DNA of 64,000 bases from Dyella jiangningensis. GTDB lineage: Bacteria > Pseudomonadota > Gammaproteobacteria > Xanthomonadales > Rhodanobacteraceae. This document shows positions 1 to 64,000 of the stretch, one piece after another. The position numbers and the translations under genes were made by a program. The stretch covers positions 1,240,001 to 1,304,000 of the forward strand of contig NZ_NFZS01000001.1 in assembly GCF_003264855.1 (NCBI RefSeq). The letters run 5' to 3'. The notes beneath the pieces were generated by a model, which saw only the letters and a program-made list of their open reading frames with translations, was not told the origin of the DNA and did no database searches. Position 1 is the stretch's first letter; the number at the start of each line of letters is the position of its first letter.

Positions 1-466
1 GCGTCTCCTGCAGCATGATGGCGGTGCTCGGCACCCAGCTGTCGTCATGGAAATGGGTGAACTGATACTGCGCCTGCAGCACGAAATCACCCAGCCCGAC
101 GCCGCTGCTGTTGGGTCCGCCATCGACGCGGTTATAGCCGAACACCGGGATGACGCCGATGCTGAAGTTGTTGGCGAGGCCATACACCAGGTACGTGCGC
201 GAACCGTAGCTGTTGGCGTGCGAGGTACGCACGTCGTAGAGGTAGGGCTCGGCCAGGAAGTGACCGGGCGCCCCCGTCTCCGGTGAGTTCGCCATCATGG
301 GGCCTGTCCACCACGCGTCTTCGCGCGACTGCCAGTAGACATCTTCCGCCGCGGGGAGGGAGCGCGCGGGCGACGAAAGCAGTTCCAGCAGCATGGCCAG
401 CGCGAAGACGGCCAGGCGGGACAGGGTGGGGACGACCGGGCGATGAACCTTCACAAGCGCTTCCAT
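1..466 (-). CDS. Outer-membrane-type protein, 3' truncated by window edge
   Basis: An open minus-strand frame runs from an ATG at 466 off the left edge, giving 155 N-terminal residues. The start is followed by a basic stretch and a hydrophobic run (LAVFALAMLLELLSS), which reads as a signal peptide with cleavage near the ARS-LPAAED junction. The exported part is rich in aromatic residues and glycine with alternating short strands (YLVYGLANNFSIGVIPVFGY, then GLGDFVLQAQYQF). This resembles outer-membrane beta-barrel proteins of the MetA-pathway/transporter type, but that family call is inference from texture only. It is divergent from a MocR-type regulator across about 157 bp, and such regulators often control the divergent gene. 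The C-terminal part, needed for a firm assignment, lies outside the window. Confidence 0.6.
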   Translation of the reverse strand, partial: MEALVKVHRPVVPTLSRLAVFALAMLLELLSSPARSLPAAEDVYWQSREDAWWTGPMMANSPETGAPGHFLAEPYLYDVRTSHANSYGSRTYLVYGLANNFSIGVIPVFGYNRVDGGPNSSGVGLGDFVLQAQYQFTHFHDDSWVPSTAIMLQET

Positions 467-510
467 GGGCGGGACGGGCGCCACGCTATGTCTCCGGGCG
501 GTCGCCTGAA

Positions 511-544
511 ATATCCACTTTGCTAAGATTCGATATGACCACTT
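511..544. promoter_or_regulatory. Candidate operator: imperfect direct repeat in divergent spacer
   Basis: Two similar blocks, ATATCCACTT (511-520) and ATATGACCACTT (533-544), lie between the divergent outer-membrane gene and the MocR regulator. MocR proteins such as GabR and PdxR are known to bind direct repeats in divergent promoter regions. That this is such a site is inference. Confidence 0.25.
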
Positions 545-623
545 GAGGTCCATGGCGATGTCGTTCGGAGGCGGGGCCGTAGAAGACACGGCCGGGCCTC
601 CCTGGTGCTATCCGGAGATTGCG

Positions 624-2108
624 ATGACCCGCGCGAGCACGAGCTTTCTGCCACCGGTCGCCGTGGATCCGGCGTCCGCCACGCCGATGTACCAGCAGCT
701 GTCGGACTGGTTTCGCCGGGCCATCCTCGATGGGCATCTGCGTCCGGGCCAGGCCGTGCCGTCCACCCGCCATCTCGCCGGCGAACTGTGCATCTCGCGC
801 ATTCCGGTGCTCAGTGCGTACGACCAGTTGCTGGCGGAGGGCTACCTCGAAACCTTCGCCGGTTCGGGCACGCGGGTGGCTAGGGCGATTCCCAGCATGA
901 CGCCGGTGGTGCATCGCCAGCGGGCGGCCGACGAAGGCAAGCCATCGCCCGCGTCGCGACGCATCTCCCACCGCAGCGTGCAGCTGGAAGCACCCGAGCA
1001 GACCTGGCTCGACAGCCTCGGCGCGTTTCGCGTGGGCCTGCCCGCGCTGGATCGTTTTCCCACCTCGGTGTGGGCGCGCCTGGTCAGCCGCCACGCTCGG
1101 GCATCGAGCGTGGAAACCATGTGCTACGGCGACCCCGTAGGACATTGGCCGCTCCGCGAGGCCGTGGCGAACTACCTCGGCATGTCGCGGTCGGTGCGCT
1201 GCGATGCCTCGCAGGTGCTGATCACCACCGGTTCGCAGCAGGCACTGCAGATCTGCGCGCACGTGCTGCTGGATGCCGGCGATCGCGTGTGGATGGAAGA
1301 CCCGGGATATCCCGGCGCGCACCAGGCGTTCCGCACGGCGGGCGTGCAGATGGTGCCCGTGCCGGTGGACGGCGATGGCATCGACGTCGAAGCGGGCATG
1401 CGCCGTGCACGCGGTGCGCGCGCCGCGTACATCTCGCCTTCGCACCAGTTTCCGCTGGGCACCACCATGAGCGCCGCGCGACGCATGCAGCTGCTGGCGT
1501 GGGCGGAGCGCGACGACGCGTGGATCATCGAGGACGACTACGACAGCGAATTTCGCTACGGCGGCAAGCCGGTGGCGTCGCTGCAGGGCCTGGATACCGC
1601 GCGTCGCGTGATCTACCTCGGCACCTTCAGCAAGGTGATGTATCCGGCCTTGCGCCTCGGCTACATGGTGGTGCCGAAGGATCTCGTGCCTGCCTTCCAC
1701 GCGGGCCGCGACGCCATCGACACGTTCTCCTCCACGCTGTTCCAGCTCGCCATGACCGATTTCATCCGCGACGGGCATTTCGCGCGGCACATCCGCGCGA
1801 TGCGCGGCCTTTACCGCGAGCGGCGGGTGGCCTTGATCCAGGCCATCGAGCGATGGCCGGGCGACAGGTTGCGCATCATCGGCGCCGATGCCGGCATGCA
1901 ACTGGTGGGTCTGTTGCCCGAAGGCACGGATGATGTCGCGTTGTCGCGCGAAGCAGCCACGCATGGCGTCTCGGTGCGTCCGTTGTCGCAGTGCTATCTG
2001 GAGTCGCCGGGACGCGCCGGATTGATCCTCGGCTATGGCGGCGTGTCGCCGACGCAGATCGACGAGGGTGTGCGCCGACTCAGCCAATGCCGCGCATTTT
2101 CAGTGTAG
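624..2108 (+). CDS. MocR/PdxR-like transcriptional regulator (GntR wHTH + aminotransferase domain)
   Basis: This 494-residue protein has the two-part MocR architecture. The N-terminal winged helix of GntR type covers roughly residues 20-85 (MYQQLSDWFRRAI, then PSTRHLAGELCISR). It is followed by a fold-type-I aminotransferase domain that binds PLP. The PLP lysine is Lys337 in the motif GTFSKVMYPALRLGY, and the usual substrate-side motifs (IIEDDYDSEFRY, YISPSHQFPLG) are present. Members sense PLP, amino acids or related ligands and act mainly as regulators rather than enzymes. The ATG at 624 is preferred over an upstream ATG at 543 because a GGAG box sits just before it and the upstream residues match nothing in the family. 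Likely targets are itself and the divergent gene. The stop codon lies inside a REP palindrome. Confidence 0.9.
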   Translation: MTRASTSFLPPVAVDPASATPMYQQLSDWFRRAILDGHLRPGQAVPSTRHLAGELCISRIPVLSAYDQLLAEGYLETFAGSGTRVARAIPSMTPVVHRQRAADEGKPSPASRRISHRSVQLEAPEQTWLDSLGAFRVGLPALDRFPTSVWARLVSRHARASSVETMCYGDPVGHWPLREAVANYLGMSRSVRCDASQVLITTGSQQALQICAHVLLDAGDRVWMEDPGYPGAHQAFRTAGVQMVPVPVDGDGIDVEAGMRRARGARAAYISPSHQFPLGTTMSAARRMQLLAWAERDDAWIIEDDYDSEFRYGGKPVASLQGLDTARRVIYLGTFSKVMYPALRLGYMVVPKDLVPAFHAGRDAIDTFSSTLFQLAMTDFIRDGHFARHIRAMRGLYRERRVALIQAIERWPGDRLRIIGADAGMQLVGLLPEGTDDVALSREAATHGVSVRPLSQCYLESPGRAGLILGYGGVSPTQIDEGVRRLSQCRAFSV

Positions 2109-2186
2109 GAGCGCACCCAGTGCGCGACCGCAGCGTCGCGGTGTTACCGCTTCGTAGGCTTTTCGCGCACTGGGTGCGCTCCTACA
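2104..2186. repeat. REP palindrome (24-bp perfect inverted repeat)
   Basis: The arms at 2104-2127 and 2163-2186 are perfect 24-base reverse complements with the core GTAGGAGCGCACC, separated by 35 bases. This core is typical of intergenic REP elements of Xanthomonadales and pseudomonads, which are mobilised by RAYT transposases; no RAYT gene is seen here. The regulator's TAG stop (2106-2108) is inside the left arm. The transcript would fold into a long hairpin that could protect or terminate it, and it sits between convergent genes. Confidence 0.85.
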
Positions 2187-2203
2187 AAAGATCGAAGAGC
2201 GCT

Positions 2204-3171
<968 letters not shown>

Positions 3172-3283
3172 TCAGTTAGTGTACCGGCCGACGATGCTCG
3201 TGTAGCCCGTCTGTTCACGCACGGCCCACCCCGGCGGGATGCCAGAGCGGGCACCGTTGCTTGGCGCCTTAGAAGGAACCCCC

Positions 3284-4561
3284 ATGGCCTTGCGTTTCGA
3301 TCGCGATCGCACTCGCAGTTTCAGCCACTTCCTGTGGCAGCGGTTCATCGACGACAAGTGCTTCGAGACCGCCGGCGCGCTGTCCTACACCACGCTGGTG
3401 TCGCTGGTACCGTTGATCGTCGCTTCGCTGGCGATCTTCGCCGCATTCCCGGCGTTCGCCGACGCGCGGAGCACGCTGATCGAGTTCGTCTTCAGCAATT
3501 TCGTGCCCGCCGCCGGCGAGCGCGTGCAGGAGTACCTCAACGGCTTTGCGGAGAACGCCAGCAAGCTCACCGGCCTCAGCGTGCTGGTGATGTTTTTCAG
3601 CGCGCTGTCGATGATGGTGAGCATCGAGGACCGCATGAACCGCATCTGGCGCGTGCAGCGCCAGCGCAGCTGGGTGTCGCGCGTGCTGCTGTACTGGGCG
3701 GCGCTCACGCTCGGCCCGGTGCTGGTCGTGGGCGGGTTGGCGGTGGCGTCGTACGCGACTGCGCTGCCGATCCTCAACGAGGCGGCGGGCACGTTGGGGT
3801 TGGGCCAGCGACTGTTGGCGACGCTGCCGTTCATCGTCACCTTCCTCACCCTGATGCTGATCTACCTGGTGGTGCCCAACCGCCGGGTGCGCTGGAAGAA
3901 CGCGGCGACCGGCGCGCTGCTCGGCGCAGTGCTGTTCGAGATCGCACGCTGGGGTTTCGCGCGCTTCATCCATCACGCGCACACCTACCAGCAGGTTTAC
4001 GGTGCGGCGCTGGCGGCGATTCCGATCTTCCTGCTGTGGATCTATCTCTCGTGGGTGATCGTGATCCTGTGCGCTTCGGTGGCGGCGTCGGTTTCCGCGT
4101 TCGACTACGAACCGCCCAGGACCTGCCTGCCCGAAGACGCGGCCTTGCTCGGCCTGCTGCTGGTGCTGGGGCATTTCATCGATGCGCATCGCGAGGGTGC
4201 GCAGCTCGACCCGGATCGCGTGCGCGACCGCGTACCGCAACTGCGTGTCGGCGTCATCGCGAATTATTTCGCCGACCTGGAGCGCGCCGACGTGATCCGG
4301 CGCGTGGAGGGCGGCGGCTGGGTGCTGTGTCGCAGCCTCGACAACACCGATTTGCTGCGCGTGTATGCTCACTGCGATTACCGCGTGCCACTGCGTCCCT
4401 CCGAGGATACGCAGGAATACGGACTGGAACTGCCGGTAGAGCTGGTGTCGCTGCTCGACAGCGCCGCCCGGTCGCTCCACGACAGCCTGCGCACGCGGCT
4501 CGACGCGGCTTATCCGCCGGCATCGCCGGCAACGAATGCATCTGAGGATCTCCATCCATGA
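3284..4561 (+). CDS. YihY/BrkB family inner-membrane protein
   Basis: This 425-residue protein of the YihY/virulence factor BrkB family was once misnamed ribonuclease BN. The N-terminal 280 or so residues hold about six membrane segments and the family motif AGALSYTTLVSLVPL. The hydrophilic C-terminus (about 140 residues, with LRVGVIANYFADLERADVIRR) looks like a cytoplasmic winged-helix-like extension present in proteobacterial long forms. The ATG at 3284 is chosen over 3239 because an AGAAGGAA ribosome site precedes it. Its stop overlaps the start of the TlpA-like gene (ATGA). The molecular function of the family is not established. Confidence 0.85.
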   Translation: MALRFDRDRTRSFSHFLWQRFIDDKCFETAGALSYTTLVSLVPLIVASLAIFAAFPAFADARSTLIEFVFSNFVPAAGERVQEYLNGFAENASKLTGLSVLVMFFSALSMMVSIEDRMNRIWRVQRQRSWVSRVLLYWAALTLGPVLVVGGLAVASYATALPILNEAAGTLGLGQRLLATLPFIVTFLTLMLIYLVVPNRRVRWKNAATGALLGAVLFEIARWGFARFIHHAHTYQQVYGAALAAIPIFLLWIYLSWVIVILCASVAASVSAFDYEPPRTCLPEDAALLGLLLVLGHFIDAHREGAQLDPDRVRDRVPQLRVGVIANYFADLERADVIRRVEGGGWVLCRSLDNTDLLRVYAHCDYRVPLRPSEDTQEYGLELPVELVSLLDSAARSLHDSLRTRLDAAYPPASPATNASEDLHP

Positions 4562-5037
4562 CATTGCTGAAACCGCTTGCCACGCTGGGGCTGCTGCTGG
4601 CGTTCGCCGGCAGCGTGCAGGCTGCGATGCCCGAGCAGCCCGCGCTCAAGGTCACCACGCTCGACGGCAAGCCCTACGACCTGGCCAGCCAGCGCGGCAA
4701 GTGGGTGATCGTCAATTTCTGGGCCACGTGGTGCGTGCCGTGCATCAAGGAGATGCCCGACATTTCCCGTTTCGCCGCCGCGCACAAGGACAAGGTGAGT
4801 GCGATCGGCCTTGCCTACGAGGACAGCGAGAAGGCCGATATCCAGGCCTTCCTGGCGAAGCATCCGGTGAGCTATCCGGTGGCGCAGGTCACGCTGGACA
4901 AGCCGCTCACGGATTTCGACGAGCCGCGTGGTCTTCCCACCACCTGGCTGATCGGTCCGGACGGCAAGGTGGCCAAGCGCTTCGTCGGGCCGGTGACGGA
5001 AGCCTCGCTCGGCCAGGCCATCGGTGTCGGCAAATAG
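4558..5037 (+). CDS. TlpA-family periplasmic thiol:disulfide oxidoreductase
   Basis: This 159-residue thioredoxin-fold protein has an N-terminal signal peptide (LLKPLATLGLLLAFAGSVQA), so it acts in the periplasm. The redox motif is WCVPC within VNFWATWCVPCIKEMP, and the cis-proline loop GLPTTWLI is present; both define the TlpA/ResA group. These proteins usually keep cysteines reduced, for example in cytochrome c maturation or copper delivery. The neighbours do not show which substrate it serves. It is translationally coupled to yihY by a four-base overlap, and its stop lies two bases before acyP. Confidence 0.88.
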   Translation: MTLLKPLATLGLLLAFAGSVQAAMPEQPALKVTTLDGKPYDLASQRGKWVIVNFWATWCVPCIKEMPDISRFAAAHKDKVSAIGLAYEDSEKADIQAFLAKHPVSYPVAQVTLDKPLTDFDEPRGLPTTWLIGPDGKVAKRFVGPVTEASLGQAIGVGK

Positions 5038-5039
5038 TC

Positions 5040-5306
5040 ATGCCGGTCGCGCGCTTCCTCGTCAGTGGTAGGGTGCAGGGCGTGTTCTACCGCGCCAGCA
5101 CCCGCGAACAGGCGTTGGCGTTGGGCTTGCGCGGCCATGCGAAGAATCTCTCCGACGGCCGCGTCGAAGTGATCGCGAGCGGCACGGATGCCGCGCTCGA
5201 TGCGCTGGAACAGTGGTTGTGGCGTGGCCCGTCGGGCGCACGCGTGGATGACGTGCGACGCGAGCATTGCGACGCGCCGGTCGACGATGCATTCCACACG
5301 CGCTGA
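5040..5306 (+). CDS. acyP: Acylphosphatase
   Basis: This 88-residue protein has the full acylphosphatase signature. The phosphate loop is FLVSGRVQGVFYRAST, with the catalytic arginine in VQGVFYR, and the catalytic asparagine is in KNLSDGRVEV. The enzyme hydrolyses carboxyl-phosphate bonds such as acetyl or carbamoyl phosphate in the cytoplasm. The ATG at 5040 follows the TlpA stop by two bases and gives the normal family length, while a longer in-frame reading would overlap the TlpA gene. It is the last gene of the coupled yihY-tlpA-acyP unit and ends seven bases before a convergent gene. Confidence 0.93.
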   Translation: MPVARFLVSGRVQGVFYRASTREQALALGLRGHAKNLSDGRVEVIASGTDAALDALEQWLWRGPSGARVDDVRREHCDAPVDDAFHTR

Positions 5307-5313
5307 AGCCGCC

Positions 5314-8121
5314 CTACGCGGTGGTGGAGCGATCCATCGGCATGAACGGGCGCGGAGCGTCCACGATAAAGCCCTGTGCGAAATCGATGCCGAGTCGCCG
5401 CACTTCGTCCAGCAAGGGGCCTGAGCTCACGCATTCGGCGATGGTGCGCTTGCCGGTGGCGTGCCCGAGCTTGTTGATCGCCTCGACCATCGCGTAGTCG
5501 ATGGGGTCGTGCAGCATGTCCTTCACGAAGCTGCCTTCGATCTTCACGAAGTCCACCGGCAGGTGCTTGAGATAGGTGAAAGACGACATGCCCGCGCCGA
5601 AGTCGTCGAGGGAGAAACGGCAACCCAGTGCACGCATGTCCTCGATGAAGGCAATGGCGCGCGAGAGGCTGGAAATGGCGGCGGTTTCGGTGATCTCGAA
5701 ACAGATCGTCGAAGGCGCGATGCCGAACAGCGCGAACTGCTCGCGCAGGTAGGCCGTGAAGTCCACGTCGCACAGCGACGTGCCGGACAGGTTGATGGAG
5801 CAAAGCGGCGGCGTGTTCGTGGGCTCGCGCGTGGCCAGGGTGCGCAAGCCGGTAAAGGCCGCGTGCACCACCCAGCGGTCGATCGAAGGCATCAGGCCGT
5901 AGCGTTCCGCGGCAGGGATGAAGGCGCGGGGCGGGATCAGCGAACCATCCTCGTCGCGCATGCGCAGCAGCAGTTCGAAATGCCGCCGGTTCCGCGTCTG
6001 CCGCAGGTCGAGGATGTCCTGCGCGTACAGCACCAGCTGGCCTGTCGACAGCGCGCGCTGCAGGCGGCCCACCCAGCACATCTCGGACTGCCGTACGGCG
6101 ACTTCGTCGTTGTCCAGGTGATAGGTCTGCACGCGGTTGCGGCCCTTCTCCTTGGCCAGATGGCAGGCGGCGTCGGCGGCACCAAGGATGTCGTCGGTGA
6201 TCGAGCGAGTCGCATCGATGCTCACCATGCCGATGCTGGCGGAGATCACGAAGCTGTGCTGGCGGTAGGCGAAGTGATGGTCGCCAATCGCCGTGCGAAG
6301 GCTTTCGGCGACGGCCAAGGCGGCTTCTTCTTCGCAGTTTTCCAGCAGGAACACGAACTCGTCGCCGCCCAGGCGCGCCACGGCATCGGACGAGCGGACC
6401 ACCGTGCCGAACAGGGCCGCCAATTGGCGCAGCAGCTCGTCGCCGGCGGCGTGGCTGCAGGTGTCGTTGATCACCTTGAACTGGTCGAGATCCACGTACA
6501 GCACGGCGAACGAGGAACCTGCGCTCTGTGTGCCGTGCATGGCCTGGGCCAGGCGTCGTTCGAATTCGCGGCGGTTGATCAGACCGGTGAGCGGATCGTG
6601 GCTGGCCTGATAGCTGAGTTGCGCGGCGTGCTCGCGCTCGCTGCTCACGTCGCGCATCACCAGCACCACGCCGCTGGTGGCACCCAGGCGATCGCGGATC
6701 GGCGTGACGGTGAGGTCGACCGCCACCGACCATCCATCGGCATGCATCAGCAGCAGCTTGTCGGGCGAACCCCATGCCGCCTGTCGCTGCAGTACCTGGC
6801 CCACCGGGTCGGACATCGGCTGCCGATTGGCTTCGCTCACGAAGCGGCAGACGGAGGCCACGGGCAACCCATGCGCCAGTTCCATCGACCAGCGTGTCAG
6901 GCGTTCGGCGCTGGGGTTGAGGTAGTCGATGAAGCCGCGCGCATCGGTGGTGATCACGGCATCGCCGATCGACTGCAGCGTCACCTCCGCCCGTTCCTTC
7001 GCGGCGAACAGCATGGCGTCGGCTTCGCGGCGCTCGGTGATGTCGGTGACCGAGCCCGCCGTGCGCACGGCCATGCCGTCGACGGCGCGGGTGGACGCGC
7101 CGCGTGCGTGATACCAGCGGATGCGTCCATCGATACGCGGGACGCGGAACTGCAGGTCCAGCGGATGGCCGCGGCGCACGTGCGCCACCACCGCGCGCCT
7201 GGCGACCAGCCGATCGTCAGGATGCAGCCGGCTGAATACGTCGATGGCGTGCGCCGGGCCCTGCTCCTCGGGCATGCCGAGCATCTGGCGCAGGCGCGGC
7301 GACAGATAGACCTGCCGGCTGCGTCGGTCCCAGTCCCACAGGCCGTCGTTGCTGCCGGCGACGGCGAGCTGGTATCGATCGTCGCTCGCGCGCAGCTCCT
7401 CGACCATGCGTGCGCGCTCGTCCAGCAGTCGGCGGGCACGACGCGTCGCCACCAGCACCAGCAGCGCGCCGATGGCGCACAGCGAGATGCGCAGCAGCGT
7501 GGCGGTTTCGCGCGACGCTTTGCCCAGCGCATCGGAAAAGGCGAACTCCAGCGGCGTCAGCCGCGCGTCGAGCACGCGGATGCGATCGCGAGACTGCTCG
7601 ATCCACAGGCGGTCGCGCTCGCCCGCCAATGCATGGCGATGGATGTCGTCGGCGGCCCGTACCAGTTCGCCGATGACTTCGTCGCCCTCGACCCATGCAT
7701 CCACCGCCTTGTGGACATCGCGCATGCCGCCCGCGTGGCGATACAGCCGTGTCATGCCCGGCACATCGGCCTCGTCGATGCCGCCACGCACGAACTCGCG
7801 GCTGACCACCGACATGTCGGGCGAGGGCTGGTTCAGTTCGAGGCGCGCGCGACGATCGCCCTGCGGTATGGCGATGGCGTTGAGGAACGCCTGGTAATCG
7901 TGCTCGGAGAACGTGGTGAGGTAATGCTGAAGCTCCGACACGGCGACCTTCTGGGCCTTCGACCAGTGGCTTTCGCCGCCCACGAAGGCACGCGCCGCGG
8001 ACATCACGTCCAGGCTGGCCACGCACAGCAGGATCATCACCACGATCACCAGCACGAACGGACCGACGATCGCGTCGCGTTCCCGCCCGGCCAGCGTGGC
8101 CCTCAGGCCCCTTGCCGGCAT
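5314..8121 (-). CDS. Membrane-bound PAS-PAS-GGDEF-EAL cyclic-di-GMP protein
   Basis: This 935-residue signalling protein has a transmembrane helix at about 18-40, a periplasmic helical region to about 208, and a second helix at about 209-226. PAS domains follow at about 245-365 and 375-495, then GGDEF (505-665) and EAL (680-930). The diguanylate cyclase motif is intact (RLGGDEF at 584-589) and the inhibitory site RSSD lies five residues upstream. In the EAL domain the signature reads FELLLRM, which keeps the glutamate. NLS, ITET, LDDFGAG and a lysine (VKIEG) are retained, but the usual AEGVE motif is AECVSS, so its second glutamate is serine. Cyclase activity is likely and phosphodiesterase activity plausible; the net output is not predictable. 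Confidence 0.92.
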   Translation of the reverse strand: MPARGLRATLAGRERDAIVGPFVLVIVVMILLCVASLDVMSAARAFVGGESHWSKAQKVAVSELQHYLTTFSEHDYQAFLNAIAIPQGDRRARLELNQPSPDMSVVSREFVRGGIDEADVPGMTRLYRHAGGMRDVHKAVDAWVEGDEVIGELVRAADDIHRHALAGERDRLWIEQSRDRIRVLDARLTPLEFAFSDALGKASRETATLLRISLCAIGALLVLVATRRARRLLDERARMVEELRASDDRYQLAVAGSNDGLWDWDRRSRQVYLSPRLRQMLGMPEEQGPAHAIDVFSRLHPDDRLVARRAVVAHVRRGHPLDLQFRVPRIDGRIRWYHARGASTRAVDGMAVRTAGSVTDITERREADAMLFAAKERAEVTLQSIGDAVITTDARGFIDYLNPSAERLTRWSMELAHGLPVASVCRFVSEANRQPMSDPVGQVLQRQAAWGSPDKLLLMHADGWSVAVDLTVTPIRDRLGATSGVVLVMRDVSSEREHAAQLSYQASHDPLTGLINRREFERRLAQAMHGTQSAGSSFAVLYVDLDQFKVINDTCSHAAGDELLRQLAALFGTVVRSSDAVARLGGDEFVFLLENCEEEAALAVAESLRTAIGDHHFAYRQHSFVISASIGMVSIDATRSITDDILGAADAACHLAKEKGRNRVQTYHLDNDEVAVRQSEMCWVGRLQRALSTGQLVLYAQDILDLRQTRNRRHFELLLRMRDEDGSLIPPRAFIPAAERYGLMPSIDRWVVHAAFTGLRTLATREPTNTPPLCSINLSGTSLCDVDFTAYLREQFALFGIAPSTICFEITETAAISSLSRAIAFIEDMRALGCRFSLDDFGAGMSSFTYLKHLPVDFVKIEGSFVKDMLHDPIDYAMVEAINKLGHATGKRTIAECVSSGPLLDEVRRLGIDFAQGFIVDAPRPFMPMDRSTTA

Positions 8122-8291
8122 ACGTCCTCCCCCCGGGTCTCCATGCGGGCCCTCATGGCTTATCGGCGCCCGGCGTGTCGGCTTTAGTTAGAGGCTGGCG
8201 GGCGTGGCGAAGGTCGCGCGGGTGACCGCCGCCTTCACGAGATGAAGAAGCTCGGCCGCGGCGCACTGCATCGGGTCGCCACCTGGCGGGT

Positions 8292-9068
8292 TCAACCGGC
8301 GGTATCGGGCACCCACAGCGCCTTGCTGGTGACGTGCTCGGTCTTGGGCTTGCCCTTGAGCTTGGGCAGCTTGGGTTCGGGAATGTTGACGTCGTGGCGC
8401 GGTATCTGTTCCAGCAGATGGCGGATCAGGTTCACGCGCCCGCGTTTCTGGTCGTTGTAGTCGACCACGAACCACGGCGCGTTCGGACGATGCGTGCGCT
8501 CGATCATCACGTCGCGCAGATGGCCGATTTCCTCGTACTTCTCGCGCGAGGCGAGGTCGTTGCGCGACAGCTTCCAGCGCTTGAGCGGATCCTTGGCGCG
8601 TTCGGAGAAACGTTCTTCCTGCTGCTCCTGGTCCACCGCCAGCCAGTACTTCAGCAGGATGATGCCATCGTCGGTGAGCAGCTTCTCGAACGCCGGCACC
8701 GCCGCCATGAAGGCCTTGTACTGCGCCTTGGTGCAGAAGCCCATCGCCGGTTCCACCACGGCGCGGTTGTACCAGCTGCGATCGAACAGCACGAGTTCGC
8801 CCGCGCTGGGCAGATGCTCCACGTAGCGCTGGAAATACCACTGCGTGGTTTCGGTTTCGCTAGGCTTGGGCAGCGACGCGATGCGATAGCCGCGCGTGTC
8901 CATCGATTCGGTGATGGCCTTGATGGTGCCGCCCTTGCCGGCCGCATCGCGTCCTTCGAACACCACCACCAGGCGCTGCCCGCCGTGCCGAAGCCAGCGG
9001 TTGAGGCTCGCCAGTTCCAGCTGCAGTTCTTCCATCGCACGGCGATAGCTCTTGTCCTTCTTGGCCAT
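8292..9068 (-). CDS. ppk2: Polyphosphate kinase 2 family protein (PPK2)
   Basis: This 258-residue cytoplasmic kinase transfers phosphate between polyphosphate and nucleoside diphosphates or monophosphates. The Walker A motif is in FEGRDAAGKGGTIKAI, Walker B in LFDRSWYNRAVVEP, and the lid module in DPLKRWKLSRNDL. All are complete and the length fits one-domain PPK2. The ATG at 9068 follows a strong AAGGAG site. A much longer in-frame reading upstream is spurious because it crosses the antisense of the glycosyltransferase gene. Class I (ADP to ATP) is likely from length, but substrate class cannot be settled by eye. It stands alone, 110 bp after the GT41 gene stop. Confidence 0.93.
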   Translation of the reverse strand: MAKKDKSYRRAMEELQLELASLNRWLRHGGQRLVVVFEGRDAAGKGGTIKAITESMDTRGYRIASLPKPSETETTQWYFQRYVEHLPSAGELVLFDRSWYNRAVVEPAMGFCTKAQYKAFMAAVPAFEKLLTDDGIILLKYWLAVDQEQQEERFSERAKDPLKRWKLSRNDLASREKYEEIGHLRDVMIERTHRPNAPWFVVDYNDQKRGRVNLIRHLLEQIPRHDVNIPEPKLPKLKGKPKTEHVTSKALWVPDTAG

Positions 9069-9178
9069 GGCGGGAATCTCCTTGAAGGGAAGGAACCTGC
9101 ATTGTGGGCGAAGCGCGCGTGCGGCAGGTGAAGGCCGCACGCGCCTGTCCCGCCGGCGAACGGCGCGCGCCCTCCGGC

Positions 9179-11287
9179 TTACGGCAGGTCCAGATCCACC
9201 GGCTTGCGGCCGATCCGGTACCGCGCACTCATGGCCTGCACCGCACGCTTGAAGTCGCTGGCATAGCCCTGCATGTCGAACAACGGGCTTTGCGTGCGCT
9301 GCTGCGACAGGTGCTGGCGCAGTGTGACGAGCGCCTCGCGATCGTTGCCCAGCTGCGTGGCCATGGCGATGAAGGATTCCTCGTCCTCGCATGCCAGTTC
9401 CGGCAGGCCCAGCTGCAGCAACAGGCTGGTCGCGACGCGGCCGGCGAAGGTGCGGCCGGTGCAGGTCAGCACCGGACAGCCGGCCCATAGCGCGTCGGAC
9501 GCGGTGGTGTGGGCGTTGTATGGCAGCGTGTCGAGGAAAAGATCGGCATGCACATAGCGCGAGAGATATTCCGCATGCGGCAGGCGCGGCAGGAACACCA
9601 GGCGCTCGGGTGCGATGCCCGCGGCACCCGCCGCGGCGCGCAGCCGGTCGTCGGCGCCTTCGGGGCCGCTGAGCAGCCACAACACGCTGTCGGGAACTTG
9701 CTCCAGCACCAGCATCAGGCGGGCGAAGGCCGCCGGGTTCAGCTTGTAGCTGCTGTTGAAGCATGCGAACACGGTGCCCTGGTCGGGCAGCCCGCACTCG
9801 GCGCGCGAAGGCGGCTGCGCCACCACGCGGGTGTTGTCGTTGGGCTGGTAGCAACGGGGCAGGCGGATCAGTTTTTCGCTCACCGTGGCGCGCAGGCTGT
9901 CGGGCAGCACGGTCTTGTCGGCGAGCAGATAGTCCATCCATGGCGCGCCGGTGCTGCCGGGATAGGCCAGCCAGTTCACCTGGATCGGCGCGGGACGCAG
10001 CGCGAACAGTTCGGCGTTGTCGCGTCCGGAATAGCCATTGAGATCGAACAGGATCTCGACGCCGGTGTCGTGGATGCGCTGCGCGACCTGCGCGTGATTG
10101 AGCGCGGACACGTCGTGCAGCGTGGTGGCCGTCGCGAGGCGGCGGCGGATGGCGCCGCCGTCATCCGCGGTGGTCGCGAACAGGTGCAGTTCCAGGTCCT
10201 CGTCGTCGGCCAGCGCTTCGAGCATCGCCACCACGAGCAGACCGGTCGCGTGATCGTTGAAGCCGTCGGCGACGAAGCCGACACGCGCCGCGGCATCCGG
10301 TGCGGGCTTGGCGTGCGTGAAGGCCTGCTGCTTGCGCAACGGCGCGGCCTGCTGCTCCACGCCGTCGGCATAAGTCTTCGCGCAGCGCAGTTGCAGTTCG
10401 GCGTCGACATCCTCCGACAGCATGACGAACGGACTCACCGGCGAAGCACCTTCTGCGATGGCCTGCTGCAGCCGGGCGCTCAGGTCGTCCAGGTCGTGCC
10501 AGTCGCACAGCCGCCGGCGCAGGAACAGCAGTTGCCCGAGCACCGGGCCATTGTCCGGATGCAGCGCAAGCGCGCGCTCATAGGCCTTGGTGGCCGCCTC
10601 CAGCTTGCCGGCGTCTTCCATCGCCTGGCCGGCGGCGAAGGGATATTCGTGATTGCGGGGCGACAGACGCTCGGCCAGCAGCCACGATTCGCCGGCTTCG
10701 TCGGCCTGGCCCTGGCTCAATAGGATGCGTCCGCGCATCGCGTGGGCGGCATCGAAGCGCGGATGCAGCTGCAGCGCTTCGTCCGCATGCAGTCTCGCCT
10801 GGTCGACGTTGCCCAGTTCGAGTTCGGCGCCGGCCAGGTTGAGGCGGATGCCCGGATGGGCCGGGGCACCATGGGTCGCCATGGCATACGAGTCGCGCGC
10901 ATTCTGGAAGCGCGCGGCGGCCATCAGCGCGTTGCCCAGCGTCAGCAGCACCGCCGGGTGACCGGGCGCCATGCGCAGCGCGGCACGCAGTCGCTCGATG
11001 GCGTTGTCGGCATCGCCATTGGCCACCTGGGCGCTGCCGAGGTTGCATTGCACCTCGACGCTCTGCGGGTCCATCTGCGCGGCTTCTTCGAGCATCGCGA
11101 CGGCGTCGGCCGGGCGATGCAGCTGCAACAGGGCGACACCGTGCAGGCGCGCCAGCTCGGCATGGTCGGGATAGTGGGCGCGGGCGTCGATGGCGGCCTG
11201 TTCGGCACCGGCGAAGTCGCCGCGTTCGATCTGCGCGACGATCTGCTGGGCAAAGACGGTCGCGGGAGGGGTAAAGAGATCAGTCAT
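9179..11287 (-). CDS. TPR-containing GT41 glycosyltransferase (SPINDLY/OGT-like)
   Basis: This 702-residue protein has about seven tetratricopeptide repeats (residues 15-265), then a GT41 O-GlcNAc-transferase-like catalytic region (about 330-690). Counterparts of key eukaryotic OGT sites are visible: a histidine in VADGFNDHATG, the lysine in FNSSYKLNP, and the nucleotide-binding LDTLPYNAHTTASDALWAG. Bacterial members glycosylate proteins with GlcNAc or other sugars; the acceptor here is unknown. No signal peptide is seen, so it is probably cytoplasmic. It lies 60 bp after prfA on the same strand, in the position where prmC is often found, and may be the distal gene of the hemA-prfA unit. Confidence 0.88.
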   Translation of the reverse strand: MTDLFTPPATVFAQQIVAQIERGDFAGAEQAAIDARAHYPDHAELARLHGVALLQLHRPADAVAMLEEAAQMDPQSVEVQCNLGSAQVANGDADNAIERLRAALRMAPGHPAVLLTLGNALMAAARFQNARDSYAMATHGAPAHPGIRLNLAGAELELGNVDQARLHADEALQLHPRFDAAHAMRGRILLSQGQADEAGESWLLAERLSPRNHEYPFAAGQAMEDAGKLEAATKAYERALALHPDNGPVLGQLLFLRRRLCDWHDLDDLSARLQQAIAEGASPVSPFVMLSEDVDAELQLRCAKTYADGVEQQAAPLRKQQAFTHAKPAPDAAARVGFVADGFNDHATGLLVVAMLEALADDEDLELHLFATTADDGGAIRRRLATATTLHDVSALNHAQVAQRIHDTGVEILFDLNGYSGRDNAELFALRPAPIQVNWLAYPGSTGAPWMDYLLADKTVLPDSLRATVSEKLIRLPRCYQPNDNTRVVAQPPSRAECGLPDQGTVFACFNSSYKLNPAAFARLMLVLEQVPDSVLWLLSGPEGADDRLRAAAGAAGIAPERLVFLPRLPHAEYLSRYVHADLFLDTLPYNAHTTASDALWAGCPVLTCTGRTFAGRVATSLLLQLGLPELACEDEESFIAMATQLGNDREALVTLRQHLSQQRTQSPLFDMQGYASDFKRAVQAMSARYRIGRKPVDLDLP

Positions 11288-11347
11288 CCGCCCAAACTAG
11301 CGCAGGGCGTGGTGGCTGCCAATCCGCCCGTGTCCCGCAGCGCTGGC

Positions 11348-12427
11348 TCAGCCGGCGGTGAGAGCCTTGAGCTCGTCGGCCTGGTGCTCGCGCGTCAGCG
11401 TATCGACCAGTTCGTCCAGGTCGCCCTGCAGCACTTCGGGCAGGCGATACAGGGTGAGGTTGACGCGGTGGTCGGTGATGCGGCCCTGCGGGAAGTTGTA
11501 GGTGCGGATGCGCTGACTGCGGTCGCCCGAGCCCACCTGCAGGCGGCGCGATTCGGCTTGCGCGGCGGCCTGCTTGCTGCGCTGCTCGTCGAGCAGGCGC
11601 GCCTTCAACAGGCTCAATGCGCGGGCACGGTTCTTGTGCTGGCTGCGCTCGTCCTGGCACTCCACCACGATGCCGGTGGGCAGGTGGGTAATACGGATGG
11701 CCGAGTCGGTCTTGTTGACGTGCTGGCCGCCGGCGCCGGAGGCGCGGAACGTGTCGGTCTTGAGGTCCGCCGGATTGATCTCGATGTCGTCGATCTCGTC
11801 CATCTCGGGCAGGATCGCCACGGTGGCCGCCGAGGTATGGATGCGGCCCTGCGATTCGGTTTCCGGCACGCGCTGCACGCGATGCGTGCCCGACTCGAAC
11901 TTCAGCCGCGAATACGCGCCCTTGCCCTCGACGCGCGCCACGATTTCCTTGTAGCCGCCATGCTCGCCAGGGTTCTCGCTGAGCACTTCGACGTGCCAGC
12001 GGCGGCGTTCGGCGTAGCGCGTGTACATGCGGAACAGGTCGCCGGCGAAGATCGCCGCCTCGTCGCCGCCGGTGCCGGCGCGCACTTCGAGGAACAGGTT
12101 GGCCTCGTCGCGCGGATCCTTGGGCAGCAGCAGGATCTGCAGCTCGTCGTCGAGCTCGATCAAGCGTTGTTCAAGCCGGACCACGTCGTCCTGCGCCATG
12201 TCGCGCAGTTCGGGGTCGTCCAGCATGGCGCGGGTTTCGACCAGCTCGCGCTCGGCCTGGTCGCGCTCGCGCAGCGATGCGGTGACCGGTTCCAACTGCG
12301 CGTATTCGCGCGACAGTTCGCGGAAGCGGTTGTTGTCGGCGAGCACGTCGGGCTGGCCGAGCAGCAGGCCGATTTCTTCGTGGCGTTCGGCGAGGGTTTC
12401 GAGCTTGCGGCGGATGGATGGCGTCAT
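11348..12427 (-). CDS. prfA: Peptide chain release factor 1
   Basis: RF1 recognises UAA and UAG stop codons and triggers release of the finished peptide. The 359-residue protein is of normal length. It carries the GGQ catalytic motif ([16 protein letters not shown]) and the P-x-T stop-codon recognition motif as PET in [17 protein letters not shown]. The helical N-terminal domain and the [21 protein letters not shown] hallmark region are intact. It follows hemA by 75 bp on the same strand, the usual hemA-prfA pairing of gammaproteobacteria. The N-glutamine methyltransferase gene prmC, normally next, is absent here. Confidence 0.97.
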
Positions 12428-12502
12428 GGCGAAAGTGTGCAGAGGAAACGGGAAGCGAGAGAACGGCGCGTCGTGGACGTGCCCGGCTTATCGCTGCCGT
12501 CG

Positions 12503-13777
12503 CTACTCTTCGCTCACTTCCGGCTTTTCCACGATGCCATAGAGACGACCGGCGGCATGCAGCAGGTCCATGTCGCCGCTCAGCGCCGCCTCGCGCAGGC
12601 GGGCGCTCGGGTGATGCAGCAGCTTGTTGGTCAGCGTGTTGGCGAGGAAGGCCAGCGCCTCGTCCGGCGACTTGCCGCGGGCGATCATGGCGCGCGCCTT
12701 TTCCAGCACTTCGTCGCGATAGACCTCGGCGTGCAGGCGCAGGTCCACCGCCGGATTGCGCACGGTGAGCGCACGGCGCCATGCCATGTAACGCTCGACC
12801 TGCAGGTCGATGATGGCGTCGGCCTCACGCGCCGCGGCTTCGCGCAGGCGACGGTTGTCATCGATCACCTGGCGCAGGTCGTCGATGCCGTAGAGGAACA
12901 CGTCGTCGAGCTCGCCCACGGAGGCTTCGATGTCGCGCGGCACCGCGATGTCCACCATGAACATCGGCTTGCGCCGACGCGTGGCGATGGCCTTCTCGAC
13001 CATCGCGTGCGTGACGACCGGTTGCCGCGCCGCGGTGGAGCTGATGACGATGTCCGCCTCGGCGAGATGCTGGGGCAGGTCGGCCAGCGAGACCGCATAG
13101 CCGCCATGGCGGCTGGCGAGTTCCTGGGCATTTTCCAGCGTGCGGTTGGCGACGATCAGGCGCCGCACCTGTTTGTCGGCGAGGTGTCGTGCGGCCAGTT
13201 CGATGGTGTCGCCTGCGCCGATCAGCAGCACGCAGGCCTGGCGCAGGTCGGTAAAGGCCTGCTCGGCCAGGCGTACGGCAGTAAACGCCACGGAAACGGT
13301 GTGCGCGCCGATGCGGGTGTCCGTGCGCACGCGCTTGGCGACGGCGAAGGTGTGCTGCAGCAGGCGCTCCATCGGCGCGCGCAGCACGCGGGCATCGCGT
13401 GCCTGCTGGTAGGCGTCCTTCACCTGCCCGAGGATCTGCGGCTCGCCCAGCACCATGGAGTCCAGCCCGGTCGCCACGCGGAACATGTGACGCACGGCGG
13501 CGTCTTCATCGTGGCGATACAGGAACTCGTCCAGCCTGCCCGCAGTCAGTTGATGGTGACGGCTGAGCCACGCCTGTGGAACGCCCTCCGCCCCGGCCGC
13601 GACGCTCACGTAGAGCTCCGTACGGTTGCAGGTGGAGAGGATCAGGGCTTCCTCCACCCCGGGTTCGCGCGAAAGCGCCTCCAGGGCGGCCCCGGTGGAA
13701 TCCGCATCGAATGCCACTTGCTCGCGCAGGTTGACCGGCGCAGTGAGGTGGTTGAGCCCTAAGGCGATCAGCGTCAT
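12503..13777 (-). CDS. hemA: Glutamyl-tRNA reductase
   Basis: HemA reduces glutamyl-tRNA to glutamate-1-semialdehyde with NADPH, the first committed step of C5-pathway haem synthesis. The 424-residue protein starts with the family sequence TLIALGLNHLTAPVNLRE. It has the active-site cysteine in LSTCNRTELYV and a Rossmann NADPH site (VLLIGAGDTIELAARHL), then the helical dimerisation domain. The start at 13777 is set by homology at the N-terminus. It heads the hemA-prfA unit and is divergent from the TPR lipoprotein gene across 109 bp, a spacing conserved with lolB-side genes in relatives. Confidence 0.96.
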   Translation of the reverse strand: MTLIALGLNHLTAPVNLREQVAFDADSTGAALEALSREPGVEEALILSTCNRTELYVSVAAGAEGVPQAWLSRHHQLTAGRLDEFLYRHDEDAAVRHMFRVATGLDSMVLGEPQILGQVKDAYQQARDARVLRAPMERLLQHTFAVAKRVRTDTRIGAHTVSVAFTAVRLAEQAFTDLRQACVLLIGAGDTIELAARHLADKQVRRLIVANRTLENAQELASRHGGYAVSLADLPQHLAEADIVISSTAARQPVVTHAMVEKAIATRRRKPMFMVDIAVPRDIEASVGELDDVFLYGIDDLRQVIDDNRRLREAAAREADAIIDLQVERYMAWRRALTVRNPAVDLRLHAEVYRDEVLEKARAMIARGKSPDEALAFLANTLTNKLLHHPSARLREAALSGDMDLLHAAGRLYGIVEKPEVSEE

Positions 13778-13886
13778 GGTTCAGGGCAATTCGAGGCGGG
13801 GGGGCATCCGGCAGCGTAAACTAGGTTTTGGCACCGGCCGTTCTACAGTGGTGGCGGCCAACACAGACGGATGAGCGGAGAATAGT

Positions 13887-15626
13887 GTGCTGAGCAGGTG
13901 GTCCAAGTTCAAGCAAGTGCGGCATTTTGCGATCGGCGGCATGGTGGCTCTGGTGCTGGCCGGATGCGCTTCGGTGCCGGGCGGAGCGAGGCACCAGGCC
14001 AATGCGTCCAGCCAGCCCCTGGACAAGCTGGTGGTCGTCACCCCCGATGAAGACCATGACCTGCTCGCCCAGCTCCTTGCCGGCGAGATGGCGCTCACCC
14101 GCACCGATCTCAAGACGGCCTCGGCGACCTACGGCCGGGCCATGATGCTCTCCAACGACCCCAAGGTGGCCGAGCAGGCCGCCGCGCTGGCGGTCGCCAT
14201 ACGCGACGCCCCGGCGGCCGAAGCGGCCATCAACCGCTGGCAGGCGCTCGGAGCCAAGCCCGCCGGCTTGGCCCAGGCGCGCGCCCAGCTCGCGCTGAGC
14301 CAGGGCAACACCGACGAAGCCCGCCGTCAGCTCGAGCTGCTGGTCGGCACCGGTGATCCGGACGCCTGGCGCCAGTTCGGGCGGGTCCTGGTCGGCAGCC
14401 GCGATCCGGCCCAGGCGGCGCAACTGCTCGAAGCCGTCGCGACGCCCCAGCGATTGCCGGCCGACCCGCAGGCCTGGCTGGCGATGAGCGAGCTGGGCGA
14501 CAAGCTCGGCCGCCACGCCTATGCCCTGCAGATCGCTGAGGGCGCCGTGAAGCGTTTCGGCACGGGCGAGACCTACGCCTGGCTGGGCCAGATGAAGTAC
14601 CACGATGGCGACAAGCTTGGCGCCAAGGCGTTGTTCGACAAGGCGATGGCCAAGGATCCGAAGAACACTCACCTGCGCCTGGCCTACGCCACGCTGCTGG
14701 GGCAGGGTGGCGACTACGCCGCGGCCGCGAAGCTGCTGGACAACGGCCCGCAGGATGCCGACATCTACGCCATGCGCGCCGCCCTGGCCGCGCGCGCCAA
14801 CGACACCAAGACGATCACGCGCCTCTACGGCCAGATCCAGCGCTCCTCCGAGGACGTGCGCCAGAGCAATGCCTTCCTGCTCGGCCAGCTCGCCGAGATG
14901 CTCGACAAGAAGGAAGAAGCGCTGAAGTGGTACGACCAGGTCGCGGATGACGACGACCATGCCTTCGACGCGGACGTGCGCAGCGCCGTGCTGCTGCAGG
15001 ACCTCGGCCGCAGCGCCGAAGCCCACGAACAGCTGGCGCAGATGCAGACCGACTATCTCGACCAGCCGGCCCTGCTGCGTCGCGCCTACGAGGTGGACGC
15101 CGAGCTGTACATGAACGAGCAGCAGTACGCCCAGGCCGAGCGCTCGTTCAGTCGCGCGTTGCAGGTGACGCCGGACGATCCTGCGCTGCTCTACGGTCGC
15201 GGCCTCGCCTTTGCCGAATCCGGTGACATCGATCACGCCGTGAGCGATTTCAGGCATCTGCTGCAACTCAAGCCCGACGACACCGACGCCAGCAATGCGC
15301 TGGGCTTCACGCTCGCCGACGCCAATCGCGACCTGCCGGAGGCGCAGCGCCTGATCGAATCGGCGCGCGCGGCACGTCCGAACGACCCGGCGATCGAGGA
15401 TTCCTGGGGCTGGCTGCAATACCGCCTCGGACATCTGGACCAGGCGGAAAAGTCGCTGCGCGGGGCATGGACCGCTCGCAAGGATGCCGATGTCGGCGTG
15501 CATCTGGGTGAAGTGCTGTGGAAGCAGGGACGCCAGGAAGATGCGCGGCGCGTATTCGACGAAGTGCGTAAGATCGACCCGCAAAGCGCCACCCTCCACA
15601 ACACTCTCAAGCGCCTCAATCCATGA
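13887..15626 (+). CDS. Tetratricopeptide-repeat lipoprotein
   Basis: This 579-residue protein starts at a GTG preceded by a GGAG site. It has a lipoprotein signal peptide with the lipobox LAGC (MVALVLAGCASV), so it is probably anchored in the outer or inner membrane, facing the periplasm. The remainder is a run of about ten or more TPR-type helix pairs, with AKTLFDKAMAKDPKNTHLRL-like and LLYGRGLAFAESGDIDHAV segments. A partner-scaffold role is likely. Its stop overlaps lolB by four bases (ATGA), so the two are coupled, and a role in outer-membrane or lipoprotein biogenesis is inferred. Such a TPR gene before lolB is common in this order. Confidence 0.85.
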   Translation: MLSRWSKFKQVRHFAIGGMVALVLAGCASVPGGARHQANASSQPLDKLVVVTPDEDHDLLAQLLAGEMALTRTDLKTASATYGRAMMLSNDPKVAEQAAALAVAIRDAPAAEAAINRWQALGAKPAGLAQARAQLALSQGNTDEARRQLELLVGTGDPDAWRQFGRVLVGSRDPAQAAQLLEAVATPQRLPADPQAWLAMSELGDKLGRHAYALQIAEGAVKRFGTGETYAWLGQMKYHDGDKLGAKALFDKAMAKDPKNTHLRLAYATLLGQGGDYAAAAKLLDNGPQDADIYAMRAALAARANDTKTITRLYGQIQRSSEDVRQSNAFLLGQLAEMLDKKEEALKWYDQVADDDDHAFDADVRSAVLLQDLGRSAEAHEQLAQMQTDYLDQPALLRRAYEVDAELYMNEQQYAQAERSFSRALQVTPDDPALLYGRGLAFAESGDIDHAVSDFRHLLQLKPDDTDASNALGFTLADANRDLPEAQRLIESARAARPNDPAIEDSWGWLQYRLGHLDQAEKSLRGAWTARKDADVGVHLGEVLWKQGRQEDARRVFDEVRKIDPQSATLHNTLKRLNP

Positions 15627-16249
15627 AGCTCCCCGTTCGTCTACTCGCGGCAGCGTTGCCGCTGCTGCTGGCCGCGTGCGTCCACAAGGAAGCCGTGCGT
15701 CCGGTCCAGGCCGACTACGCCGTGCTGCTCGATCAACAACGCGCCCGCGAACATCAGCTGGCCAAGGTCGACCACTGGGTACTGCAGGGCAAGATCGGCG
15801 TGTCCGGCCAGGTCAACGGCAAGAGCGACGGCGGTAGCGGCACGCTGACCTGGACCCAGAACGGCGACAACTACGACTTCGTCGTGCGGGGCCCGGTGGG
15901 CGCCAAGAGCTTTCGCTTGAGCGTGACGCCTGACGGCGCCGTGCTTGATGGCCTGGAGGGCGGCCCGGTACGCAGCCCGGACGCCGAATCGCTGGTGGAA
16001 AAGGCACTGGGCTGGCATGTGCCGCTGCGTGACCTGCGCGCCTGGGCGCTGGGCCTGCGTGCCGACAGCGGACCGGCCGAGCTGAAGTTCGGCCCCGATG
16101 GCCTGCCTTCGCAGCTGTCCCAGGATGGCTGGATCGTGAGCTATCCCGCTTGGGACACCACGCACCCGCAGGCCGTGCCGAGCAAGGTGTTCGCCGAAAA
16201 CCCGCCGAACAAGGTGAAGCTGTCGGTGGAATCCTGGAACTTCCAGTAA
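15623..16249 (+). CDS. lolB: Outer-membrane lipoprotein receptor LolB
   Basis: LolB accepts lipoproteins from LolA and inserts them into the inner leaflet of the outer membrane. The 208-residue protein has its own lipobox (LLAAC in LLAAALPLLLAACVHKE) and the LolB beta-barrel half with WVLQGKIGVSG, GGSGTLTWTQNGDNYDFVV and a C-terminal PNKVKLSVESWNF strand. The start is fixed by the ATGA overlap with the upstream TPR gene and by the signal peptide. The following spacer holds a palindromic repeat instead of the tight junction to ispE seen in relatives. Confidence 0.93.
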   Translation: MKLPVRLLAAALPLLLAACVHKEAVRPVQADYAVLLDQQRAREHQLAKVDHWVLQGKIGVSGQVNGKSDGGSGTLTWTQNGDNYDFVVRGPVGAKSFRLSVTPDGAVLDGLEGGPVRSPDAESLVEKALGWHVPLRDLRAWALGLRADSGPAELKFGPDGLPSQLSQDGWIVSYPAWDTTHPQAVPSKVFAENPPNKVKLSVESWNFQ

Positions 16250-16260
16250 TCCGATCTTTT

Positions 16261-16396
16261 TCCCTCTCCCCTCGGGGGAGAGGGCAGGGTGAGGGGCCAA
16301 TCTTGCGATAACCCGCCAGTGACGAGCGCTTTGTAGCCGCCCTTGCCGCGAGCACCCACCCCTCACCTCGATCCTCTCCCCAGCGGGGAGAGGAGG
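16261..16396. repeat. Inverted pair of palindromic CCCTCTCCCC-type repeats
   Basis: Two hairpin units face each other. The left unit has CCCTCTCCCC (16262-16271) with its complement to 16284, followed by a CAGGGTGAGGGG tail. The right unit starts with CCCCTCACC (16359), then CCTCTCCCC (16373-16381), loop AGC, and GGGGAGAGG (16385-16393). Unit plus tail and tail plus unit form a larger imperfect palindrome, the usual layout of paired REP-like elements. The right edge supplies the purine-rich stretch (GAGGAGGAAGAG) just upstream of the next start codon. Confidence 0.8.
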
Positions 16397-16409
16397 AAGA
16401 GCAAATAGC

Positions 16410-17804
16410 ATGACCTTCCACATCGAACGTGCCCAACCCGATCAGGTCGATGCCCTCTGCGCCATCGAACGCGCCGCCGTTGAGCTGTTCCGCGGCCATC
16501 GCGCCTGGCGCTCTTACCGCGACGTCTCGGTGCCGCCCGAGGTGCTGCGCGAAGCGATCGCGCGCGGCCTGGTATGGGTCGCCGTGATCGGCTCGGGCGA
16601 ACCCGTCGGCTTCATCTGGCTGGACGCGGAGCAGGGCGGCCATGCCATCGGCGTCGCCGAAATGGATGTGCTCCCCTCGCACGGCCAGCGCGGCATCGGC
16701 GCGGCCCTGTTGGAATACGCCTGCGGCTGGGCCCGCATGGCGGGCTATCACCGGGTCGACCTCGGGACGCTGTCCGACGTGCCCTGGAACGCGCCGTTCT
16801 ATGCGAAACACGGCTTCGCCGTGATGGACAAAACCCTCCCCGAGTTCGCCTTCTACCGCGAACGCGACCGCGAGAACGGTTTTCCGGACGACTTGCGCGT
16901 CTTCATGAGCCGGCCGTTGCCGCCGCCCGATCCGGCCGACTGGACCGTCTGGCCGGCGCCCGCCAAGGTGAACCTGTTCCTGCGCATCACCGGTCGTCGG
17001 CCTGACGGCTACCACGACCTGCAGACCGTGTTCCGCCTGCTCGACTGGGGCGACGAGATCCGTTTGCGCCCCCGGCGCGACGGTGAAATCCATCGCCTGA
17101 CCGACGTCCCCGGCGTACCGGCCGAGACCGACCTGGTGGTGCGCGTCGCGCGCCTGCTGCAACCCCATGCGCCGGCCGGTTCCGGCGTGGACATCGAAGT
17201 GGAGAAGCGCATCCCCATGGGCGGCGGCCTGGGCGGCGGCAGTTCGGATGCGGCCACGGTGCTGGTGGCCCTCAATCGCCTGTGGGACGCCGATCTGGAC
17301 GAGGACGACCTGGCCGAGCTGGGTCGCCAGCTGGGAGCCGACGTTCCGGTGTTCGTGCGTGGCCGTTCAGCCTGGGCGGAGGGCATTGGCGAAAAGCTCA
17401 CGCCCATGGCCCTGCCGGAGCGCTGGTACGTGGTACTGGACCCCCACGAACACGTGCCGACCGGAGCGCTTTTTCAAGCGTCTGAATTGACACGAAATGC
17501 TCCGCCCGCCACAATTTCATCCTTTGCTTCGGGCGAAACGGTCGAGAACGCGTTCGCGCCCGTGGTTCGCGCGCGACACCCGCGCGTAGCCGCGGCGTTG
17601 GACTGGCTCGACGGCTTCGGCCGGGCAAGGCTTTCCGGCAGCGGTGCGTGTGTGTTCCTGGAGACGGACTCCCCGGAACGTGCCGAGGCCATCGCGGAGC
17701 GCTGTCCCGCCCGGTTTACGGCCCATGTGGCCAAGGGCGAGGACGTCTCTCCGCTGCTTGTCGCCCTGGCGCGCCATCGCGGCGTCGACGGAGCGGCAGG
17801 GTAG
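16410..17804 (+). CDS. ispE: GNAT acetyltransferase-IspE fusion (4-diphosphocytidyl-2-C-methyl-D-erythritol kinase)
   Basis: One open frame of 464 residues joins two enzymes. Residues 1-170 are a GNAT acetyltransferase with the acetyl-CoA loop SHGQRGIGAALLEYA and the C-terminal features NAPFYAKHGF and RVFMSRPL. From about residue 178 the sequence is IspE, the ATP-dependent kinase of the MEP isoprenoid pathway. It has the lysine motif PAPAKVNLFLRITG, the GHMP ATP loop PMGGGLGGGSSDAATVL, the catalytic aspartate in GADVPVFV, and the C-terminal LSGSGACVF. No stop separates them. An internal ATG at 16905 (residue 166) could start a 299-residue IspE of near-normal size, but no clear ribosome site precedes it. 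It lies between lolB and tRNA-Gln, the normal ispE position. Confidence 0.9.
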   Translation: MTFHIERAQPDQVDALCAIERAAVELFRGHRAWRSYRDVSVPPEVLREAIARGLVWVAVIGSGEPVGFIWLDAEQGGHAIGVAEMDVLPSHGQRGIGAALLEYACGWARMAGYHRVDLGTLSDVPWNAPFYAKHGFAVMDKTLPEFAFYRERDRENGFPDDLRVFMSRPLPPPDPADWTVWPAPAKVNLFLRITGRRPDGYHDLQTVFRLLDWGDEIRLRPRRDGEIHRLTDVPGVPAETDLVVRVARLLQPHAPAGSGVDIEVEKRIPMGGGLGGGSSDAATVLVALNRLWDADLDEDDLAELGRQLGADVPVFVRGRSAWAEGIGEKLTPMALPERWYVVLDPHEHVPTGALFQASELTRNAPPATISSFASGETVENAFAPVVRARHPRVAAALDWLDGFGRARLSGSGACVFLETDSPERAEAIAERCPARFTAHVAKGEDVSPLLVALARHRGVDGAAG

Positions 17805-17821
17805 GAAAATCCAGTTTCTAC

Positions 17822-17898
17822 TGGGGCGTCGCCAAGCTGGTTAAGGCACAGGATTTTGATTCCTGCATGCGAAGGTTCGAATCCTTCCGCCCCAGCCA
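17822..17898 (+). tRNA. tRNA-Gln (anticodon TTG)
   Basis: A cloverleaf is visible with acceptor TGGGGCG (17822) paired to CGCCCCA (17888-17894), discriminator G and encoded CCA at 17896-17898. The anticodon loop TTTTGAT gives TTG for glutamine and the T arm contains GGTTCGAATCC. It sits 17 bases after ispE and 31 before prs, so it is probably cut from the same transcript. Confidence 0.95.
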
Positions 17899-17929
17899 TT
17901 TCACACGTGGCTCATCAGGTTCCTAAAAC

Positions 17930-18892
17930 ATGACTGTCGATACGTCAGGTCCGATGCTCTTCACCGGCAACGCCCATCGCGCGCTTGCCGAGGATGTCGC
18001 CCAGCGTCTTGGCGTGCCCCTGGGCAAGGCGCTCGTCGGTCGCTTCAGCGACGGCGAGACCCAGGTGGAGATCGAAGAGAACGTCCGCCGGCAGGAAGTG
18101 TTCGTGCTGCAGCCCACGGGCGCGCCGAGCGCGGAAAACCTGTTCGAGATGCTGACCCTGGTGGACGCGCTCAAGCGCGCCTCGGCAGCCAGCGTCACCG
18201 CGGTAATGCCGTACTTCGGCTATGCCCGCCAGGATCGTCGCCCGCGCTCGGCGCGCGTGCCGATCACGGCGAAGATGGTGGCCAAGATGATCGGCACCGT
18301 GGGTGTGGATCGCGTGCTCACGGTCGACCTGCACGCGGACCAGATCCAGGGCTTCTTCGACATCCCGGTGGACAACGTCTATGCCTCGCCGGTGCTGCTG
18401 GCGGACATCTGGCGCAACCACAGCATGGACGACCTGATCGTGGTCAGCCCGGACGTCGGCGGCGTGGTGCGCGCCCGTGCGATGGCCAAGCGCCTCGACG
18501 ACGCGGACCTGGCGATCATCGACAAGCGCCGTCCGAAGGCGAACGTCGCCGAAGTGATGAACATCATCGGTGAAGTCGAAGGCCAGACCTGCGTGCTGGT
18601 CGACGACATCGTCGACACCGCCGGCACTCTGTGTGCGGCTGCCGCGGCGCTCAAGGAGCGCGGCGCCCGCAAGGTGGTGGCGTACTGCGTGCACCCGGTG
18701 CTGTCGGGCGCGGCGCTGAAGAACATCGAAGGCTCCCAGCTCGACCAGCTGGTGGTCACCAACACCTTGCCGCTGCGGCCGGACATCGCCTCGTGCAGCA
18801 AGATCCGTCAGCTCTCGGTCGCCGAGCTGCTGGCGGAAACGATCCGCCGCATCGCCTTCGGCGAGTCGGTGAGCTCGTTGTACATCGACTGA
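17930..18892 (+). CDS. prs: Ribose-phosphate pyrophosphokinase
   Basis: Prs makes PRPP from ribose 5-phosphate and ATP for purine, pyrimidine, histidine, tryptophan and NAD synthesis. The 320-residue protein has the N-terminal [16 protein letters not shown] and the ATP/metal site [12 protein letters not shown]. It also has the metal-binding [17 protein letters not shown] and the PRPP loop [13 protein letters not shown], with class I spacing. The C-terminal SVSSLYID is typical. It follows tRNA-Gln and precedes rplY, an order conserved from Xanthomonas to Pseudomonas. Confidence 0.97.
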
Positions 18893-18997
18893 GTTTCCGC
18901 GGCGGGCATCAGCCGGCCGCTGCTTCACGGCTCCTCTGGTCGCGGGGGAGTCGCACGACCGCCGCGAGGCGGTTCACTACTGATAGGCAATACCAAC

Positions 18998-19645
18998 ATG
19001 GCTACGACTCACGAAATCAAGGCTACGGCCCGTAATGACGAGGGGAAAGGTGCGAGCCGCCGCCTGCGTCATGCCGGCTTCGTGCCTGCCGTTGTCTACG
19101 GTGCCGGCCAGGCCCCGCAGAGCATCCAGATCGAACACAACACCATCCTTCTTTCCGCCAAGCACGAGTGGTTCTTCTCCTCGGTGCTCGACCTGAACGT
19201 CGACGGCAAGGTCGAGAAGGTGCTGGTGCGTGACTGGCAGAAGCATCCGTACAAGCTGCAGATGCTGCACATGGACTTCCAGCGCGTCGACCAGAACAAG
19301 GCCATCCACATCAACGTGCCGGTGCACTTCCTGAACCAGGAAAAGTCCGCCGCCGCCAAGACCTCGGGTGTGGTGATCTCGCACAACCTGACGGAAGTGG
19401 AAGTCTCCTGCCTGCCGAAGGACCTGCCGGAGTTCATCGAACTCGACCTGACCGACCTGAAGCCGGGCGACATCGTCCACCTGTCGCAGCTGAAGCTGCC
19501 GAAGGGCGTGGAAATCGTCGCGCTGCACCTGGGTGCGGACCACGACATCGCGGTCGTCACCGCCAACGCGGTGAAGGAAGAAGTCGAAGAAGCCCCGGCC
19601 GAGGGCGACGCTGCCGCCGCTCCGGCGCCGGAAGCCAAGAAGTAA
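18998..19645 (+). CDS. rplY: Ribosomal protein L25 / general stress protein Ctc form
   Basis: L25 binds 5S rRNA on the large subunit. This 215-residue version is the long (TL5/Ctc) form. The N-terminal 5S-binding domain shows KGASRRLRHAGFVPAVVYG, and a second beta domain (PVHFLNQEKSA onwards) is followed by an acidic, alanine-rich tail (EEAPAEGDAAAAPAPEAKK). E. coli has only the short form of about 94 residues. It lies between prs and pth. A 12-bp perfect hairpin follows the stop. Confidence 0.95.
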   Translation: MATTHEIKATARNDEGKGASRRLRHAGFVPAVVYGAGQAPQSIQIEHNTILLSAKHEWFFSSVLDLNVDGKVEKVLVRDWQKHPYKLQMLHMDFQRVDQNKAIHINVPVHFLNQEKSAAAKTSGVVISHNLTEVEVSCLPKDLPEFIELDLTDLKPGDIVHLSQLKLPKGVEIVALHLGADHDIAVVTANAVKEEVEEAPAEGDAAAAPAPEAKK

Positions 19646-19651
19646 GTCGCA

Positions 19652-19681
19652 GCGGCCCGCGTTCCTTCGAACGCGGGCCGC
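19652..19681 (+). other. Strong RNA hairpin in rplY-pth spacer
   Basis: A 12-bp perfect stem (19652-19663 with 19670-19681) encloses the loop CCTTCG. No T-run follows, so it is not a standard intrinsic terminator. It ends nine bases before the pth start and could mark an RNA-processing or stabilising site, or limit pth translation initiation. That role is inference. Confidence 0.6.
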
Positions 19682-19690
19682 CACGATCCT

Positions 19691-20284
19691 ATGGCGGGTC
19701 TGCGACTCATTGTCGGACTGGGCAATCCCGGTGCCGAATATCTCCGAACCCGGCACAACGCCGGGTTCTGGTTTGTTGACGCCCTGGCATCAGGGCAGGG
19801 CGAGCGCTTCGGTTTCGACGGCAAGCTGCATGGCGAGACCTGCAAGGTCCGCATCGGCGGCCAGTCGGTGTGGCTGCTCAAGCCTTCCACCTTCATGAAC
19901 AAGAGCGGCATCGCCGTTGCGTCGGCGTTGCGCTACTACAAGATCGAGCCGGACGAATGCCTCGTCGCGCACGACGAGCTGGATCTGGATCCCGGCACCG
20001 TGCGGATGAAGTTCGACGGTGGCCACGGCGGCCAGAACGGCCTGCGCGACATCATCGCGCACCTCGGGCACGCCAAGTTCCATCGCATGCGCGTGGGCAT
20101 TGGCCATCCCGGCCACAAGGACAAGGTCACGCCGTGGGTGCTCGGTCGCCCCTCGGCCAAGGATGAGGACGCCATCGTCGACGGCATCGCGCGCGCGCTC
20201 GACGTGCTGCCGCTGGCGGTCGATGGCCAGTTCGACAAGGCCATGCAACAACTACACACACCGGCGGCGGGCACGAAGGCCTAA
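19691..20284 (+). CDS. pth: Peptidyl-tRNA hydrolase
   Basis: Pth recycles peptidyl-tRNA dropped from ribosomes by cleaving the ester bond. The 197-residue protein has GLGNPGAEYLRTRHNAGFWF with the catalytic histidine in RHNAGF. It also has the substrate-binding asparagines in KPSTFMNKSG and GGHGGQNGLRDI, and the catalytic aspartate in VAHDELDL. Length is normal. The rplY-pth-ychF order is conserved among gammaproteobacteria. No clear ribosome site precedes the ATG, so coupling to upstream translation or the hairpin may matter. Confidence 0.96.
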   Translation: MAGLRLIVGLGNPGAEYLRTRHNAGFWFVDALASGQGERFGFDGKLHGETCKVRIGGQSVWLLKPSTFMNKSGIAVASALRYYKIEPDECLVAHDELDLDPGTVRMKFDGGHGGQNGLRDIIAHLGHAKFHRMRVGIGHPGHKDKVTPWVLGRPSAKDEDAIVDGIARALDVLPLAVDGQFDKAMQQLHTPAAGTKA

Positions 20285-20336
20285 GGCGCACGCCTAAGCC
20301 ATCGTCCGTTGCCTGACACAGCTTTGCGGAGTTTCC

Positions 20337-21428
20337 ATGGGCATCAAATGCGGCATCGTCGGCCTGCCTAACGTCGGCAAGTCCACCCTCTTCAATGCAC
20401 TGACCAAGGCCGGCATCGCCGCCGCGAACTACCCGTTCTGCACCATCGAGCCGAACGTGGGCGTGGTGCCGGTGCCCGACCCGCGCCTGAAGGCGCTGTC
20501 GGATATCGTCAATCCGCAGAAGGTGATCCCGACCGCCGTCGAGTTCGTGGACATCGCCGGCCTGGTGGCTGGCGCCTCCAAGGGCGAAGGCCTGGGCAAC
20601 AAGTTCCTCGCGCACATCCGCGAAGTGGACGCCATCACGCACGTGGTGCGCTGCTTCGAGCACACCGACATCATCCACGTGGCCGGCAAGGTCGACCCGA
20701 TCGCCGATATCGAAACCATCGATACCGAGCTGGCGCTGGCCGACCTCGATTCGGTCGAAAAGGCGCTGAACCGCGCCGAGCGTTCCGCCAAGGCCAACGA
20801 CAAGGAAGCGATCGCCAAGAAGCCGGTGCTGCAGAAGCTCGCCGCCGGTCTCAACGAGGGCAAGTCCGCGCGTAGCCTGGGCCTGGACGACGAGGAAAAG
20901 GCGCTGGTACGCGACCTGTTCCTGCTTACGCTCAAGCCGCTGATGTACATCGCCAACGTGCGTGAGGACGGCTTCGAGAACAACCCGCACCTGGACGCCG
21001 TGCGCGCACGCGCCGTGACCGAGGGCGCCGAAGTGGTGCCGGTGTGTGCGGCCATCGAAGAAGAGCTCTCGCAGCTGGACGACGCCGACCGCGACGAATT
21101 CCTGACGGACCTGGGCCTGGAGGAGCCGGGCCTGAACCGCGTGATCCGCGCCGGTTACAAGCTGCTCAACCTGCAGACCTACTTCACCGCCGGCGTGAAG
21201 GAAGTGCGCGCCTGGACCATCAAGCGTGGCTTCACCGCGCCGCAGGCGGCGGGCGTGATCCACACCGATTTCGAGCGCGGCTTCATTCGCGCCGAGACGA
21301 TGAGCTACGACGACTTCATCCAGTACAAGGGCGAGGCGGGTGCCGCCGCGGCGGGTCGCCTGCGCAAGGAAGGCAAGGATTACGTCGTGAAGGATGGCGA
21401 CGTGTTGCACTTCCTGTTCAACGTCTGA
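20337..21428 (+). CDS. ychF: Redox-regulated ATPase YchF
   Basis: YchF is an Obg-family P-loop protein that prefers ATP and binds ribosomes; it is linked to oxidative-stress control. The 363-residue protein shows [15 protein letters not shown] (P loop), [17 protein letters not shown] (switch II), a helical coiled-coil insert at about 130-200, and a C-terminal TGS-type domain ([20 protein letters not shown]). It closes the ispE-prs-rplY-pth-ychF run, and a strong terminator follows 28 bases later. Confidence 0.96.
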
Positions 21429-21455
21429 GCGCGACGCACACTGGCAAGCAGACAG

Positions 21456-21483
21456 ACGGGCCGCATCGCGGCCCGTTTTTTTT
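21456..21483 (+). terminator. Rho-independent terminator after ychF
   Basis: The 9-bp stem ACGGGCCGC / GCGGCCCGT (21456-21464, 21468-21476) with loop ATC is followed by eight Ts. No matching A-run lies on the left, so it serves the plus strand. Confidence 0.92.
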
Positions 21484-21489
21484 ATCGTT

Positions 21490-21879
21490 TCAGTCTTCGA
21501 TGCTGTCGCCCGTGATCTGGCGTTGCATGTGGTCGAGGTAGGCGTCCAGTTCCCTGGCGCTGGCGAACACCTCGTTCACCGGTACCGCCTTCACGATCTC
21601 GAATACTTTCTGCACCTGCGGCTGCGGGTTCAGCAGCAAGGTATGGCCGCCGCGGGCACGCATGCTTTTCCTGATCTTCGCGATGCTGCGCAGGCCGGCG
21701 CTGCTGATGTAGTCGAGTGCGGAGAGATCGAGCACCACCGTGCCGCCATCCGCCACCCGCGGCAGCAGGTCCAGGGCGGCGAGGTCGAACTCGCCAAAGG
21801 TCTGTGCGTCGAGCCGGCCATGCAGGTGCAGCGTGGTGCGGTCGGGCGACTCGCTTTCAGTGCTCAGGCTGAGCGTCAT
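21490..21879 (-). CDS. STAS-domain anti-anti-sigma factor antagonist
   Basis: This 129-residue protein is a single STAS domain of the RsbV/SpoIIAA type. The phospho-acceptor region LDYISSAGLRSI carries Ser59 and Ser60, the expected switch site. In such modules the unphosphorylated STAS protein binds the kinase/anti-sigma partner and frees its target. Its ATG overlaps the stop of the upstream phosphatase/ATPase fusion by four bases (ATGA), so the two form one coupled operon. No sigma factor is adjacent, so the final target is unknown. Confidence 0.88.
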   Translation of the reverse strand: MTLSLSTESESPDRTTLHLHGRLDAQTFGEFDLAALDLLPRVADGGTVVLDLSALDYISSAGLRSIAKIRKSMRARGGHTLLLNPQPQVQKVFEIVKAVPVNEVFASARELDAYLDHMQRQITGDSIED

Positions 21880-24194
21880 GGTTGTGGCTCCGTACGTGCA
21901 GGATGGAGGAAACGCAATTGCAGATGATTGCCTTGCTCGTCATGGCTGTAGCTGAGCTCGCTCGCCATGGCGCGGACCAGATGAATGCCCAGGCCGCCTA
22001 CTTCTTCCTGGTCGGCGATATCGCCGGTCAGCGCGGGCAAGGGCGCCTGCAACGGATCGAAAGGTTGTCCATCGTGGTGAAGCTCGACGAATACGGCGCC
22101 GTCGCCCAGCCGCATGTGCAGGTCGATGGTCTCGCCCGTCTCGCGGATGCGGCCGTGCTCCACCATGTTCACCATCAATTCTTCCAGCACCAGGCGGATG
22201 TCATCGCGCACGTCCGGCGTCACTCCCTGGGCCTGCAGGGACGCGTCGCAACGATCCAGCGTCTCGAACACATCATCCATCGACGCATTGATGGTCAGGT
22301 CCAGCATGGGCGAGTTCCTGTCGTCGAGGGCATGATGCCAGCTCAGCGCGAGAACGGTGATGTCGTCCGCCTGTCCCGCACCCTCGGCAAAGCGATCCAC
22401 CTCCGCCAGCAGGCCGCCGGCCAGATCGGCCGCGCTGCGCGATGACGAACGCTCAAGGCAGGCAAGCATGCGTTCGGTGCCGAACATCGCCTGCTGGGTG
22501 TCCGACGCCTCGGTAATGCCGTCCGTGTAGAGCAGCAAGGTCTGCTCGGGCTGCAGGCGCAACGCGCGGGACGGGTAGCTGGCTTCGTCGTCGAGGCCAA
22601 GCGCGGCGCCGGTATCCAGATCGATCAGGCGGGCGCCATCGCCATCGCACAGCACCGGCGGCTCGTGCCCTGCGCTGGCCATGACCAGTTCGCCCGTGAA
22701 CGTATCGAGCATGCCGCACAGCAGGCTCACGAACATGCAGCTGTCATTGTTGCGGCATAGCTCCACGTTGAGCATCGACAGGAGATGCTGTGGCGTGCGC
22801 GCCCTGGGAGCCAGGGCCTTGGCGAGCGTGATCGTGCGGGCCATGAACAAGGCGGCGGGAATGCCTTTGTCCGACACATCGCCCACCATCACGCAGAAGC
22901 GCCGCTCGTTGAGCATGAAGTAGCTGTAGAGATCGCCGCCGACGGCCCGCGCGGGGCGCAACAAGGCGTGCAGCTCGAAATTCTCGCAATGCGCATCGAG
23001 GTAGTGCTCGCCCGGCAACAGGGCGGTCTGGATCTGGTGCGCGATATCGAGTTCGCTGGCGAGGCGCTGCTGTTCGCGCGCATTGCGGGTGAGCTCGGCG
23101 ATATGCAGCGCCAGTTCCGTGCGCATGCGGTCGAAAGCGTGCGTCAAGCGACCGACTTCATCGGGAAAACGCGCAGGCGGCAGTTCGAAGGAGAGCGCGC
23201 CGCGCGCCACTTCCTCGGCGCGGGAGGCGAGGGTGCCGAGCGGGGCAAGGATGCGCCGCGTCACCGCGAGGGTGACCACCGCGAGCGCCAGCAGCGCCAG
23301 CAGGCCCAGTGCCAGCACGCGGGTGAACGCCTGCCGTGCGCCGGCGTAGATCGTGGCCTCCGGTATGACCAGGCCAAAGCGCCAGCGGGTGCCTTCGATG
23401 GGACTGAAATAGATCCACACCGGTTTGCCCCGGGCCTGCGGGTTCTGGGCAACGGCCAGGCGCACGCGGGAAGCCTGGTGTTGCGCCGCCGCCTGCAGCA
23501 GTTCGGCATGCCCGCGCTGGCCGATCAGGGCGGGGTTGTCGTGGACCAGGTAGGTGCCGTTGTCGTCCAGCACGAAGGCATAGGCGCCCGCGGGCTTGCT
23601 CAGGTCCAGCAGGATGCGGCTCAACCAGTCCAGCGAAACGTCGGCATTGATCAGGCCGACCGGGTGGCCGGCACGGCTGATCGCCACGGAATAATTGATC
23701 AGCTCGCGTTTGCGCGACTGCGAATAGAAGTGTCGCTGCCAGCAGCCTTGCGAACAGCTCAGGCCGGCCAAAAACCAGTTTTTTTCCCAGTAGGGGTTGT
23801 CGTCCTTGCGAAGATCGCGTGCATCCAGCGAGCCATTCTCCTGGCGACTGATGAATGGCGAGATCGGCGGATTGTCTGCCATGGGCACGAAAGCCGCCGC
23901 GAGGCCGGACAGGTCGGCGTTGCGCGCAAGTGCATCGCGAAGCATTACCGCCGCGTCGTCCGGCCGTGGACCGATCACGGCGGCGAGCGTCTGCGCGGTA
24001 TCCGCCACGCGGGCGAGCCGCTGCTCGATGCGGTTGCCCGCTTCGCTAGCCATGGCCGTGGCTTCGCCGTGGGCTTGTTCGAGGATCTGGTGGCTGACCC
24101 GATAGAACAGCACGCCGCCGGCCACCGCCAGCACCGAGACGGAGCCGGCCAGCACCCACAGAGACAGCCTCGAAGCGATGCTGCGCAAGAGCAT
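21876..24194 (-). CDS. Membrane receptor-HAMP-PP2C (RsbU/SpoIIE) phosphatase fused to RsbW-like ATPase
   Basis: The 772-residue protein has a transmembrane helix at about 12-32, a periplasmic sensor of dCache type to about 290, a second helix, HAMP, and a short coiled coil. The PP2C/SpoIIE phosphatase covers about 400-600, with metal motifs AVGGDLYSYF, GDVSDKGIPAALFMA and GQADDITVLAL. A GHKL ATPase covers about 635-760 (N box EELMVNMVEHG, then DGQPFDP and EVGGLGIHLVRAMA). It thus carries both the phosphatase and the kinase/anti-sigma activities acting on the downstream STAS protein. The ATG at 24194 is preferred because a GAGGGGG site precedes it, while an in-frame ATG at 24251 lacks one. Confidence 0.9.
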   Translation of the reverse strand: MLLRSIASRLSLWVLAGSVSVLAVAGGVLFYRVSHQILEQAHGEATAMASEAGNRIEQRLARVADTAQTLAAVIGPRPDDAAVMLRDALARNADLSGLAAAFVPMADNPPISPFISRQENGSLDARDLRKDDNPYWEKNWFLAGLSCSQGCWQRHFYSQSRKRELINYSVAISRAGHPVGLINADVSLDWLSRILLDLSKPAGAYAFVLDDNGTYLVHDNPALIGQRGHAELLQAAAQHQASRVRLAVAQNPQARGKPVWIYFSPIEGTRWRFGLVIPEATIYAGARQAFTRVLALGLLALLALAVVTLAVTRRILAPLGTLASRAEEVARGALSFELPPARFPDEVGRLTHAFDRMRTELALHIAELTRNAREQQRLASELDIAHQIQTALLPGEHYLDAHCENFELHALLRPARAVGGDLYSYFMLNERRFCVMVGDVSDKGIPAALFMARTITLAKALAPRARTPQHLLSMLNVELCRNNDSCMFVSLLCGMLDTFTGELVMASAGHEPPVLCDGDGARLIDLDTGAALGLDDEASYPSRALRLQPEQTLLLYTDGITEASDTQQAMFGTERMLACLERSSSRSAADLAGGLLAEVDRFAEGAGQADDITVLALSWHHALDDRNSPMLDLTINASMDDVFETLDRCDASLQAQGVTPDVRDDIRLVLEELMVNMVEHGRIRETGETIDLHMRLGDGAVFVELHHDGQPFDPLQAPLPALTGDIADQEEVGGLGIHLVRAMASELSYSHDEQGNHLQLRFLHPARTEPQP

Positions 24195-24340
24195 GGGGTC
24201 CCCCTCAGACACGCCCATATAGCCACGCGCGGCCATGCTTCGGCAAGCCATTTGGACGGCCGTTTGTGCGCCGCGTCGCGGTTCATGCGGTGCTGCGTTT
24301 GTCTTGTTGCTTCATGGCCCGGCATGATGAGATCGGGCGC

Positions 24341-24844
24341 ATGAGGCAAAACCTCCACATGCGGCTGGCGGGCCCCGGGGATGCGCCAGCCATCGGCGTG
24401 CTGGCGCGGCGCGTGGTCCGGCGATGGATCCTGCCAGAGCAACCGGCCGAGGCGGCCGGTCCTTTGCTGGCCGGCATGAGCGCCAGGGCGATTCGACGGA
24501 AGATGGCCGATGGCCAACGCTTCCACCTCGCGTTCGTCGGCGATGTGCTCGCCGGCGTCGTCGCCATACGTGAAGACAGTCATGTGTTCCAGCTGTTCGT
24601 CGGAACGCGATATCAAGGGCGGGGCATCGCCAGGAAACTCTGGCGGCGGGTGCTGACGGACAGCGTCCGCCGCGCCGGCACGCGGTACTTCACGCTCAAT
24701 GCCGCCATCGGTGCCGTACCGGTCTACCTGCGTCTGGGTTTCGAGCCCAATGCTTCGGCGAAAGTGCCGCGCAGCAAGCTCGTCACCGTGCCCATGATCT
24801 ATCGGGTACGCGCGCCAAGGCATCGCCATGGCCCCTTGCGGTAG
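24341..24844 (+). CDS. GNAT family N-acetyltransferase
   Basis: This protein of about 167 residues has the GNAT fold. The acetyl-CoA loop is YQGRGIARKLWRRVL, preceded by the strand HVFQLFVGTR, and the C-terminal part (NAAIGAVPVYLRLGFEPN) is typical. The substrate is unknown. Earlier in-frame ATGs at 24266 and 24314 exist, but the family match begins after MRQNLHMRLAGPGDA, so 24341 or 24359 is the likely start; ribosome sites are weak for all. It is divergent from the partner-switch operon and precedes the thioesterase gene by 77 bp. Confidence 0.82.
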   Translation: MRQNLHMRLAGPGDAPAIGVLARRVVRRWILPEQPAEAAGPLLAGMSARAIRRKMADGQRFHLAFVGDVLAGVVAIREDSHVFQLFVGTRYQGRGIARKLWRRVLTDSVRRAGTRYFTLNAAIGAVPVYLRLGFEPNASAKVPRSKLVTVPMIYRVRAPRHRHGPLR

Positions 24845-24921
24845 GCCGTCATGGCCTTTTCCGTCGCAGCCGGGCGCATAATTCGCGCACTCATCCCGCA
24901 CGCCCCTGGAGAACCCGGTCC

Positions 24922-25410
24922 ATGCCTGGCAAGCAGCACGAAGTGAACTTCCGTTTTCTCGCCCAGCCTTCCGACGTCAACTTCGGTGGCAAGGTGCACG
25001 GCGGCATGGTGATGAAATGGATCGATCAGGCTGGTTACGCATGCGCCGTGGCCTGGAGCGGGGCGTACTGCGTGACGGCGTCAGTCAGCGGCATCCAGTT
25101 CGTCGCACCCATCCTGATCGGCGACCTGGTCACCGTGCGCGCGCGCCTCATCCACACCGGTCGCTCCAGCATGCACATGGCGGTGGACGTGCTGGCGCGC
25201 GACCTGAAGAAGGATGAGCACCATCTCGCCACCAGTTGCGTGATGGTGTTCGTCGCACTCGATGCGCCCGACGGCAAGCCCACGCCGGTGCCCGCCTGGC
25301 AGCCGCGCGACGAGAAGGAACAGCAGCTGCAGCAGCAGGCGATGAAGCTGATGGAGCTGTCCAAAGACATGGAATTGCTGGTCGACCGCCACGTGGCCGA
25401 GGGCGTCTGA
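24922..25410 (+). CDS. Acyl-CoA thioesterase (hotdog fold, YciA/BACH-like)
   Basis: The 162-residue protein begins with the hotdog-thioesterase pattern FRFLAQPSDVNFGGKVHGGM-like (NFGGKVHGGMVMKWIDQAGY). It continues with a second half containing VQFVAPILIGDLV-like and HTGRSSMHMAVDV strands. Such enzymes hydrolyse acyl-CoA thioesters in the cytoplasm as hexamers. A GGAG site lies before the ATG. The C-terminal helix is long and glutamine-rich (EKEQQLQQQAMKLMELSKD). Substrate chain length cannot be inferred. Confidence 0.88.
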   Translation: MPGKQHEVNFRFLAQPSDVNFGGKVHGGMVMKWIDQAGYACAVAWSGAYCVTASVSGIQFVAPILIGDLVTVRARLIHTGRSSMHMAVDVLARDLKKDEHHLATSCVMVFVALDAPDGKPTPVPAWQPRDEKEQQLQQQAMKLMELSKDMELLVDRHVAEGV

Positions 25411-25472
25411 AAACAAGACCGGACTTGCGTGAAAAAACTCGCGCGAAAGCGTCATTTTTTCCGCGGCAGGTG

Positions 25473-25501
25473 TTGACAGCCACGGGCCTGATCCACACAA
25501 T
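25473..25501 (+). promoter_or_regulatory. Sigma-70 promoter for the tRNA-tufA-secE-nusG unit
   Basis: TTGACA (25473-25478) and CACAAT (25496-25501) are 17 bases apart, and the first tRNA begins 15 bases later. The perfect -35 and position before a tRNA cluster support it; the -10 is only fair. Confidence 0.7.
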
Positions 25502-25515
25502 AGCCGTTCTTTGTT

Positions 25516-25601
25516 GGAGGGATACCCAAGCGGCCAACGGGGGCAGACTGTAAATCTGCTGGCTTACGCCTTCGGTGGTTCGAATCCACCTCCCTCCACC
25601 A
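25516..25601 (+). tRNA. tRNA-Tyr (anticodon GTA)
   Basis: Acceptor GGAGGGA (25516) pairs with TCCCTCC (25591-25597), followed by A and encoded CCA. The anticodon loop CTGTAAA gives GTA. The long variable arm makes it a class II tRNA, as expected for bacterial tyrosine tRNA. Confidence 0.96.
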
Positions 25602-25631
25602 GACGATTTCCGCAAAGGCTGATTCAACCAG

Positions 25632-25705
<74 letters not shown>

Positions 25706-25731
25706 TTGAAGTCGTCTTAAGGTGTTTCCGT

Positions 25732-25807
<76 letters not shown>

Positions 25808-25870
25808 TCTCACCGCGGTCCGCGGGTATTTCCACTTTTCTTCTTTCGACTCCATCGGGGTTTTAGACGT

Positions 25871-27061
25871 ATGGCAAAGGGTAAATTCGAACGCACCAAG
25901 CCGCACGTCAACGTCGGCACGATTGGTCACGTGGACCACGGCAAGACGACGCTGACGGCTGCGCTGACCAAGGTGGGTGCAGAGCGTTTCGGCGGCGAAT
26001 TCAAGGCGTATGACGCGATCGACGCGGCGCCGGAAGAGAAGGCGCGCGGTATCACGATCAACACCGCGCACGTCGAGTACGAAACGGCGAACCGCCACTA
26101 CGCGCACGTCGACTGCCCGGGCCACGCCGACTACGTGAAGAACATGATCACGGGTGCGGCGCAGATGGACGGCGCGATCCTGGTGTGCTCGGCCGCAGAC
26201 GGCCCGATGCCGCAAACGCGTGAGCACATCCTGCTGGCGCGTCAGGTTGGCGTTCCGTACATCATCGTGTTCCTGAACAAGTGCGACATGGTGGACGACG
26301 CCGAGCTGCTCGAGCTGGTCGAGATGGAAGTGCGCGAACTGCTGTCGAAGTACGACTTCCCGGGCGACGACACGCCGATCATCAAGGGTTCGGCGAAGCT
26401 GGCGCTGGAAGGCGACCAGTCGGAGATGGGCGAACCGGCGATCATGAAGCTGGTGGACGCGCTGGACACGTACATTCCGGAGCCGGAGCGCGCCATTGAC
26501 CAGCCGTTCCTGATGCCGGTGGAAGACGTGTTCTCGATCTCGGGCCGCGGCACCGTGGTGACCGGTCGTATCGAGCGCGGCATCATCAAGGTCGGTGACG
26601 AAGTGGAAGTGGTCGGCATCCGCCCGACCCAGAAGACCACCGTCACGGGCGTGGAAATGTTCCGCAAGCTGCTGGACCAGGGTCAGGCAGGCGACAACGT
26701 CGGTCTGCTGCTCCGCGGCCTCAAGCGCGACGACGTCGAGCGCGGCCAGGTGTTGGCCAAGCCGGGCACGATCACCCCGCACACCGACTTCGAGGCTGAG
26801 GTCTACGTGCTGTCGAAGGACGAAGGTGGCCGTCACACCCCGTTCTTCAAGGGCTACCGCCCGCAGTTCTACTTCCGCACGACCGACGTGACCGGCGCCA
26901 TCGAGCTGCCGGAAGGCGTCGAGATGGTCATGCCGGGCGACAACATCAAGATGGTTGTCACCCTGATCCACCCGATCGCCATGGACCAGGGCCTGCGCTT
27001 CGCGATCCGCGAAGGCGGCCGTACCGTCGGCGCCGGCGTGGTGGCCAAGGTCATCAAGTAA
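25871..27061 (+). CDS. tuf: Elongation factor Tu, copy 1
   Basis: EF-Tu delivers aminoacyl-tRNA to the ribosome as a GTP complex. The 396-residue protein has all GTPase motifs ([29 protein letters not shown]) and both beta domains. Compared with the copy at 42966 I see seven base differences, giving M186, E188, M192 and V277 here against I, V, I and A there; codon 47 differs silently. Identity stops at the start and stop codons, which indicates gene conversion. It is co-transcribed with three tRNAs upstream and tRNA-Trp, secE and nusG downstream. Confidence 0.98.
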
Positions 27062-27073
27062 GCTGTAGACTGG

Positions 27074-27182
27074 GAAGTCGCCCGCTGCGCGGGCTGCAAG
27101 GATCCAGGGTGAGAGGCTTCGGTCCCTCGCCTTGAGAAGGGGCCGAAAGGCGCCACCTTGCAGCGGCAAGGCGAGCGACTTC
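27074..27182 (+). other. Structured tufA-tRNA-Trp spacer
   Basis: GAAGTCGC (27074-27081) can pair with GCGACTTC (27175-27182) around an inner hairpin GCCCGC-TGC-GCGGGC (27080-27094) and other GC-rich helices. A T-run (TTTTTT) follows at 27188-27193. It could act as a processing site or partial terminator between tufA and the tRNA. This is read by eye and not folded. Confidence 0.4.
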
Positions 27183-27197
27183 ACCCATTTTTTGAAT

Positions 27198-27273
<76 letters not shown>

Positions 27274-27354
27274 TCTTCCCGAGGACCCACGACGGATGGT
27301 GGATGGCATACGGACCGTAACCCGGTCAATGCCTCTGTCATCCGATCCTGTCGC

Positions 27355-27750
27355 ATGAATACGAAGGCCGAACCGACCAAGGGCGCCAGCGGCGCCGATA
27401 TCGCCAAGCTGGTGCTGGCCGTGCTGGTGCTGGCTGCCGGCATTTTTGCGTATTCGTGGTTCGGTGCCGACGGCTCCATCCCGCAGTCGGTGCGCCTGCT
27501 TGGCGTACTGGTCGCGCTGGTGGCTGCACTGGCCATTGGCGCTTTCACGGCTCCGGGTCGCCGCGTGCGCAGCTTCCTCGGCGAATCGCAGTTCGAAATG
27601 CGCAAGGTGGTCTGGCCCACCCGCGACGAGACCCTCAAGACTACCGGCATCATCATGGTCGTGGTCATTGTCTTGTCGCTGTTGCTGGGCCTGATCGATC
27701 TGATCCTGAAGTCGGTCGTGCTCGACTGGCTGCTCAAGCTCGGTACGTGA
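27355..27750 (+). CDS. secE: Preprotein translocase subunit SecE
   Basis: SecE clamps the SecY channel in the inner membrane. This 131-residue protein is the long three-helix form: two N-terminal hydrophobic segments, then the conserved amphipathic FEMRKVVWPTRDETLKTT followed by the essential last helix (IIMVVVIVLSLLLGLIDLIL). The ATG at 27355 is chosen because residues encoded further upstream overlap tRNA-Trp and match nothing. The ribosome site is weak. It is co-transcribed with nusG, starting nine bases after its stop. Confidence 0.95.
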   Translation: MNTKAEPTKGASGADIAKLVLAVLVLAAGIFAYSWFGADGSIPQSVRLLGVLVALVAALAIGAFTAPGRRVRSFLGESQFEMRKVVWPTRDETLKTTGIIMVVVIVLSLLLGLIDLILKSVVLDWLLKLGT

Positions 27751-27759
27751 GGTGATGGC

Positions 27760-28320
27760 ATGAGCAAGCGTTGGTATGTGGTGCACGCCTACTCGGGCTT
27801 CGAGAACCAGGTGAAGCGCTCGCTGGACGAGCGGATTCGCCGCGCCGGCATGGAAGAGAAGTTCGGCGAAGTGCTGGTGCCGACCGAAGAGGTCATCGAA
27901 ATGCGCAGCGGCCAGAAGCGCCGCAGCGAGCGCAAGTTCTTCCCGGGTTACGTTCTCGTGCAGATCGAGACGGACACCGAGGGCAAGGCACCGCGCATCG
28001 ACGACGAGTGCTGGCATCTGGTCAAGGAAACCCCGAAGGTGATGGGTTTCATCGGCGGAACCGCCGATCGTCCGCTGCCGATCCGCGATTCCGAGGCCGA
28101 CGCCATCCTGAGCCGCGTCCGCGAAGGCGTCGAGAAGCCCAAGCCGAAGGTGCTGTTCGAGCCCGGCGAGATGGTCCGGGTCATCGACGGTCCGTTCAAC
28201 GACTTCAACGGCGTGGTCGAGGAAGTCAATTACGAGAAGAGTCGCCTGCGTGTCGCAGTGCTGATCTTCGGCCGTTCGACCCCGGTCGAACTGGAGTTTG
28301 GTCAGGTCGAGAAGGCCTGA
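27760..28320 (+). CDS. nusG: Transcription termination/antitermination factor NusG
   Basis: NusG binds RNA polymerase and links it to Rho or to the ribosome via S10. The 186-residue protein has the NGN domain ([20 protein letters not shown], then [10 protein letters not shown]) and a C-terminal KOW domain ([20 protein letters not shown]). It ends 20 bases before the rplK promoter. The secE-nusG pairing ahead of the L11 operon is universal in this group. Confidence 0.98.
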
Positions 28321-28340
28321 TCACGGCCCCGGCACGGGGC

Positions 28341-28369
28341 TTGCTTAAAATTTGATCAGTCTCTATACT
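28341..28369 (+). promoter_or_regulatory. Sigma-70 promoter of the rplKAJL-rpoBC unit
   Basis: TTGCTT (28341-28346) and TATACT (28364-28369) are 17 bases apart. The -10 is followed by the GC-rich GCGCGG, the type of discriminator found at promoters repressed by ppGpp/DksA. Predicted transcripts would carry a leader of about 125 bases. Confidence 0.8.
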
Positions 28370-28377
28370 GCGCGGTT

Positions 28378-28404
28378 CACGCTGGGGCCTTTTAGCCCGG
28401 CGTG
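28378..28404 (+). promoter_or_regulatory. L11 leader hairpin (candidate L1-binding autoregulatory site)
   Basis: CACGCTGGG (28378-28386) pairs with CCCGGCGTG (28396-28404) with one T-G wobble, right at the predicted transcript 5' end. In E. coli, L1 binds the rplK leader to repress its own operon. That this hairpin is the L1 target is inference. Confidence 0.45.
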
Positions 28405-28503
28405 TCCGTGTTTTTGAGGTTCGCAGGACAGCGGGCCTTCCTCTCTCAGGGACGACAACACTGCGAGGAGCCGCAAGGCGTTTGAACTCGCGAGGAAAAT
28501 CCA

Positions 28504-28932
28504 ATGGCAAAGAAAGTAACTGGCTACATCAAGCTGCAGGTCAAGGCCGGTCAGGCCAACCCGTCGCCGCCGGTGGGTCCCGCCCTCGGTCAGCGCGGCC
28601 TGAACATCATGGAATTCTGCAAGGCGTTCAATGCCGCCACGCAGAAGATGGAGCCGGGCCTGCCGATCCCCGTGATCATCACGGCCTATTCGGACCGTAG
28701 CTTCACCTTTATCACCAAGACCCCGCCGGCCACCGTCCTGATCAAGAAGGTCACGGGCGTCGCCAAGGGTTCGTCCAAGCCGAACACCGACAAGGTCGGC
28801 AAGATCACCCGCAAGCAGCTGGAAGACGTTGCGAAGCAGAAGGAGCCGGATCTCACGGCTGCTGATCTGGACGCTGCGGTGCGCACCATTGCCGGTAGCG
28901 CGCGCAGCATGGGCCTGGTGGTGGAGGGCTAA
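28504..28932 (+). CDS. rplK: 50S ribosomal protein L11
   Basis: L11 binds the GTPase-associated region of 23S rRNA and is needed for RelA activation. The 142-residue protein has the N-terminal [20 protein letters not shown] loop and the C-terminal rRNA-binding [18 protein letters not shown] region, and ends with [10 protein letters not shown]. Length and motifs are normal. It is the first gene after the promoter at 28341 and is four bases from rplA. Confidence 0.98.
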
Positions 28933-28935
28933 GAC

Positions 28936-29643
28936 ATGGCAAAGATCACGAAGCGTATGAAGGCGGCCCAGGCCGCTGTGCAGCCGGGCAAGCTCTATGG
29001 CCTGGAAGAAGCCCTCAACATCGTCAAGAACAACGCCAAGGCCAAGTTCTCCGAGTCCGTGGACGTCGCCGTCCGTCTGGGCATCGACGCCAAGAAGTCC
29101 GACCAGGGCGTTCGTGGTTCGTCGCTGCTGCCGCACGGCACCGGCAAGACCGTCAAGGTCGCCGTGTTCGTGCCGGCCGGTGAGAAGGCCGAGGCCGCCA
29201 AGGCCGCCGGCGCCGATGCCGTCGGCATGGACGACCTGGCCGAGCGCATGCAGGCTGGCGAGCTCGACTTCGGTCGCGTGATCGCCACGCCGGACGCGAT
29301 GCGCGTGGTCGGTAAGCTCGGCCAGCTGCTCGGCCCCCGTGGCCTGATGCCGAACCCGAAGGACGGCTCGGTCACCGCCGACGTCGCCACGGCCGTGAAG
29401 AACGCCAAGGCCGGCCAGGTGAAGTTCCGCAACGACAAGGCGGGCATCATCCACGCCACCATCGGCAAGGCCACGTTCGAGGCCTCGCAGCTGGCTGACA
29501 ACCTCAATGCACTGGTCAACGACCTGCTGAAGGCCAAGCCGGCCACGGCCAAGGGTCAGTACCTGCAGAAGATCGCGCTGTCGTCCACCATGGGCGTTGG
29601 CGTTCCGGTCGATGCATCGACGCTGTCGGTGTCGACCAAGTAA
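28936..29643 (+). CDS. rplA: 50S ribosomal protein L1
   Basis: L1 forms the mobile stalk at the E site and is a translational repressor of the L11 operon. The 235-residue protein contains [19 protein letters not shown] and [20 protein letters not shown], then [19 protein letters not shown], the standard L1 signature. It starts four bases after rplK, so the two are coupled. It is followed by a hairpin plus T-run that may reduce read-through into rplJ. Confidence 0.98.
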
Positions 29644-29653
29644 GTGTTGAAGT

Positions 29654-29689
29654 CCCGCATCGGCATCACGCCGGTGCGGGCACGTTTTT
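29654..29689 (+). terminator. Hairpin with T-run between rplA and rplJ (likely partial terminator)
   Basis: CCCGCATCGGC (29654-29664) pairs with GCCGGTGCGGG (29670-29680) with one wobble; after CACG comes TTTTT. Since rplJ lacks an obvious own promoter, it may act as an attenuator setting the L1 to L10 ratio. Confidence 0.6.
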
Positions 29690-29989
29690 GAAGGCAGGCC
29701 CCGGTGAAAGCCGGAGTCGCCGTCAAAGACCGCAGGCGCGATCAGCGCGCCACGACGACGAGCAGGGAGCTCGTGTTGGCAAGGAAACGCCGTCGTGGCT
29801 AGCGGGTTCGCTTAATCGGGTCCCCAGCGGATCTGGCCTGCGTAGATGGTGCTGCCCCTTCTGGAATTGCTTCATCTGTTCTGGAAAGGCCACCACCCGG
29901 GACACTCCGTGTCCCCGACGTCACGGATGGCGTCGCTCAGGACCGCAAGCGGCAGGAGCCGTAAGCGGAGTTCATAAGAGGAGTGAAAA
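29690..29989 (+). promoter_or_regulatory. rplJ leader (L10 autoregulatory region)
   Basis: The 346-bp rplA-rplJ gap has no gene. Beyond the terminator-like hairpin, this stretch can form several helices, including CGGGACAC (29898-29905) with GTGTCCC (29909-29915). In enterobacteria, L10-(L12)4 binds a kink-turn leader here to repress rplJL. The length and structure fit that role, but I cannot identify the kink-turn by eye. A GAGGAG site precedes rplJ. Confidence 0.5.
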
Positions 29990-30523
29990 ATGGCTCTGAA
30001 TCTCTCGCAGAAGCAAGAAGTAGTCGCCGAGCTGGCAGAAGTCGCTGCGAAGGCACACTCCTTGGTCGCCGCCGAGTATGCAGGCACCACGGTCGAACAG
30101 ATGACCGCGATGCGCAAGAAGGCCCGTGAATCGGGCGTGTTCCTGAAGGTTGTCAAGAACACGCTGGCTTCGCGCGCCGTGGCAGGTACCGAGTTCGAGG
30201 TCGTCAAGGACGCCCTGACCGGTCCGCTGCTGTACGCATTCTCGTTGGAGGAGCCCGGCGCTGCCGGTCGCCTGATCAAGGAATTCGCCAAGGGCAACGA
30301 AAAGCTCAAGCCGCGTCTCGTGTCGGTGGAAGGCAAGCTGTTGCCGGCCGCGCACGTGGAAGTGCTGGCCTCGCTGCCGACCCGCGAACAGGCCCTGGCC
30401 ATGCTGGCACGTGTGCTGGCCGAGCCGGCCGCCATGTTCGCCCGCGTCGTCAAGGCCGTGGCCGACAAGCAGGGTGGTGGCGAAGTCGCCGCCGAAGCCC
30501 CGGCTGAAGTCGAGCCCGCCTAA
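29990..30523 (+). CDS. rplJ: 50S ribosomal protein L10
   Basis: L10 anchors the L7/L12 stalk. The 177-residue protein begins [19 protein letters not shown] and has the rRNA-binding N-terminal domain with [19 protein letters not shown]. The C-terminal helix holds the L12 docking sites ([20 protein letters not shown]) and the tail [13 protein letters not shown]. It follows a long structured leader and is 46 bases from rplL. Confidence 0.98.
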
Positions 30524-30569
30524 GTTCGCCGCCTACTTACATCGAATCAATTTCCAGAGGTAAATGAAA

Positions 30570-30941
30570 ATGTCCCTGACCAACGAACAGATCGTTGAAG
30601 CCGTTGCCGCCAAGTCGCTCATGGAAGTGATGGAGCTGGTGAAGGCCATCGAAGAGAAGTTTGGCGTGACCGCCGCCGCCCCGGTGATGGTTGCTGCTGG
30701 CCCGGCCGCTGCCGGCCCGGCTGCTGAAGAGCAGACCGAATTCGACGTCATCCTGAAGAGCGCCGGCGACAAGAAGGTCGACGTGATCAAGGCCGTCCGC
30801 GCCATCACGGGCCTGGGCCTGAAGGAAGCGAAGGACCTGACCGAGGCCGGTGGCGTCGTGAAGGAAGCCGCTTCGAAGGAAGACGCTGCGAAGTTCAAGA
30901 AGGACCTCGAAGCTGCCGGCGCCACGGTCGAACTGAAGTAA
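30570..30941 (+). CDS. rplL: 50S ribosomal protein L7/L12
   Basis: L7/L12 recruits translation GTPases to the ribosome. The 123-residue protein has the N-terminal dimerisation segment ([20 protein letters not shown]), a flexible alanine-rich hinge ([19 protein letters not shown]), and the factor-binding domain with [20 protein letters not shown]. The ATG at 30570 is chosen over 30564 because it is nine bases from the GAGG box; the other is only three bases away. Confidence 0.97.
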
Positions 30942-30983
30942 TTGGCGCTCTTGCGCGCCGTCAGTTTGATCTAGCGTCAAGCC

Positions 30984-31050
30984 AAGCCTGGGGGCGTAAG
31001 CCCCCGGGCTTTGCCTGTTGCAAAAGGCTTCCATCGCGCGATGGAAGGCT
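30984..31050 (+). promoter_or_regulatory. Double hairpin in rplL-rpoB spacer (attenuator/RNase III-type site)
   Basis: The 328-bp gap 30942-31269 has no gene. The first hairpin pairs 30984-30995 with 31000-31011 around the GNRA loop GTAA (12 bp, one wobble). The second is a 20-base perfect palindrome at 31028-31047, extendable to 31025-31050. E. coli has an attenuator and an RNase III cleavage site at this junction, which separate rpl from rpo expression. The remainder up to rpoB shows no further clear feature. Confidence 0.65.
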
Positions 31051-31269
31051 GTAACGACAAAGTGTCATCTTTATTGATTGGTTCGTGTTTTACGCGTCGG
31101 GAAGACAACACTGAAAGGCCTGCAGAACACCGCCGACCTTTGACTCATGTCTTTTTGACGCATCGACGGGCAGGGCAGCACAACCTGGCCGTCGACCGCA
31201 GACACAGCTTTCACAATTCAGCCGGTGTGTGCACCACCGGCGTCACTGCGAACCGAGGCGGTACCCACC

Positions 31270-34200
31270 ATGACCTACTCGTTTACCGAGAAGAAGCGCA
31301 TCCGCAAGGATTTCGGCAAGCGTCCCCCTGTATTGGGCGTGCCGAACCTGCTGACCATCCAGACCGATTCCTATCGCGAGTTCCTGCAGGAGCACGTCGC
31401 TCCCAAGGCCCGCGACGACAAGGGTCTCCACGCCGCGCTGAAGTCGGTGTTCCCGATCGTGAGCTATTCGGGCAACGCCGCGCTTGAGTATGTCGACTAT
31501 CGCCTGGGCGAGCCGCCCTTTGACGAACGCGAGTGCCGCAACCGCGGCATGACCTTCGGCGCGCCGCTGCGCGTCACCGTGCGCCTGGTCATCTATGACA
31601 AGGACAGCCCGGCATCCAAGAAGGCCGTGAAGTACGTGAAGGAGCAGGAGGTCTACATGGGCGAGATCCCGCTCATGACCGAGACCGGCACCTTCATCAT
31701 CAACGGCACCGAGCGCGTCATCGTCTCGCAGCTGCATCGTTCGCCGGGCGTGTTCTTCGATCACGACCGCGGCAAGACGCACAGCTCGGGCAAGCTGCTG
31801 TTCTCCGCCCGTGTGATCCCCTACCGTGGTTCGTGGCTCGACTTCGAGTTCGATCCGAAGGATGCGCTGTTCACCCGTATCGACCGTCGCCGCAAGCTGC
31901 CGGTGACCGTGCTGCTGCGCGCGCTCGGCTACAGCAACGTCGAGATGCTCGATACGTTCTTCGAGCACAACGTGTTCCACCTGGGCAAGAAGGGCGGCAC
32001 CACGCTGGAGCTCGTCGCCGAGCGCCTGCGCGGCGAAACGCTGACCTTCGACCTGACGATCGGTGACAAGGTGCTGGTGGAAGCCGGCAAGCGCATCACT
32101 GCGCGTCATGTGCGCCAGCTCGCCGCCGAAAACATCACCGCACTGGAAGTGCCGGACGACTATCCGGTCGGCCGCATCCTCGCCATCGACGTGGTCGATC
32201 CCAAGACCGGCGAACTGCTGGCCCAGGCCAACGACGAAATCACCGCCGAGCAGCTCGAGAACTTCCGCAAGGCGGGCATCGAGGTCGTGCCGACCCTGTA
32301 CGTGAACGATCTCGATCGTGGCGCGTACATCTCGCATACCCTGCGCATCGACAACACCAAGACGCAGCTCGAAGCGCTGGTGGAAATCTATCGCATGATG
32401 CGTCCGGGCGAGCCGCCGACGAAGGACGCCGCGCAGAACCTGTTCTACAACCTGTTCTTCACCTTCGACCGCTACGACCTGTCGGCCGTGGGTCGCATGA
32501 AGTTCAACCGTCGCGTGGGCCGTCAGGAGATCGTCGGTCCGGGCGTGCTGTTCGACAAGAAGTACTTCGCCGACCGCAAGGAAGAGGAAGCCCAGGCGCT
32601 GGTCGCCTCGCAGGGCGACCGCTCCGACATCCTCGACGTGCTCAAGGTGCTCATCGACATCAAGAACGGTCATGGCACCGTCGACGATATCGACCACCTG
32701 GGCAACCGTCGCGTGCGTTCGGTCGGTGAAATGGCGGAGAACACCTTCCGCATCGGCCTGGTGCGTGTCGAGCGCGCCGTGCGCGAGCGTTTGTCGCTCG
32801 CCGAGTCCGAAGGTCTGACCCCGCAGGAACTGATCAACGCCAAGCCGGTGGCCGCGGCGGTGAAGGAGTTCTTCGGCTCCTCGCAGCTCAGCCAGTTCAT
32901 GGACCAGAACAACCCGCTGTCGGAAATCACGCACAAGCGCCGCGTTTCCGCGCTGGGCCCAGGCGGCCTGACCCGCGAGCGCGCCGGCTTCGAAGTGCGC
33001 GACGTGCATCCGACCCACTACGGCCGTGTCTGCCCGATCGAAACGCCGGAAGGTCCGAACATCGGTCTGATCAACTCGCTGGCCGTGTATGCGCGCACCA
33101 ACACGTACGGCTTCCTCGAGACGCCGTACCGCAAGGTCGTGGGCGGCAAGGTCACCGACCAGGTGGATTACCTCTCGGCCATCGAGGAAGGCGACCACGT
33201 CATCGCGCAGGCGAACTCGCCGCTCAAGGACGGTGCCTTCATCGAAGACTTCGTGTCCTGCCGTTTCCGCGGCGAGTCCGAGCTGCGTCCGGCGGCTGAA
33301 GTCGACTACATGGACGTCTCGCCCATGCAGACGGTGTCGGTCGCTGCCGCACTCGTGCCGTTCCTCGAGCACGATGACGCGAACCGCGCACTGATGGGCG
33401 CGAACATGCAGCGTCAGGCCGTGCCGACCCTGCGTTCGCAGACCCCGCTGGTCGGTACCGGCATCGAGCGCGCCGTGGCGCGTGACTCGGGCGTCATCGT
33501 CACCGCCAAGCGCGGCGGCGTGATCGACCAGGTCGACGCCGGTCGTATCGTGGTGCGCGTGAACGAGGAAGAGGTCGGCGACAATGATGCCGGCGTCGAT
33601 ATCTACACGCTGACCAAGTACACCCGTTCCAACCAGAACACCAACCTCAACCAGCGCCCGCTGGTGAACGTGGGTGACATCGTGGCGAAGGGCGACACGC
33701 TGGCCGACGGTTCGTCGACCGACCTGGGCGAGCTCGCGCTCGGCCAGAACATGCTGATCGCGTTCATGCCGTGGAACGGCTACAACTTCGAAGACTCGAT
33801 CCTGCTCTCCGAGCGCGTCGTGCAGGAAGACCGCTACACCTCGATCCACATCGAGGAGCTGTCGTGCATCGCGCGTGACACCAAGCTGGGCGCCGAGGAA
33901 ATCACCGCCGACATCCCGAACGTGGGTGAGCAGGCGCTGGCCCGCCTCGACGAGTCCGGCATCGTGTACATCGGTGCGGAAGTCGAAGCCGGCGACGTCC
34001 TGGTCGGCAAGGTCACGCCGAAGGGCGAGACCCAGCTGACGCCGGAAGAGAAGCTGCTGCGCGCGATCTTCGGCGAGAAGGCTTCGGACGTGAAGGACAC
34101 GTCGCTGCGCGTGCCGTCGGGCATGGACGGCACCGTCATCGACGTGCAGGTCTTCACCCGCGACGGCATCGAGAAGGACAAGCGTGCCCGTCAGATCGAG

Positions 34201-35427
34201 GAGATGGAAATCAAGCGCATCCGCAAGGACCTTGATGACCAGTTCCGCATTCTGGAAGGCGCGATCTACAACCGTATGCGCACCCAGCTCGTCGGCAAGA
34301 CCGCGATGAGCGGCCCGGGCGGCCTGAAGCGCGGCGCCGAGATCACCGACGCCTACCTGGACGGCCTGAAGAAGGACGACTGGTTCAAGATCAACGTCAA
34401 GGAAGAGGACGTCACCGAGTTCCTCGAGCGCGCCGCTGATCAGATCAAGCGTCACAAGGAAGAGTTCGACAAGCGCTTCAAGGAGAAGCAGGGCAAGATC
34501 ACCCAGGGTGACGACCTTGCTCCCGGCGTGCTCAAGATGGTCAAGGTGTTCCTGGCCGTGAAGCGCCGCATCCAGCCGGGCGACAAGATGGCCGGTCGCC
34601 ACGGTAACAAGGGTGTGGTGTCCAACGTGGTGCCGGTGGAGGACATGCCGTTCTCCGAAGACGGTACCTCGGTCGACATCGTGCTGAACCCGCTGGGCGT
34701 GCCGTCGCGTATGAACATCGGCCAGATTCTGGAAGTGCATCTTGGCTGGGCCGCGAAGGGCCTGGGCAAGAAGATCCAGAAGATGCTCGAGGCGCAGGCC
34801 AAGGTCGCGCAGATCCGCGAGTTCCTCGACCAGGTGTACAACCACCACGTCGCGGGCGCCGTGCAGCATGTCGACCTGAAGTCGTTGACCGACGAGGAAA
34901 TCCTCGCGCTGGCCAACAACCTGCAGGAAGGCGTGCCGATGGCCACCCCGGTGTTCGACGGTGCCGAGGAAACCGAGATCAAGGCGATGCTCAAGCTCGC
35001 CGATCTGCCGGAATCGGGCCAGACGACGCTGTACGACGGCCGCACCGGCGAGGCGTTCGATCGCCCGGTCACCGTCGGCTACATGCACTACCTGAAGCTG
35101 CACCACCTGGTCGACGACAAGATGCACGCGCGTTCGACGGGTCCGTACTCGCTCGTCACGCAGCAGCCGCTGGGTGGTAAGGCGCAGTTCGGTGGCCAGC
35201 GCTTCGGTGAAATGGAAGTGTGGGCGCTCGAAGCGTACGGCGCGTCGTACGTGCTGCAGGAAATGCTGACGGTGAAGTCGGACGACGTGAAGGGCCGTAA
35301 CCAGATGTACGAGAACATTGTCGACGGCAACCACGAGATGGAGGCGGGCATGCCGGAATCCTTCAACGTGCTGGTGAAGGAAATCCGCTCGCTCGGTATC
35401 GATATCGATCTGGACGAAGTGAAGTGA
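31270..35427 (+). CDS. rpoB: DNA-directed RNA polymerase subunit beta
   Basis: RpoB forms one side of the RNA polymerase active-site cleft. The 1385-residue protein starts [20 protein letters not shown] after a GAGGCGG site; an in-frame ATG/GTG at 31225 gives unrelated residues. The rifampicin region reads [20 protein letters not shown] then [17 protein letters not shown], without known resistance substitutions. The catalytic-side [11 protein letters not shown] and C-terminal [18 protein letters not shown] are intact. rpoC follows after 89 bp. Confidence 0.99.
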
Positions 35428-35438
35428 GTTGAGGCGGA

Positions 35439-35466
35439 AGCGAGGAGTGGAACGCCATTCCTCGCT
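35439..35466 (+). other. 12-bp hairpin in rpoB-rpoC spacer
   Basis: AGCGAGGAGTGG (35439-35450) pairs with CCATTCCTCGCT (35455-35466) around the loop AACG, with one wobble. No T-run follows. It may stabilise or split the rpoB-rpoC message; function is inference. Confidence 0.55.
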
Positions 35467-35516
35467 CTCCCGATTTCCGATTCTCCATTCCACATTCCCG
35501 ATCTTCGGAGACATCC

Positions 35517-39731
<4,215 letters not shown>

Positions 39732-39760
39732 GCCCCTCTCGGGCTCTACTCGCTGACATA

Positions 39761-39787
39761 CGAAATGAGGCGCAAGGAGTGCGCCTC
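39761..39787 (+). promoter_or_regulatory. rpoC-distal stem-loop overlapping a motif shared with the S10 promoter region
   Basis: GAGGCGCA (39767-39774) pairs with TGCGCCTC (39780-39787). The block 39761-39782, starting CGAAATGAGGC, matches 44326-44347 upstream of rpsJ at 19 of 22 positions, all three changes being transitions. It lies about 36 bases before the str -35. No T-run follows, so a standard terminator is unlikely. Confidence 0.5.
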
Positions 39788-39818
39788 GTGTTCGGGCCAA
39801 GGACGACAGGGACTTAGC

Positions 39819-39847
39819 TTGTCTGTGGCAGGCTGCCCATGTTAAAT
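39819..39847 (+). promoter_or_regulatory. Sigma-70 promoter of the str operon (rpsL-rpsG-fusA-tuf)
   Basis: TTGTCT (39819-39824) and TTAAAT (39842-39847) are 17 bases apart, with transcription expected near 39854, just ahead of a strong leader hairpin and 56 bases before rpsL. Confidence 0.7.
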
Positions 39848-39858
39848 TCCCGCTTCTT

Positions 39859-39884
39859 GGCAGACCGAGCCGGTTCGGTCTGCC
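39859..39884 (+). promoter_or_regulatory. rpsL leader hairpin
   Basis: GGCAGACCGA (39859-39868) and TCGGTCTGCC (39875-39884) form a perfect 10-bp stem with loop GCCGGT, followed by TTTATGTTTCTC. It would lie within a few bases of the transcript start. It could be an attenuator or a 5' stabiliser of the str message. Confidence 0.6.
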
Positions 39885-39909
39885 TTTATGTTTCTCAGGA
39901 ACAGCTTCA

Positions 39910-40284
39910 ATGACGACAGTCAACCAGTTGGTTCGCAAATCCCGCAGCCCGAAGACCTACAAGAGTGCTTCGCCGGCTTTGCAGAACAGCCCGCAGCGTC
40001 GCGGCGTTTGCACGCGCGTTTACACCACCACCCCGAAGAAGCCGAACTCGGCCCTTCGTAAGGTCGCCAAGGTGCGCCTGACGAATGGCTACGAAGTGAT
40101 CAGCTACATCGGTGGCGAAGGTCACAACCTGCAGGAGCACTCCGTGGTCCTGATCCGCGGCGGTCGCGTCAAGGATCTGCCGGGTGTGCGTTACCACACG
40201 GTGCGCGGCAGTCTCGACTGCGCCGGCGTCACCAAGCGCCGTCAGTCGCGCTCCAAGTACGGCGCCAAGCGCCCGAAGTCCTGA
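39910..40284 (+). CDS. rpsL: 30S ribosomal protein S12
   Basis: S12 lies at the decoding centre and controls accuracy. The 124-residue protein has [20 protein letters not shown] and [17 protein letters not shown]. The two lysines whose change gives streptomycin resistance in E. coli (positions 42 and 87 there) are wild type. It opens the str operon, with rpsG 16 bases downstream. Confidence 0.98.
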
Positions 40285-40300
40285 TCTTTAGGAATTAACT

Positions 40301-40768
40301 ATGTCGCGTAAAGGTTCACATCCCGCCCGTCTGATCCTGCCGGATCCCAAGCACGGCAGCCAGCTGATCGCCCGTTTCATCAACATGGTGATGAAGAGCG
40401 GCAAGAAGTCGGTCGCCGAGAGCATCGTCTACGGTGCGCTGGCCCATCTGGGCGAAAAGAACGCCGAGCCGGTGCAGCTGGTCGAGAAGGCGCTGAACAA
40501 CATCGCTCCGGCGGTCGAGGTGAAGTCCCGTCGTGTCGGCGGCGCCACCTACCAGGTGCCGGTTGAAGTGCGTCCGGGCCGCCGCATGGCGCTGGCCATG
40601 CGCTGGGCCATCGATTCCGCGCGCAAGCGTGGCGAGACCTCGATGCCGCGCAAGCTGGCAGCCGAGCTGCTCGAGGCTTCCGAGAATCGCGGTGGCGCGA
40701 TCAAGAAGCGCGAAGAGACGCACCGCATGGCGGAGGCCAACAAGGCCTTCTCGCATTACCGCTGGTAA
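40301..40768 (+). CDS. rpsG: 30S ribosomal protein S7
   Basis: S7 nucleates assembly of the 30S head and, in E. coli, represses the str operon. The 155-residue protein begins [20 protein letters not shown] (typical S7s have SRRR or SRKG here). It has the rRNA-binding [20 protein letters not shown] and the C-terminal [20 protein letters not shown]. It is 33 bases from the GTG of fusA. Confidence 0.98.
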
Positions 40769-40801
40769 GCAGTACAGCTAGAACTTTCAGAGGTTAAGAC
40801 C

Positions 40802-42917
<2,116 letters not shown>

Positions 42918-42965
42918 TAAGGCCTTCTTCCTCCACTACATACCGTTCTTTTAGAGGTTTAAGTC

Positions 42966-44156
42966 ATGGCAAAGGGTAAATTCGAACGCACCAAGCCGCA
43001 CGTCAACGTCGGCACGATTGGTCACGTGGACCACGGCAAGACGACGCTGACGGCTGCGCTGACCAAGGTGGGTGCAGAGCGTTTCGGCGGCGAATTCAAG
43101 GCGTACGACGCGATCGACGCGGCGCCGGAAGAGAAGGCGCGCGGTATCACGATCAACACCGCGCACGTCGAGTACGAAACGGCGAACCGCCACTACGCGC
43201 ACGTCGACTGCCCGGGCCACGCCGACTACGTGAAGAACATGATCACGGGTGCGGCGCAGATGGACGGCGCGATCCTGGTGTGCTCGGCCGCAGACGGCCC
43301 GATGCCGCAAACGCGTGAGCACATCCTGCTGGCGCGTCAGGTTGGCGTTCCGTACATCATCGTGTTCCTGAACAAGTGCGACATGGTGGACGACGCCGAG
43401 CTGCTCGAGCTGGTCGAGATGGAAGTGCGCGAACTGCTGTCGAAGTACGACTTCCCGGGCGACGACACGCCGATCATCAAGGGTTCGGCGAAGCTGGCGC
43501 TGGAAGGCGACCAGTCGGAAATCGGCGTGCCGGCGATCATCAAGCTGGTGGACGCGCTGGACACGTACATTCCGGAGCCGGAGCGCGCCATTGACCAGCC
43601 GTTCCTGATGCCGGTGGAAGACGTGTTCTCGATCTCGGGCCGCGGCACCGTGGTGACCGGTCGTATCGAGCGCGGCATCATCAAGGTCGGTGACGAAGTG
43701 GAAGTGGTCGGCATCCGCCCGACCCAGAAGACCACCGTCACGGGCGTGGAAATGTTCCGCAAGCTGCTGGACCAGGGTCAGGCAGGCGACAACGCCGGTC
43801 TGCTGCTCCGCGGCCTCAAGCGCGACGACGTCGAGCGCGGCCAGGTGTTGGCCAAGCCGGGCACGATCACCCCGCACACCGACTTCGAGGCTGAGGTCTA
43901 CGTGCTGTCGAAGGACGAAGGTGGCCGTCACACCCCGTTCTTCAAGGGCTACCGCCCGCAGTTCTACTTCCGCACGACCGACGTGACCGGCGCCATCGAG
44001 CTGCCGGAAGGCGTCGAGATGGTCATGCCGGGCGACAACATCAAGATGGTTGTCACCCTGATCCACCCGATCGCCATGGACCAGGGCCTGCGCTTCGCGA
44101 TCCGCGAAGGCGGCCGTACCGTCGGCGCCGGCGTGGTGGCCAAGGTCATCAAGTAA
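42966..44156 (+). CDS. tuf: Elongation factor Tu, copy 2
   Basis: This second EF-Tu gene, also 396 residues, is at the end of the str operon, 48 bases after fusA, with an AGAGG site before it. It is nearly identical to the copy at 25871, with the few differences clustered at codons 185-192 (reading EIGVPAII here) plus codons 47 and 277. Residues I186, V188, I192 and A277 follow. Flanks are unrelated to those of the first copy, which fits gene conversion confined to the coding region. A strong terminator follows 33 bases downstream. Confidence 0.98.
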
Positions 44157-44189
44157 GAAGAGGGGAGTCACCCTTGAGGTGACAACCTG

Positions 44190-44220
44190 AAAAAACCGGC
44201 CTTCGGGCCGGTTTTTTTTT
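44190..44220 (+). terminator. Rho-independent terminator of the str operon
   Basis: CCGGCC-TTCG-GGCCGG (44196-44211) is flanked by six As and nine Ts, giving a long stem with a TTCG loop and a U-tract. It separates str from the S10 leader. Confidence 0.95.
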
Positions 44221-44325
44221 AGCAAATTCAGCTGGAAGCACGATTAAGGGCTTTTCCTCGACTGAATTTGCAGCTATAGTTACCGTCTTGCCTGTCGACG
44301 TGCCTTGTGCTCGGCGACCTTACAG

Positions 44326-44347
44326 CGAAATGAGGCACAGGAAGTGC
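44326..44347 (+). promoter_or_regulatory. Upstream motif shared with the str promoter region
   Basis: The block starting CGAAATGAGGCACAG is 19/22 identical to 39761-39782. It lies about 67 bases before the S10 -35. It may be a regulator site or a trace of a duplicated promoter segment. Confidence 0.45.
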
Positions 44348-44396
44348 TTCGAGTTCGCTGGCCTGGATGGCCAATACGCAAGAAAGGGCTTGGGCG

Positions 44397-44415
44397 ACAA
44401 AGCATGACGCTTTGT
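44397..44415 (+). promoter_or_regulatory. Inverted repeat abutting the S10 -35 box
   Basis: ACAAAGC (44397-44403) and GCTTTGT (44409-44415) are perfect complements around ATGAC, sharing one base with the TTGACC -35. Position suggests an operator; no regulator is known. Confidence 0.4.
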
Positions 44416-44444
44416 TGACCTGGCCATTTCGCGCGTTTTATACT
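44415..44444 (+). promoter_or_regulatory. Sigma-70 promoter of the S10 operon
   Basis: TTGACC (44415-44420) and TATACT (44439-44444) are 18 bases apart. A second, weaker candidate has TATAGT at 44275-44280. The leader to rpsJ would be about 165 bases and holds two hairpins. The whole gap 44157-44616 contains no gene. Confidence 0.8.
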
Positions 44445-44451
44445 TTTTCGT

Positions 44452-44486
44452 CTAGGTGGGCCCGTTCAGGGCCTGCCTAGTCTTTT
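44452..44486 (+). promoter_or_regulatory. S10 leader hairpin with T-rich tail (candidate attenuator)
   Basis: CTAGGTGGGCCC (44452-44463) pairs with GGGCCTGCCTAG (44469-44480) with two wobbles, followed by TCTTTT. In E. coli, L4 represses the S10 operon through its leader by termination and translation block. This attenuator-like element occupies the same position; L4 control is inferred. Confidence 0.6.
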
Positions 44487-44554
44487 AAGGTCGATATGCG
44501 GCGTGGTTTTTAGCCCGTCACTACGGCTTGCAGTGCTGCAGTAAATGGGTTGTG

Positions 44555-44577
44555 CGGATGGGTGAGAAGCCCATCCG
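44555..44577 (+). promoter_or_regulatory. Second S10 leader hairpin
   Basis: CGGATGGG (44555-44562) pairs with CCCATCCG (44570-44577) around TGAGAAG, 39 bases before the rpsJ start. It may be part of the r-protein autoregulatory structure. Confidence 0.5.
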
Positions 44578-44616
44578 GTTCACAGTATTTGTTCTTTCGA
44601 TAACAGGACACGGTTT

Positions 44617-44928
44617 ATGGCGAACCAAAAGATTCGCATCCGGCTCAAGGCGTTCGATCATCGTCTGATCGACCGTTCGGCCAGCGAAATCGTCGAGACG
44701 GCCAAGCGCACCGGCGCTACGGTTCTCGGCCCGATTCCGCTCCCGACCAAGATCGAGCGCTACACCATTCTGGTGTCGCCGCACGTCGACAAAGATGCCC
44801 GCGATCAGTACGAGACCCGTACGCACAAGCGCGTGCTCGACATCGTCGACCCCAACGACAAGACCGTGGACGCGCTCATGAAGCTTGATCTCGCCGCTGG
44901 CGTTGACGTTCAGATCAAGCTCGGTTGA
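44617..44928 (+). CDS. rpsJ: 30S ribosomal protein S10
   Basis: S10 is a 30S head protein and, as NusE, a partner of NusB and NusG. The 103-residue protein reads [20 protein letters not shown], then [20 protein letters not shown] and the C-terminal DVQIKLG. Length and motifs are standard. It is the first gene of the S10 operon, with an AGGA site before its ATG, and is 20 bases from rplC. Confidence 0.98.
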
Positions 44929-44948
44929 GCGATAGACAGGATACGAAG

Positions 44949-45590
44949 ATGAGTATCGGACTGGTTGGCCGCAAGTGCGGCATGAGCCGACTCTTCACTG
45001 AAGACGGACGTTCGATTCCGGTGACCCTGATTGAGGCCACCCCGAATCGCGTCACGCAGCTGAAGACGGAAGATAACGATGGTTACAGCGCTGTGCAGGT
45101 CGCGGCGGGCGTCAAGCGCGCCAGCCTGCTGACCCAGCCGCTGAAGGGTCACTACGCCAAGGCGAAGGTTGAGCCGGGTCGTGGTCTGTGGGAGTTCCGC
45201 GTGTCTGCCGACGACCTCGGCAAGTACAGCGTGGGCGCCGAGATCAAGGCTGACGACGTGTTCCAGGTGGGTCAGATCGTTGACGTCGCTGGCGTGTCGA
45301 AGGGCAAGGGCTTCCAGGGCACCATCAAGCGCCACAACTTCACGATGGGTGACGCAACCCACGGTAACTCGCTGTCGCATCGCGCGCCGGGTTCTATCGG
45401 TCAGCGTCAGACCCCGGGCCGCGTGTTCCCGGGCAAGAAGATGGCAGGCCACATGGGCGCGGTGAACCGTACCCAGCAAGGCCTGGAAGTGGTCAAGGTC
45501 GACGCCGAGCGTCATTTGATCGCGGTGAAGGGCGCGGTGCCGGGTGCGACCGGCGGCGACGTCGTCATCCGTCCGACGACCAAGGGCTGA
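44949..45590 (+). CDS. rplC: 50S ribosomal protein L3
   Basis: L3 binds early in 50S assembly near the peptidyl transferase centre. The 213-residue protein has [18 protein letters not shown] at its N-terminus, the extension [20 protein letters not shown] and [17 protein letters not shown]. The ATG at 44949 is set by homology and an AGGA site; residues encoded from 44925 do not belong to L3. rplD begins 11 bases later. Confidence 0.98.
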
Positions 45591-45601
45591 GGAGAGACGC
45601 C

Positions 45602-46204
45602 ATGGAAATCAATGTCATTGGCGCCAAGCCGCTCAACGTGTCGGACGAAGTGTTCGGCGGTGAGTTCAAGCAGGCCCTGATCCATCAGGTGGTTGTGGCC
45701 TACCAGGCCGGCGGTCGCGCCGGTACCAAGGCCCAGCTGTCGCGTGGTGAGCTGTCGGGTACCACCAAGAAGTTCAAGAAGCAGAAGGGCGGCGGCGCTC
45801 GTCACGGCGACTACCGCGCTCCGATCTTCGTGGGCGGTGGTGTCACGTTTGCAGCCAAGCCGCGCAACTACGAGCAGAAGGTCAACCGCAAGGCTTACCG
45901 TGTCGCGCTCCGTTCGATCCTTTCCGAGCTGATCCGCCAGGATCGCCTGAAGGTCGTCGAGAGCTTCGGCATCGAGTCGCCCAAGACCAAGGCGATGGTT
46001 GCCAAGCTGGCCGAGCTGCAGGTTTCCGGCCGCGTGCTGCTGGTTTCGGAAGACGCCAACGAGGCGACCTTCCTGGCCGCGCGCAACATCCCGTACATCC
46101 ACGTCGTTGACGTGCTGGCCCTGAACCCGGTCAGCCTGGTCGGTTCCGACCACATCGTCATGACGGTCGATGCGGTGAAGAAGATCGAGGAGTGGCTCGC
46201 ATGA
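45602..46204 (+). CDS. rplD: 50S ribosomal protein L4
   Basis: L4 lines the exit tunnel and in E. coli represses the S10 operon. The 200-residue protein has [20 protein letters not shown], the tunnel loop [20 protein letters not shown], and LAALNP-like [29 protein letters not shown] site precedes the ATG. Its stop overlaps the rplW start (ATGA). The upstream leader hairpins may be its target. Confidence 0.98.
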
Positions 46205-46494
46205 GCAACGAACGCATCCTGAATACGCTGCGCGCGCCGCACATCTCGGAAAAGGCTGCTCGCCTCGCCGAGAAGAACCAGTACGTTTTCGTGGTTGCTC
46301 CCGAAGCAACCAAGGCCGATGTCCGCGCTGCGGTGGAACAGATGTTCGACGTCAAGGTCGAGCAGGTGAACCTCGTCAATGCCAAGGGCAAGGTCAAGTC
46401 CTTCCGTTTCCGCGCTGGCAGCCGCCAGGGCAAGCGCAAGGCCTACGTTCGCCTCGCCGATGGCCAGACCATCGACGTGTCGTCCAAGGCCTGA
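46201..46494 (+). CDS. rplW: 50S ribosomal protein L23
   Basis: L23 sits at the tunnel exit and docks trigger factor and SRP. The 97-residue protein begins [20 protein letters not shown] and contains [20 protein letters not shown] and [17 protein letters not shown]. The ATG at 46201 overlaps the L4 stop by four bases, matching family length; an in-frame upstream start would run into rplD. Confidence 0.98.
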
Positions 46495-46512
46495 GCCAGG
46501 AGTTGAATTGAG

Positions 46513-47334
46513 ATGGCACTGATCACTCATAAGCCGACCTCCCCCGGACGCCGCGACGCAGTCAGCGTCCGCACCGAGGGTCTCCACAAGGGCGCGCCGT
46601 ACGCGGCGTTGACCGAAGCGAAGACCAAGAACGGCGGCCGCAACCATTACGGTCGCATCACCGTTCGCCACCAGGGTGGTGGTCACAAGCAGCGTTACCG
46701 CATCATCGACTTCAAGCGCGACAAGGAAGGCATCGCCGCCCGCGTCGAGCGCATCGAGTACGATCCCAACCGCACCGCGCACATCGCGCTGCTGTGCTAC
46801 GCCGATGGCGAGCGCCGCTACATCATCGCGCCGAAGGGCGTGGTGGTGGGTGACCGTCTGGTGTCGGGCAGCGACGCGCCGATCAAGGCCGGCAACAGCC
46901 TGCCGCTGCGCTCGATCCCGGTCGGTTCGACCATCCACTGCATTGAGATGAAGCCGGGCAAGGGTGCGCAGATCGCACGCTCCGCCGGTGCCTCGGTCCA
47001 GCTGGTGGCCCGCGAGTCCGGCTACGCCACCCTGCGTCTCCGCTCCGGCGAAATGCGCAAGGTGCCGGTCGACTGCCGCGCCACCATCGGTGAAGTCGGC
47101 AACAGCGAACACAGCCTGAAGAAGCTCGGCAAGGCCGGCGCGAAGCGTTGGCTCGGCATTCGTCCGACCGTCCGCGGTGTCGTGATGAACCCGGTCGACC
47201 ATCCGCACGGCGGTGGTGAAGGCCGTACCTCTGGTGGCCGTCATCCCGTCAGCCCGTGGGGCACGCCGACCAAGGGTTACAAGACCCGCAACAACAAGCG
47301 CACGCAGCAGTTCATCGTGCGTCGCCGCAAGTAA
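46513..47334 (+). CDS. rplB: 50S ribosomal protein L2
   Basis: L2 is essential for subunit association and peptidyl transfer. The 273-residue protein has [39 protein letters not shown], and the conserved [20 protein letters not shown] with its key histidine. The basic C-terminus ends FIVRRRK. It is 18 bases from rplW and 12 from rpsS, in the standard order. Confidence 0.98.
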
Positions 47335-47346
47335 TAGGAAACGACT

Positions 47347-47619
47347 ATGCCGCGCTCTCTAAAGAAAGGTCCGTTCGTCGACCTGCACCTCGTAAAGAAG
47401 GTGGAAGCCGCCGTTTCCGCCAATAACAAGCGTCCGATCAAGACCTGGTCGCGTCGTTCGATGATCCTCCCGGAGATGGTTGGCCTGACCATCGCCATCC
47501 ACAACGGCCGTCAGCATGTCCCCGTGCTGGTCAACGAGAACATGGTCGGGCACAAGCTCGGCGAGTTCGCGGTGACCCGTACCTTCAAGGGCCATGGCGG
47601 CGACAAGAAGGGCAAGTGA
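47347..47619 (+). CDS. rpsS: 30S ribosomal protein S19
   Basis: S19 forms a head complex with S13 and contacts the A-site finger. The 90-residue protein reads [40 protein letters not shown] and [20 protein letters not shown]. Its TGA shares one base with the ATG of rplV (TGATG), so the two are coupled. Confidence 0.98.
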
Positions 47620-47954
47620 TGAGCACTGAAGCCAAAGCGATCCTGCGCAGCGCCCGCATTTCGGCGCAGAAGGCACGCCTGGTAGCTGACCTGGTCCGCG
47701 GTATGCCCGTGGGCCGTGCCAGCGACGTGCTCAATTTCACCAACAAGAAGGCCGCGCACATTGTTCGCAAGGTGCTGCTGTCAGCCGTCGCCAACGCCGA
47801 GAACAACCTCGGTGCTGACGTCGACGAGCTGAAGGTCTCGCGCATCTTTGTCGACGAAGGTCCGGCGATGAAGCGCATGTACGCCCGCGCCAAGGGCCGC
47901 GGTTCCCGCATCCTGAAGCGCACGAGCCACATCACTGTGGTCGTTGGCAACTAA
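47619..47954 (+). CDS. rplV: 50S ribosomal protein L22
   Basis: L22 spans the 50S and its loop lines the exit tunnel. The 111-residue protein has [40 protein letters not shown], and the tunnel loop [20 protein letters not shown]. The ATG at 47619 overlaps the S19 stop by one base; an in-frame GTG at 47616 is less likely. Confidence 0.98.
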
Positions 47955-47967
47955 GAGGACATAGACG

Positions 47968-48717
47968 ATGGGTCATAAAGTTCATCCCACCGGTATCCGC
48001 CTCGGCATTGCCAAGGACTGGAACTCGAAGTGGTACGCCAATAAGGGCGAATACGCCCAGTACCTCGCGGCCGACCTGAAGGTCCGTGAGATGCTGCGCA
48101 AGAAGCTGGCCCAGGCCGGCATTTCGAAGATCCTCATCGAGCGTCCGGCCAAGACCGCGCGCGTGACGATCCACACCGCCCGTCCGGGCGTGGTGATCGG
48201 CAAGAAGGGCGAGGACATCGAGAAGCTGCGCAAGGAAGTCAGCGACATGATGGGCGTTCCGGCGCACATCAACGTCAGCGAAGTGCGCAAGCCCGAGCTG
48301 GACGCGCAGCTGGTCGCCGAGTCGATCGCGCAGCAGCTGGAGCGTCGCATCATGTTCCGCCGCGCCATGAAGCGCTCGGTCGGCAACGCGATGCGCCTGG
48401 GCGCCCTGGGCATCAAGATCAATGTCTCTGGTCGTCTGAACGGCGCCGAGATTGCTCGTTCCGAATGGGCTCGTGAGGGTCGCGTTCCGCTGCACACGCT
48501 ACGTGCGGACATCGACTACGGCTTCGCCGAGGCGAAGACCACCTACGGCATCATCGGCATCAAGGTGTGGATCTACAAGGGCGAGATCTTCGATCTGTCC
48601 CAGATCAACCAGGAGCCGAAGGAAGAGCAGTCCCAGCCGCGCCGTGAGGGTGGCGAGGGTCGTCGTGAATCGCGTCGCGAGGGCGGTGAAGGCCGCCGCG
48701 AGCGGACGGCGAAGTAA
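47968..48717 (+). CDS. rpsC: 30S ribosomal protein S3
   Basis: S3 lies at the mRNA entry site and contributes to helicase activity. The 249-residue protein begins [20 protein letters not shown] and has the KH motif [20 protein letters not shown] and the second domain up to [14 protein letters not shown]. The C-terminus is a charged tail about 15 residues longer than in E. coli, made of two copies of [10 protein letters not shown]-like sequence, which is probably disordered. Confidence 0.98.
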
Positions 48718-48728
48718 GGAGAGTTGCC

Positions 48729-49142
48729 ATGCTGCAACCCAAGCGAACCAAATTCCGTAAGCAGTTCAAGGGCCGCAACGACGGTCTGGCGTTCAGCTCG
48801 AACCTCGTCAGCTTTGGCGAGTTCGGCCTGAAGGCCACCACGTTCGGCGCGCTCACCGCGCGTCAGATCGAGGCCGGTCGTCGCTGCATCACCCGCTTCG
48901 TCAAGCGCGGCGGCAAGCTGTGGATCCGCGTGTACCCGGACAAGCCCATCACCAAGAAGCCCATCGAAGTTCGAATGGGTGCCGGTAAGGGTGGCGTCGA
49001 ATACTGGGTCGCTCCGATCCAGCCGGGCCGCATGCTTTATGAAATCGAGGGTATCGACGAGGCAACCGCACGCGAGGCTTTCCGCCTTGCCGCTGCCAAG
49101 CTCTCGGTCCAGACCCAATTCGTGACCCGGGCGGTGATGTGA
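48729..49142 (+). CDS. rplP: 50S ribosomal protein L16
   Basis: L16 helps organise the A-site tRNA region of the 50S. The 137-residue protein begins [20 protein letters not shown]. It carries [20 protein letters not shown] and [20 protein letters not shown], including the loop with the arginine hydroxylated in E. coli. A GGAG site precedes it, and rpmC starts one base after its stop. Confidence 0.98.
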
Positions 49143-49143
49143 T

Positions 49144-49329
49144 ATGGCCATCAAAGATCTGACCAACAAGACGGCCGAAGAGCTGAATAAGCACCTGCTG
49201 GACCTGCGCAAGGAGCAGTTCAACCTGCGCATGCAGAAGGGCACCGGCCAGCTCAACCAGCCGCACCAGCTGCGCCGCGTTCGGCGCGACATCGCCCGCA
49301 CGAAGTTCGTGCTCGGCGGCAAGAAGTAA
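49144..49329 (+). CDS. rpmC: 50S ribosomal protein L29
   Basis: L29 is a small two-helix protein at the tunnel exit near L23. The 61-residue sequence [40 protein letters not shown] and [18 protein letters not shown] is fully typical. It starts directly after rplP and is 12 bases from rpsQ, so coupled translation is likely. Confidence 0.97.
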
Positions 49330-49341
49330 GGGACGGCCGAT

Positions 49342-49602
49342 ATGAGCGACAACCAGAAGCAGACGCGCACCCTCGAGGGCCGCGTCATCAGCAACAAGAT
49401 GGACAAGACCGTGACGGTCCTGATCGAGCGCCAGGAACAGCATCCGCTGATCGGCAAGATCATCCGCCGTTCGACCAAGCTGCACGCGCAGGACGACCTG
49501 GGTGCCAACGAAGGCGACCTGGTCCGCATCGCGGAATGCCGTCCTCTGTCCAAGACCAAGCATCACCGCGTGGTCGAAATCATCACGCGCGCTAACGTCT
49601 AA
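49342..49602 (+). CDS. rpsQ: 30S ribosomal protein S17
   Basis: S17 is an OB-fold primary binder of 16S rRNA. The 86-residue protein shows [20 protein letters not shown], the loop [20 protein letters not shown] and [19 protein letters not shown]. It is placed between rpmC and rplN, ending the S10 operon as defined in E. coli, but no terminator separates it from rplN here. Confidence 0.97.
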
Positions 49603-49616
49603 GGGAGGGTGCAGAC

Positions 49617-49985
49617 ATGATCCAGATGCAAAGCACGCTTTCCGCGGCTGACAATAGCGGCGCCCGCGAACTGATGTGCATCAAGGTGCTCGGCGGCTCC
49701 AAGCGCCGTTACGCCGCGATCGGTGACGTGATCAAGGTCACCGTGAAGGATGCCATCCCCCGCGGCAAGGTGAAGAAGGGCGAGGTGTACAACGCCGTGG
49801 TGGTTCGTACCGCCAAGGGTGTGCGCCGTCCCGATGGCTCGCTGATCCGTTTCGACGGCAATGCAGCGGTCCTCCTCAACAACAAGCTCGAGCCGATCGG
49901 CACCCGTATCTTCGGACCGGTCACTCGCGAGCTGCGCAGCGAGAAGTTCATGAAGATCGTCTCGCTCGCGCCCGAAGTGCTCTGA
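49617..49985 (+). CDS. rplN: 50S ribosomal protein L14
   Basis: L14 contributes to the intersubunit bridge with 16S rRNA and contacts L19. The 122-residue protein begins [20 protein letters not shown] and has the signature [20 protein letters not shown], then [20 protein letters not shown]. It follows rpsQ by 14 bases with a GGAGGG site, so S10 and spc genes appear to be one run. Confidence 0.98.
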
Positions 49986-49999
49986 GCGGAGACTAGACC

Positions 50000-50314
50000 A
50001 TGAACCGTATCCGCAAGGGTGATCAGGTCCTCGTGATCACCGGCAAGAACAAGGGTCAGCGCGGCGACGTGCTGCGTGTTGATGGCGACCGCGTGTTCGT
50101 CTCCAACGTGAACCTGGTCAAGCGTCACACCAAGCCGAATCCGCAGGCCAACCAGGCCGGCGGCATCGTCGAGCGTGAGGCTTCGATCCACATCTCCAAC
50201 GTCCAGCTGTTCAACTCTGCCACGGGCAAGGGTGAACGCGTTGGCGCCAAGACGCTCTCCGATGGGCGCAAGGTGCGCGTGTTCAAGTCCAACGGCGAAG
50301 TTGTGGACGCGTAA
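50000..50314 (+). CDS. rplX: 50S ribosomal protein L24
   Basis: L24 initiates 50S assembly and has a KOW domain. The 104-residue protein reads [20 protein letters not shown] and [20 protein letters not shown], then [20 protein letters not shown], all typical. A GGAG site lies before the ATG. It is 14 bases from rplN and 12 from rplE. Confidence 0.98.
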
Positions 50315-50326
50315 GGAATAAATGTT

Positions 50327-50869
50327 ATGACGACGCGTCTCGAAACGTTTTACAAAGACCAGGTCATCAAGAAGCTCACCGAGCGTTTTGGTTACCAGAA
50401 CGTGATGCAGGTTCCCCGCATCACCAAGATCACGCTGAATATGGGCGTGGGCGAAGCCGCCGGCAACAAGAAGGTGCTCGAGAACGCCGTGGCCGACATG
50501 GCCAAGATCTCGGGCCAGAAGCCGATCCAGACCAAGGCCCGCGTGTCGGTCGCCTCGTTCAAGATCCGCGACGGTTGGCCGATCGGCTGCAAGGTCACCC
50601 TGCGCCGCGCCCAGATGTGGGAATTCCTCGATCGCCTGATCAACATCTCGCTGCCGCGTACGCGCGACTTCCGTGGTGTCTCGGGTCGTGCCTTCGATGG
50701 CCGTGGTAACTACAACTTCGGCATCAAGGAACAGATCATCTTCCCGGAAATCGACTTCGACGCCGTCGACGCGATGCGTGGTATGGACATCTCCATCACC
50801 ACCACCGCCAAGACCGACGAAGAAGCCAAGGCGCTGCTGGAAGCCTTCAGCTTCCCGTTCCGCAACTAA
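50327..50869 (+). CDS. rplE: 50S ribosomal protein L5
   Basis: L5 binds 5S rRNA and contacts the 30S head. The 180-residue protein has [40 protein letters not shown] and [20 protein letters not shown], ending [13 protein letters not shown]. Its order rplX-rplE-rpsN is standard. In E. coli, S8 represses spc translation near this start; no clear S8-like helix was identified by eye. Confidence 0.98.
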
Positions 50870-50887
50870 GAGAGTCGCGAGAGACAT

Positions 50888-51193
50888 ATGGCCAAGACCT
50901 CGATGGTTAACCGCGACCTCAAGCGGACCAAGCTCGTCAAGAAGTACGCCGCCAAGCGCGCCGAACTGAAGGCGATTGTGCTGAGCCCCACCGCCTCCTA
51001 CGAGGAGAAGATGGAGGCCCAGGCCAAGCTGCAGAAGCAGCCGCGTGACGCCAGCCCGGCTCGCCAGCGTACCCGCTGCGCGCTGACCGGCCGTCCGCGC
51101 GCCGTGTACCAGAAGTTCGGCCTCGGCCGTAACAAGCTGCGCGAAGCCACCATGCGTGGCGACGTTCCTGGCCTGCGCAAGGCCAGCTGGTAA
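50888..51193 (+). CDS. rpsN: 30S ribosomal protein S14 (zinc-independent form)
   Basis: S14 is a late-binding 30S head protein. This 101-residue form lacks the CxxC zinc ribbon of the short type. It has [20 protein letters not shown] and the C-terminal [20 protein letters not shown], where only one cysteine remains. The gap to rpsH is 221 bp, much longer than other spc gaps, and contains a promoter candidate. Confidence 0.98.
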
Positions 51194-51288
51194 GACCCCA
51201 AACAGGGCAGGGCGGGGAAAACCCGCTCTTGCTCGATGCGGCGGCGGGCCCTGCGGCCTGCCGCCGTTGGCGCGAATACGCGCCGACA

Positions 51289-51318
51289 TTCGCAAAGTCG
51301 GAAAAATGCTGCTATAGT
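51289..51318 (+). promoter_or_regulatory. Candidate internal promoter upstream of rpsH
   Basis: TTCGCA (51289-51294) and TATAGT (51313-51318) are 18 bases apart. It lies in an AT-richer part of the unusual 221-bp rpsN-rpsH gap, about 97 bases before the rpsH start. Confidence 0.55.
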
Positions 51319-51414
51319 CGATGGTCTGCACTTCGCAGACCGGTCACTGTGCCGGCATACAACTCAATTGATTTCCGGTTTTTCGGATATCGGTGCACTC
51401 TGAAGGATGTTTTC

Positions 51415-51810
51415 ATGAGCATGACTGATCCCATCGCCGATCTGTTTACGCGCATCCGCAATGCCCAGCTCACGGGCAAGCAGACCGTAAACATGCCGTC
51501 GTCGAAGCTGAAGGTGGCCATCGCCAACCTTCTCAAGAACGAGGGCTATATCCTCGACGCCAAGTCCTCCGCCGTGGAGGGCAAGCCGGTGCTCGAGATC
51601 AAGCTCAAGTATTTCGAAGGCCGTCCGGCCATCGAGACCATTACCCGCGTCAGCCGCTCGGGCCTCCGCGTCTACCGCGGCAAGGACGAACTGCCGAAGG
51701 TCCTTGGTGGCCTGGGTATCTCGATCATCTCGACTTCCGCCGGTCTGCTGACCGACGCGCAGGCCCGTGCCAAGGGTCTGGGCGGCGAAGTCATCGGCCA
51801 GGTCGCATAA
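51415..51810 (+). CDS. rpsH: 30S ribosomal protein S8
   Basis: S8 binds the central domain of 16S rRNA and represses spc in E. coli. The 131-residue protein begins [20 protein letters not shown] and has [20 protein letters not shown] and [20 protein letters not shown]. The ATG at 51415 follows an AAGGA box; residues predicted further upstream are not S8-like. It probably has its own promoter in the preceding gap. Confidence 0.98.
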
Positions 51811-51820
51811 GGAGCCGACG

Positions 51821-52348
51821 ATGTCCCGCGTTGCCAAACAGCCGATTACCCTGCCGAAGGGCGTTGAGATCACCTCGAACGCCAATGGCATCACCGTCAA
51901 GGGCCCGAAGGGCACCCTGGCGACCCACGCCCTGCCGGGCGCATCCGTTTCCATCGACAACGGCGTGGCGAACATCGCCGTGGCCGAAGGCGCCGATGAC
52001 AAGTTCGGTGGCACGCTCCGCGCGCTGCTGGCCAACATGGTCAAGGGCGTGTCCGACGGTTATGAGCGCAAGCTCGAGCTCGTCGGCGTGGGCTACCGTG
52101 CCTCGATGGCCGGCAAGTCGCTGAACATCGCTCTGGGCTTCTCGCATCCGGTCGTGTTCGACGCGCCGGAAGGCATCTCCATCGAAACCCCGTCGCAGAC
52201 CGAAATCCTGATCAAGGGTACGGACAAGCAGCGCGTGGGCGAAGTGGCCGCCAAGATCCGTGCGATCCGTCCGCCGGAACCGTACAAGGGCAAGGGCGTC
52301 CGCTATTCGGGCGAGAAGATCACCCTGAAGGAAGCCAAGAAGGCCTAA
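51821..52348 (+). CDS. rplF: 50S ribosomal protein L6
   Basis: L6 binds near the sarcin-ricin loop. The 175-residue protein has [20 protein letters not shown], the first-half motif [15 protein letters not shown] and the C-terminal [20 protein letters not shown]. The ATG at 51821 follows an AAGGAG box, ten bases after the S8 stop; an in-frame ATG further upstream overlaps rpsH and is rejected. Confidence 0.98.
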
Positions 52349-52377
52349 GGGTCTATCCGCTTCCTGGAGAGAACACG

Positions 52378-52731
52378 ATGAACAAGAACGAATCCCGCCT
52401 GCGCCGCGCAAAGGCCACTCGCTCCCACATCCGCAAGCTCGGTGTGGCTCGCCTGTCGGTCCATCGCACCGGCCAGCACCTGTACGCGCAGGTGTTCGCC
52501 GCCGACGGCCAGAACGTGGTTGCGGCTGCTTCCACCGTACAGAAGTCGGTGGCCGAAGGCCTGAAGGGCACCAAGAACCTCACCGCCGCTGCTGCTGTCG
52601 GTAAGGCCGTGGCCGAGCGTGCGCTGGCAGCCGGTATCGAGTCCGTGGCGTTCGATCGCTCGGGCTTCCGCTTCCACGGTCGTATCAAGGCGCTGGCCGA
52701 TGCGGCCCGCGAAGCCGGCCTGAAGTTCTAA
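52378..52731 (+). CDS. rplR: 50S ribosomal protein L18
   Basis: L18 binds 5S rRNA with L5. The 117-residue protein has [40 protein letters not shown] and the C-terminal [27 protein letters not shown] site precedes it. It is 30 bases from rplF and 118 from rpsE, a gap holding a hairpin. Confidence 0.98.
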
Positions 52732-52745
52732 GCCGGTTGGCATCG

Positions 52746-52767
52746 AGTGCCGGGTTCGCCCGGCACT
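52746..52767 (+). other. TTCG-loop hairpin in rplR-rpsE spacer
   Basis: AGTGCCGGG (52746-52754) pairs perfectly with CCCGGCACT (52759-52767) around TTCG. No T-run follows. It sits in an unusually long spc gap and resembles the rpoA-rplQ hairpin. Confidence 0.6.
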
Positions 52768-52849
52768 TGAAGCCACATGTAGTACCCACAACTCCAAGCG
52801 GCCCAGCCGCAAGCAAAAGTCCTGGTCCGCCAGGCATACGGAAAAGAAC

Positions 52850-53359
52850 ATGTCTTCTACCGATCGCGAAAATTCCGACGGCCTGCTCGAGAAGCTGATT
52901 GCCGTCAACCGCGTGGCCAAGACCGTGAAGGGTGGCCGCCAGATGAGTTTCACCGCGCTGACCGTGGTCGGCGACGGCGAAGGTCGCGTGGGCTTCGGCT
53001 ATGGCAAGGCGCGCGAAGTGCCGGTCGCCATCTCCAAGGCCATGGACCGCGCCCGCCGCAACATGGTGAGCATCGATCTCAACAACGGCACGCTGTGGTA
53101 CGCCATCAAGGCCAACCACGGTGCAGCTCGCGTGTTCATGCAGCCGGCCTCTGAAGGTACCGGCGTCATCGCCGGCGGTGCCATGCGCGCCGTGCTCGAA
53201 GTGGTGGGCGTGAAGAACGTGCTGGCCAAGGCCGTCGGTTCGCGCAACCCGATCAACCTGGTCCGCGCGACCATCAAGGGCCTGCAGGCCGTTGCCTCGC
53301 CGAAGCAGATCGCTGCCAAGCGTGGCAAGACCGTGGAAGAGGTGCTGGGCAATGGCTAA
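52850..53359 (+). CDS. rpsE: 30S ribosomal protein S5
   Basis: S5 acts in decoding fidelity and mRNA unwinding. The 169-residue protein has [40 protein letters not shown] and [20 protein letters not shown]. The spectinomycin loop region (around VAKTVKGG) appears wild type. Its last codons overlap the start of rpmD by eight bases. Confidence 0.98.
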
Positions 53360-53549
53360 GAACAACGAAACCGCCGCCACCGTGCGCGTGCGCCTGGTCA
53401 AGGGCCTGCGCGGTGTGCAGAGCCGTCATCGCCTGAGCGTCAAGGCGCTCGGCCTGAGCAAGCTCAACGACGTCCGTGAGTTGAAGGACAGCCCGCAGGT
53501 GCGCGGCCTGATCAACACCGTCTATTACCTCGTGCGGGTTGAGGAGTAA
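53352..53549 (+). CDS. rpmD: 50S ribosomal protein L30
   Basis: L30 is a small alpha-beta protein on the 50S. The 65-residue sequence has [40 protein letters not shown] and [15 protein letters not shown]. The ATG at 53352 overlaps the S5 gene by eight bases, giving tight coupling. Upstream in-frame residues lie within rpsE and are not L30-like. Confidence 0.96.
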
Positions 53550-53554
53550 TCACC

Positions 53555-53986
53555 ATGCGTCTTAACGACATCAAGCCGGCCGCCGGTGCCCGCAAGACCC
53601 GCCTTCGCGTGGGTCGCGGTATTGGTTCGGGCCTCGGCAAGACCGCCGGTCGCGGTCACAAGGGTCAGCACGCTCGCGCGGGCGGCACCCACAAGTACGG
53701 TTTCGAGGGCGGCCAGATGCCGCTGCAGCGTCGCCTGCCGAAGGTTGGCTTCCGCTCGCTGAAGAAGAAAGAAAGCCAGGAAGTGTTCCTGTATGAGTTG
53801 GCGGCTCTCAAGGCCGACGTGATCGACGCGATCGTCCTGCATCAGGCCGGTCTGATCGACAGCCACGCCAAGAAGGTCAAGGTCGTCCTCAAGGGCGAGA
53901 TCGGCCGCGCGGTGAAGCTGTCGGGCCTGCTGGCCACGGCCGGCGCCAAGGCGGCGATCGAAGCTGCCGGCGGCAGCGTGGAGTAA
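53555..53986 (+). CDS. rplO: 50S ribosomal protein L15
   Basis: L15 is a late-assembly 50S protein with a long N-terminal extension. The 143-residue protein has [40 protein letters not shown] and [18 protein letters not shown]. It is five bases from rpmD and four from the GTG of secY, in standard order. Confidence 0.98.
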
Positions 53987-53990
53987 TCAC

Positions 53991-55316
53991 GTGGCGTCAG
54001 CCCAGGGCACATCGCTCGGATCGCTCGGCAAGCTGACGGAACTGCGTCAGCGCATCTTCTTCGTGATTGGTGCGCTGATCGTCTTCCGTCTCGGTTCCTT
54101 CATCCCGGTCCCGGGTGTCAACCCGGAAGCCATGACGAACCTGATCGAGCAGGGCGGCGGCCTGATGAACATGTTCAACATGTTCTCGGGTGGCTCGCTG
54201 GCACGCTTCTCGGTGTTCGCGCTTGGCGTGGTGCCGTACATCTCCGCATCCATTGTGGTGCAGATGATGGGTTCGGTGATCCCGAGCCTGCAGGCGCTGC
54301 GCAAGGAAGGTGAGTCCGGTCGTCGCAAGATGACCACCTACACGCGCTTCGGCACGGTGGGCTTGGCGGCCTTCCAGGCGTTCGGTATCGCAGTGGCACT
54401 GCAGAAGCAGGTCGCAGCGGGTGGTGCACCGGTGGTCTATACCCCGGGTGCCGGCTTCATCATGGCGTCAATCGTCGGCCTCACCGCCGGCACGATGTTC
54501 CTGATGTGGTTGGGTGAGCAGATCACCGAGCGCGGCATCGGCAACGGCATCTCGCTGCTGATCTTCGCCGGTATCGTCGCGGGTCTGCCGGGTGCCGTGG
54601 CGCACACGCTGACCATGGCCAGCAACGGCGAGCTCTCCGTGATCAAGATGATCATGGTGGTGGGCCTGATCCTCGCGGTGACGGCGTTCGTGGTGTTCAT
54701 GGAGCGCGCCCAGCGGCGCATCACGGTGAACTACGCGCGACGTTCCGGCGGGCAGCGGGCCTACATGAACCAGACCTCGCACTTGCCGCTGAAGATCAAC
54801 ATGTCGGGCGTGATCCCGCCGATCTTCGCGTCGAGCCTGCTGATGTTCCCGGCGACCGCGGCAACGTGGTTCGGCCAGGGCCACCAGTCGCGCTGGTTGA
54901 CCGAGCTGACCCAGGCGCTCACCCCGGGTGAACCCCTGTACGACATCGTCTTCGCGGTGCTGGTGATCACCTTCGCCTTCTTCTATACGGCGATCGTGTT
55001 CAACTCCCAGGAGACGGCGGACAACCTCAAGCGCTCCGGCGCCTTGATTCCGGGTATCCGCCCCGGCCGCTCGACGGCCGATTACATCGATAACGTGATG
55101 ACCCGTCTGACCGGTGTCGGCGCCCTCTACCTGGTGCTGGTCTGTCTGGTTCCCTCGTTTATGCAAAAAGCGTGGCACGTCCCGTTCTACTTCGGCGGCA
55201 CCTCTCTGCTGATCGTCGTGGTTGTGGTGATGGATTTCACTGCCCAGGTGCAGGCGCATTTGGTCAGTCACCAGTACGAAAGCCTGCTCAAGAAGGCCAA
55301 CCTCCGCCGCAACTGA
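53991..55316 (+). CDS. secY: Preprotein translocase subunit SecY
   Basis: SecY is the protein-conducting channel of the inner membrane, working with SecE. The 441-residue protein starts at GTG after a GGAG box, four bases from rplO. It has ten hydrophobic segments. Conserved parts are [32 protein letters not shown] (plug and helix 2), and the cytoplasmic [20 protein letters not shown]. rpmJ, which follows secY in E. coli, is absent and rpsM comes next after 137 bp. Confidence 0.98.
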
Positions 55317-55382
55317 TGGCTGCTGGGGTGGTGGGAAGTTGGTCTGGATTGGAGGGCAGCGGTACCCCTGGTGCCGCAGGGC

Positions 55383-55411
55383 TTTCCTGTTGGGTTATTT
55401 ACGGTTAGAAT
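55383..55411 (+). promoter_or_regulatory. Candidate promoter of the alpha operon (rpsM-rpsK-rpsD-rpoA)
   Basis: TTTCCT (55383-55388) and TAGAAT (55406-55411) are 17 bases apart in the 137-bp secY-rpsM gap, with a locally AT-rich spacer. The -35 is weak. Confidence 0.5.
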
Positions 55412-55453
55412 TGCGCGTTTACCGCGCACGAAACGCATCGGAGAAAGTACATC

Positions 55454-55810
55454 ATGGCGCGCATCGCGGGTGTCAATTTGCCGGTCCAGAAACATGTCTG
55501 GGTTGGCCTGCAGAGCATTTACGGGATCGGCCGCAGCCGGGCCAAGAAGGTCTGCGCGGACGCAGGCGTGGTTCCCACCACGCAGATCAAGTCCCTGAGT
55601 GAAGGTGAAGTGGAAAAGCTTCGCCACGAAATCGGCAAGTACGTCGTCGAAGGCGATCTTCGCCGTGAGGTCGGTATTGCCATCAAGCGTCTGATGGATC
55701 TGGGTTGCTACCGCGGCCTGCGTCATCGCCGTGGCCTGCCGGTGCGCGGCCAGCGCACGCGTACCAACGCACGCACCCGCAAGGGCCCGCGTCGCGCCAT
55801 CAAGAAGTAA
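55454..55810 (+). CDS. rpsM: 30S ribosomal protein S13
   Basis: S13 forms head-to-50S bridges and contacts the P-site tRNA. The 118-residue protein has [39 protein letters not shown] and the C-terminal [29 protein letters not shown] site precedes it. It opens the alpha-type operon. Confidence 0.98.
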
Positions 55811-55822
55811 CGGATTCCGAAC

Positions 55823-56209
55823 ATGGCCAAGCCTGTCAAGACCAAGAAGAAGATCAAGCGCGTTGTCACGGATGCCGTGGCCCACGTGCAAGCCTCCTTC
55901 AACAACACCATCGTCACCATCACCGATCGCCAGGGCAACGCCCTGTCGTGGGCGACTGCCGGCGGCGCGGGTTTCCGCGGTTCGCGCAAGTCGACCCCGT
56001 TCGCTGCCCAGGTGGCCGCCGAGAAGGCTGGCCGCGCGGCTGGCGACTACGGCGTGAAGACGGTGGAAGTGCGCATCAAGGGCCCGGGCCCGGGTCGCGA
56101 GTCGGCGGTTCGTTCGCTGAACGCCCTCGGCTACAAGGTTCTCAACATCATTGACGTTACGCCGATTCCGCACAACGGCTGCCGTCCCCCCAAGAAGCGT
56201 CGAGTCTAA
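55823..56209 (+). CDS. rpsK: 30S ribosomal protein S11
   Basis: S11 lies on the platform near the mRNA exit. The 128-residue protein has [40 protein letters not shown] and [17 protein letters not shown] with the NG site that is isomerised in E. coli. It is 12 bases from rpsM and 11 from rpsD. Confidence 0.98.
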
Positions 56210-56220
56210 GGAGCATACCC

Positions 56221-56847
56221 ATGGCACGTTATCGTGGAGCTACCTGCAAGCTCGCCCGCCGCGAGGGTGCAGACCTCAGTCTGAAGAGCCCCGCTCGCGC
56301 TATCGATTCGAAGTGCAAGCTGGAAAACAAGCCCGGTCAGCATGGCGCCAACAAGCGCGCCCGTCTGTCGGACTATGCGCTGCAGCTGCGTGAAAAGCAG
56401 AAGGTCAAGCGCATCTACGGCGTCCTCGAGCGCCAGTTCAGCAACTACTACACCAAGGCGTCGACCCTCAAGGGCAACACCGGTGAGAACCTGCTGCGCC
56501 TGCTCGAGAGCCGTCTGGACAACGTCGTCTACCGCATGGGCTTCGCGGTCACCCGCGCCCAGGCCCGTCAGCTGGTCAGCCACAAGGCTGTGCTGGTCAA
56601 CGGCAAGAAGGTGAACATTCCGTCGTACCAGGTTCGTTCCGGCGACGTGGTGGCCCTGACCGAGCGCGCCCGCAACCAGCTGCGCGTGCAGGAAGCGGCG
56701 ACCGTGTTCGACACCATGGACCTGCGCCCGCAGTGGGTGGAAGTCGACAGCAAGAAGTTCGAAGGCACCTTCAAGGCGATGCCGGACCGCGGCGACCTGC
56801 CGACCGACATCAACGAGAGCCTGATCGTCGAGCTCTATTCGAAGTAA
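56221..56847 (+). CDS. rpsD: 30S ribosomal protein S4
   Basis: S4 nucleates 30S assembly and represses the alpha operon in E. coli. The 208-residue protein has [40 protein letters not shown] and the S4 RNA-binding domain [20 protein letters not shown]. The N-terminal zinc-type cysteines of some S4s are missing, apart from two unpaired ones. rpoA follows after 16 bases. Confidence 0.98.
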
Positions 56848-56863
56848 TCAACCGGAGCCCTGC

Positions 56864-57862
56864 ATGGCAGTTTCGTCAACTAGCGTGCTGCGGCCTCGCG
56901 GCCTCAGCGTCGAGCAGCTTGGACCCAACCGCGCGAAGGTGGTGGTCGAGCCGCTCGAGCGTGGTTTCGGCCACACCCTGGGCAACGCGCTGCGTCGCGT
57001 GCTGCTTTCCTCGATCCCTGGCTCTGCCATCGTCGAGGTGGAAATTGATGGCGTGCTGCACGAATACACCACCCTTGAGGGTTTGCAGGAGGACGTGATC
57101 GAAGTCCTGCTGAACCTCAAGGACGTGGCGATTCGCCAGCATACGGGTGACGAAGTCACCCTGACCCTGTCCAAGAAGGGCAAGGGCGTGGTCACGGCCG
57201 GCGACATCGTCGTCGACCACTCGGTGGAAATCATCAACCCCGAGCATGTGATCTGCCACCTGACCAAGGACATCGCGCTCAACATGCGCCTGAAGGTGCG
57301 TCGCGGTGTCGGCTACCAGCCGGCCAGCGCGCGCCAGCACCCGGACGACGAAGCTCGTCCGATCGGTCGCCTGCAGCTCGACGCGTCGTTCGCGCCGGTG
57401 CTGCGCGTGGCCTACGAGGTGGACGCTGCCCGTGTGGAACAGCGCACCAACCTCGACAAGCTGGTGCTGGACATCGAGACCAATGGCACCATCGGTGCGG
57501 AAGACGCGGTTCGCAAGGCCGCCGAGATCCTCAACGACCAGCTGTCGGTGTTCGGTGACTTCTCGCGCCGCGAGAGCGCCACGGACAAGGCGGAGAAGGG
57601 CGGTTTCGATCCGCTGCTGCTCCGTCCGATCGACGACCTGGAGCTCACCGTGCGTTCGGCCAACTGCCTGAAGGCCGAGAGCATCTACTACATCGGCGAC
57701 CTGGTGCAGAAGACGGAAGTCGAACTGCTCAAGACGCCGAACCTCGGCAAGAAGTCCCTGACCGAAATCAAGGACGTGCTGGGTGGTCGTGGTCTGGCCC
57801 TGGGCATGAAGCTCGAGAACTGGCCGCCGCCGGGCTTGTCGCACGGTATGCAGCTGGGCTGA
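56864..57862 (+). CDS. rpoA: DNA-directed RNA polymerase subunit alpha
   Basis: RpoA dimerises to start polymerase assembly and binds UP elements and activators. The 332-residue protein has the N-terminal dimer domain ([39 protein letters not shown]) and the C-terminal helix-hairpin domain ([40 protein letters not shown]). Length and motifs are normal. The gap to rplQ is 305 bp, much longer than usual. Confidence 0.99.
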
Positions 57863-57905
57863 TGTTCCAAGGCGGCCGTCCGCGGTCGCCGGTAGTATCG
57901 GCAAA

Positions 57906-57935
57906 CTGGCGAGCGCACTTCGGTGCGCTCGCCAG
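57906..57935 (+). other. 13-bp perfect hairpin with C(TTCG)G loop in rpoA-rplQ gap
   Basis: CTGGCGAGCGCAC (57906-57918) and GTGCGCTCGCCAG (57923-57935) flank TTCG, closed by a C-G pair, the exceptionally stable cUUCGg form in RNA. No T-run follows. It dominates the 305-bp gap 57863-58167, which has no gene. The same gap also holds a small palindrome GACTAA-C-TTAGTC at 57976-57988. Confidence 0.75.
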
Positions 57936-58113
57936 CTTCCAAAAGCGGCTCACAAAAGTCGCGTGATGTTCGGGTGACTAACTTAGTCGCTTGGTATTGG
58001 CGGTCTGACGAGTGCTCATCCCTCGGATTTTGCAGGCGCCCCAACGGCAACCTTGCCGTCTTGCTCAACAAGAGCCCGTAACACGAAGGGCTTCATCAGC
58101 GGGTAACCGCGGG

Positions 58114-58138
58114 AAGTCGGACCTAACCGCCGACTTTT
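58114..58138 (+). other. Small hairpin with short T-run just before rplQ
   Basis: AAGTCGG (58114-58120) pairs with CCGACTT (58130-58136), ending in TTTT (58135-58138), 30 bases before the rplQ start. It could be a weak attenuator or an r-protein target. Confidence 0.4.
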
Positions 58139-58167
58139 CATAACAACAGACATAGAGAGTAATAGCC

Positions 58168-58548
58168 ATGCGCCACCAGAAATCCGGTCGCAAGCTCAAC
58201 CGCACGAGCAGCCACCGCGAAGCCATGTTCAAGAACATGGCTGCGTCGCTGATCAAGCACGAGCTGATCCGTACCACCCTTCCCAAGGCGAAGGAACTTC
58301 GTCGCGTCGCCGAGCCGCTCATCACGCTCGCCAAGACCGATGGCGTCGCCAATCGTCGTCTCGCTTTCGCACGTCTGCGCGACAAGGAAGCCGTGGGCAA
58401 GCTGTTCATCGAGCTGGGCCCCCGCTACCGCGAGCGTCCCGGCGGCTACCTGCGTATCCTCAAGGCTGGCTTCCGCGCTGGTGACAACGCCCCGATGGCG
58501 TACGTTGAACTGGTCGATCGTCCGCGTACTGAGGCGGCTGCCGAGTAA
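58168..58548 (+). CDS. rplQ: 50S ribosomal protein L17
   Basis: L17 lies at the tunnel exit side of the 50S. The 126-residue protein has [40 protein letters not shown] and [26 protein letters not shown] site precedes it. It ends the ribosomal super-cluster and is followed by a strong terminator. Confidence 0.98.
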
Positions 58549-58570
58549 TCGGTGCCATCTTGCGTTTCGC

Positions 58571-58602
58571 AAACCCTGGCAGGGCGACCTGCCGGGGTTT
58601 TT
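58571..58602 (+). terminator. Rho-independent terminator after rplQ
   Basis: CCCTGGCAGG (58574-58583) pairs with CCTGCCGGGG (58588-58597, one wobble) around GCGA, with three As before and TTTTT after. It closes the alpha operon. Confidence 0.92.
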
Positions 58603-58690
58603 GCGTTATGAGCGTCAGATGCCTTGCTTGCGCGCACGGTGGTGCAGCCTTTGTGTTTGTGGGGACGGCAAGAACTCGCGCATGGCCCCT

Positions 58691-58707
58691 CCGCGTGCGC
58701 TCCTACG
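58691..58707. repeat. Solitary REP half-site (degenerate)
   Basis: CGCGTGCGCTCCTACG resembles one arm of the REP at 2163-2186 (core GTGCGCTCCTAC exact), but no matching arm is close. It lies in the 283-bp rplQ-dsbB gap, where no other feature is clear beyond the terminator. Confidence 0.5.
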
Positions 58708-58831
58708 TCAGGGCGGGCGCGGCCTTGGCCGGATTGACGAGTGCAGATACCGCGACGGGTGATCCGGCAGGGCTGACAGTCGCCGGGCGAGCGGGTAATG
58801 TCCGCTTTCGCAACGCAGCATCCCTGAGCCA

Positions 58832-59329
58832 ATGAATCCCTTCCGCTGGTCGTACCGCACCACTTATCTCGCTGGTTTCTTTGTTTGCGCGGCCCTGCTG
58901 GGCTATGCGCTGTATGCCGAGCACGTGCTGGGCATGATTCCCTGTCCGCTCTGCATCTTCCAGCGCATCGCATTCATGGTGATGGGCCTGTTTTTCCTGC
59001 TCGGTGGCGTACATGCGCCGCGCGGCGGGGCGCGTTGGGTGTATACCGGCGGCGTGCTGCTTGGCGCGCTGGGCGGCATCGCGACGGCAGCGCGGCATCT
59101 TTGGTTGCAGACGCTGCCGGCCGACCAGATCCCTGCATGCGGGCCGAACCTCGGCTACATGATGGACACGTTTCCGTTTGCCAAAGTGCTGAAGATGGTG
59201 TTCACCGGTTCGGGTGAGTGCGCCAAGATCGAGCCGGTGTTTGGCCTTCCGATGCCCGCGTGGACGCTGCTGTGGTACCTGCTGCTCGTCTTCGTTGCGT
59301 TGTATGCCGCCGCGCGCAAGCGCGCCTGA
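58832..59329 (+). CDS. dsbB: Disulfide bond formation protein DsbB
   Basis: DsbB re-oxidises DsbA and passes electrons to quinones. The 165-residue inner-membrane protein has four hydrophobic helices, the first redox pair CPLC in MIPCPLCIFQRIAF, and the second pair as single cysteines in IPACGPNLGYMM and TGSGECAKIE. The arginine after the first pair (FQR), which helps quinone interaction, is present. It ends 13 bases before the DAHP synthase gene. Confidence 0.93.
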   Translation: MNPFRWSYRTTYLAGFFVCAALLGYALYAEHVLGMIPCPLCIFQRIAFMVMGLFFLLGGVHAPRGGARWVYTGGVLLGALGGIATAARHLWLQTLPADQIPACGPNLGYMMDTFPFAKVLKMVFTGSGECAKIEPVFGLPMPAWTLLWYLLLVFVALYAAARKRA

Positions 59330-59342
59330 TTGGGCCGTCACC

Positions 59343-60719
59343 ATGAGCCATGCCTTACCTCTGACACAACTCGTTCCCACTGGCTGGACGCCCGAGAGCT
59401 GGAAGCAACGCGAAGCACTGCAGCAGCCCTTCTATGAAGATCCGGCTGAGCTTGCCCGTGCCACGGGCCAGTTGGCCGCGCTTCCGCCGCTGGTCACTTC
59501 CTGGGAGGTGTTGGCGTTGAAGCAGGCGTTGGCCGATGCCCAGGACGGCAAGCGCTTTTTGCTGCAGGGTGGTGACTGTGCGGAGAGCTTTGCCGACTGC
59601 ACCAGCCCGATCATTTCCAATCGTCTCAAAGTGCTGCTGCAGATGAGCCTGGTGCTGGTGCACGGACTGCAGAAACCGGTACTTCGCGTGGGACGGTTTG
59701 CCGGTCAGTACGCCAAGCCCCGTTCGGCTGATACCGAGACGCGTGATGGCCTGACCTTGCCGAGTTTTCGCGGCGACCTGGTCAACAGCCCCGAGTTCAC
59801 GCCGCAGGCGCGCCGCGCGGATCCGCAGCGCCTGATCCAGGCGCATGCGCATTCCGCGCTGACGATGAATTTCGTTCGCGCGCTGATCGATGGCGGCTTC
59901 GCCGATCTTCATCATCCCGAGTACTGGGATCTCGCATGGGTAGAGCACTCGCCGTTGGCAGCCGAATATCGACGCATGGTCACGGCCATTGGCGACTCGT
60001 TGCGCTTCATGGAGACCCTGGCAGGCCCGATCGCAGGGTTCTCGCGCGTGGATTTCTTCACCTCGCACGAAGCGCTGCTGCTGCACTACGAAGAGGCCCT
60101 CACGCGCCAGGTACCGCGTCATCGCGGCTGGTTCAACCTGTCCACGCACTTCCCGTGGATCGGCATGCGCACGGCCGCGCTGGATGGCGCGCACGTGGAA
60201 TATTTCCGCGGCATCCGCAATCCGGTGGCGGTGAAGGTGGGGCCATCGGTCACGCCGGACCAGTTGCTGCCGCTGATCGATGCGCTCAATCCGGAAGACG
60301 AACCCGGACGGCTAACGCTGATCCACCGCATGGGCAATGGTCCGATCGGCCGCGCCCTGCCGCCGTTGCTGGATGCGGTGAAGCGGGAGGGACGTCGCGT
60401 GCTCTGGGTTGCCGATCCGATGCATGGCAATACCGAGACCACCTCTAACGGCTACAAGACACGTCGATTCGACAACATCCGCGGCGAGCTAGACCAGGCG
60501 TTCGACATCCATGCAGCGGCAGGCACGCGTCTGGGTGGTGTGCATCTGGAATTGACGGGTGAGGATGTGACGGAATGCATGGGCGGCGCGCGCGACCTCA
60601 GCGAGGCCGACCTGGATCGCGCCTACAAGTCGATGGTGGATCCGCGCCTCAACTACGAACAGTCGCTGGAACTGGCCATGCTGATCGTGCGCAAGTCCGT
60701 CGGTTCGCACCCGGCCTGA
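59343..60719 (+). CDS. aroG: 3-deoxy-7-phosphoheptulonate synthase, class II
   Basis: This enzyme condenses PEP and erythrose 4-phosphate, the first step of the shikimate pathway. The 458-residue protein is class II (plant/Mycobacterium type), unrelated in sequence to E. coli AroF/G/H. Key motifs are LLQGGDCAESFADC (metal cysteine), VGRFAGQYAKPRS, HRMGNGPIGRALPP, and WVADPMHGNTETTSNGYKTR. The ATG at 59343 matches the usual N-terminus (TGWTPESWKQREALQQPFYE). It lies directly after dsbB but is probably functionally unrelated. Confidence 0.94.
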   Translation: MSHALPLTQLVPTGWTPESWKQREALQQPFYEDPAELARATGQLAALPPLVTSWEVLALKQALADAQDGKRFLLQGGDCAESFADCTSPIISNRLKVLLQMSLVLVHGLQKPVLRVGRFAGQYAKPRSADTETRDGLTLPSFRGDLVNSPEFTPQARRADPQRLIQAHAHSALTMNFVRALIDGGFADLHHPEYWDLAWVEHSPLAAEYRRMVTAIGDSLRFMETLAGPIAGFSRVDFFTSHEALLLHYEEALTRQVPRHRGWFNLSTHFPWIGMRTAALDGAHVEYFRGIRNPVAVKVGPSVTPDQLLPLIDALNPEDEPGRLTLIHRMGNGPIGRALPPLLDAVKREGRRVLWVADPMHGNTETTSNGYKTRRFDNIRGELDQAFDIHAAAGTRLGGVHLELTGEDVTECMGGARDLSEADLDRAYKSMVDPRLNYEQSLELAMLIVRKSVGSHPA

Positions 60720-60912
60720 GAGGGGTGCAGGCGGCCCTGGCCCGGCTTCAGCCGTGCTTTCCATGGCCGAAATGGGGATATGGCGGCGGATTCGTCTGAA
60801 AGATGAGTCCGTGATGAATATGTGATGAAAATCCTGCGAGAATGCGGTGGCGTCGGCATTCCCGGAACGGGACCGCGCTTTCCAAACAGGGGTCGGGTTT
60901 TCGGCAGTGGCG

Positions 60913-62586
60913 ATGTCAGGCAACGGTTTAGCGCGCTTGTGGGGGCGCTTCATGGGGCAAAGGGGACTCCAGCATGTGTGGGTAGCGGGCATCTATGGCG
61001 CCTGCTACGAGCTGATGCGCGAGATCTCGGTCGCGAACTGGAACCTTCCCACCGGCCTGCGCGTGCTGTGCCTGCTACTGGTGCCGTATCGCTTCTGGCC
61101 GGCGATGATGGTTGGCGAAATGATCGCCTTGGCCCATCACGGCTGGGCGCATCACGAGGAGTTCGGCTGGCTCTGGACGGCGGTCATCACCTTTCCTCCC
61201 TTGCTGCTGGCTGCAGCGCCAGTGGAGCTCGCGCGGCGCCATCTGCCTTTGTTCCGAGGTGAGGAGCCCGACGTAACGGCGATCCTGACCTACGTCCTGA
61301 TCGGTGGCGCGGTCAATGCATTGGCCAATACCTGGGGCTTGTCGACGGTGCATATGCCGCCGGGCGAGACGGCGCCGGAAATCACCTTCCACATCGTGCT
61401 GACCTATTTCCTGGGCAGCTATCTGGGTGCGTTGACCCTGGTGCCCGCGGTGCTTGCCCTCTGGCGGCCCGGGGCCGGTTGGTCGCGCTTTGCCACCGAT
61501 CGTGCATTTCTTCGCGATAGCGCCATCGGCATGGTCCCCGCGTTGGTGCTGTTGATGGGTCTCATCACCTACAGCAAGAACGACGAAGTGGTGGAAATCG
61601 CACGCATGGCGGCCTTTTTGCCCGCGGCGTGGATGACCTTGCGCCACGGCTGGCGTGGCGCGGCGATCGCCGGCTTGCTTGCCAGTTTCGCGGTGGAGTT
61701 CACCGTGACCGTCACCGTCAGCCGTGACCCCGCCGTCATCCAGGCCCAGGCGCTGGTCGCCTTCGCGGTGTCCAGCCTGCTCATGCTGGGTGGCCGGTTG
61801 CCGCGCGTCGTCAAGGCGGCTGGGGCGGACGCACGCGACGTGGGCGAATCGTTGCGCGGATTCCAGCTCGCGCAGCAAGGGCTCTACCAGGAGGAGCTGC
61901 GACTTCGCTACGTGGCCGATTCGCTCGATCGATTGGGCGAATCGATGCTGATGGGCCAGAAGCGCATGATGGACCGGTTCGGGCCGGCGCTTCCTTCGAA
62001 CATGGAACACGCCTATGCGAGGCATCTGGACCTGACCCAGCGCGAGATGCAGCGGCTGGCCAACGCCCTGCACCCGCGTTCCTGGCGAGAACGCGGGTTG
62101 GCCGCGACGTTTGAGGATGGTCCACTGGCCCAGGCGGCGGCGATGGCGGGTGCCGAATACGCCTGTGAATTTTCCGGTGCCGGATTGAACCTGCTGGCGC
62201 CCGATGTCCACATGATGCTTTACCGGCAGGCCTGCGAAGTGCTGGTGTACCTGCTCGCGCGCGAGCCGGTCAGGCGCTTTCGATTGCAGATACGCGGCGG
62301 CTGCACGCATGGGCGGCGCTGGGTGGTGTTGCGCATGACTGCCGTGCGCGCCGCGGCGTCGCAACGGGGCCGGCCCGCACCCGAATGGCGGCAGTTGGTG
62401 TCCCTGTTGGGCACCAACGGGCAGGGCATGACGACGGTGCGCGAGCGTGCACAGATTTACGGTGGCCTGGTGCACGAGCACGAGGACGAGCACCACCTTG
62501 GCGTAGCGCTGTTGCTGCACGATGCCTTGCGCATCGAGGCTTCAGCCGAAACTGACCTGCTTTACGCGAGGCCGGCCTCGATCTAG
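60913..62586 (+). CDS. MASE1-domain membrane protein with degenerate histidine-kinase-like C-terminus
   Basis: The first 290 or so residues have about eight hydrophobic segments of MASE1 type (LPTGLRVLCLLLVPYRFWPA, YFLGSYLGALTLVPAVLALW), an integral sensor module. A helical linker leads to a region like NarX/UhpB-type kinases: LHPRSWRERGLAA resembles their post-DHp box, and TTVRERAQIYGGLV the G2 box. However, no phospho-histidine motif (LHDxxxQ type) is evident, and the N box reads LYRQACEVLVYLLA without the ATP-binding asparagine. Kinase activity is therefore doubtful. Start is uncertain: GTG at 60847, ATG at 60913 or 60952. Its TAG overlaps the convergent amidase stop. Confidence 0.75.
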   Translation: MSGNGLARLWGRFMGQRGLQHVWVAGIYGACYELMREISVANWNLPTGLRVLCLLLVPYRFWPAMMVGEMIALAHHGWAHHEEFGWLWTAVITFPPLLLAAAPVELARRHLPLFRGEEPDVTAILTYVLIGGAVNALANTWGLSTVHMPPGETAPEITFHIVLTYFLGSYLGALTLVPAVLALWRPGAGWSRFATDRAFLRDSAIGMVPALVLLMGLITYSKNDEVVEIARMAAFLPAAWMTLRHGWRGAAIAGLLASFAVEFTVTVTVSRDPAVIQAQALVAFAVSSLLMLGGRLPRVVKAAGADARDVGESLRGFQLAQQGLYQEELRLRYVADSLDRLGESMLMGQKRMMDRFGPALPSNMEHAYARHLDLTQREMQRLANALHPRSWRERGLAATFEDGPLAQAAAMAGAEYACEFSGAGLNLLAPDVHMMLYRQACEVLVYLLAREPVRRFRLQIRGGCTHGRRWVVLRMTAVRAAASQRGRPAPEWRQLVSLLGTNGQGMTTVRERAQIYGGLVHEHEDEHHLGVALLLHDALRIEASAETDLLYARPASI

Positions 62587-64000
62587 GGAGCCGGCGGTAC
62601 CGGCATGCCGCCCACGGTGTCCAGGAAGGTCGGTGGCTGCCAGGCCTTGGCGTGCTGTTCGAAGCCATAGGCTATGCTGATCAAGGTCGGCTCGCTCCAG
62701 CGCGTACCAAACATCACGATGCCTACCGGCAGGTCATGCGCGAAGCCGGCAGGCACGGTGATGGACGGATAGCCAGCCATCGCCGCCGGCTGCGAGGCGC
62801 CGCCGACGGTCGGGTCGCCGCTGACCACGTGGTCGCCCAGTACGGGGTCGGTAACGAAGGTCGGCCCCCAGGAAGGGGCAAGCAAGGCGTCCAGATGATG
62901 AGCCTTCAAGGCCGCGTCGATGCCGTCCGGGCCGGAGATCTGCTTGGACTTTGCCAGCGCGGACATGTAAGCCTCGTCGCTGAGCGCGCCCTTGGCCTGC
63001 GCCTGTTCGAACAACTCCTGGCCGAACCATGGCATCTCGCGCTCCGCCTCTCGCTGGTTGAAGGCGATCAGGTCGGCGAGGGTTTTCACCTTCAGGCCGG
63101 TGCGGGTGGCGAGGTAGGTATTGATGTCGTGCTTGAAGTCGTAGAGCAGCACGGTCAGTTCCGTGTCGCCCAGCTCTTTCAGATGCGGCAAGTCCACCGG
63201 GTCGACGATGATGGCGCCCTGCGCCTTCATCAGCGCGATGGACTCATCGAGGACGCGGTCGGCGTTGGGCTCCGCACCGGCCATTTCCCGGACGACACCG
63301 ATGCGCTTGCCGCGCAAGCCGTCGGCGTTGAGGAAGCGCGTGTAGTCGGTGGCATGGCGGTCGGCCTCGACCGTGGCCGGGTCGCGCGGATCGGTGCCCG
63401 CGATGACGCTGAGCAGGGCCGCGGCATCGGCCACGTTGCGCGCCATGGGGCCGGCGGTGTCCTGGCTGTGACTGATCGGCACGATGCCGCTGCGACTGAC
63501 CAGGCCCAGCGTCGGCTTGATGCCCACGATGCCGTTGGCTGCCGCGGGGCAGATGATGGAGCCATCCGTTTCGGTGCCGATGGCCACCGTGACCAGTCCC
63601 GCCGCGACCGCCGCGCCCGATCCCGCGCTGGAGCCGCAGGGGTTGCGATCAAGCGCGTACGGGTTGCGGGTCTGCCCACCGCGCCCGCTCCACCCGCTGC
63701 TGGCGTGGTTGGACCGGATGTTGGCCCATTCGCTCAGATTGGTTTTGCCAAGGATCACCGCGCCATGGCTGCGCAGGCGCTCGACCAGTCCGGCGTCGCG
63801 GGGCGCCGGTGCGTCCATCATCGCCAGCGAGCCGGCCGTGGTCAGCATGCGATCGCCGGTGTCGATGTTGTCCTTCAGCAGCACCGGGATGCCGTAGAGC
63901 GGGCCGCGTCGCTTCGTGCGCTTGCGCTGGCTGTCCAGCTTCTGGGCGATTTGCAGCGCATCGGGATTGGTTTCCAGCACGGCTTTCAGTGTCGGGCCGG
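62583..64000 (-). CDS. Amidase (amidase-signature family), 5' end outside window
   Basis: The frame is open to the right edge, so the N-terminus is missing; a GTG at 63978-63980 is an internal valine. The Ser-cisSer-Lys triad is visible: lysine in YGIPVLLKDNIDTGD, serines in the CGSSAGSGAAVAAG loop and ETDGSIICPAA. This family hydrolyses carboxylic amides; substrate is unknown, and GatA is less likely because gatB/C are not adjacent and the C-terminal region (ALLAPSWGPTF, YPSITVPAG) fits general amidases. It is convergent with the MASE1 gene, their stops sharing the CTAG at 62583-62586. Confidence 0.9.
   Translation of the reverse strand, partial: GPTLKAVLETNPDALQIAQKLDSQRKRTKRRGPLYGIPVLLKDNIDTGDRMLTTAGSLAMMDAPAPRDAGLVERLRSHGAVILGKTNLSEWANIRSNHASSGWSGRGGQTRNPYALDRNPCGSSAGSGAAVAAGLVTVAIGTETDGSIICPAAANGIVGIKPTLGLVSRSGIVPISHSQDTAGPMARNVADAAALLSVIAGTDPRDPATVEADRHATDYTRFLNADGLRGKRIGVVREMAGAEPNADRVLDESIALMKAQGAIIVDPVDLPHLKELGDTELTVLLYDFKHDINTYLATRTGLKVKTLADLIAFNQREAEREMPWFGQELFEQAQAKGALSDEAYMSALAKSKQISGPDGIDAALKAHHLDALLAPSWGPTFVTDPVLGDHVVSGDPTVGGASQPAAMAGYPSITVPAGFAHDLPVGIVMFGTRWSEPTLISIAYGFEQHAKAWQPPTFLDTVGGMPVPPAP

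Follow-up and report, generated by a model that had tools for sequence, protein, structure and literature searches.

The locus considered here raises the question of why a GNAT acetyltransferase domain and IspE, a kinase of the MEP pathway, share a single reading frame in a lineage of soil bacteria, and whether the two have anything to do with each other in function. Within the window, the whole stretch of 64,000 nucleotides of Dyella jiangningensis DNA that was analysed, an ORF read gave one uninterrupted frame of 464 amino acids on the plus strand, running from the ATG at 16410 to the stop at 17804. We consider it likely that this frame encodes one two-domain protein and represents a fixed gene fusion, with linked expression of independent modules and no regulatory coupling. 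The tasks of the two halves are probably separate, because relatives that switched isoprenoid pathway have wrecked or deleted the IspE half but kept the acetyltransferase.

Domain composition of the fused gene

The features of the locus, in positions of the window, are as follows.

15623..16249, plus strand: lolB, upstream neighbour, in conserved gene order
16410..16919, plus strand: GNAT acetyltransferase domain, residues 1-170 with C-terminus ...LRVFMSRPL; Pfam PF13508/PF00583; stops where unfused homologues stop
16905..16907, plus strand: internal ATG, coding for the invariant GNAT Met166; proposed as IspE start in the earlier note
16920..16943, plus strand: short linker, residues 171-178 (PPPDPADW), from the GNAT end to the first residue of the IspE profile
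16944..17804, plus strand: IspE (CDP-ME kinase) domain, residues 179-464 plus stop, assigned on TIGR00154, motifs and the 1oj4 fold
17487..17515, plus strand: candidate nested promoter TTGACA-N17-CACAAT within the ispE frame, from a sigma70-like scan, codon invariance and retention after ispE deletion
17822..17898, plus strand: tRNA-Gln(UUG), from ARAGORN on L001/L261 and a search of the own genome
17930..18892, plus strand: prs (ribose-phosphate diphosphokinase), downstream neighbour, in conserved gene order

The conserved gene order thus reads lolB-[GNAT]-ispE-tRNA-Gln-prs. Between lolB and the fusion gene (16258-16405) there are inverted repeats, CCCTCTCCCC...GGGGAGAGG, which look like dispersed intergenic repeats.

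The first half was recognized by two GNAT profiles, both at residues 46-137 (PF13508, 2.5e-12; PF00583, 5.3e-12) and both above the gathering cut-off (46.5 versus 20.7 bits for PF00583 and 47.4 versus 27 bits for PF13508). The acetyl-CoA binding motif (Q/R)-x-x-G-x-G/A is present as QRGIGAA, with both glycines unchanged in all 20 rows of the alignment, and in the NCBIfam profile comparison no named family reached its cut-off for this half. The IspE equivalog TIGR00154 scored 268 bits (cut-off 138.7) over residues 179-449, and the catalytic motifs are there (the Lys in PAKVN, the Asp in LGADVP, and PMGGGLGGGSSDAA), as are the glycine loop PMGGGLGGGSS and LSGSGA. An AlphaFold2 model of the full protein, based on an alignment of 33 homologues, had a mean pLDDT of 89.6 and a pTM of 0.89. 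In this model the IspE half superimposed on E. coli IspE (1oj4) with a TM of 0.95 and an rmsd of 1.3, and the GNAT half on PA2271 of Pseudomonas aeruginosa (9cr5) with a TM of 0.90. Modelled alone, the GNAT half had a pLDDT of 93.5 and again PA2271 as best solved match (Z 25.6 over 168 residues, rmsd 1.6).

Given the homology and the intact motifs, the IspE half would act as the CDP-ME kinase of the MEP pathway. Of the MEP genes that were checked in the genome of the window, Dxr, IspF and IspH were all found, and HMG-CoA reductase (HMGR), used here as the marker for the mevalonate pathway, was absent. The GNAT half is a predicted acetyl-CoA-dependent acetyltransferase, whose acceptor may be an amine outside the MEP pathway. 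Its conserved DVxWNAPFY stretch is common to the unfused relatives, and the substrate class is for this reason probably older than the fusion. Among MEP users the pN/pS values amounted to 0.12-0.23 for GNAT and 0.16-0.25 for IspE, which indicates purifying selection on both halves.

Distribution of the fusion

A search for related loci recovered 55 fused loci at 55-96% identity, from Dyella, Rhodanobacter, Luteibacter, Frateuria and MAGs. When the same domain order was sought in other Rhodanobacteraceae (233 family genomes surveyed), the tables gave an in-frame fusion in 137 of the 145 genomes of 17 genera, a count that includes a few loci truncated at a contig end or containing an insertion. 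The earlier note's reading of an in-frame GNAT-IspE fusion is thereby confirmed: one frame of 464 amino acids with both domains complete, found in 17 genera. The suspicion that a missed stop or an indel, introduced in sequencing or assembly, merely joined two adjacent genes has a negligible chance of being correct: the same fusion recurs in 55 contigs at 55-96% identity, and the identical frame in the 137 genomes belongs to different species and includes complete genomes, which rules the artefact out. In Rhodanobacter sp. OK091 (G188; L019/L145) the IspE half carries an in-frame insertion of ~22 residues within an otherwise normal fusion.

Eight genomes are without the fusion. In six of them the GNAT is present but an intact IspE is missing, and for the other two, G166 and G199, no fused gene was recovered; since G166 has Dxr and lacks HMGR, a gap likely explains its missing match. 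In the remaining nine genera of the family, IspE has no such GNAT in front or is missing altogether. The latter holds for many genomes of genus g2 and for G036, and HMGR was present in those tested. Unfused relatives of the GNAT occur in Xanthomonadaceae, distant from the ispE locus, and a GNAT adjoining ispE, as a possible source of the fusion, was found in none of the ten Xanthomonadaceae regions that were read. Plasmids and phages yielded only GNATs below 60% identity.

The junction and the internal ATG

The end points of unfused homologs define the junction. GNAT-only loci end in ...LRVFMSRTLxx-stop, matching the ...LRVFMSRPL of the fused GNAT, and the unfused Xanthomonadaceae relatives end in ...LRVVMRRSLPVC-stop; homology to unfused IspE starts with W-x-x-WPAPAKLN, about 12-16 residues past MSRPL. 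The fusion therefore consists of two whole proteins and a short linker. The proposal that MSRPL serves both as GNAT end and as IspE start does not hold, as this element ends the GNATs of the family and the IspE homology begins later. It follows that an ATG is expected at 16905, whether it is a start codon or not.

This bears on the possibility of a nested gene, in which the internal ATG would also, or mainly, start the translation of IspE. All 94 fused genes do have an ATG here. However, Met166 is invariant among the GNATs and recurs in the GNAT-only loci and the unfused Xanthomonadaceae GNATs. Moreover, synonymous variation at codons 151-180 is ordinary (0.46-0.51, as elsewhere), and the anti-Shine-Dalgarno pairing upstream of 16905 does not exceed that of random codons, although the GNAT start does no better, which makes the pairing a weak argument. 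Among the 94 fused genes we found neither a conserved ribosome-binding site nor any constraint on synonymous sites at the internal start. Considering the conservation of the methionine and the lack of synonymous constraint, the nested start raised in the earlier note was rejected as very improbable.

The fused gene in mevalonate-type relatives

The genus that includes Dyella dinghuensis, D. mobilis, D. acidiphila and D. lipolytica (g7) has HMGR in 16 of 16 genomes and IspF in none of the 16. Together with a genome of another genus (G198), 17 genomes were checked, all with HMGR and without IspF, and 16 of them without IspH; the one g7 genome with IspH is the draft G082. As to Dxr, some g7 genomes lack it, others have a degenerate form and G074 has an intact one; in G198 Dxr, IspF and IspH are all missing and the fused gene (L056) has a dead IspE half. 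In the 16-row HMGR clade and L056, every row except two shows loss of IspE motifs or deletion of IspE, and the GNAT is intact throughout; within g7 the IspE half is intact in G074 (L055) and G082 (L033). The IspE half is full-length but has lost several of GYH, the glycine loop and the catalytic Asp in L036, L049, L050, L051, L168, L170, L173 and L175. Five genomes contain a clean GNAT gene of 173 amino acids between lolB and tRNA-Gln-prs, IspE being deleted. In G079 (L113/L147/L260) the GNAT has its own stop, and residues 122-278 of IspE follow out of frame; this remnant looks like a fossil intermediate, in which the catalytic N-part of IspE is gone and the promoter described below is kept. 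On the GNAT tree, the loss of IspE represents two events. Within the HMGR clade pN/pS was 0.20 for GNAT versus 0.43 for the N-part of IspE.

As the GNAT persists under purifying selection where IspE is dead or deleted, it has a job that requires neither IspE nor the MEP pathway. The earlier note had raised the idea of acetylation being linked to the MEP pathway; the lineages in which MEP genes were lost but the GNAT stayed contradict it. Functional coupling, with IspE, a further MEP enzyme or a MEP intermediate as the target of the GNAT and the fusion as a regulator of isoprenoid synthesis, could account for the stability of the fusion across 17 genera. However, the GNAT retains all motifs and remains under purifying selection where the MEP pathway is broken, even after deletion of IspE, and sister genera that retain IspE use it without the GNAT. 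The relatives thus serve as a natural test, and its outcome speaks against coupling. On these comparisons it is unlikely that acetylation is tied functionally to the MEP pathway, and we regard the regulatory form of such a tie as quite improbable. The persistence of the GNAT after IspE loss implies that its role can be separate; it may still affect IspE where both are intact.

The relatives also show the course of decay of a fused enzyme half once its pathway has been replaced, and the most interesting question is why dead IspE halves remain in frame. In mevalonate-type lineages the dead half may now serve the GNAT as a stabilising or regulatory pseudo-enzyme. Nine rows with a full-length, in-frame but dead IspE, with two separate lineages among them, and a pN/pS below 1 for the dead half are in line with such a role. 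On the other hand, two lineages lost the IspE half yet kept the GNAT, and the best-kept region is the 3' part, which holds the nested promoter, so that some of its conservation is explained at the DNA level. In addition, some of the same genomes have a Dxr that is dead yet full-length, its 3' end being conserved; this points to slow decay as a general process within operons. We therefore consider the pseudo-enzyme unlikely, albeit less so than the regulatory coupling discussed above. Somewhat less probable again is the broader proposal that the dead IspE is a kept partner tuning the GNAT in the relatives and that the intact IspE likewise influences the acetyltransferase in the lineage of D. 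jiangningensis.

The preferred reading of independent modules would involve the following events. A stand-alone PA2271-like GNAT gene would have landed between lolB and ispE in the ancestor of the 17 Rhodanobacteraceae genera and subsequently been joined in frame to ispE, with some 8-12 residues as linker. The protein may nevertheless be cleaved after translation or be initiated internally as well. The GNAT and IspE modules would be made together and fold independently, the IspE half phosphorylating CDP-ME in the MEP pathway and the GNAT half, given its predicted fold, moving an acetyl group from acetyl-CoA to an amine outside that pathway. Upon takeover by the mevalonate pathway the IspE half would decay or be deleted, and the GNAT half would stay.

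A putative promoter of tRNA-Gln within ispE

Comparison of the loci made clear that the ispE deletions keep a short piece of ispE, GAATTGACA-N17-CACAATTT, which in the window corresponds to 17484-17517, within codons ELTRNAPPATIS. Intragenic promoters are well known in bacteria. The sequence TTGACA-17-CACAAT has 10 of 12 matches and stands alone as a sigma70-like site in 16200-18000, where 0.1 are expected. Both hexamers, at a spacing of 17 that lies in the 16-18 bp range for such promoters, are conserved more strongly than coding requires. Across the 94 fused genes the promoter codons are GAA in 94, TTG in 94, ACA in 93, ACA in 93 and ATT in 92, whereas overall TTG makes up 16% of the Leu codons and ACA 17% of the Thr codons in the same genes; synonymous variation at the promoter goes down to 0.12-0.26. 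The form TTGACA-N17-(C/G)ACAAT is found in ispE of L059-L080 and L134-L146. Among 36 unfused ispE genes from further gamma- and betaproteobacteria, TTG ACA and A(C/A)A-AT recur with identical spacing in 34. The two exceptions are two loci of one Hydrocarboniphaga genome, and in all scanned loci of this set a tRNA-Gln(UUG) lies just downstream. In contrast, E. coli ispE has CTC CCG at the promoter position and is not followed by tRNA-Gln.

The distance from the -10 element to tRNA-Gln was 258-364 nt in the measured loci with ispE and 58-81 nt in five deletions (L114-L118). According to a sequence search of the own genome, the tRNA-Gln(UUG) at 17822-17898 is the only close copy. The existence of a sigma70-type promoter nested in the ispE frame is strongly supported by these comparisons; it would drive tRNA-Gln and perhaps also prs.

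Within genera, synonymous variation is lowered over the whole 3' third of ispE (17445-17760), for example 0.20 versus 0.37 in Dyella. This region is wider than the promoter and maybe acts as leader of a tRNA-Gln/prs transcript. In HMGR-bearing genomes two Dxr sequences (L255 and L258, of G078 and G073) are full-length but degenerate, and L257 and L259 are intact; the last ~60 residues of the degenerate pair are nearly unchanged, perhaps reflecting another nested element for downstream genes.

In the literature searched we found no earlier account of an ispE-tRNA-Gln promoter. The likely presence of such a promoter would limit the evolution of ispE and would matter for attempts to delete or recode the gene.

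Comparison with known systems

The open papers that were searched held nothing relevant on an IspE-GNAT fusion, and the joining of a GNAT to an essential MEP enzyme, stable throughout the clade, is apparently new to that literature; neither was anything found there on the function of PA2271. The latter is the best solved relative of the GNAT half (75 bits by sequence, 32% identity), although it is a stand-alone protein of about 172 amino acids and the Dyella GNAT is a fused half. IspE of E. coli has the same fold as the Dyella IspE, with about 50% identity and the catalytic Lys, Asp and glycine loop in common, and the two loci share the lolB-ispE-prs neighbourhood; the N-terminal GNAT domain is lacking in IspE of E. 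coli, as in that of the sister genera. A bifunctional MEP gene fusion has been described in the form of IspDF (PMC10663253, PMC13001223), which resembles GNAT-IspE in being a gene fusion with a MEP-pathway enzyme. However, IspDF combines two MEP enzymes, whereas the partner in GNAT-IspE is an acetyltransferase that is kept where the pathway is absent.

Follow-up and report, generated by a model that had tools for sequence, protein, structure and literature searches.

Predicted RNA leaders located in front of rplQ, the gene encoding ribosomal protein L17, were described by Eckert and Weinberg in 2020 for Actinobacteria and (Alpha)proteobacteria (PMC7247131). As presented there, the L17 leader is a covarying RNA structure that directly precedes rplQ and is thought to control L17 alone, and the sections of that paper concerned with it do not mention Xanthomonas-type bacteria. 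The same sections describe the L17DE motif, an RNA element that also adjoins rplQ but that is located downstream of L17 genes and is restricted to Firmicutes (PMC7247131). In Escherichia coli, ribosomal protein uS4 represses L17 but not the alpha subunit of RNA polymerase (RpoA), and Meek and Hayward proposed in 1984 that a second S4 site is located before rplQ, a proposal for which, according to a 2024 review, strong evidence has not been provided (PMC10931766). Another relevant type of element is formed by the REP/BIME repeats, GTAG-tagged and others, which are short intergenic dispersed palindromes that have been proposed to act as mRNA stabilisers; Rhodanobacter, Dyella and Frateuria are not mentioned in the text on these repeats (PMC3733652). 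In the open-licence literature we found no described rpoA-rplQ leader in Xanthomonadales. Here, we analyzed a stretch of 64,000 nt of Dyella jiangningensis DNA (the window), and show that its rpoA-rplQ gap is composite: it contains a repeat-like hairpin array on the rpoA side and a conserved, putatively cis-acting RNA leader on the rplQ side.

Results

The genes of the alpha operon are arranged in the window in the order rpsM, rpsK, rpsD, rpoA and then rplQ, of which rpsD is supported by Pfam and the first two are, judging from their sequences, what we take to be rpsM and rpsK. The remaining spacers of the operon, from rpsM to rpoA, are 12, 11 and 16 nt long. Judged by rpoA, the named relatives closest to this genome are Rhodanobacter and Dyella. 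A preliminary description of this region had reported a gap of 305 nt between rpoA and rplQ, and this length is exact: rpoA stops at position 57862, rplQ starts at position 58168, and both proteins were confirmed by Pfam. It had also called the gap unusual, which is correct with respect to most other families of the Xanthomonadales but not within the window's own family, in which a long gap is usual. Gap lengths were measured in 180 loci having both genes, with some species counted twice (loci L002-L081 and L083-L111 are from two collections in which the same species may appear). The gap ranges from 24 to 346 nt, mostly >190 nt, in the window's family (61 genomes, window included), from 184 to 204 nt in sister family f2 (5 genomes), from 131 to 139 nt in family f3 (3 genomes), and from 10 to 81 nt in nine further sampled families of Xanthomonadales (30 genomes). 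Nine loci of gammaproteobacteria outside Xanthomonadales have gaps of 25-43 nt, and 11 loci belonging to other parts of the phylum, presumed to be alphaproteobacterial, have gaps of 49-263 nt. Thus, the window's family is characterized by a long gap, as are a few others.

The whole 305-nt gap folds with a z-score of -4.9. A scan of its interior found neither terminator-like nor promoter-like (sigma-70) sites, no second copy of the gap sequence was found in the window's own genome, and no Rfam 15 family scored above its gathering threshold in positions 57400-58700 of the window or in ten related loci. The features of the region are listed in Table 1.

Table 1. Features of the rpoA-rplQ region, in coordinates of the window
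Feature	Position	Strand	Basis
rpoA, RNA polymerase alpha subunit	56864..57862	+	Pfam PF01000, PF01193, PF03118
H1, first hairpin behind rpoA, unit 1	57871..57890	+	Sequence; H1-type hairpin in relatives
H2, 13-bp stem with cUUCGg loop	57906..57935	+	Perfect stem; covariation in 17 genus members
H3, degenerate copy of palindrome AAGCGGCCATCCATGGCCGCAC of relatives	57945..57962	+	Dispersed palindrome
H4, inferred second H1-type hairpin, unit 2; holds the palindrome at 57976-57988	57974..57990	+	H1-type matches in relatives, spaced by about 102 nt
H6, inferred second H3-type hairpin, unit 2	58044..58059	+	Relatives
UUGCUC, predicted partner of the Shine-Dalgarno region	58061..58066	+	Predicted pairing
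P0, hairpin GAGCCC..GGGCUU	58072..58093	+	Found in 50/67 relatives
P1, GCGG-GUAA-CCGC, GNRA-type loop	58099..58110	+	Nearly invariant
P2, 10-bp stem adjoining P1	58111..58139 (arms 58111-58120/58130-58139)	+	7/10 pairs with compensatory changes
CAUAACAACAGAC	58139..58151	+	Contains CAUAAC, whose C closes P2; predicted single-stranded beyond that C
AGAGAGU, putative weak Shine-Dalgarno of rplQ	58154..58160	+	Assigned by position
rplQ, ribosomal protein L17	58168..58548	+	Pfam PF01196

The most conserved part of the gap is the stretch from about 58061 to 58167, which abuts rplQ. For its analysis we aligned the gaps containing CATAAC[AG]A, which are 76 of the 180; leaving out L082 (the window again), the family f3 loci L116, L132 and L142, and five duplicates resulted in 67 distinct relatives. 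Their consensus consists of P1, GCGG(GUAA)CCGC; P2, GGGAAGYCGG..CCGRCUUUUC; CAUAAC; and an AGAGAG-type Shine-Dalgarno. The CAUAAC sequence is invariant in 67/67 rows, which were themselves drawn from gaps containing CATAAC[AG]A. In P2, 95.2% of the alignment cells are paired and seven of the ten pairs are changed on both sides, and the structure as a whole has 36 double-changed cells as compared to 9.5 in shuffles, none of 500 of which reached this number. Stem P1 hardly varies, and covariation is therefore silent for or against it; its loop is GTAA in 42 relatives, GCAA in 11, GAAA in two and another sequence in 12. Hairpin P0 was found with 23 different stems, and the 50 relatives having it compare with 8.4 expected from shuffles. 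The P0 alignment A3, which held 55/67 relatives, was not used for these counts, since P0 does not have the same register in all genera. The fold of the 136-nt leader in the window has a z-score of -2.05, and 6/200 shuffles folded equally well. The preliminary description had noted a second stem with a short T-run in this part of the gap: the stem does adjoin rplQ, but the T-run corresponds to the 3' arm of the 10-bp P2, and so it does not constitute a terminator tail near rplQ.

A pairing is predicted in the window between the Shine-Dalgarno and the UUGCUC sequence upstream of P0, which would enclose P0, P1 and P2 in a junction. This pairing was analyzed in the 52 of the 67 relatives with detectable P0. 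On the one hand, the complementarity between the upstream strand and the Shine-Dalgarno is supported, with -8.8 kcal/mol as compared to -5.5 kcal/mol when shuffled (0/200). On the other hand, the covariation is weak: when partners were exchanged among species, 682/2000 permutations were as good (241/5000 for 32 representatives), and exchange hardly weakens the pairing because the Shine-Dalgarno itself hardly varies. The ensemble favours the pairing in 25/67 relatives. An alternative helix between the 3' arm of P2 and the Shine-Dalgarno was rejected; 91.3% of its cells are paired, but shuffles were equal to it in pairing (345/500) and in covariation (436/500).

The distribution of the rplQ-proximal element was determined with a covariance model, R1. 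In 200 Xanthomonadales genomes R1 gave 30 strong matches (E at most 5.3e-21), one per genome and all within the window's family, and each of the 30 is located at the start of rplQ (20 and 10 by two coordinate checks). The element is thus restricted to rplQ and to one family. Weak matches in Xanthomonadales, with E values of 0.005-0.1, were not counted, and four same-family genomes in the 200-genome listing (G027, G032, G034 and G264) are without a strong match. Taking all 61 same-family genomes, the element is present in 51 and, being absent in the other ten, is dispensable. Among these ten, seven have gaps of 24-35 nt and the remaining three have gaps of 117, 136 and 169 nt. Among 274 genomes of the class, an E value of 0.001 was reached only by G000 and by one match in G427. 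The latter (E 6.8e-6), which is outside the family, has no rpoA or rplQ within the surrounding 2.4 kb and was taken as a chance match. R1 did not match three rpoA-rplQ loci taken as alphaproteobacterial (L190, L192 and L199).

The sister family, which includes Xanthomonas, Stenotrophomonas and Lysobacter, has a leader in the same place between rpoA and rplQ, and this leader also consists of covarying hairpins, but these are four other hairpins with RGGA-type loops. It was found in loci L034-L061 with gaps of 151-307 nt, and in L150, L151 and L155-L157. Several of its loops are of the RGGA type and AGGA is present in its Shine-Dalgarno, a layout that we take to resemble the arrangement of CsrA/RsmA sites. 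Compensatory changes are present in 13/22 pairs in an alignment of 23 of the 26 chosen sequences, and two of the hairpins are nearly invariant; the omitted sequences L051, L055 and L061 were later matched by R2, the model of the sister leader. R1 did not match the sister leader, nor did R2 match the window. Weak R2 matches in L197 (presumed alphaproteobacterial, E 0.085) and L203 (gammaproteobacterial, E 0.15) were not significant. Like the leader of the window's family, that of the family f3 loci L116, L132 and L142 has CAUAACAA downstream of a hairpin, and like the sister leader it has hairpins with AGGA loops; it is possible that the f3 leader is a link between both leader types.

On the rpoA side, between 57863 and 58060, the hairpins of relatives form zero, one or two repeat-like units. 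A unit in relatives is made up of H1 (GCGATC..GATCGC), H2 (a GC-rich stem) and H3 (AAGCGGCCATCCATGGCCGCAC), and where two units are recognisable they are spaced by about 102-104 nt. No direct repeat was found within the window's own gap, and its two-unit array is inferred from the relatives. Judging from these comparisons, H2 is a member of a variable repeat-like array with 0-2 units among relatives. The array is absent in some relatives that keep P1 and P2, e.g., L122 and L131, and the genus alignment of the gap contains many insertions and deletions of 1-2 nt. In L020, L027, L119 and L143, P1-P2 is kept but an inverted repeat of a different kind (GGGATTCGG type) takes the place of the repeat units; L143 also appears to contain the leader core twice, the additional copy being diverged.

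The 13-bp perfect stem with a TTCG loop that had originally drawn attention to this gap is present at 57906-57935, as is the 13-base palindrome GACTAACTTAGTC at 57976-57988. The stem lies at a distance of 43 nt from the rpoA stop, and the view that it is not a simple terminator is supported, there being no T-tract behind it. With regard to chance occurrence, a perfect stem of >10 bp was obtained in 0/2000 dinucleotide shuffles of the gap. Stems of at least 11 bp occur about 0.1 times per 64 kb in 20 shuffles of the window, as compared to five observed; H2 is therefore beyond chance, yet such stems are not rare here. The window contains a second 13-bp stem, without a T-run, at 19652-19681, and, at 44190-44217, a 12-bp TTCG stem with A/T-rich ends that is intrinsic-terminator-like. 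The preliminary description had pointed to conservation in relatives as informative: compensatory changes preserve the stem in 17/20 genus members (all except L094, L099 and L100), but its loop is variable, CTTCGG being present in 7/17. In the 17 members, 97.3% of the cells of H2 are paired, 7/13 pairs have compensatory changes, and there are 16 double-changed cells as compared to 2.6 in shuffles (0/500).

The H3 palindrome is dispersed. When up to two mismatches are allowed, copies are present in 50/78 genomes of the family, with a maximum of 40 per genome; a reversed control pattern had no matches in any genome except one, which had one match. Genome G000 contains six copies, none of them within the rpoA-rplQ gap, and the gap copies in the window are too degenerate to match the pattern. 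The copies that were inspected are located beside or inside genes. Their Pfam-supported neighbours are leuB, rlmN, sucB, thrS, rplF and pnp, and the names that we use for the remaining neighbours are assumed ones. In different genera the palindrome is found beside core translation or RNA-decay genes: behind rplF in L229 and L231, before pnp in L230, and before thrS in L228 and L236. Two copies in the window's genome are in frame within ORFs, one at the end of an ORF before leuB (L224) and the other in an amidohydrolase ORF (L225), and add a peptide around AAIHGRT; in this respect they resemble Rickettsia palindromic elements. The rpoA-side hairpins of the window are similar to a short, intergenic, dispersed palindrome, which is a possible point of likeness to REP/BIME repeats (PMC3733652), but the window copies are degenerate.

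Discussion

The features found at the rplQ side of the gap, i.e., a conserved and covarying RNA structure and a position just upstream of a ribosomal protein gene, are those that characterize ribosomal-protein leaders. Based on this, we favour the reading, with a probability of roughly 0.58, that the rplQ side of the gap is a lineage-specific translational ribosomal-protein leader by which L17 is tuned independently of RpoA. The preliminary description had suggested that the gap sets the dosage of L17 relative to RpoA. For the gap taken as a whole we consider this the best reading; the conservation, however, sits in the rplQ-proximal element and not in the UUCG hairpin to which attention had been drawn. 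We infer that translation is the controlled step, and we propose in the same way the direction in which it is controlled, the ligand, and what the Shine-Dalgarno pairing does. According to this proposal, an excess of bL17, or else of uS4 of the same operon, would lead to binding of the protein to P1-P2 and to the neighbouring single-stranded stretch. Ribosomes would thereby be kept from the weak rplQ start, possibly with a contribution of the pairing between the Shine-Dalgarno and the strand located upstream of P0, and the level of L17 could be set without changing that of RpoA. A search for rRNA mimicry against the organism's own 16S and 23S gave at best 5.2 bits (E about 3-4), and motif matches were no better than shuffles. 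At the level of the published description, the likeness to the L17 leader of Eckert and Weinberg lies in a covarying structure directly before rplQ and in the presumed control of L17 alone (PMC7247131). No Rfam family matched the alphaproteobacterial rpoA-rplQ loci, and the L17DE motif had no match in the window.

It is also conceivable that the gap is a module for mRNA processing and stability, in which H1-H6 would stop 3' exonucleases and define a region of cleavage, such that the rpoA and rplQ mRNAs decay separately and the rplQ-proximal element merely shapes the new 5' end. H2 is very stable, shows compensatory changes within the genus, and lies close behind the rpoA stop with no T-tract, and a stabilising role has been proposed for REPs (PMC3733652). 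It is possible that the H2 stem protects the 3' end of rpoA. However, the array varies from zero to two units and is missing in relatives that bear P1-P2, such as L122 and L131, and the conservation of P1-P2-CAUAAC far exceeds what a mere 5' end would need. We therefore consider it unlikely that such a module accounts for the gap.

The element could instead be a uS4 operator and would then represent a clear form of the additional S4 site that has been suggested to precede rplQ in E. coli. Both systems would have in common that L17 is controlled apart from RpoA within the operon. The gene for uS4, rpsD, belongs to the same operon, S4 represses L17 and not alpha in E. coli (PMC10931766), and the P1 loop is GUAA in 42/67 relatives; in the S4 leader of Firmicutes, the part that resembles rRNA is a conserved GUAA (PMC7247131). 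Nevertheless, the second position of the loop varies, GCAA and GAAA being found in 11 and two of the 67 relatives, as in a plain GNRA loop, and the element has no match to the organism's own 16S. It also lacks the pseudoknot of the Alpha_RBS family at rplQ and has no Rfam match; in particular, RF00140, the alpha-operon S4 site, did not match the gap at E <= 5. At the start of rpsM, where the canonical site would be located, RF00140 reached 12 bits of the 38 needed (E = 5; window 55408-55486), which suggests that S4 control here may differ from that in E. coli. Altogether, this identity of the element appears doubtful.

Quite unlikely, in our view, is a scenario in which a domesticated repeat has turned into a translational switch. 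According to this, the mobile-palindrome array and P0-P1-P2 would together form the L17 operator, and sister families would have evolved other RNA operators in the same place. A pyrimidine tail, CACTCTT.., is present behind the palindrome in relatives and also behind some dispersed copies, and in this scenario the tail would supply the strand that pairs with the rplQ Shine-Dalgarno.

The long and structured intergenic region, with its z-score of -4.9, might also encode a small RNA or provide a separate start for rplQ. This is very improbable, given that no promoter-like or terminator-like site is present inside the gap, that no Rfam small RNA scored above threshold, and that the conserved part abuts rplQ, in a register ending at the start codon in 30/30 strong matches. 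Finally, short ORFs are present on both strands, but the many 1-2 nt insertions and deletions in the genus alignment and the lack of a Pfam match for the two minus-strand ORFs tested make it highly implausible that the gap encodes a small protein.

How L17 can be controlled apart from RpoA within one transcript is an old question. The rplQ leader of the window's family is a new candidate ribosomal-protein leader, to which we assign its function by inference: it is compact and covarying, limited to rplQ, absent in some close relatives, and has a different counterpart in the sister family. If the proposed function is true, the question of L17 and RpoA would become directly testable, and the leaders of these families would be a further example of a site at which ribosomal-protein leaders have originated separately.
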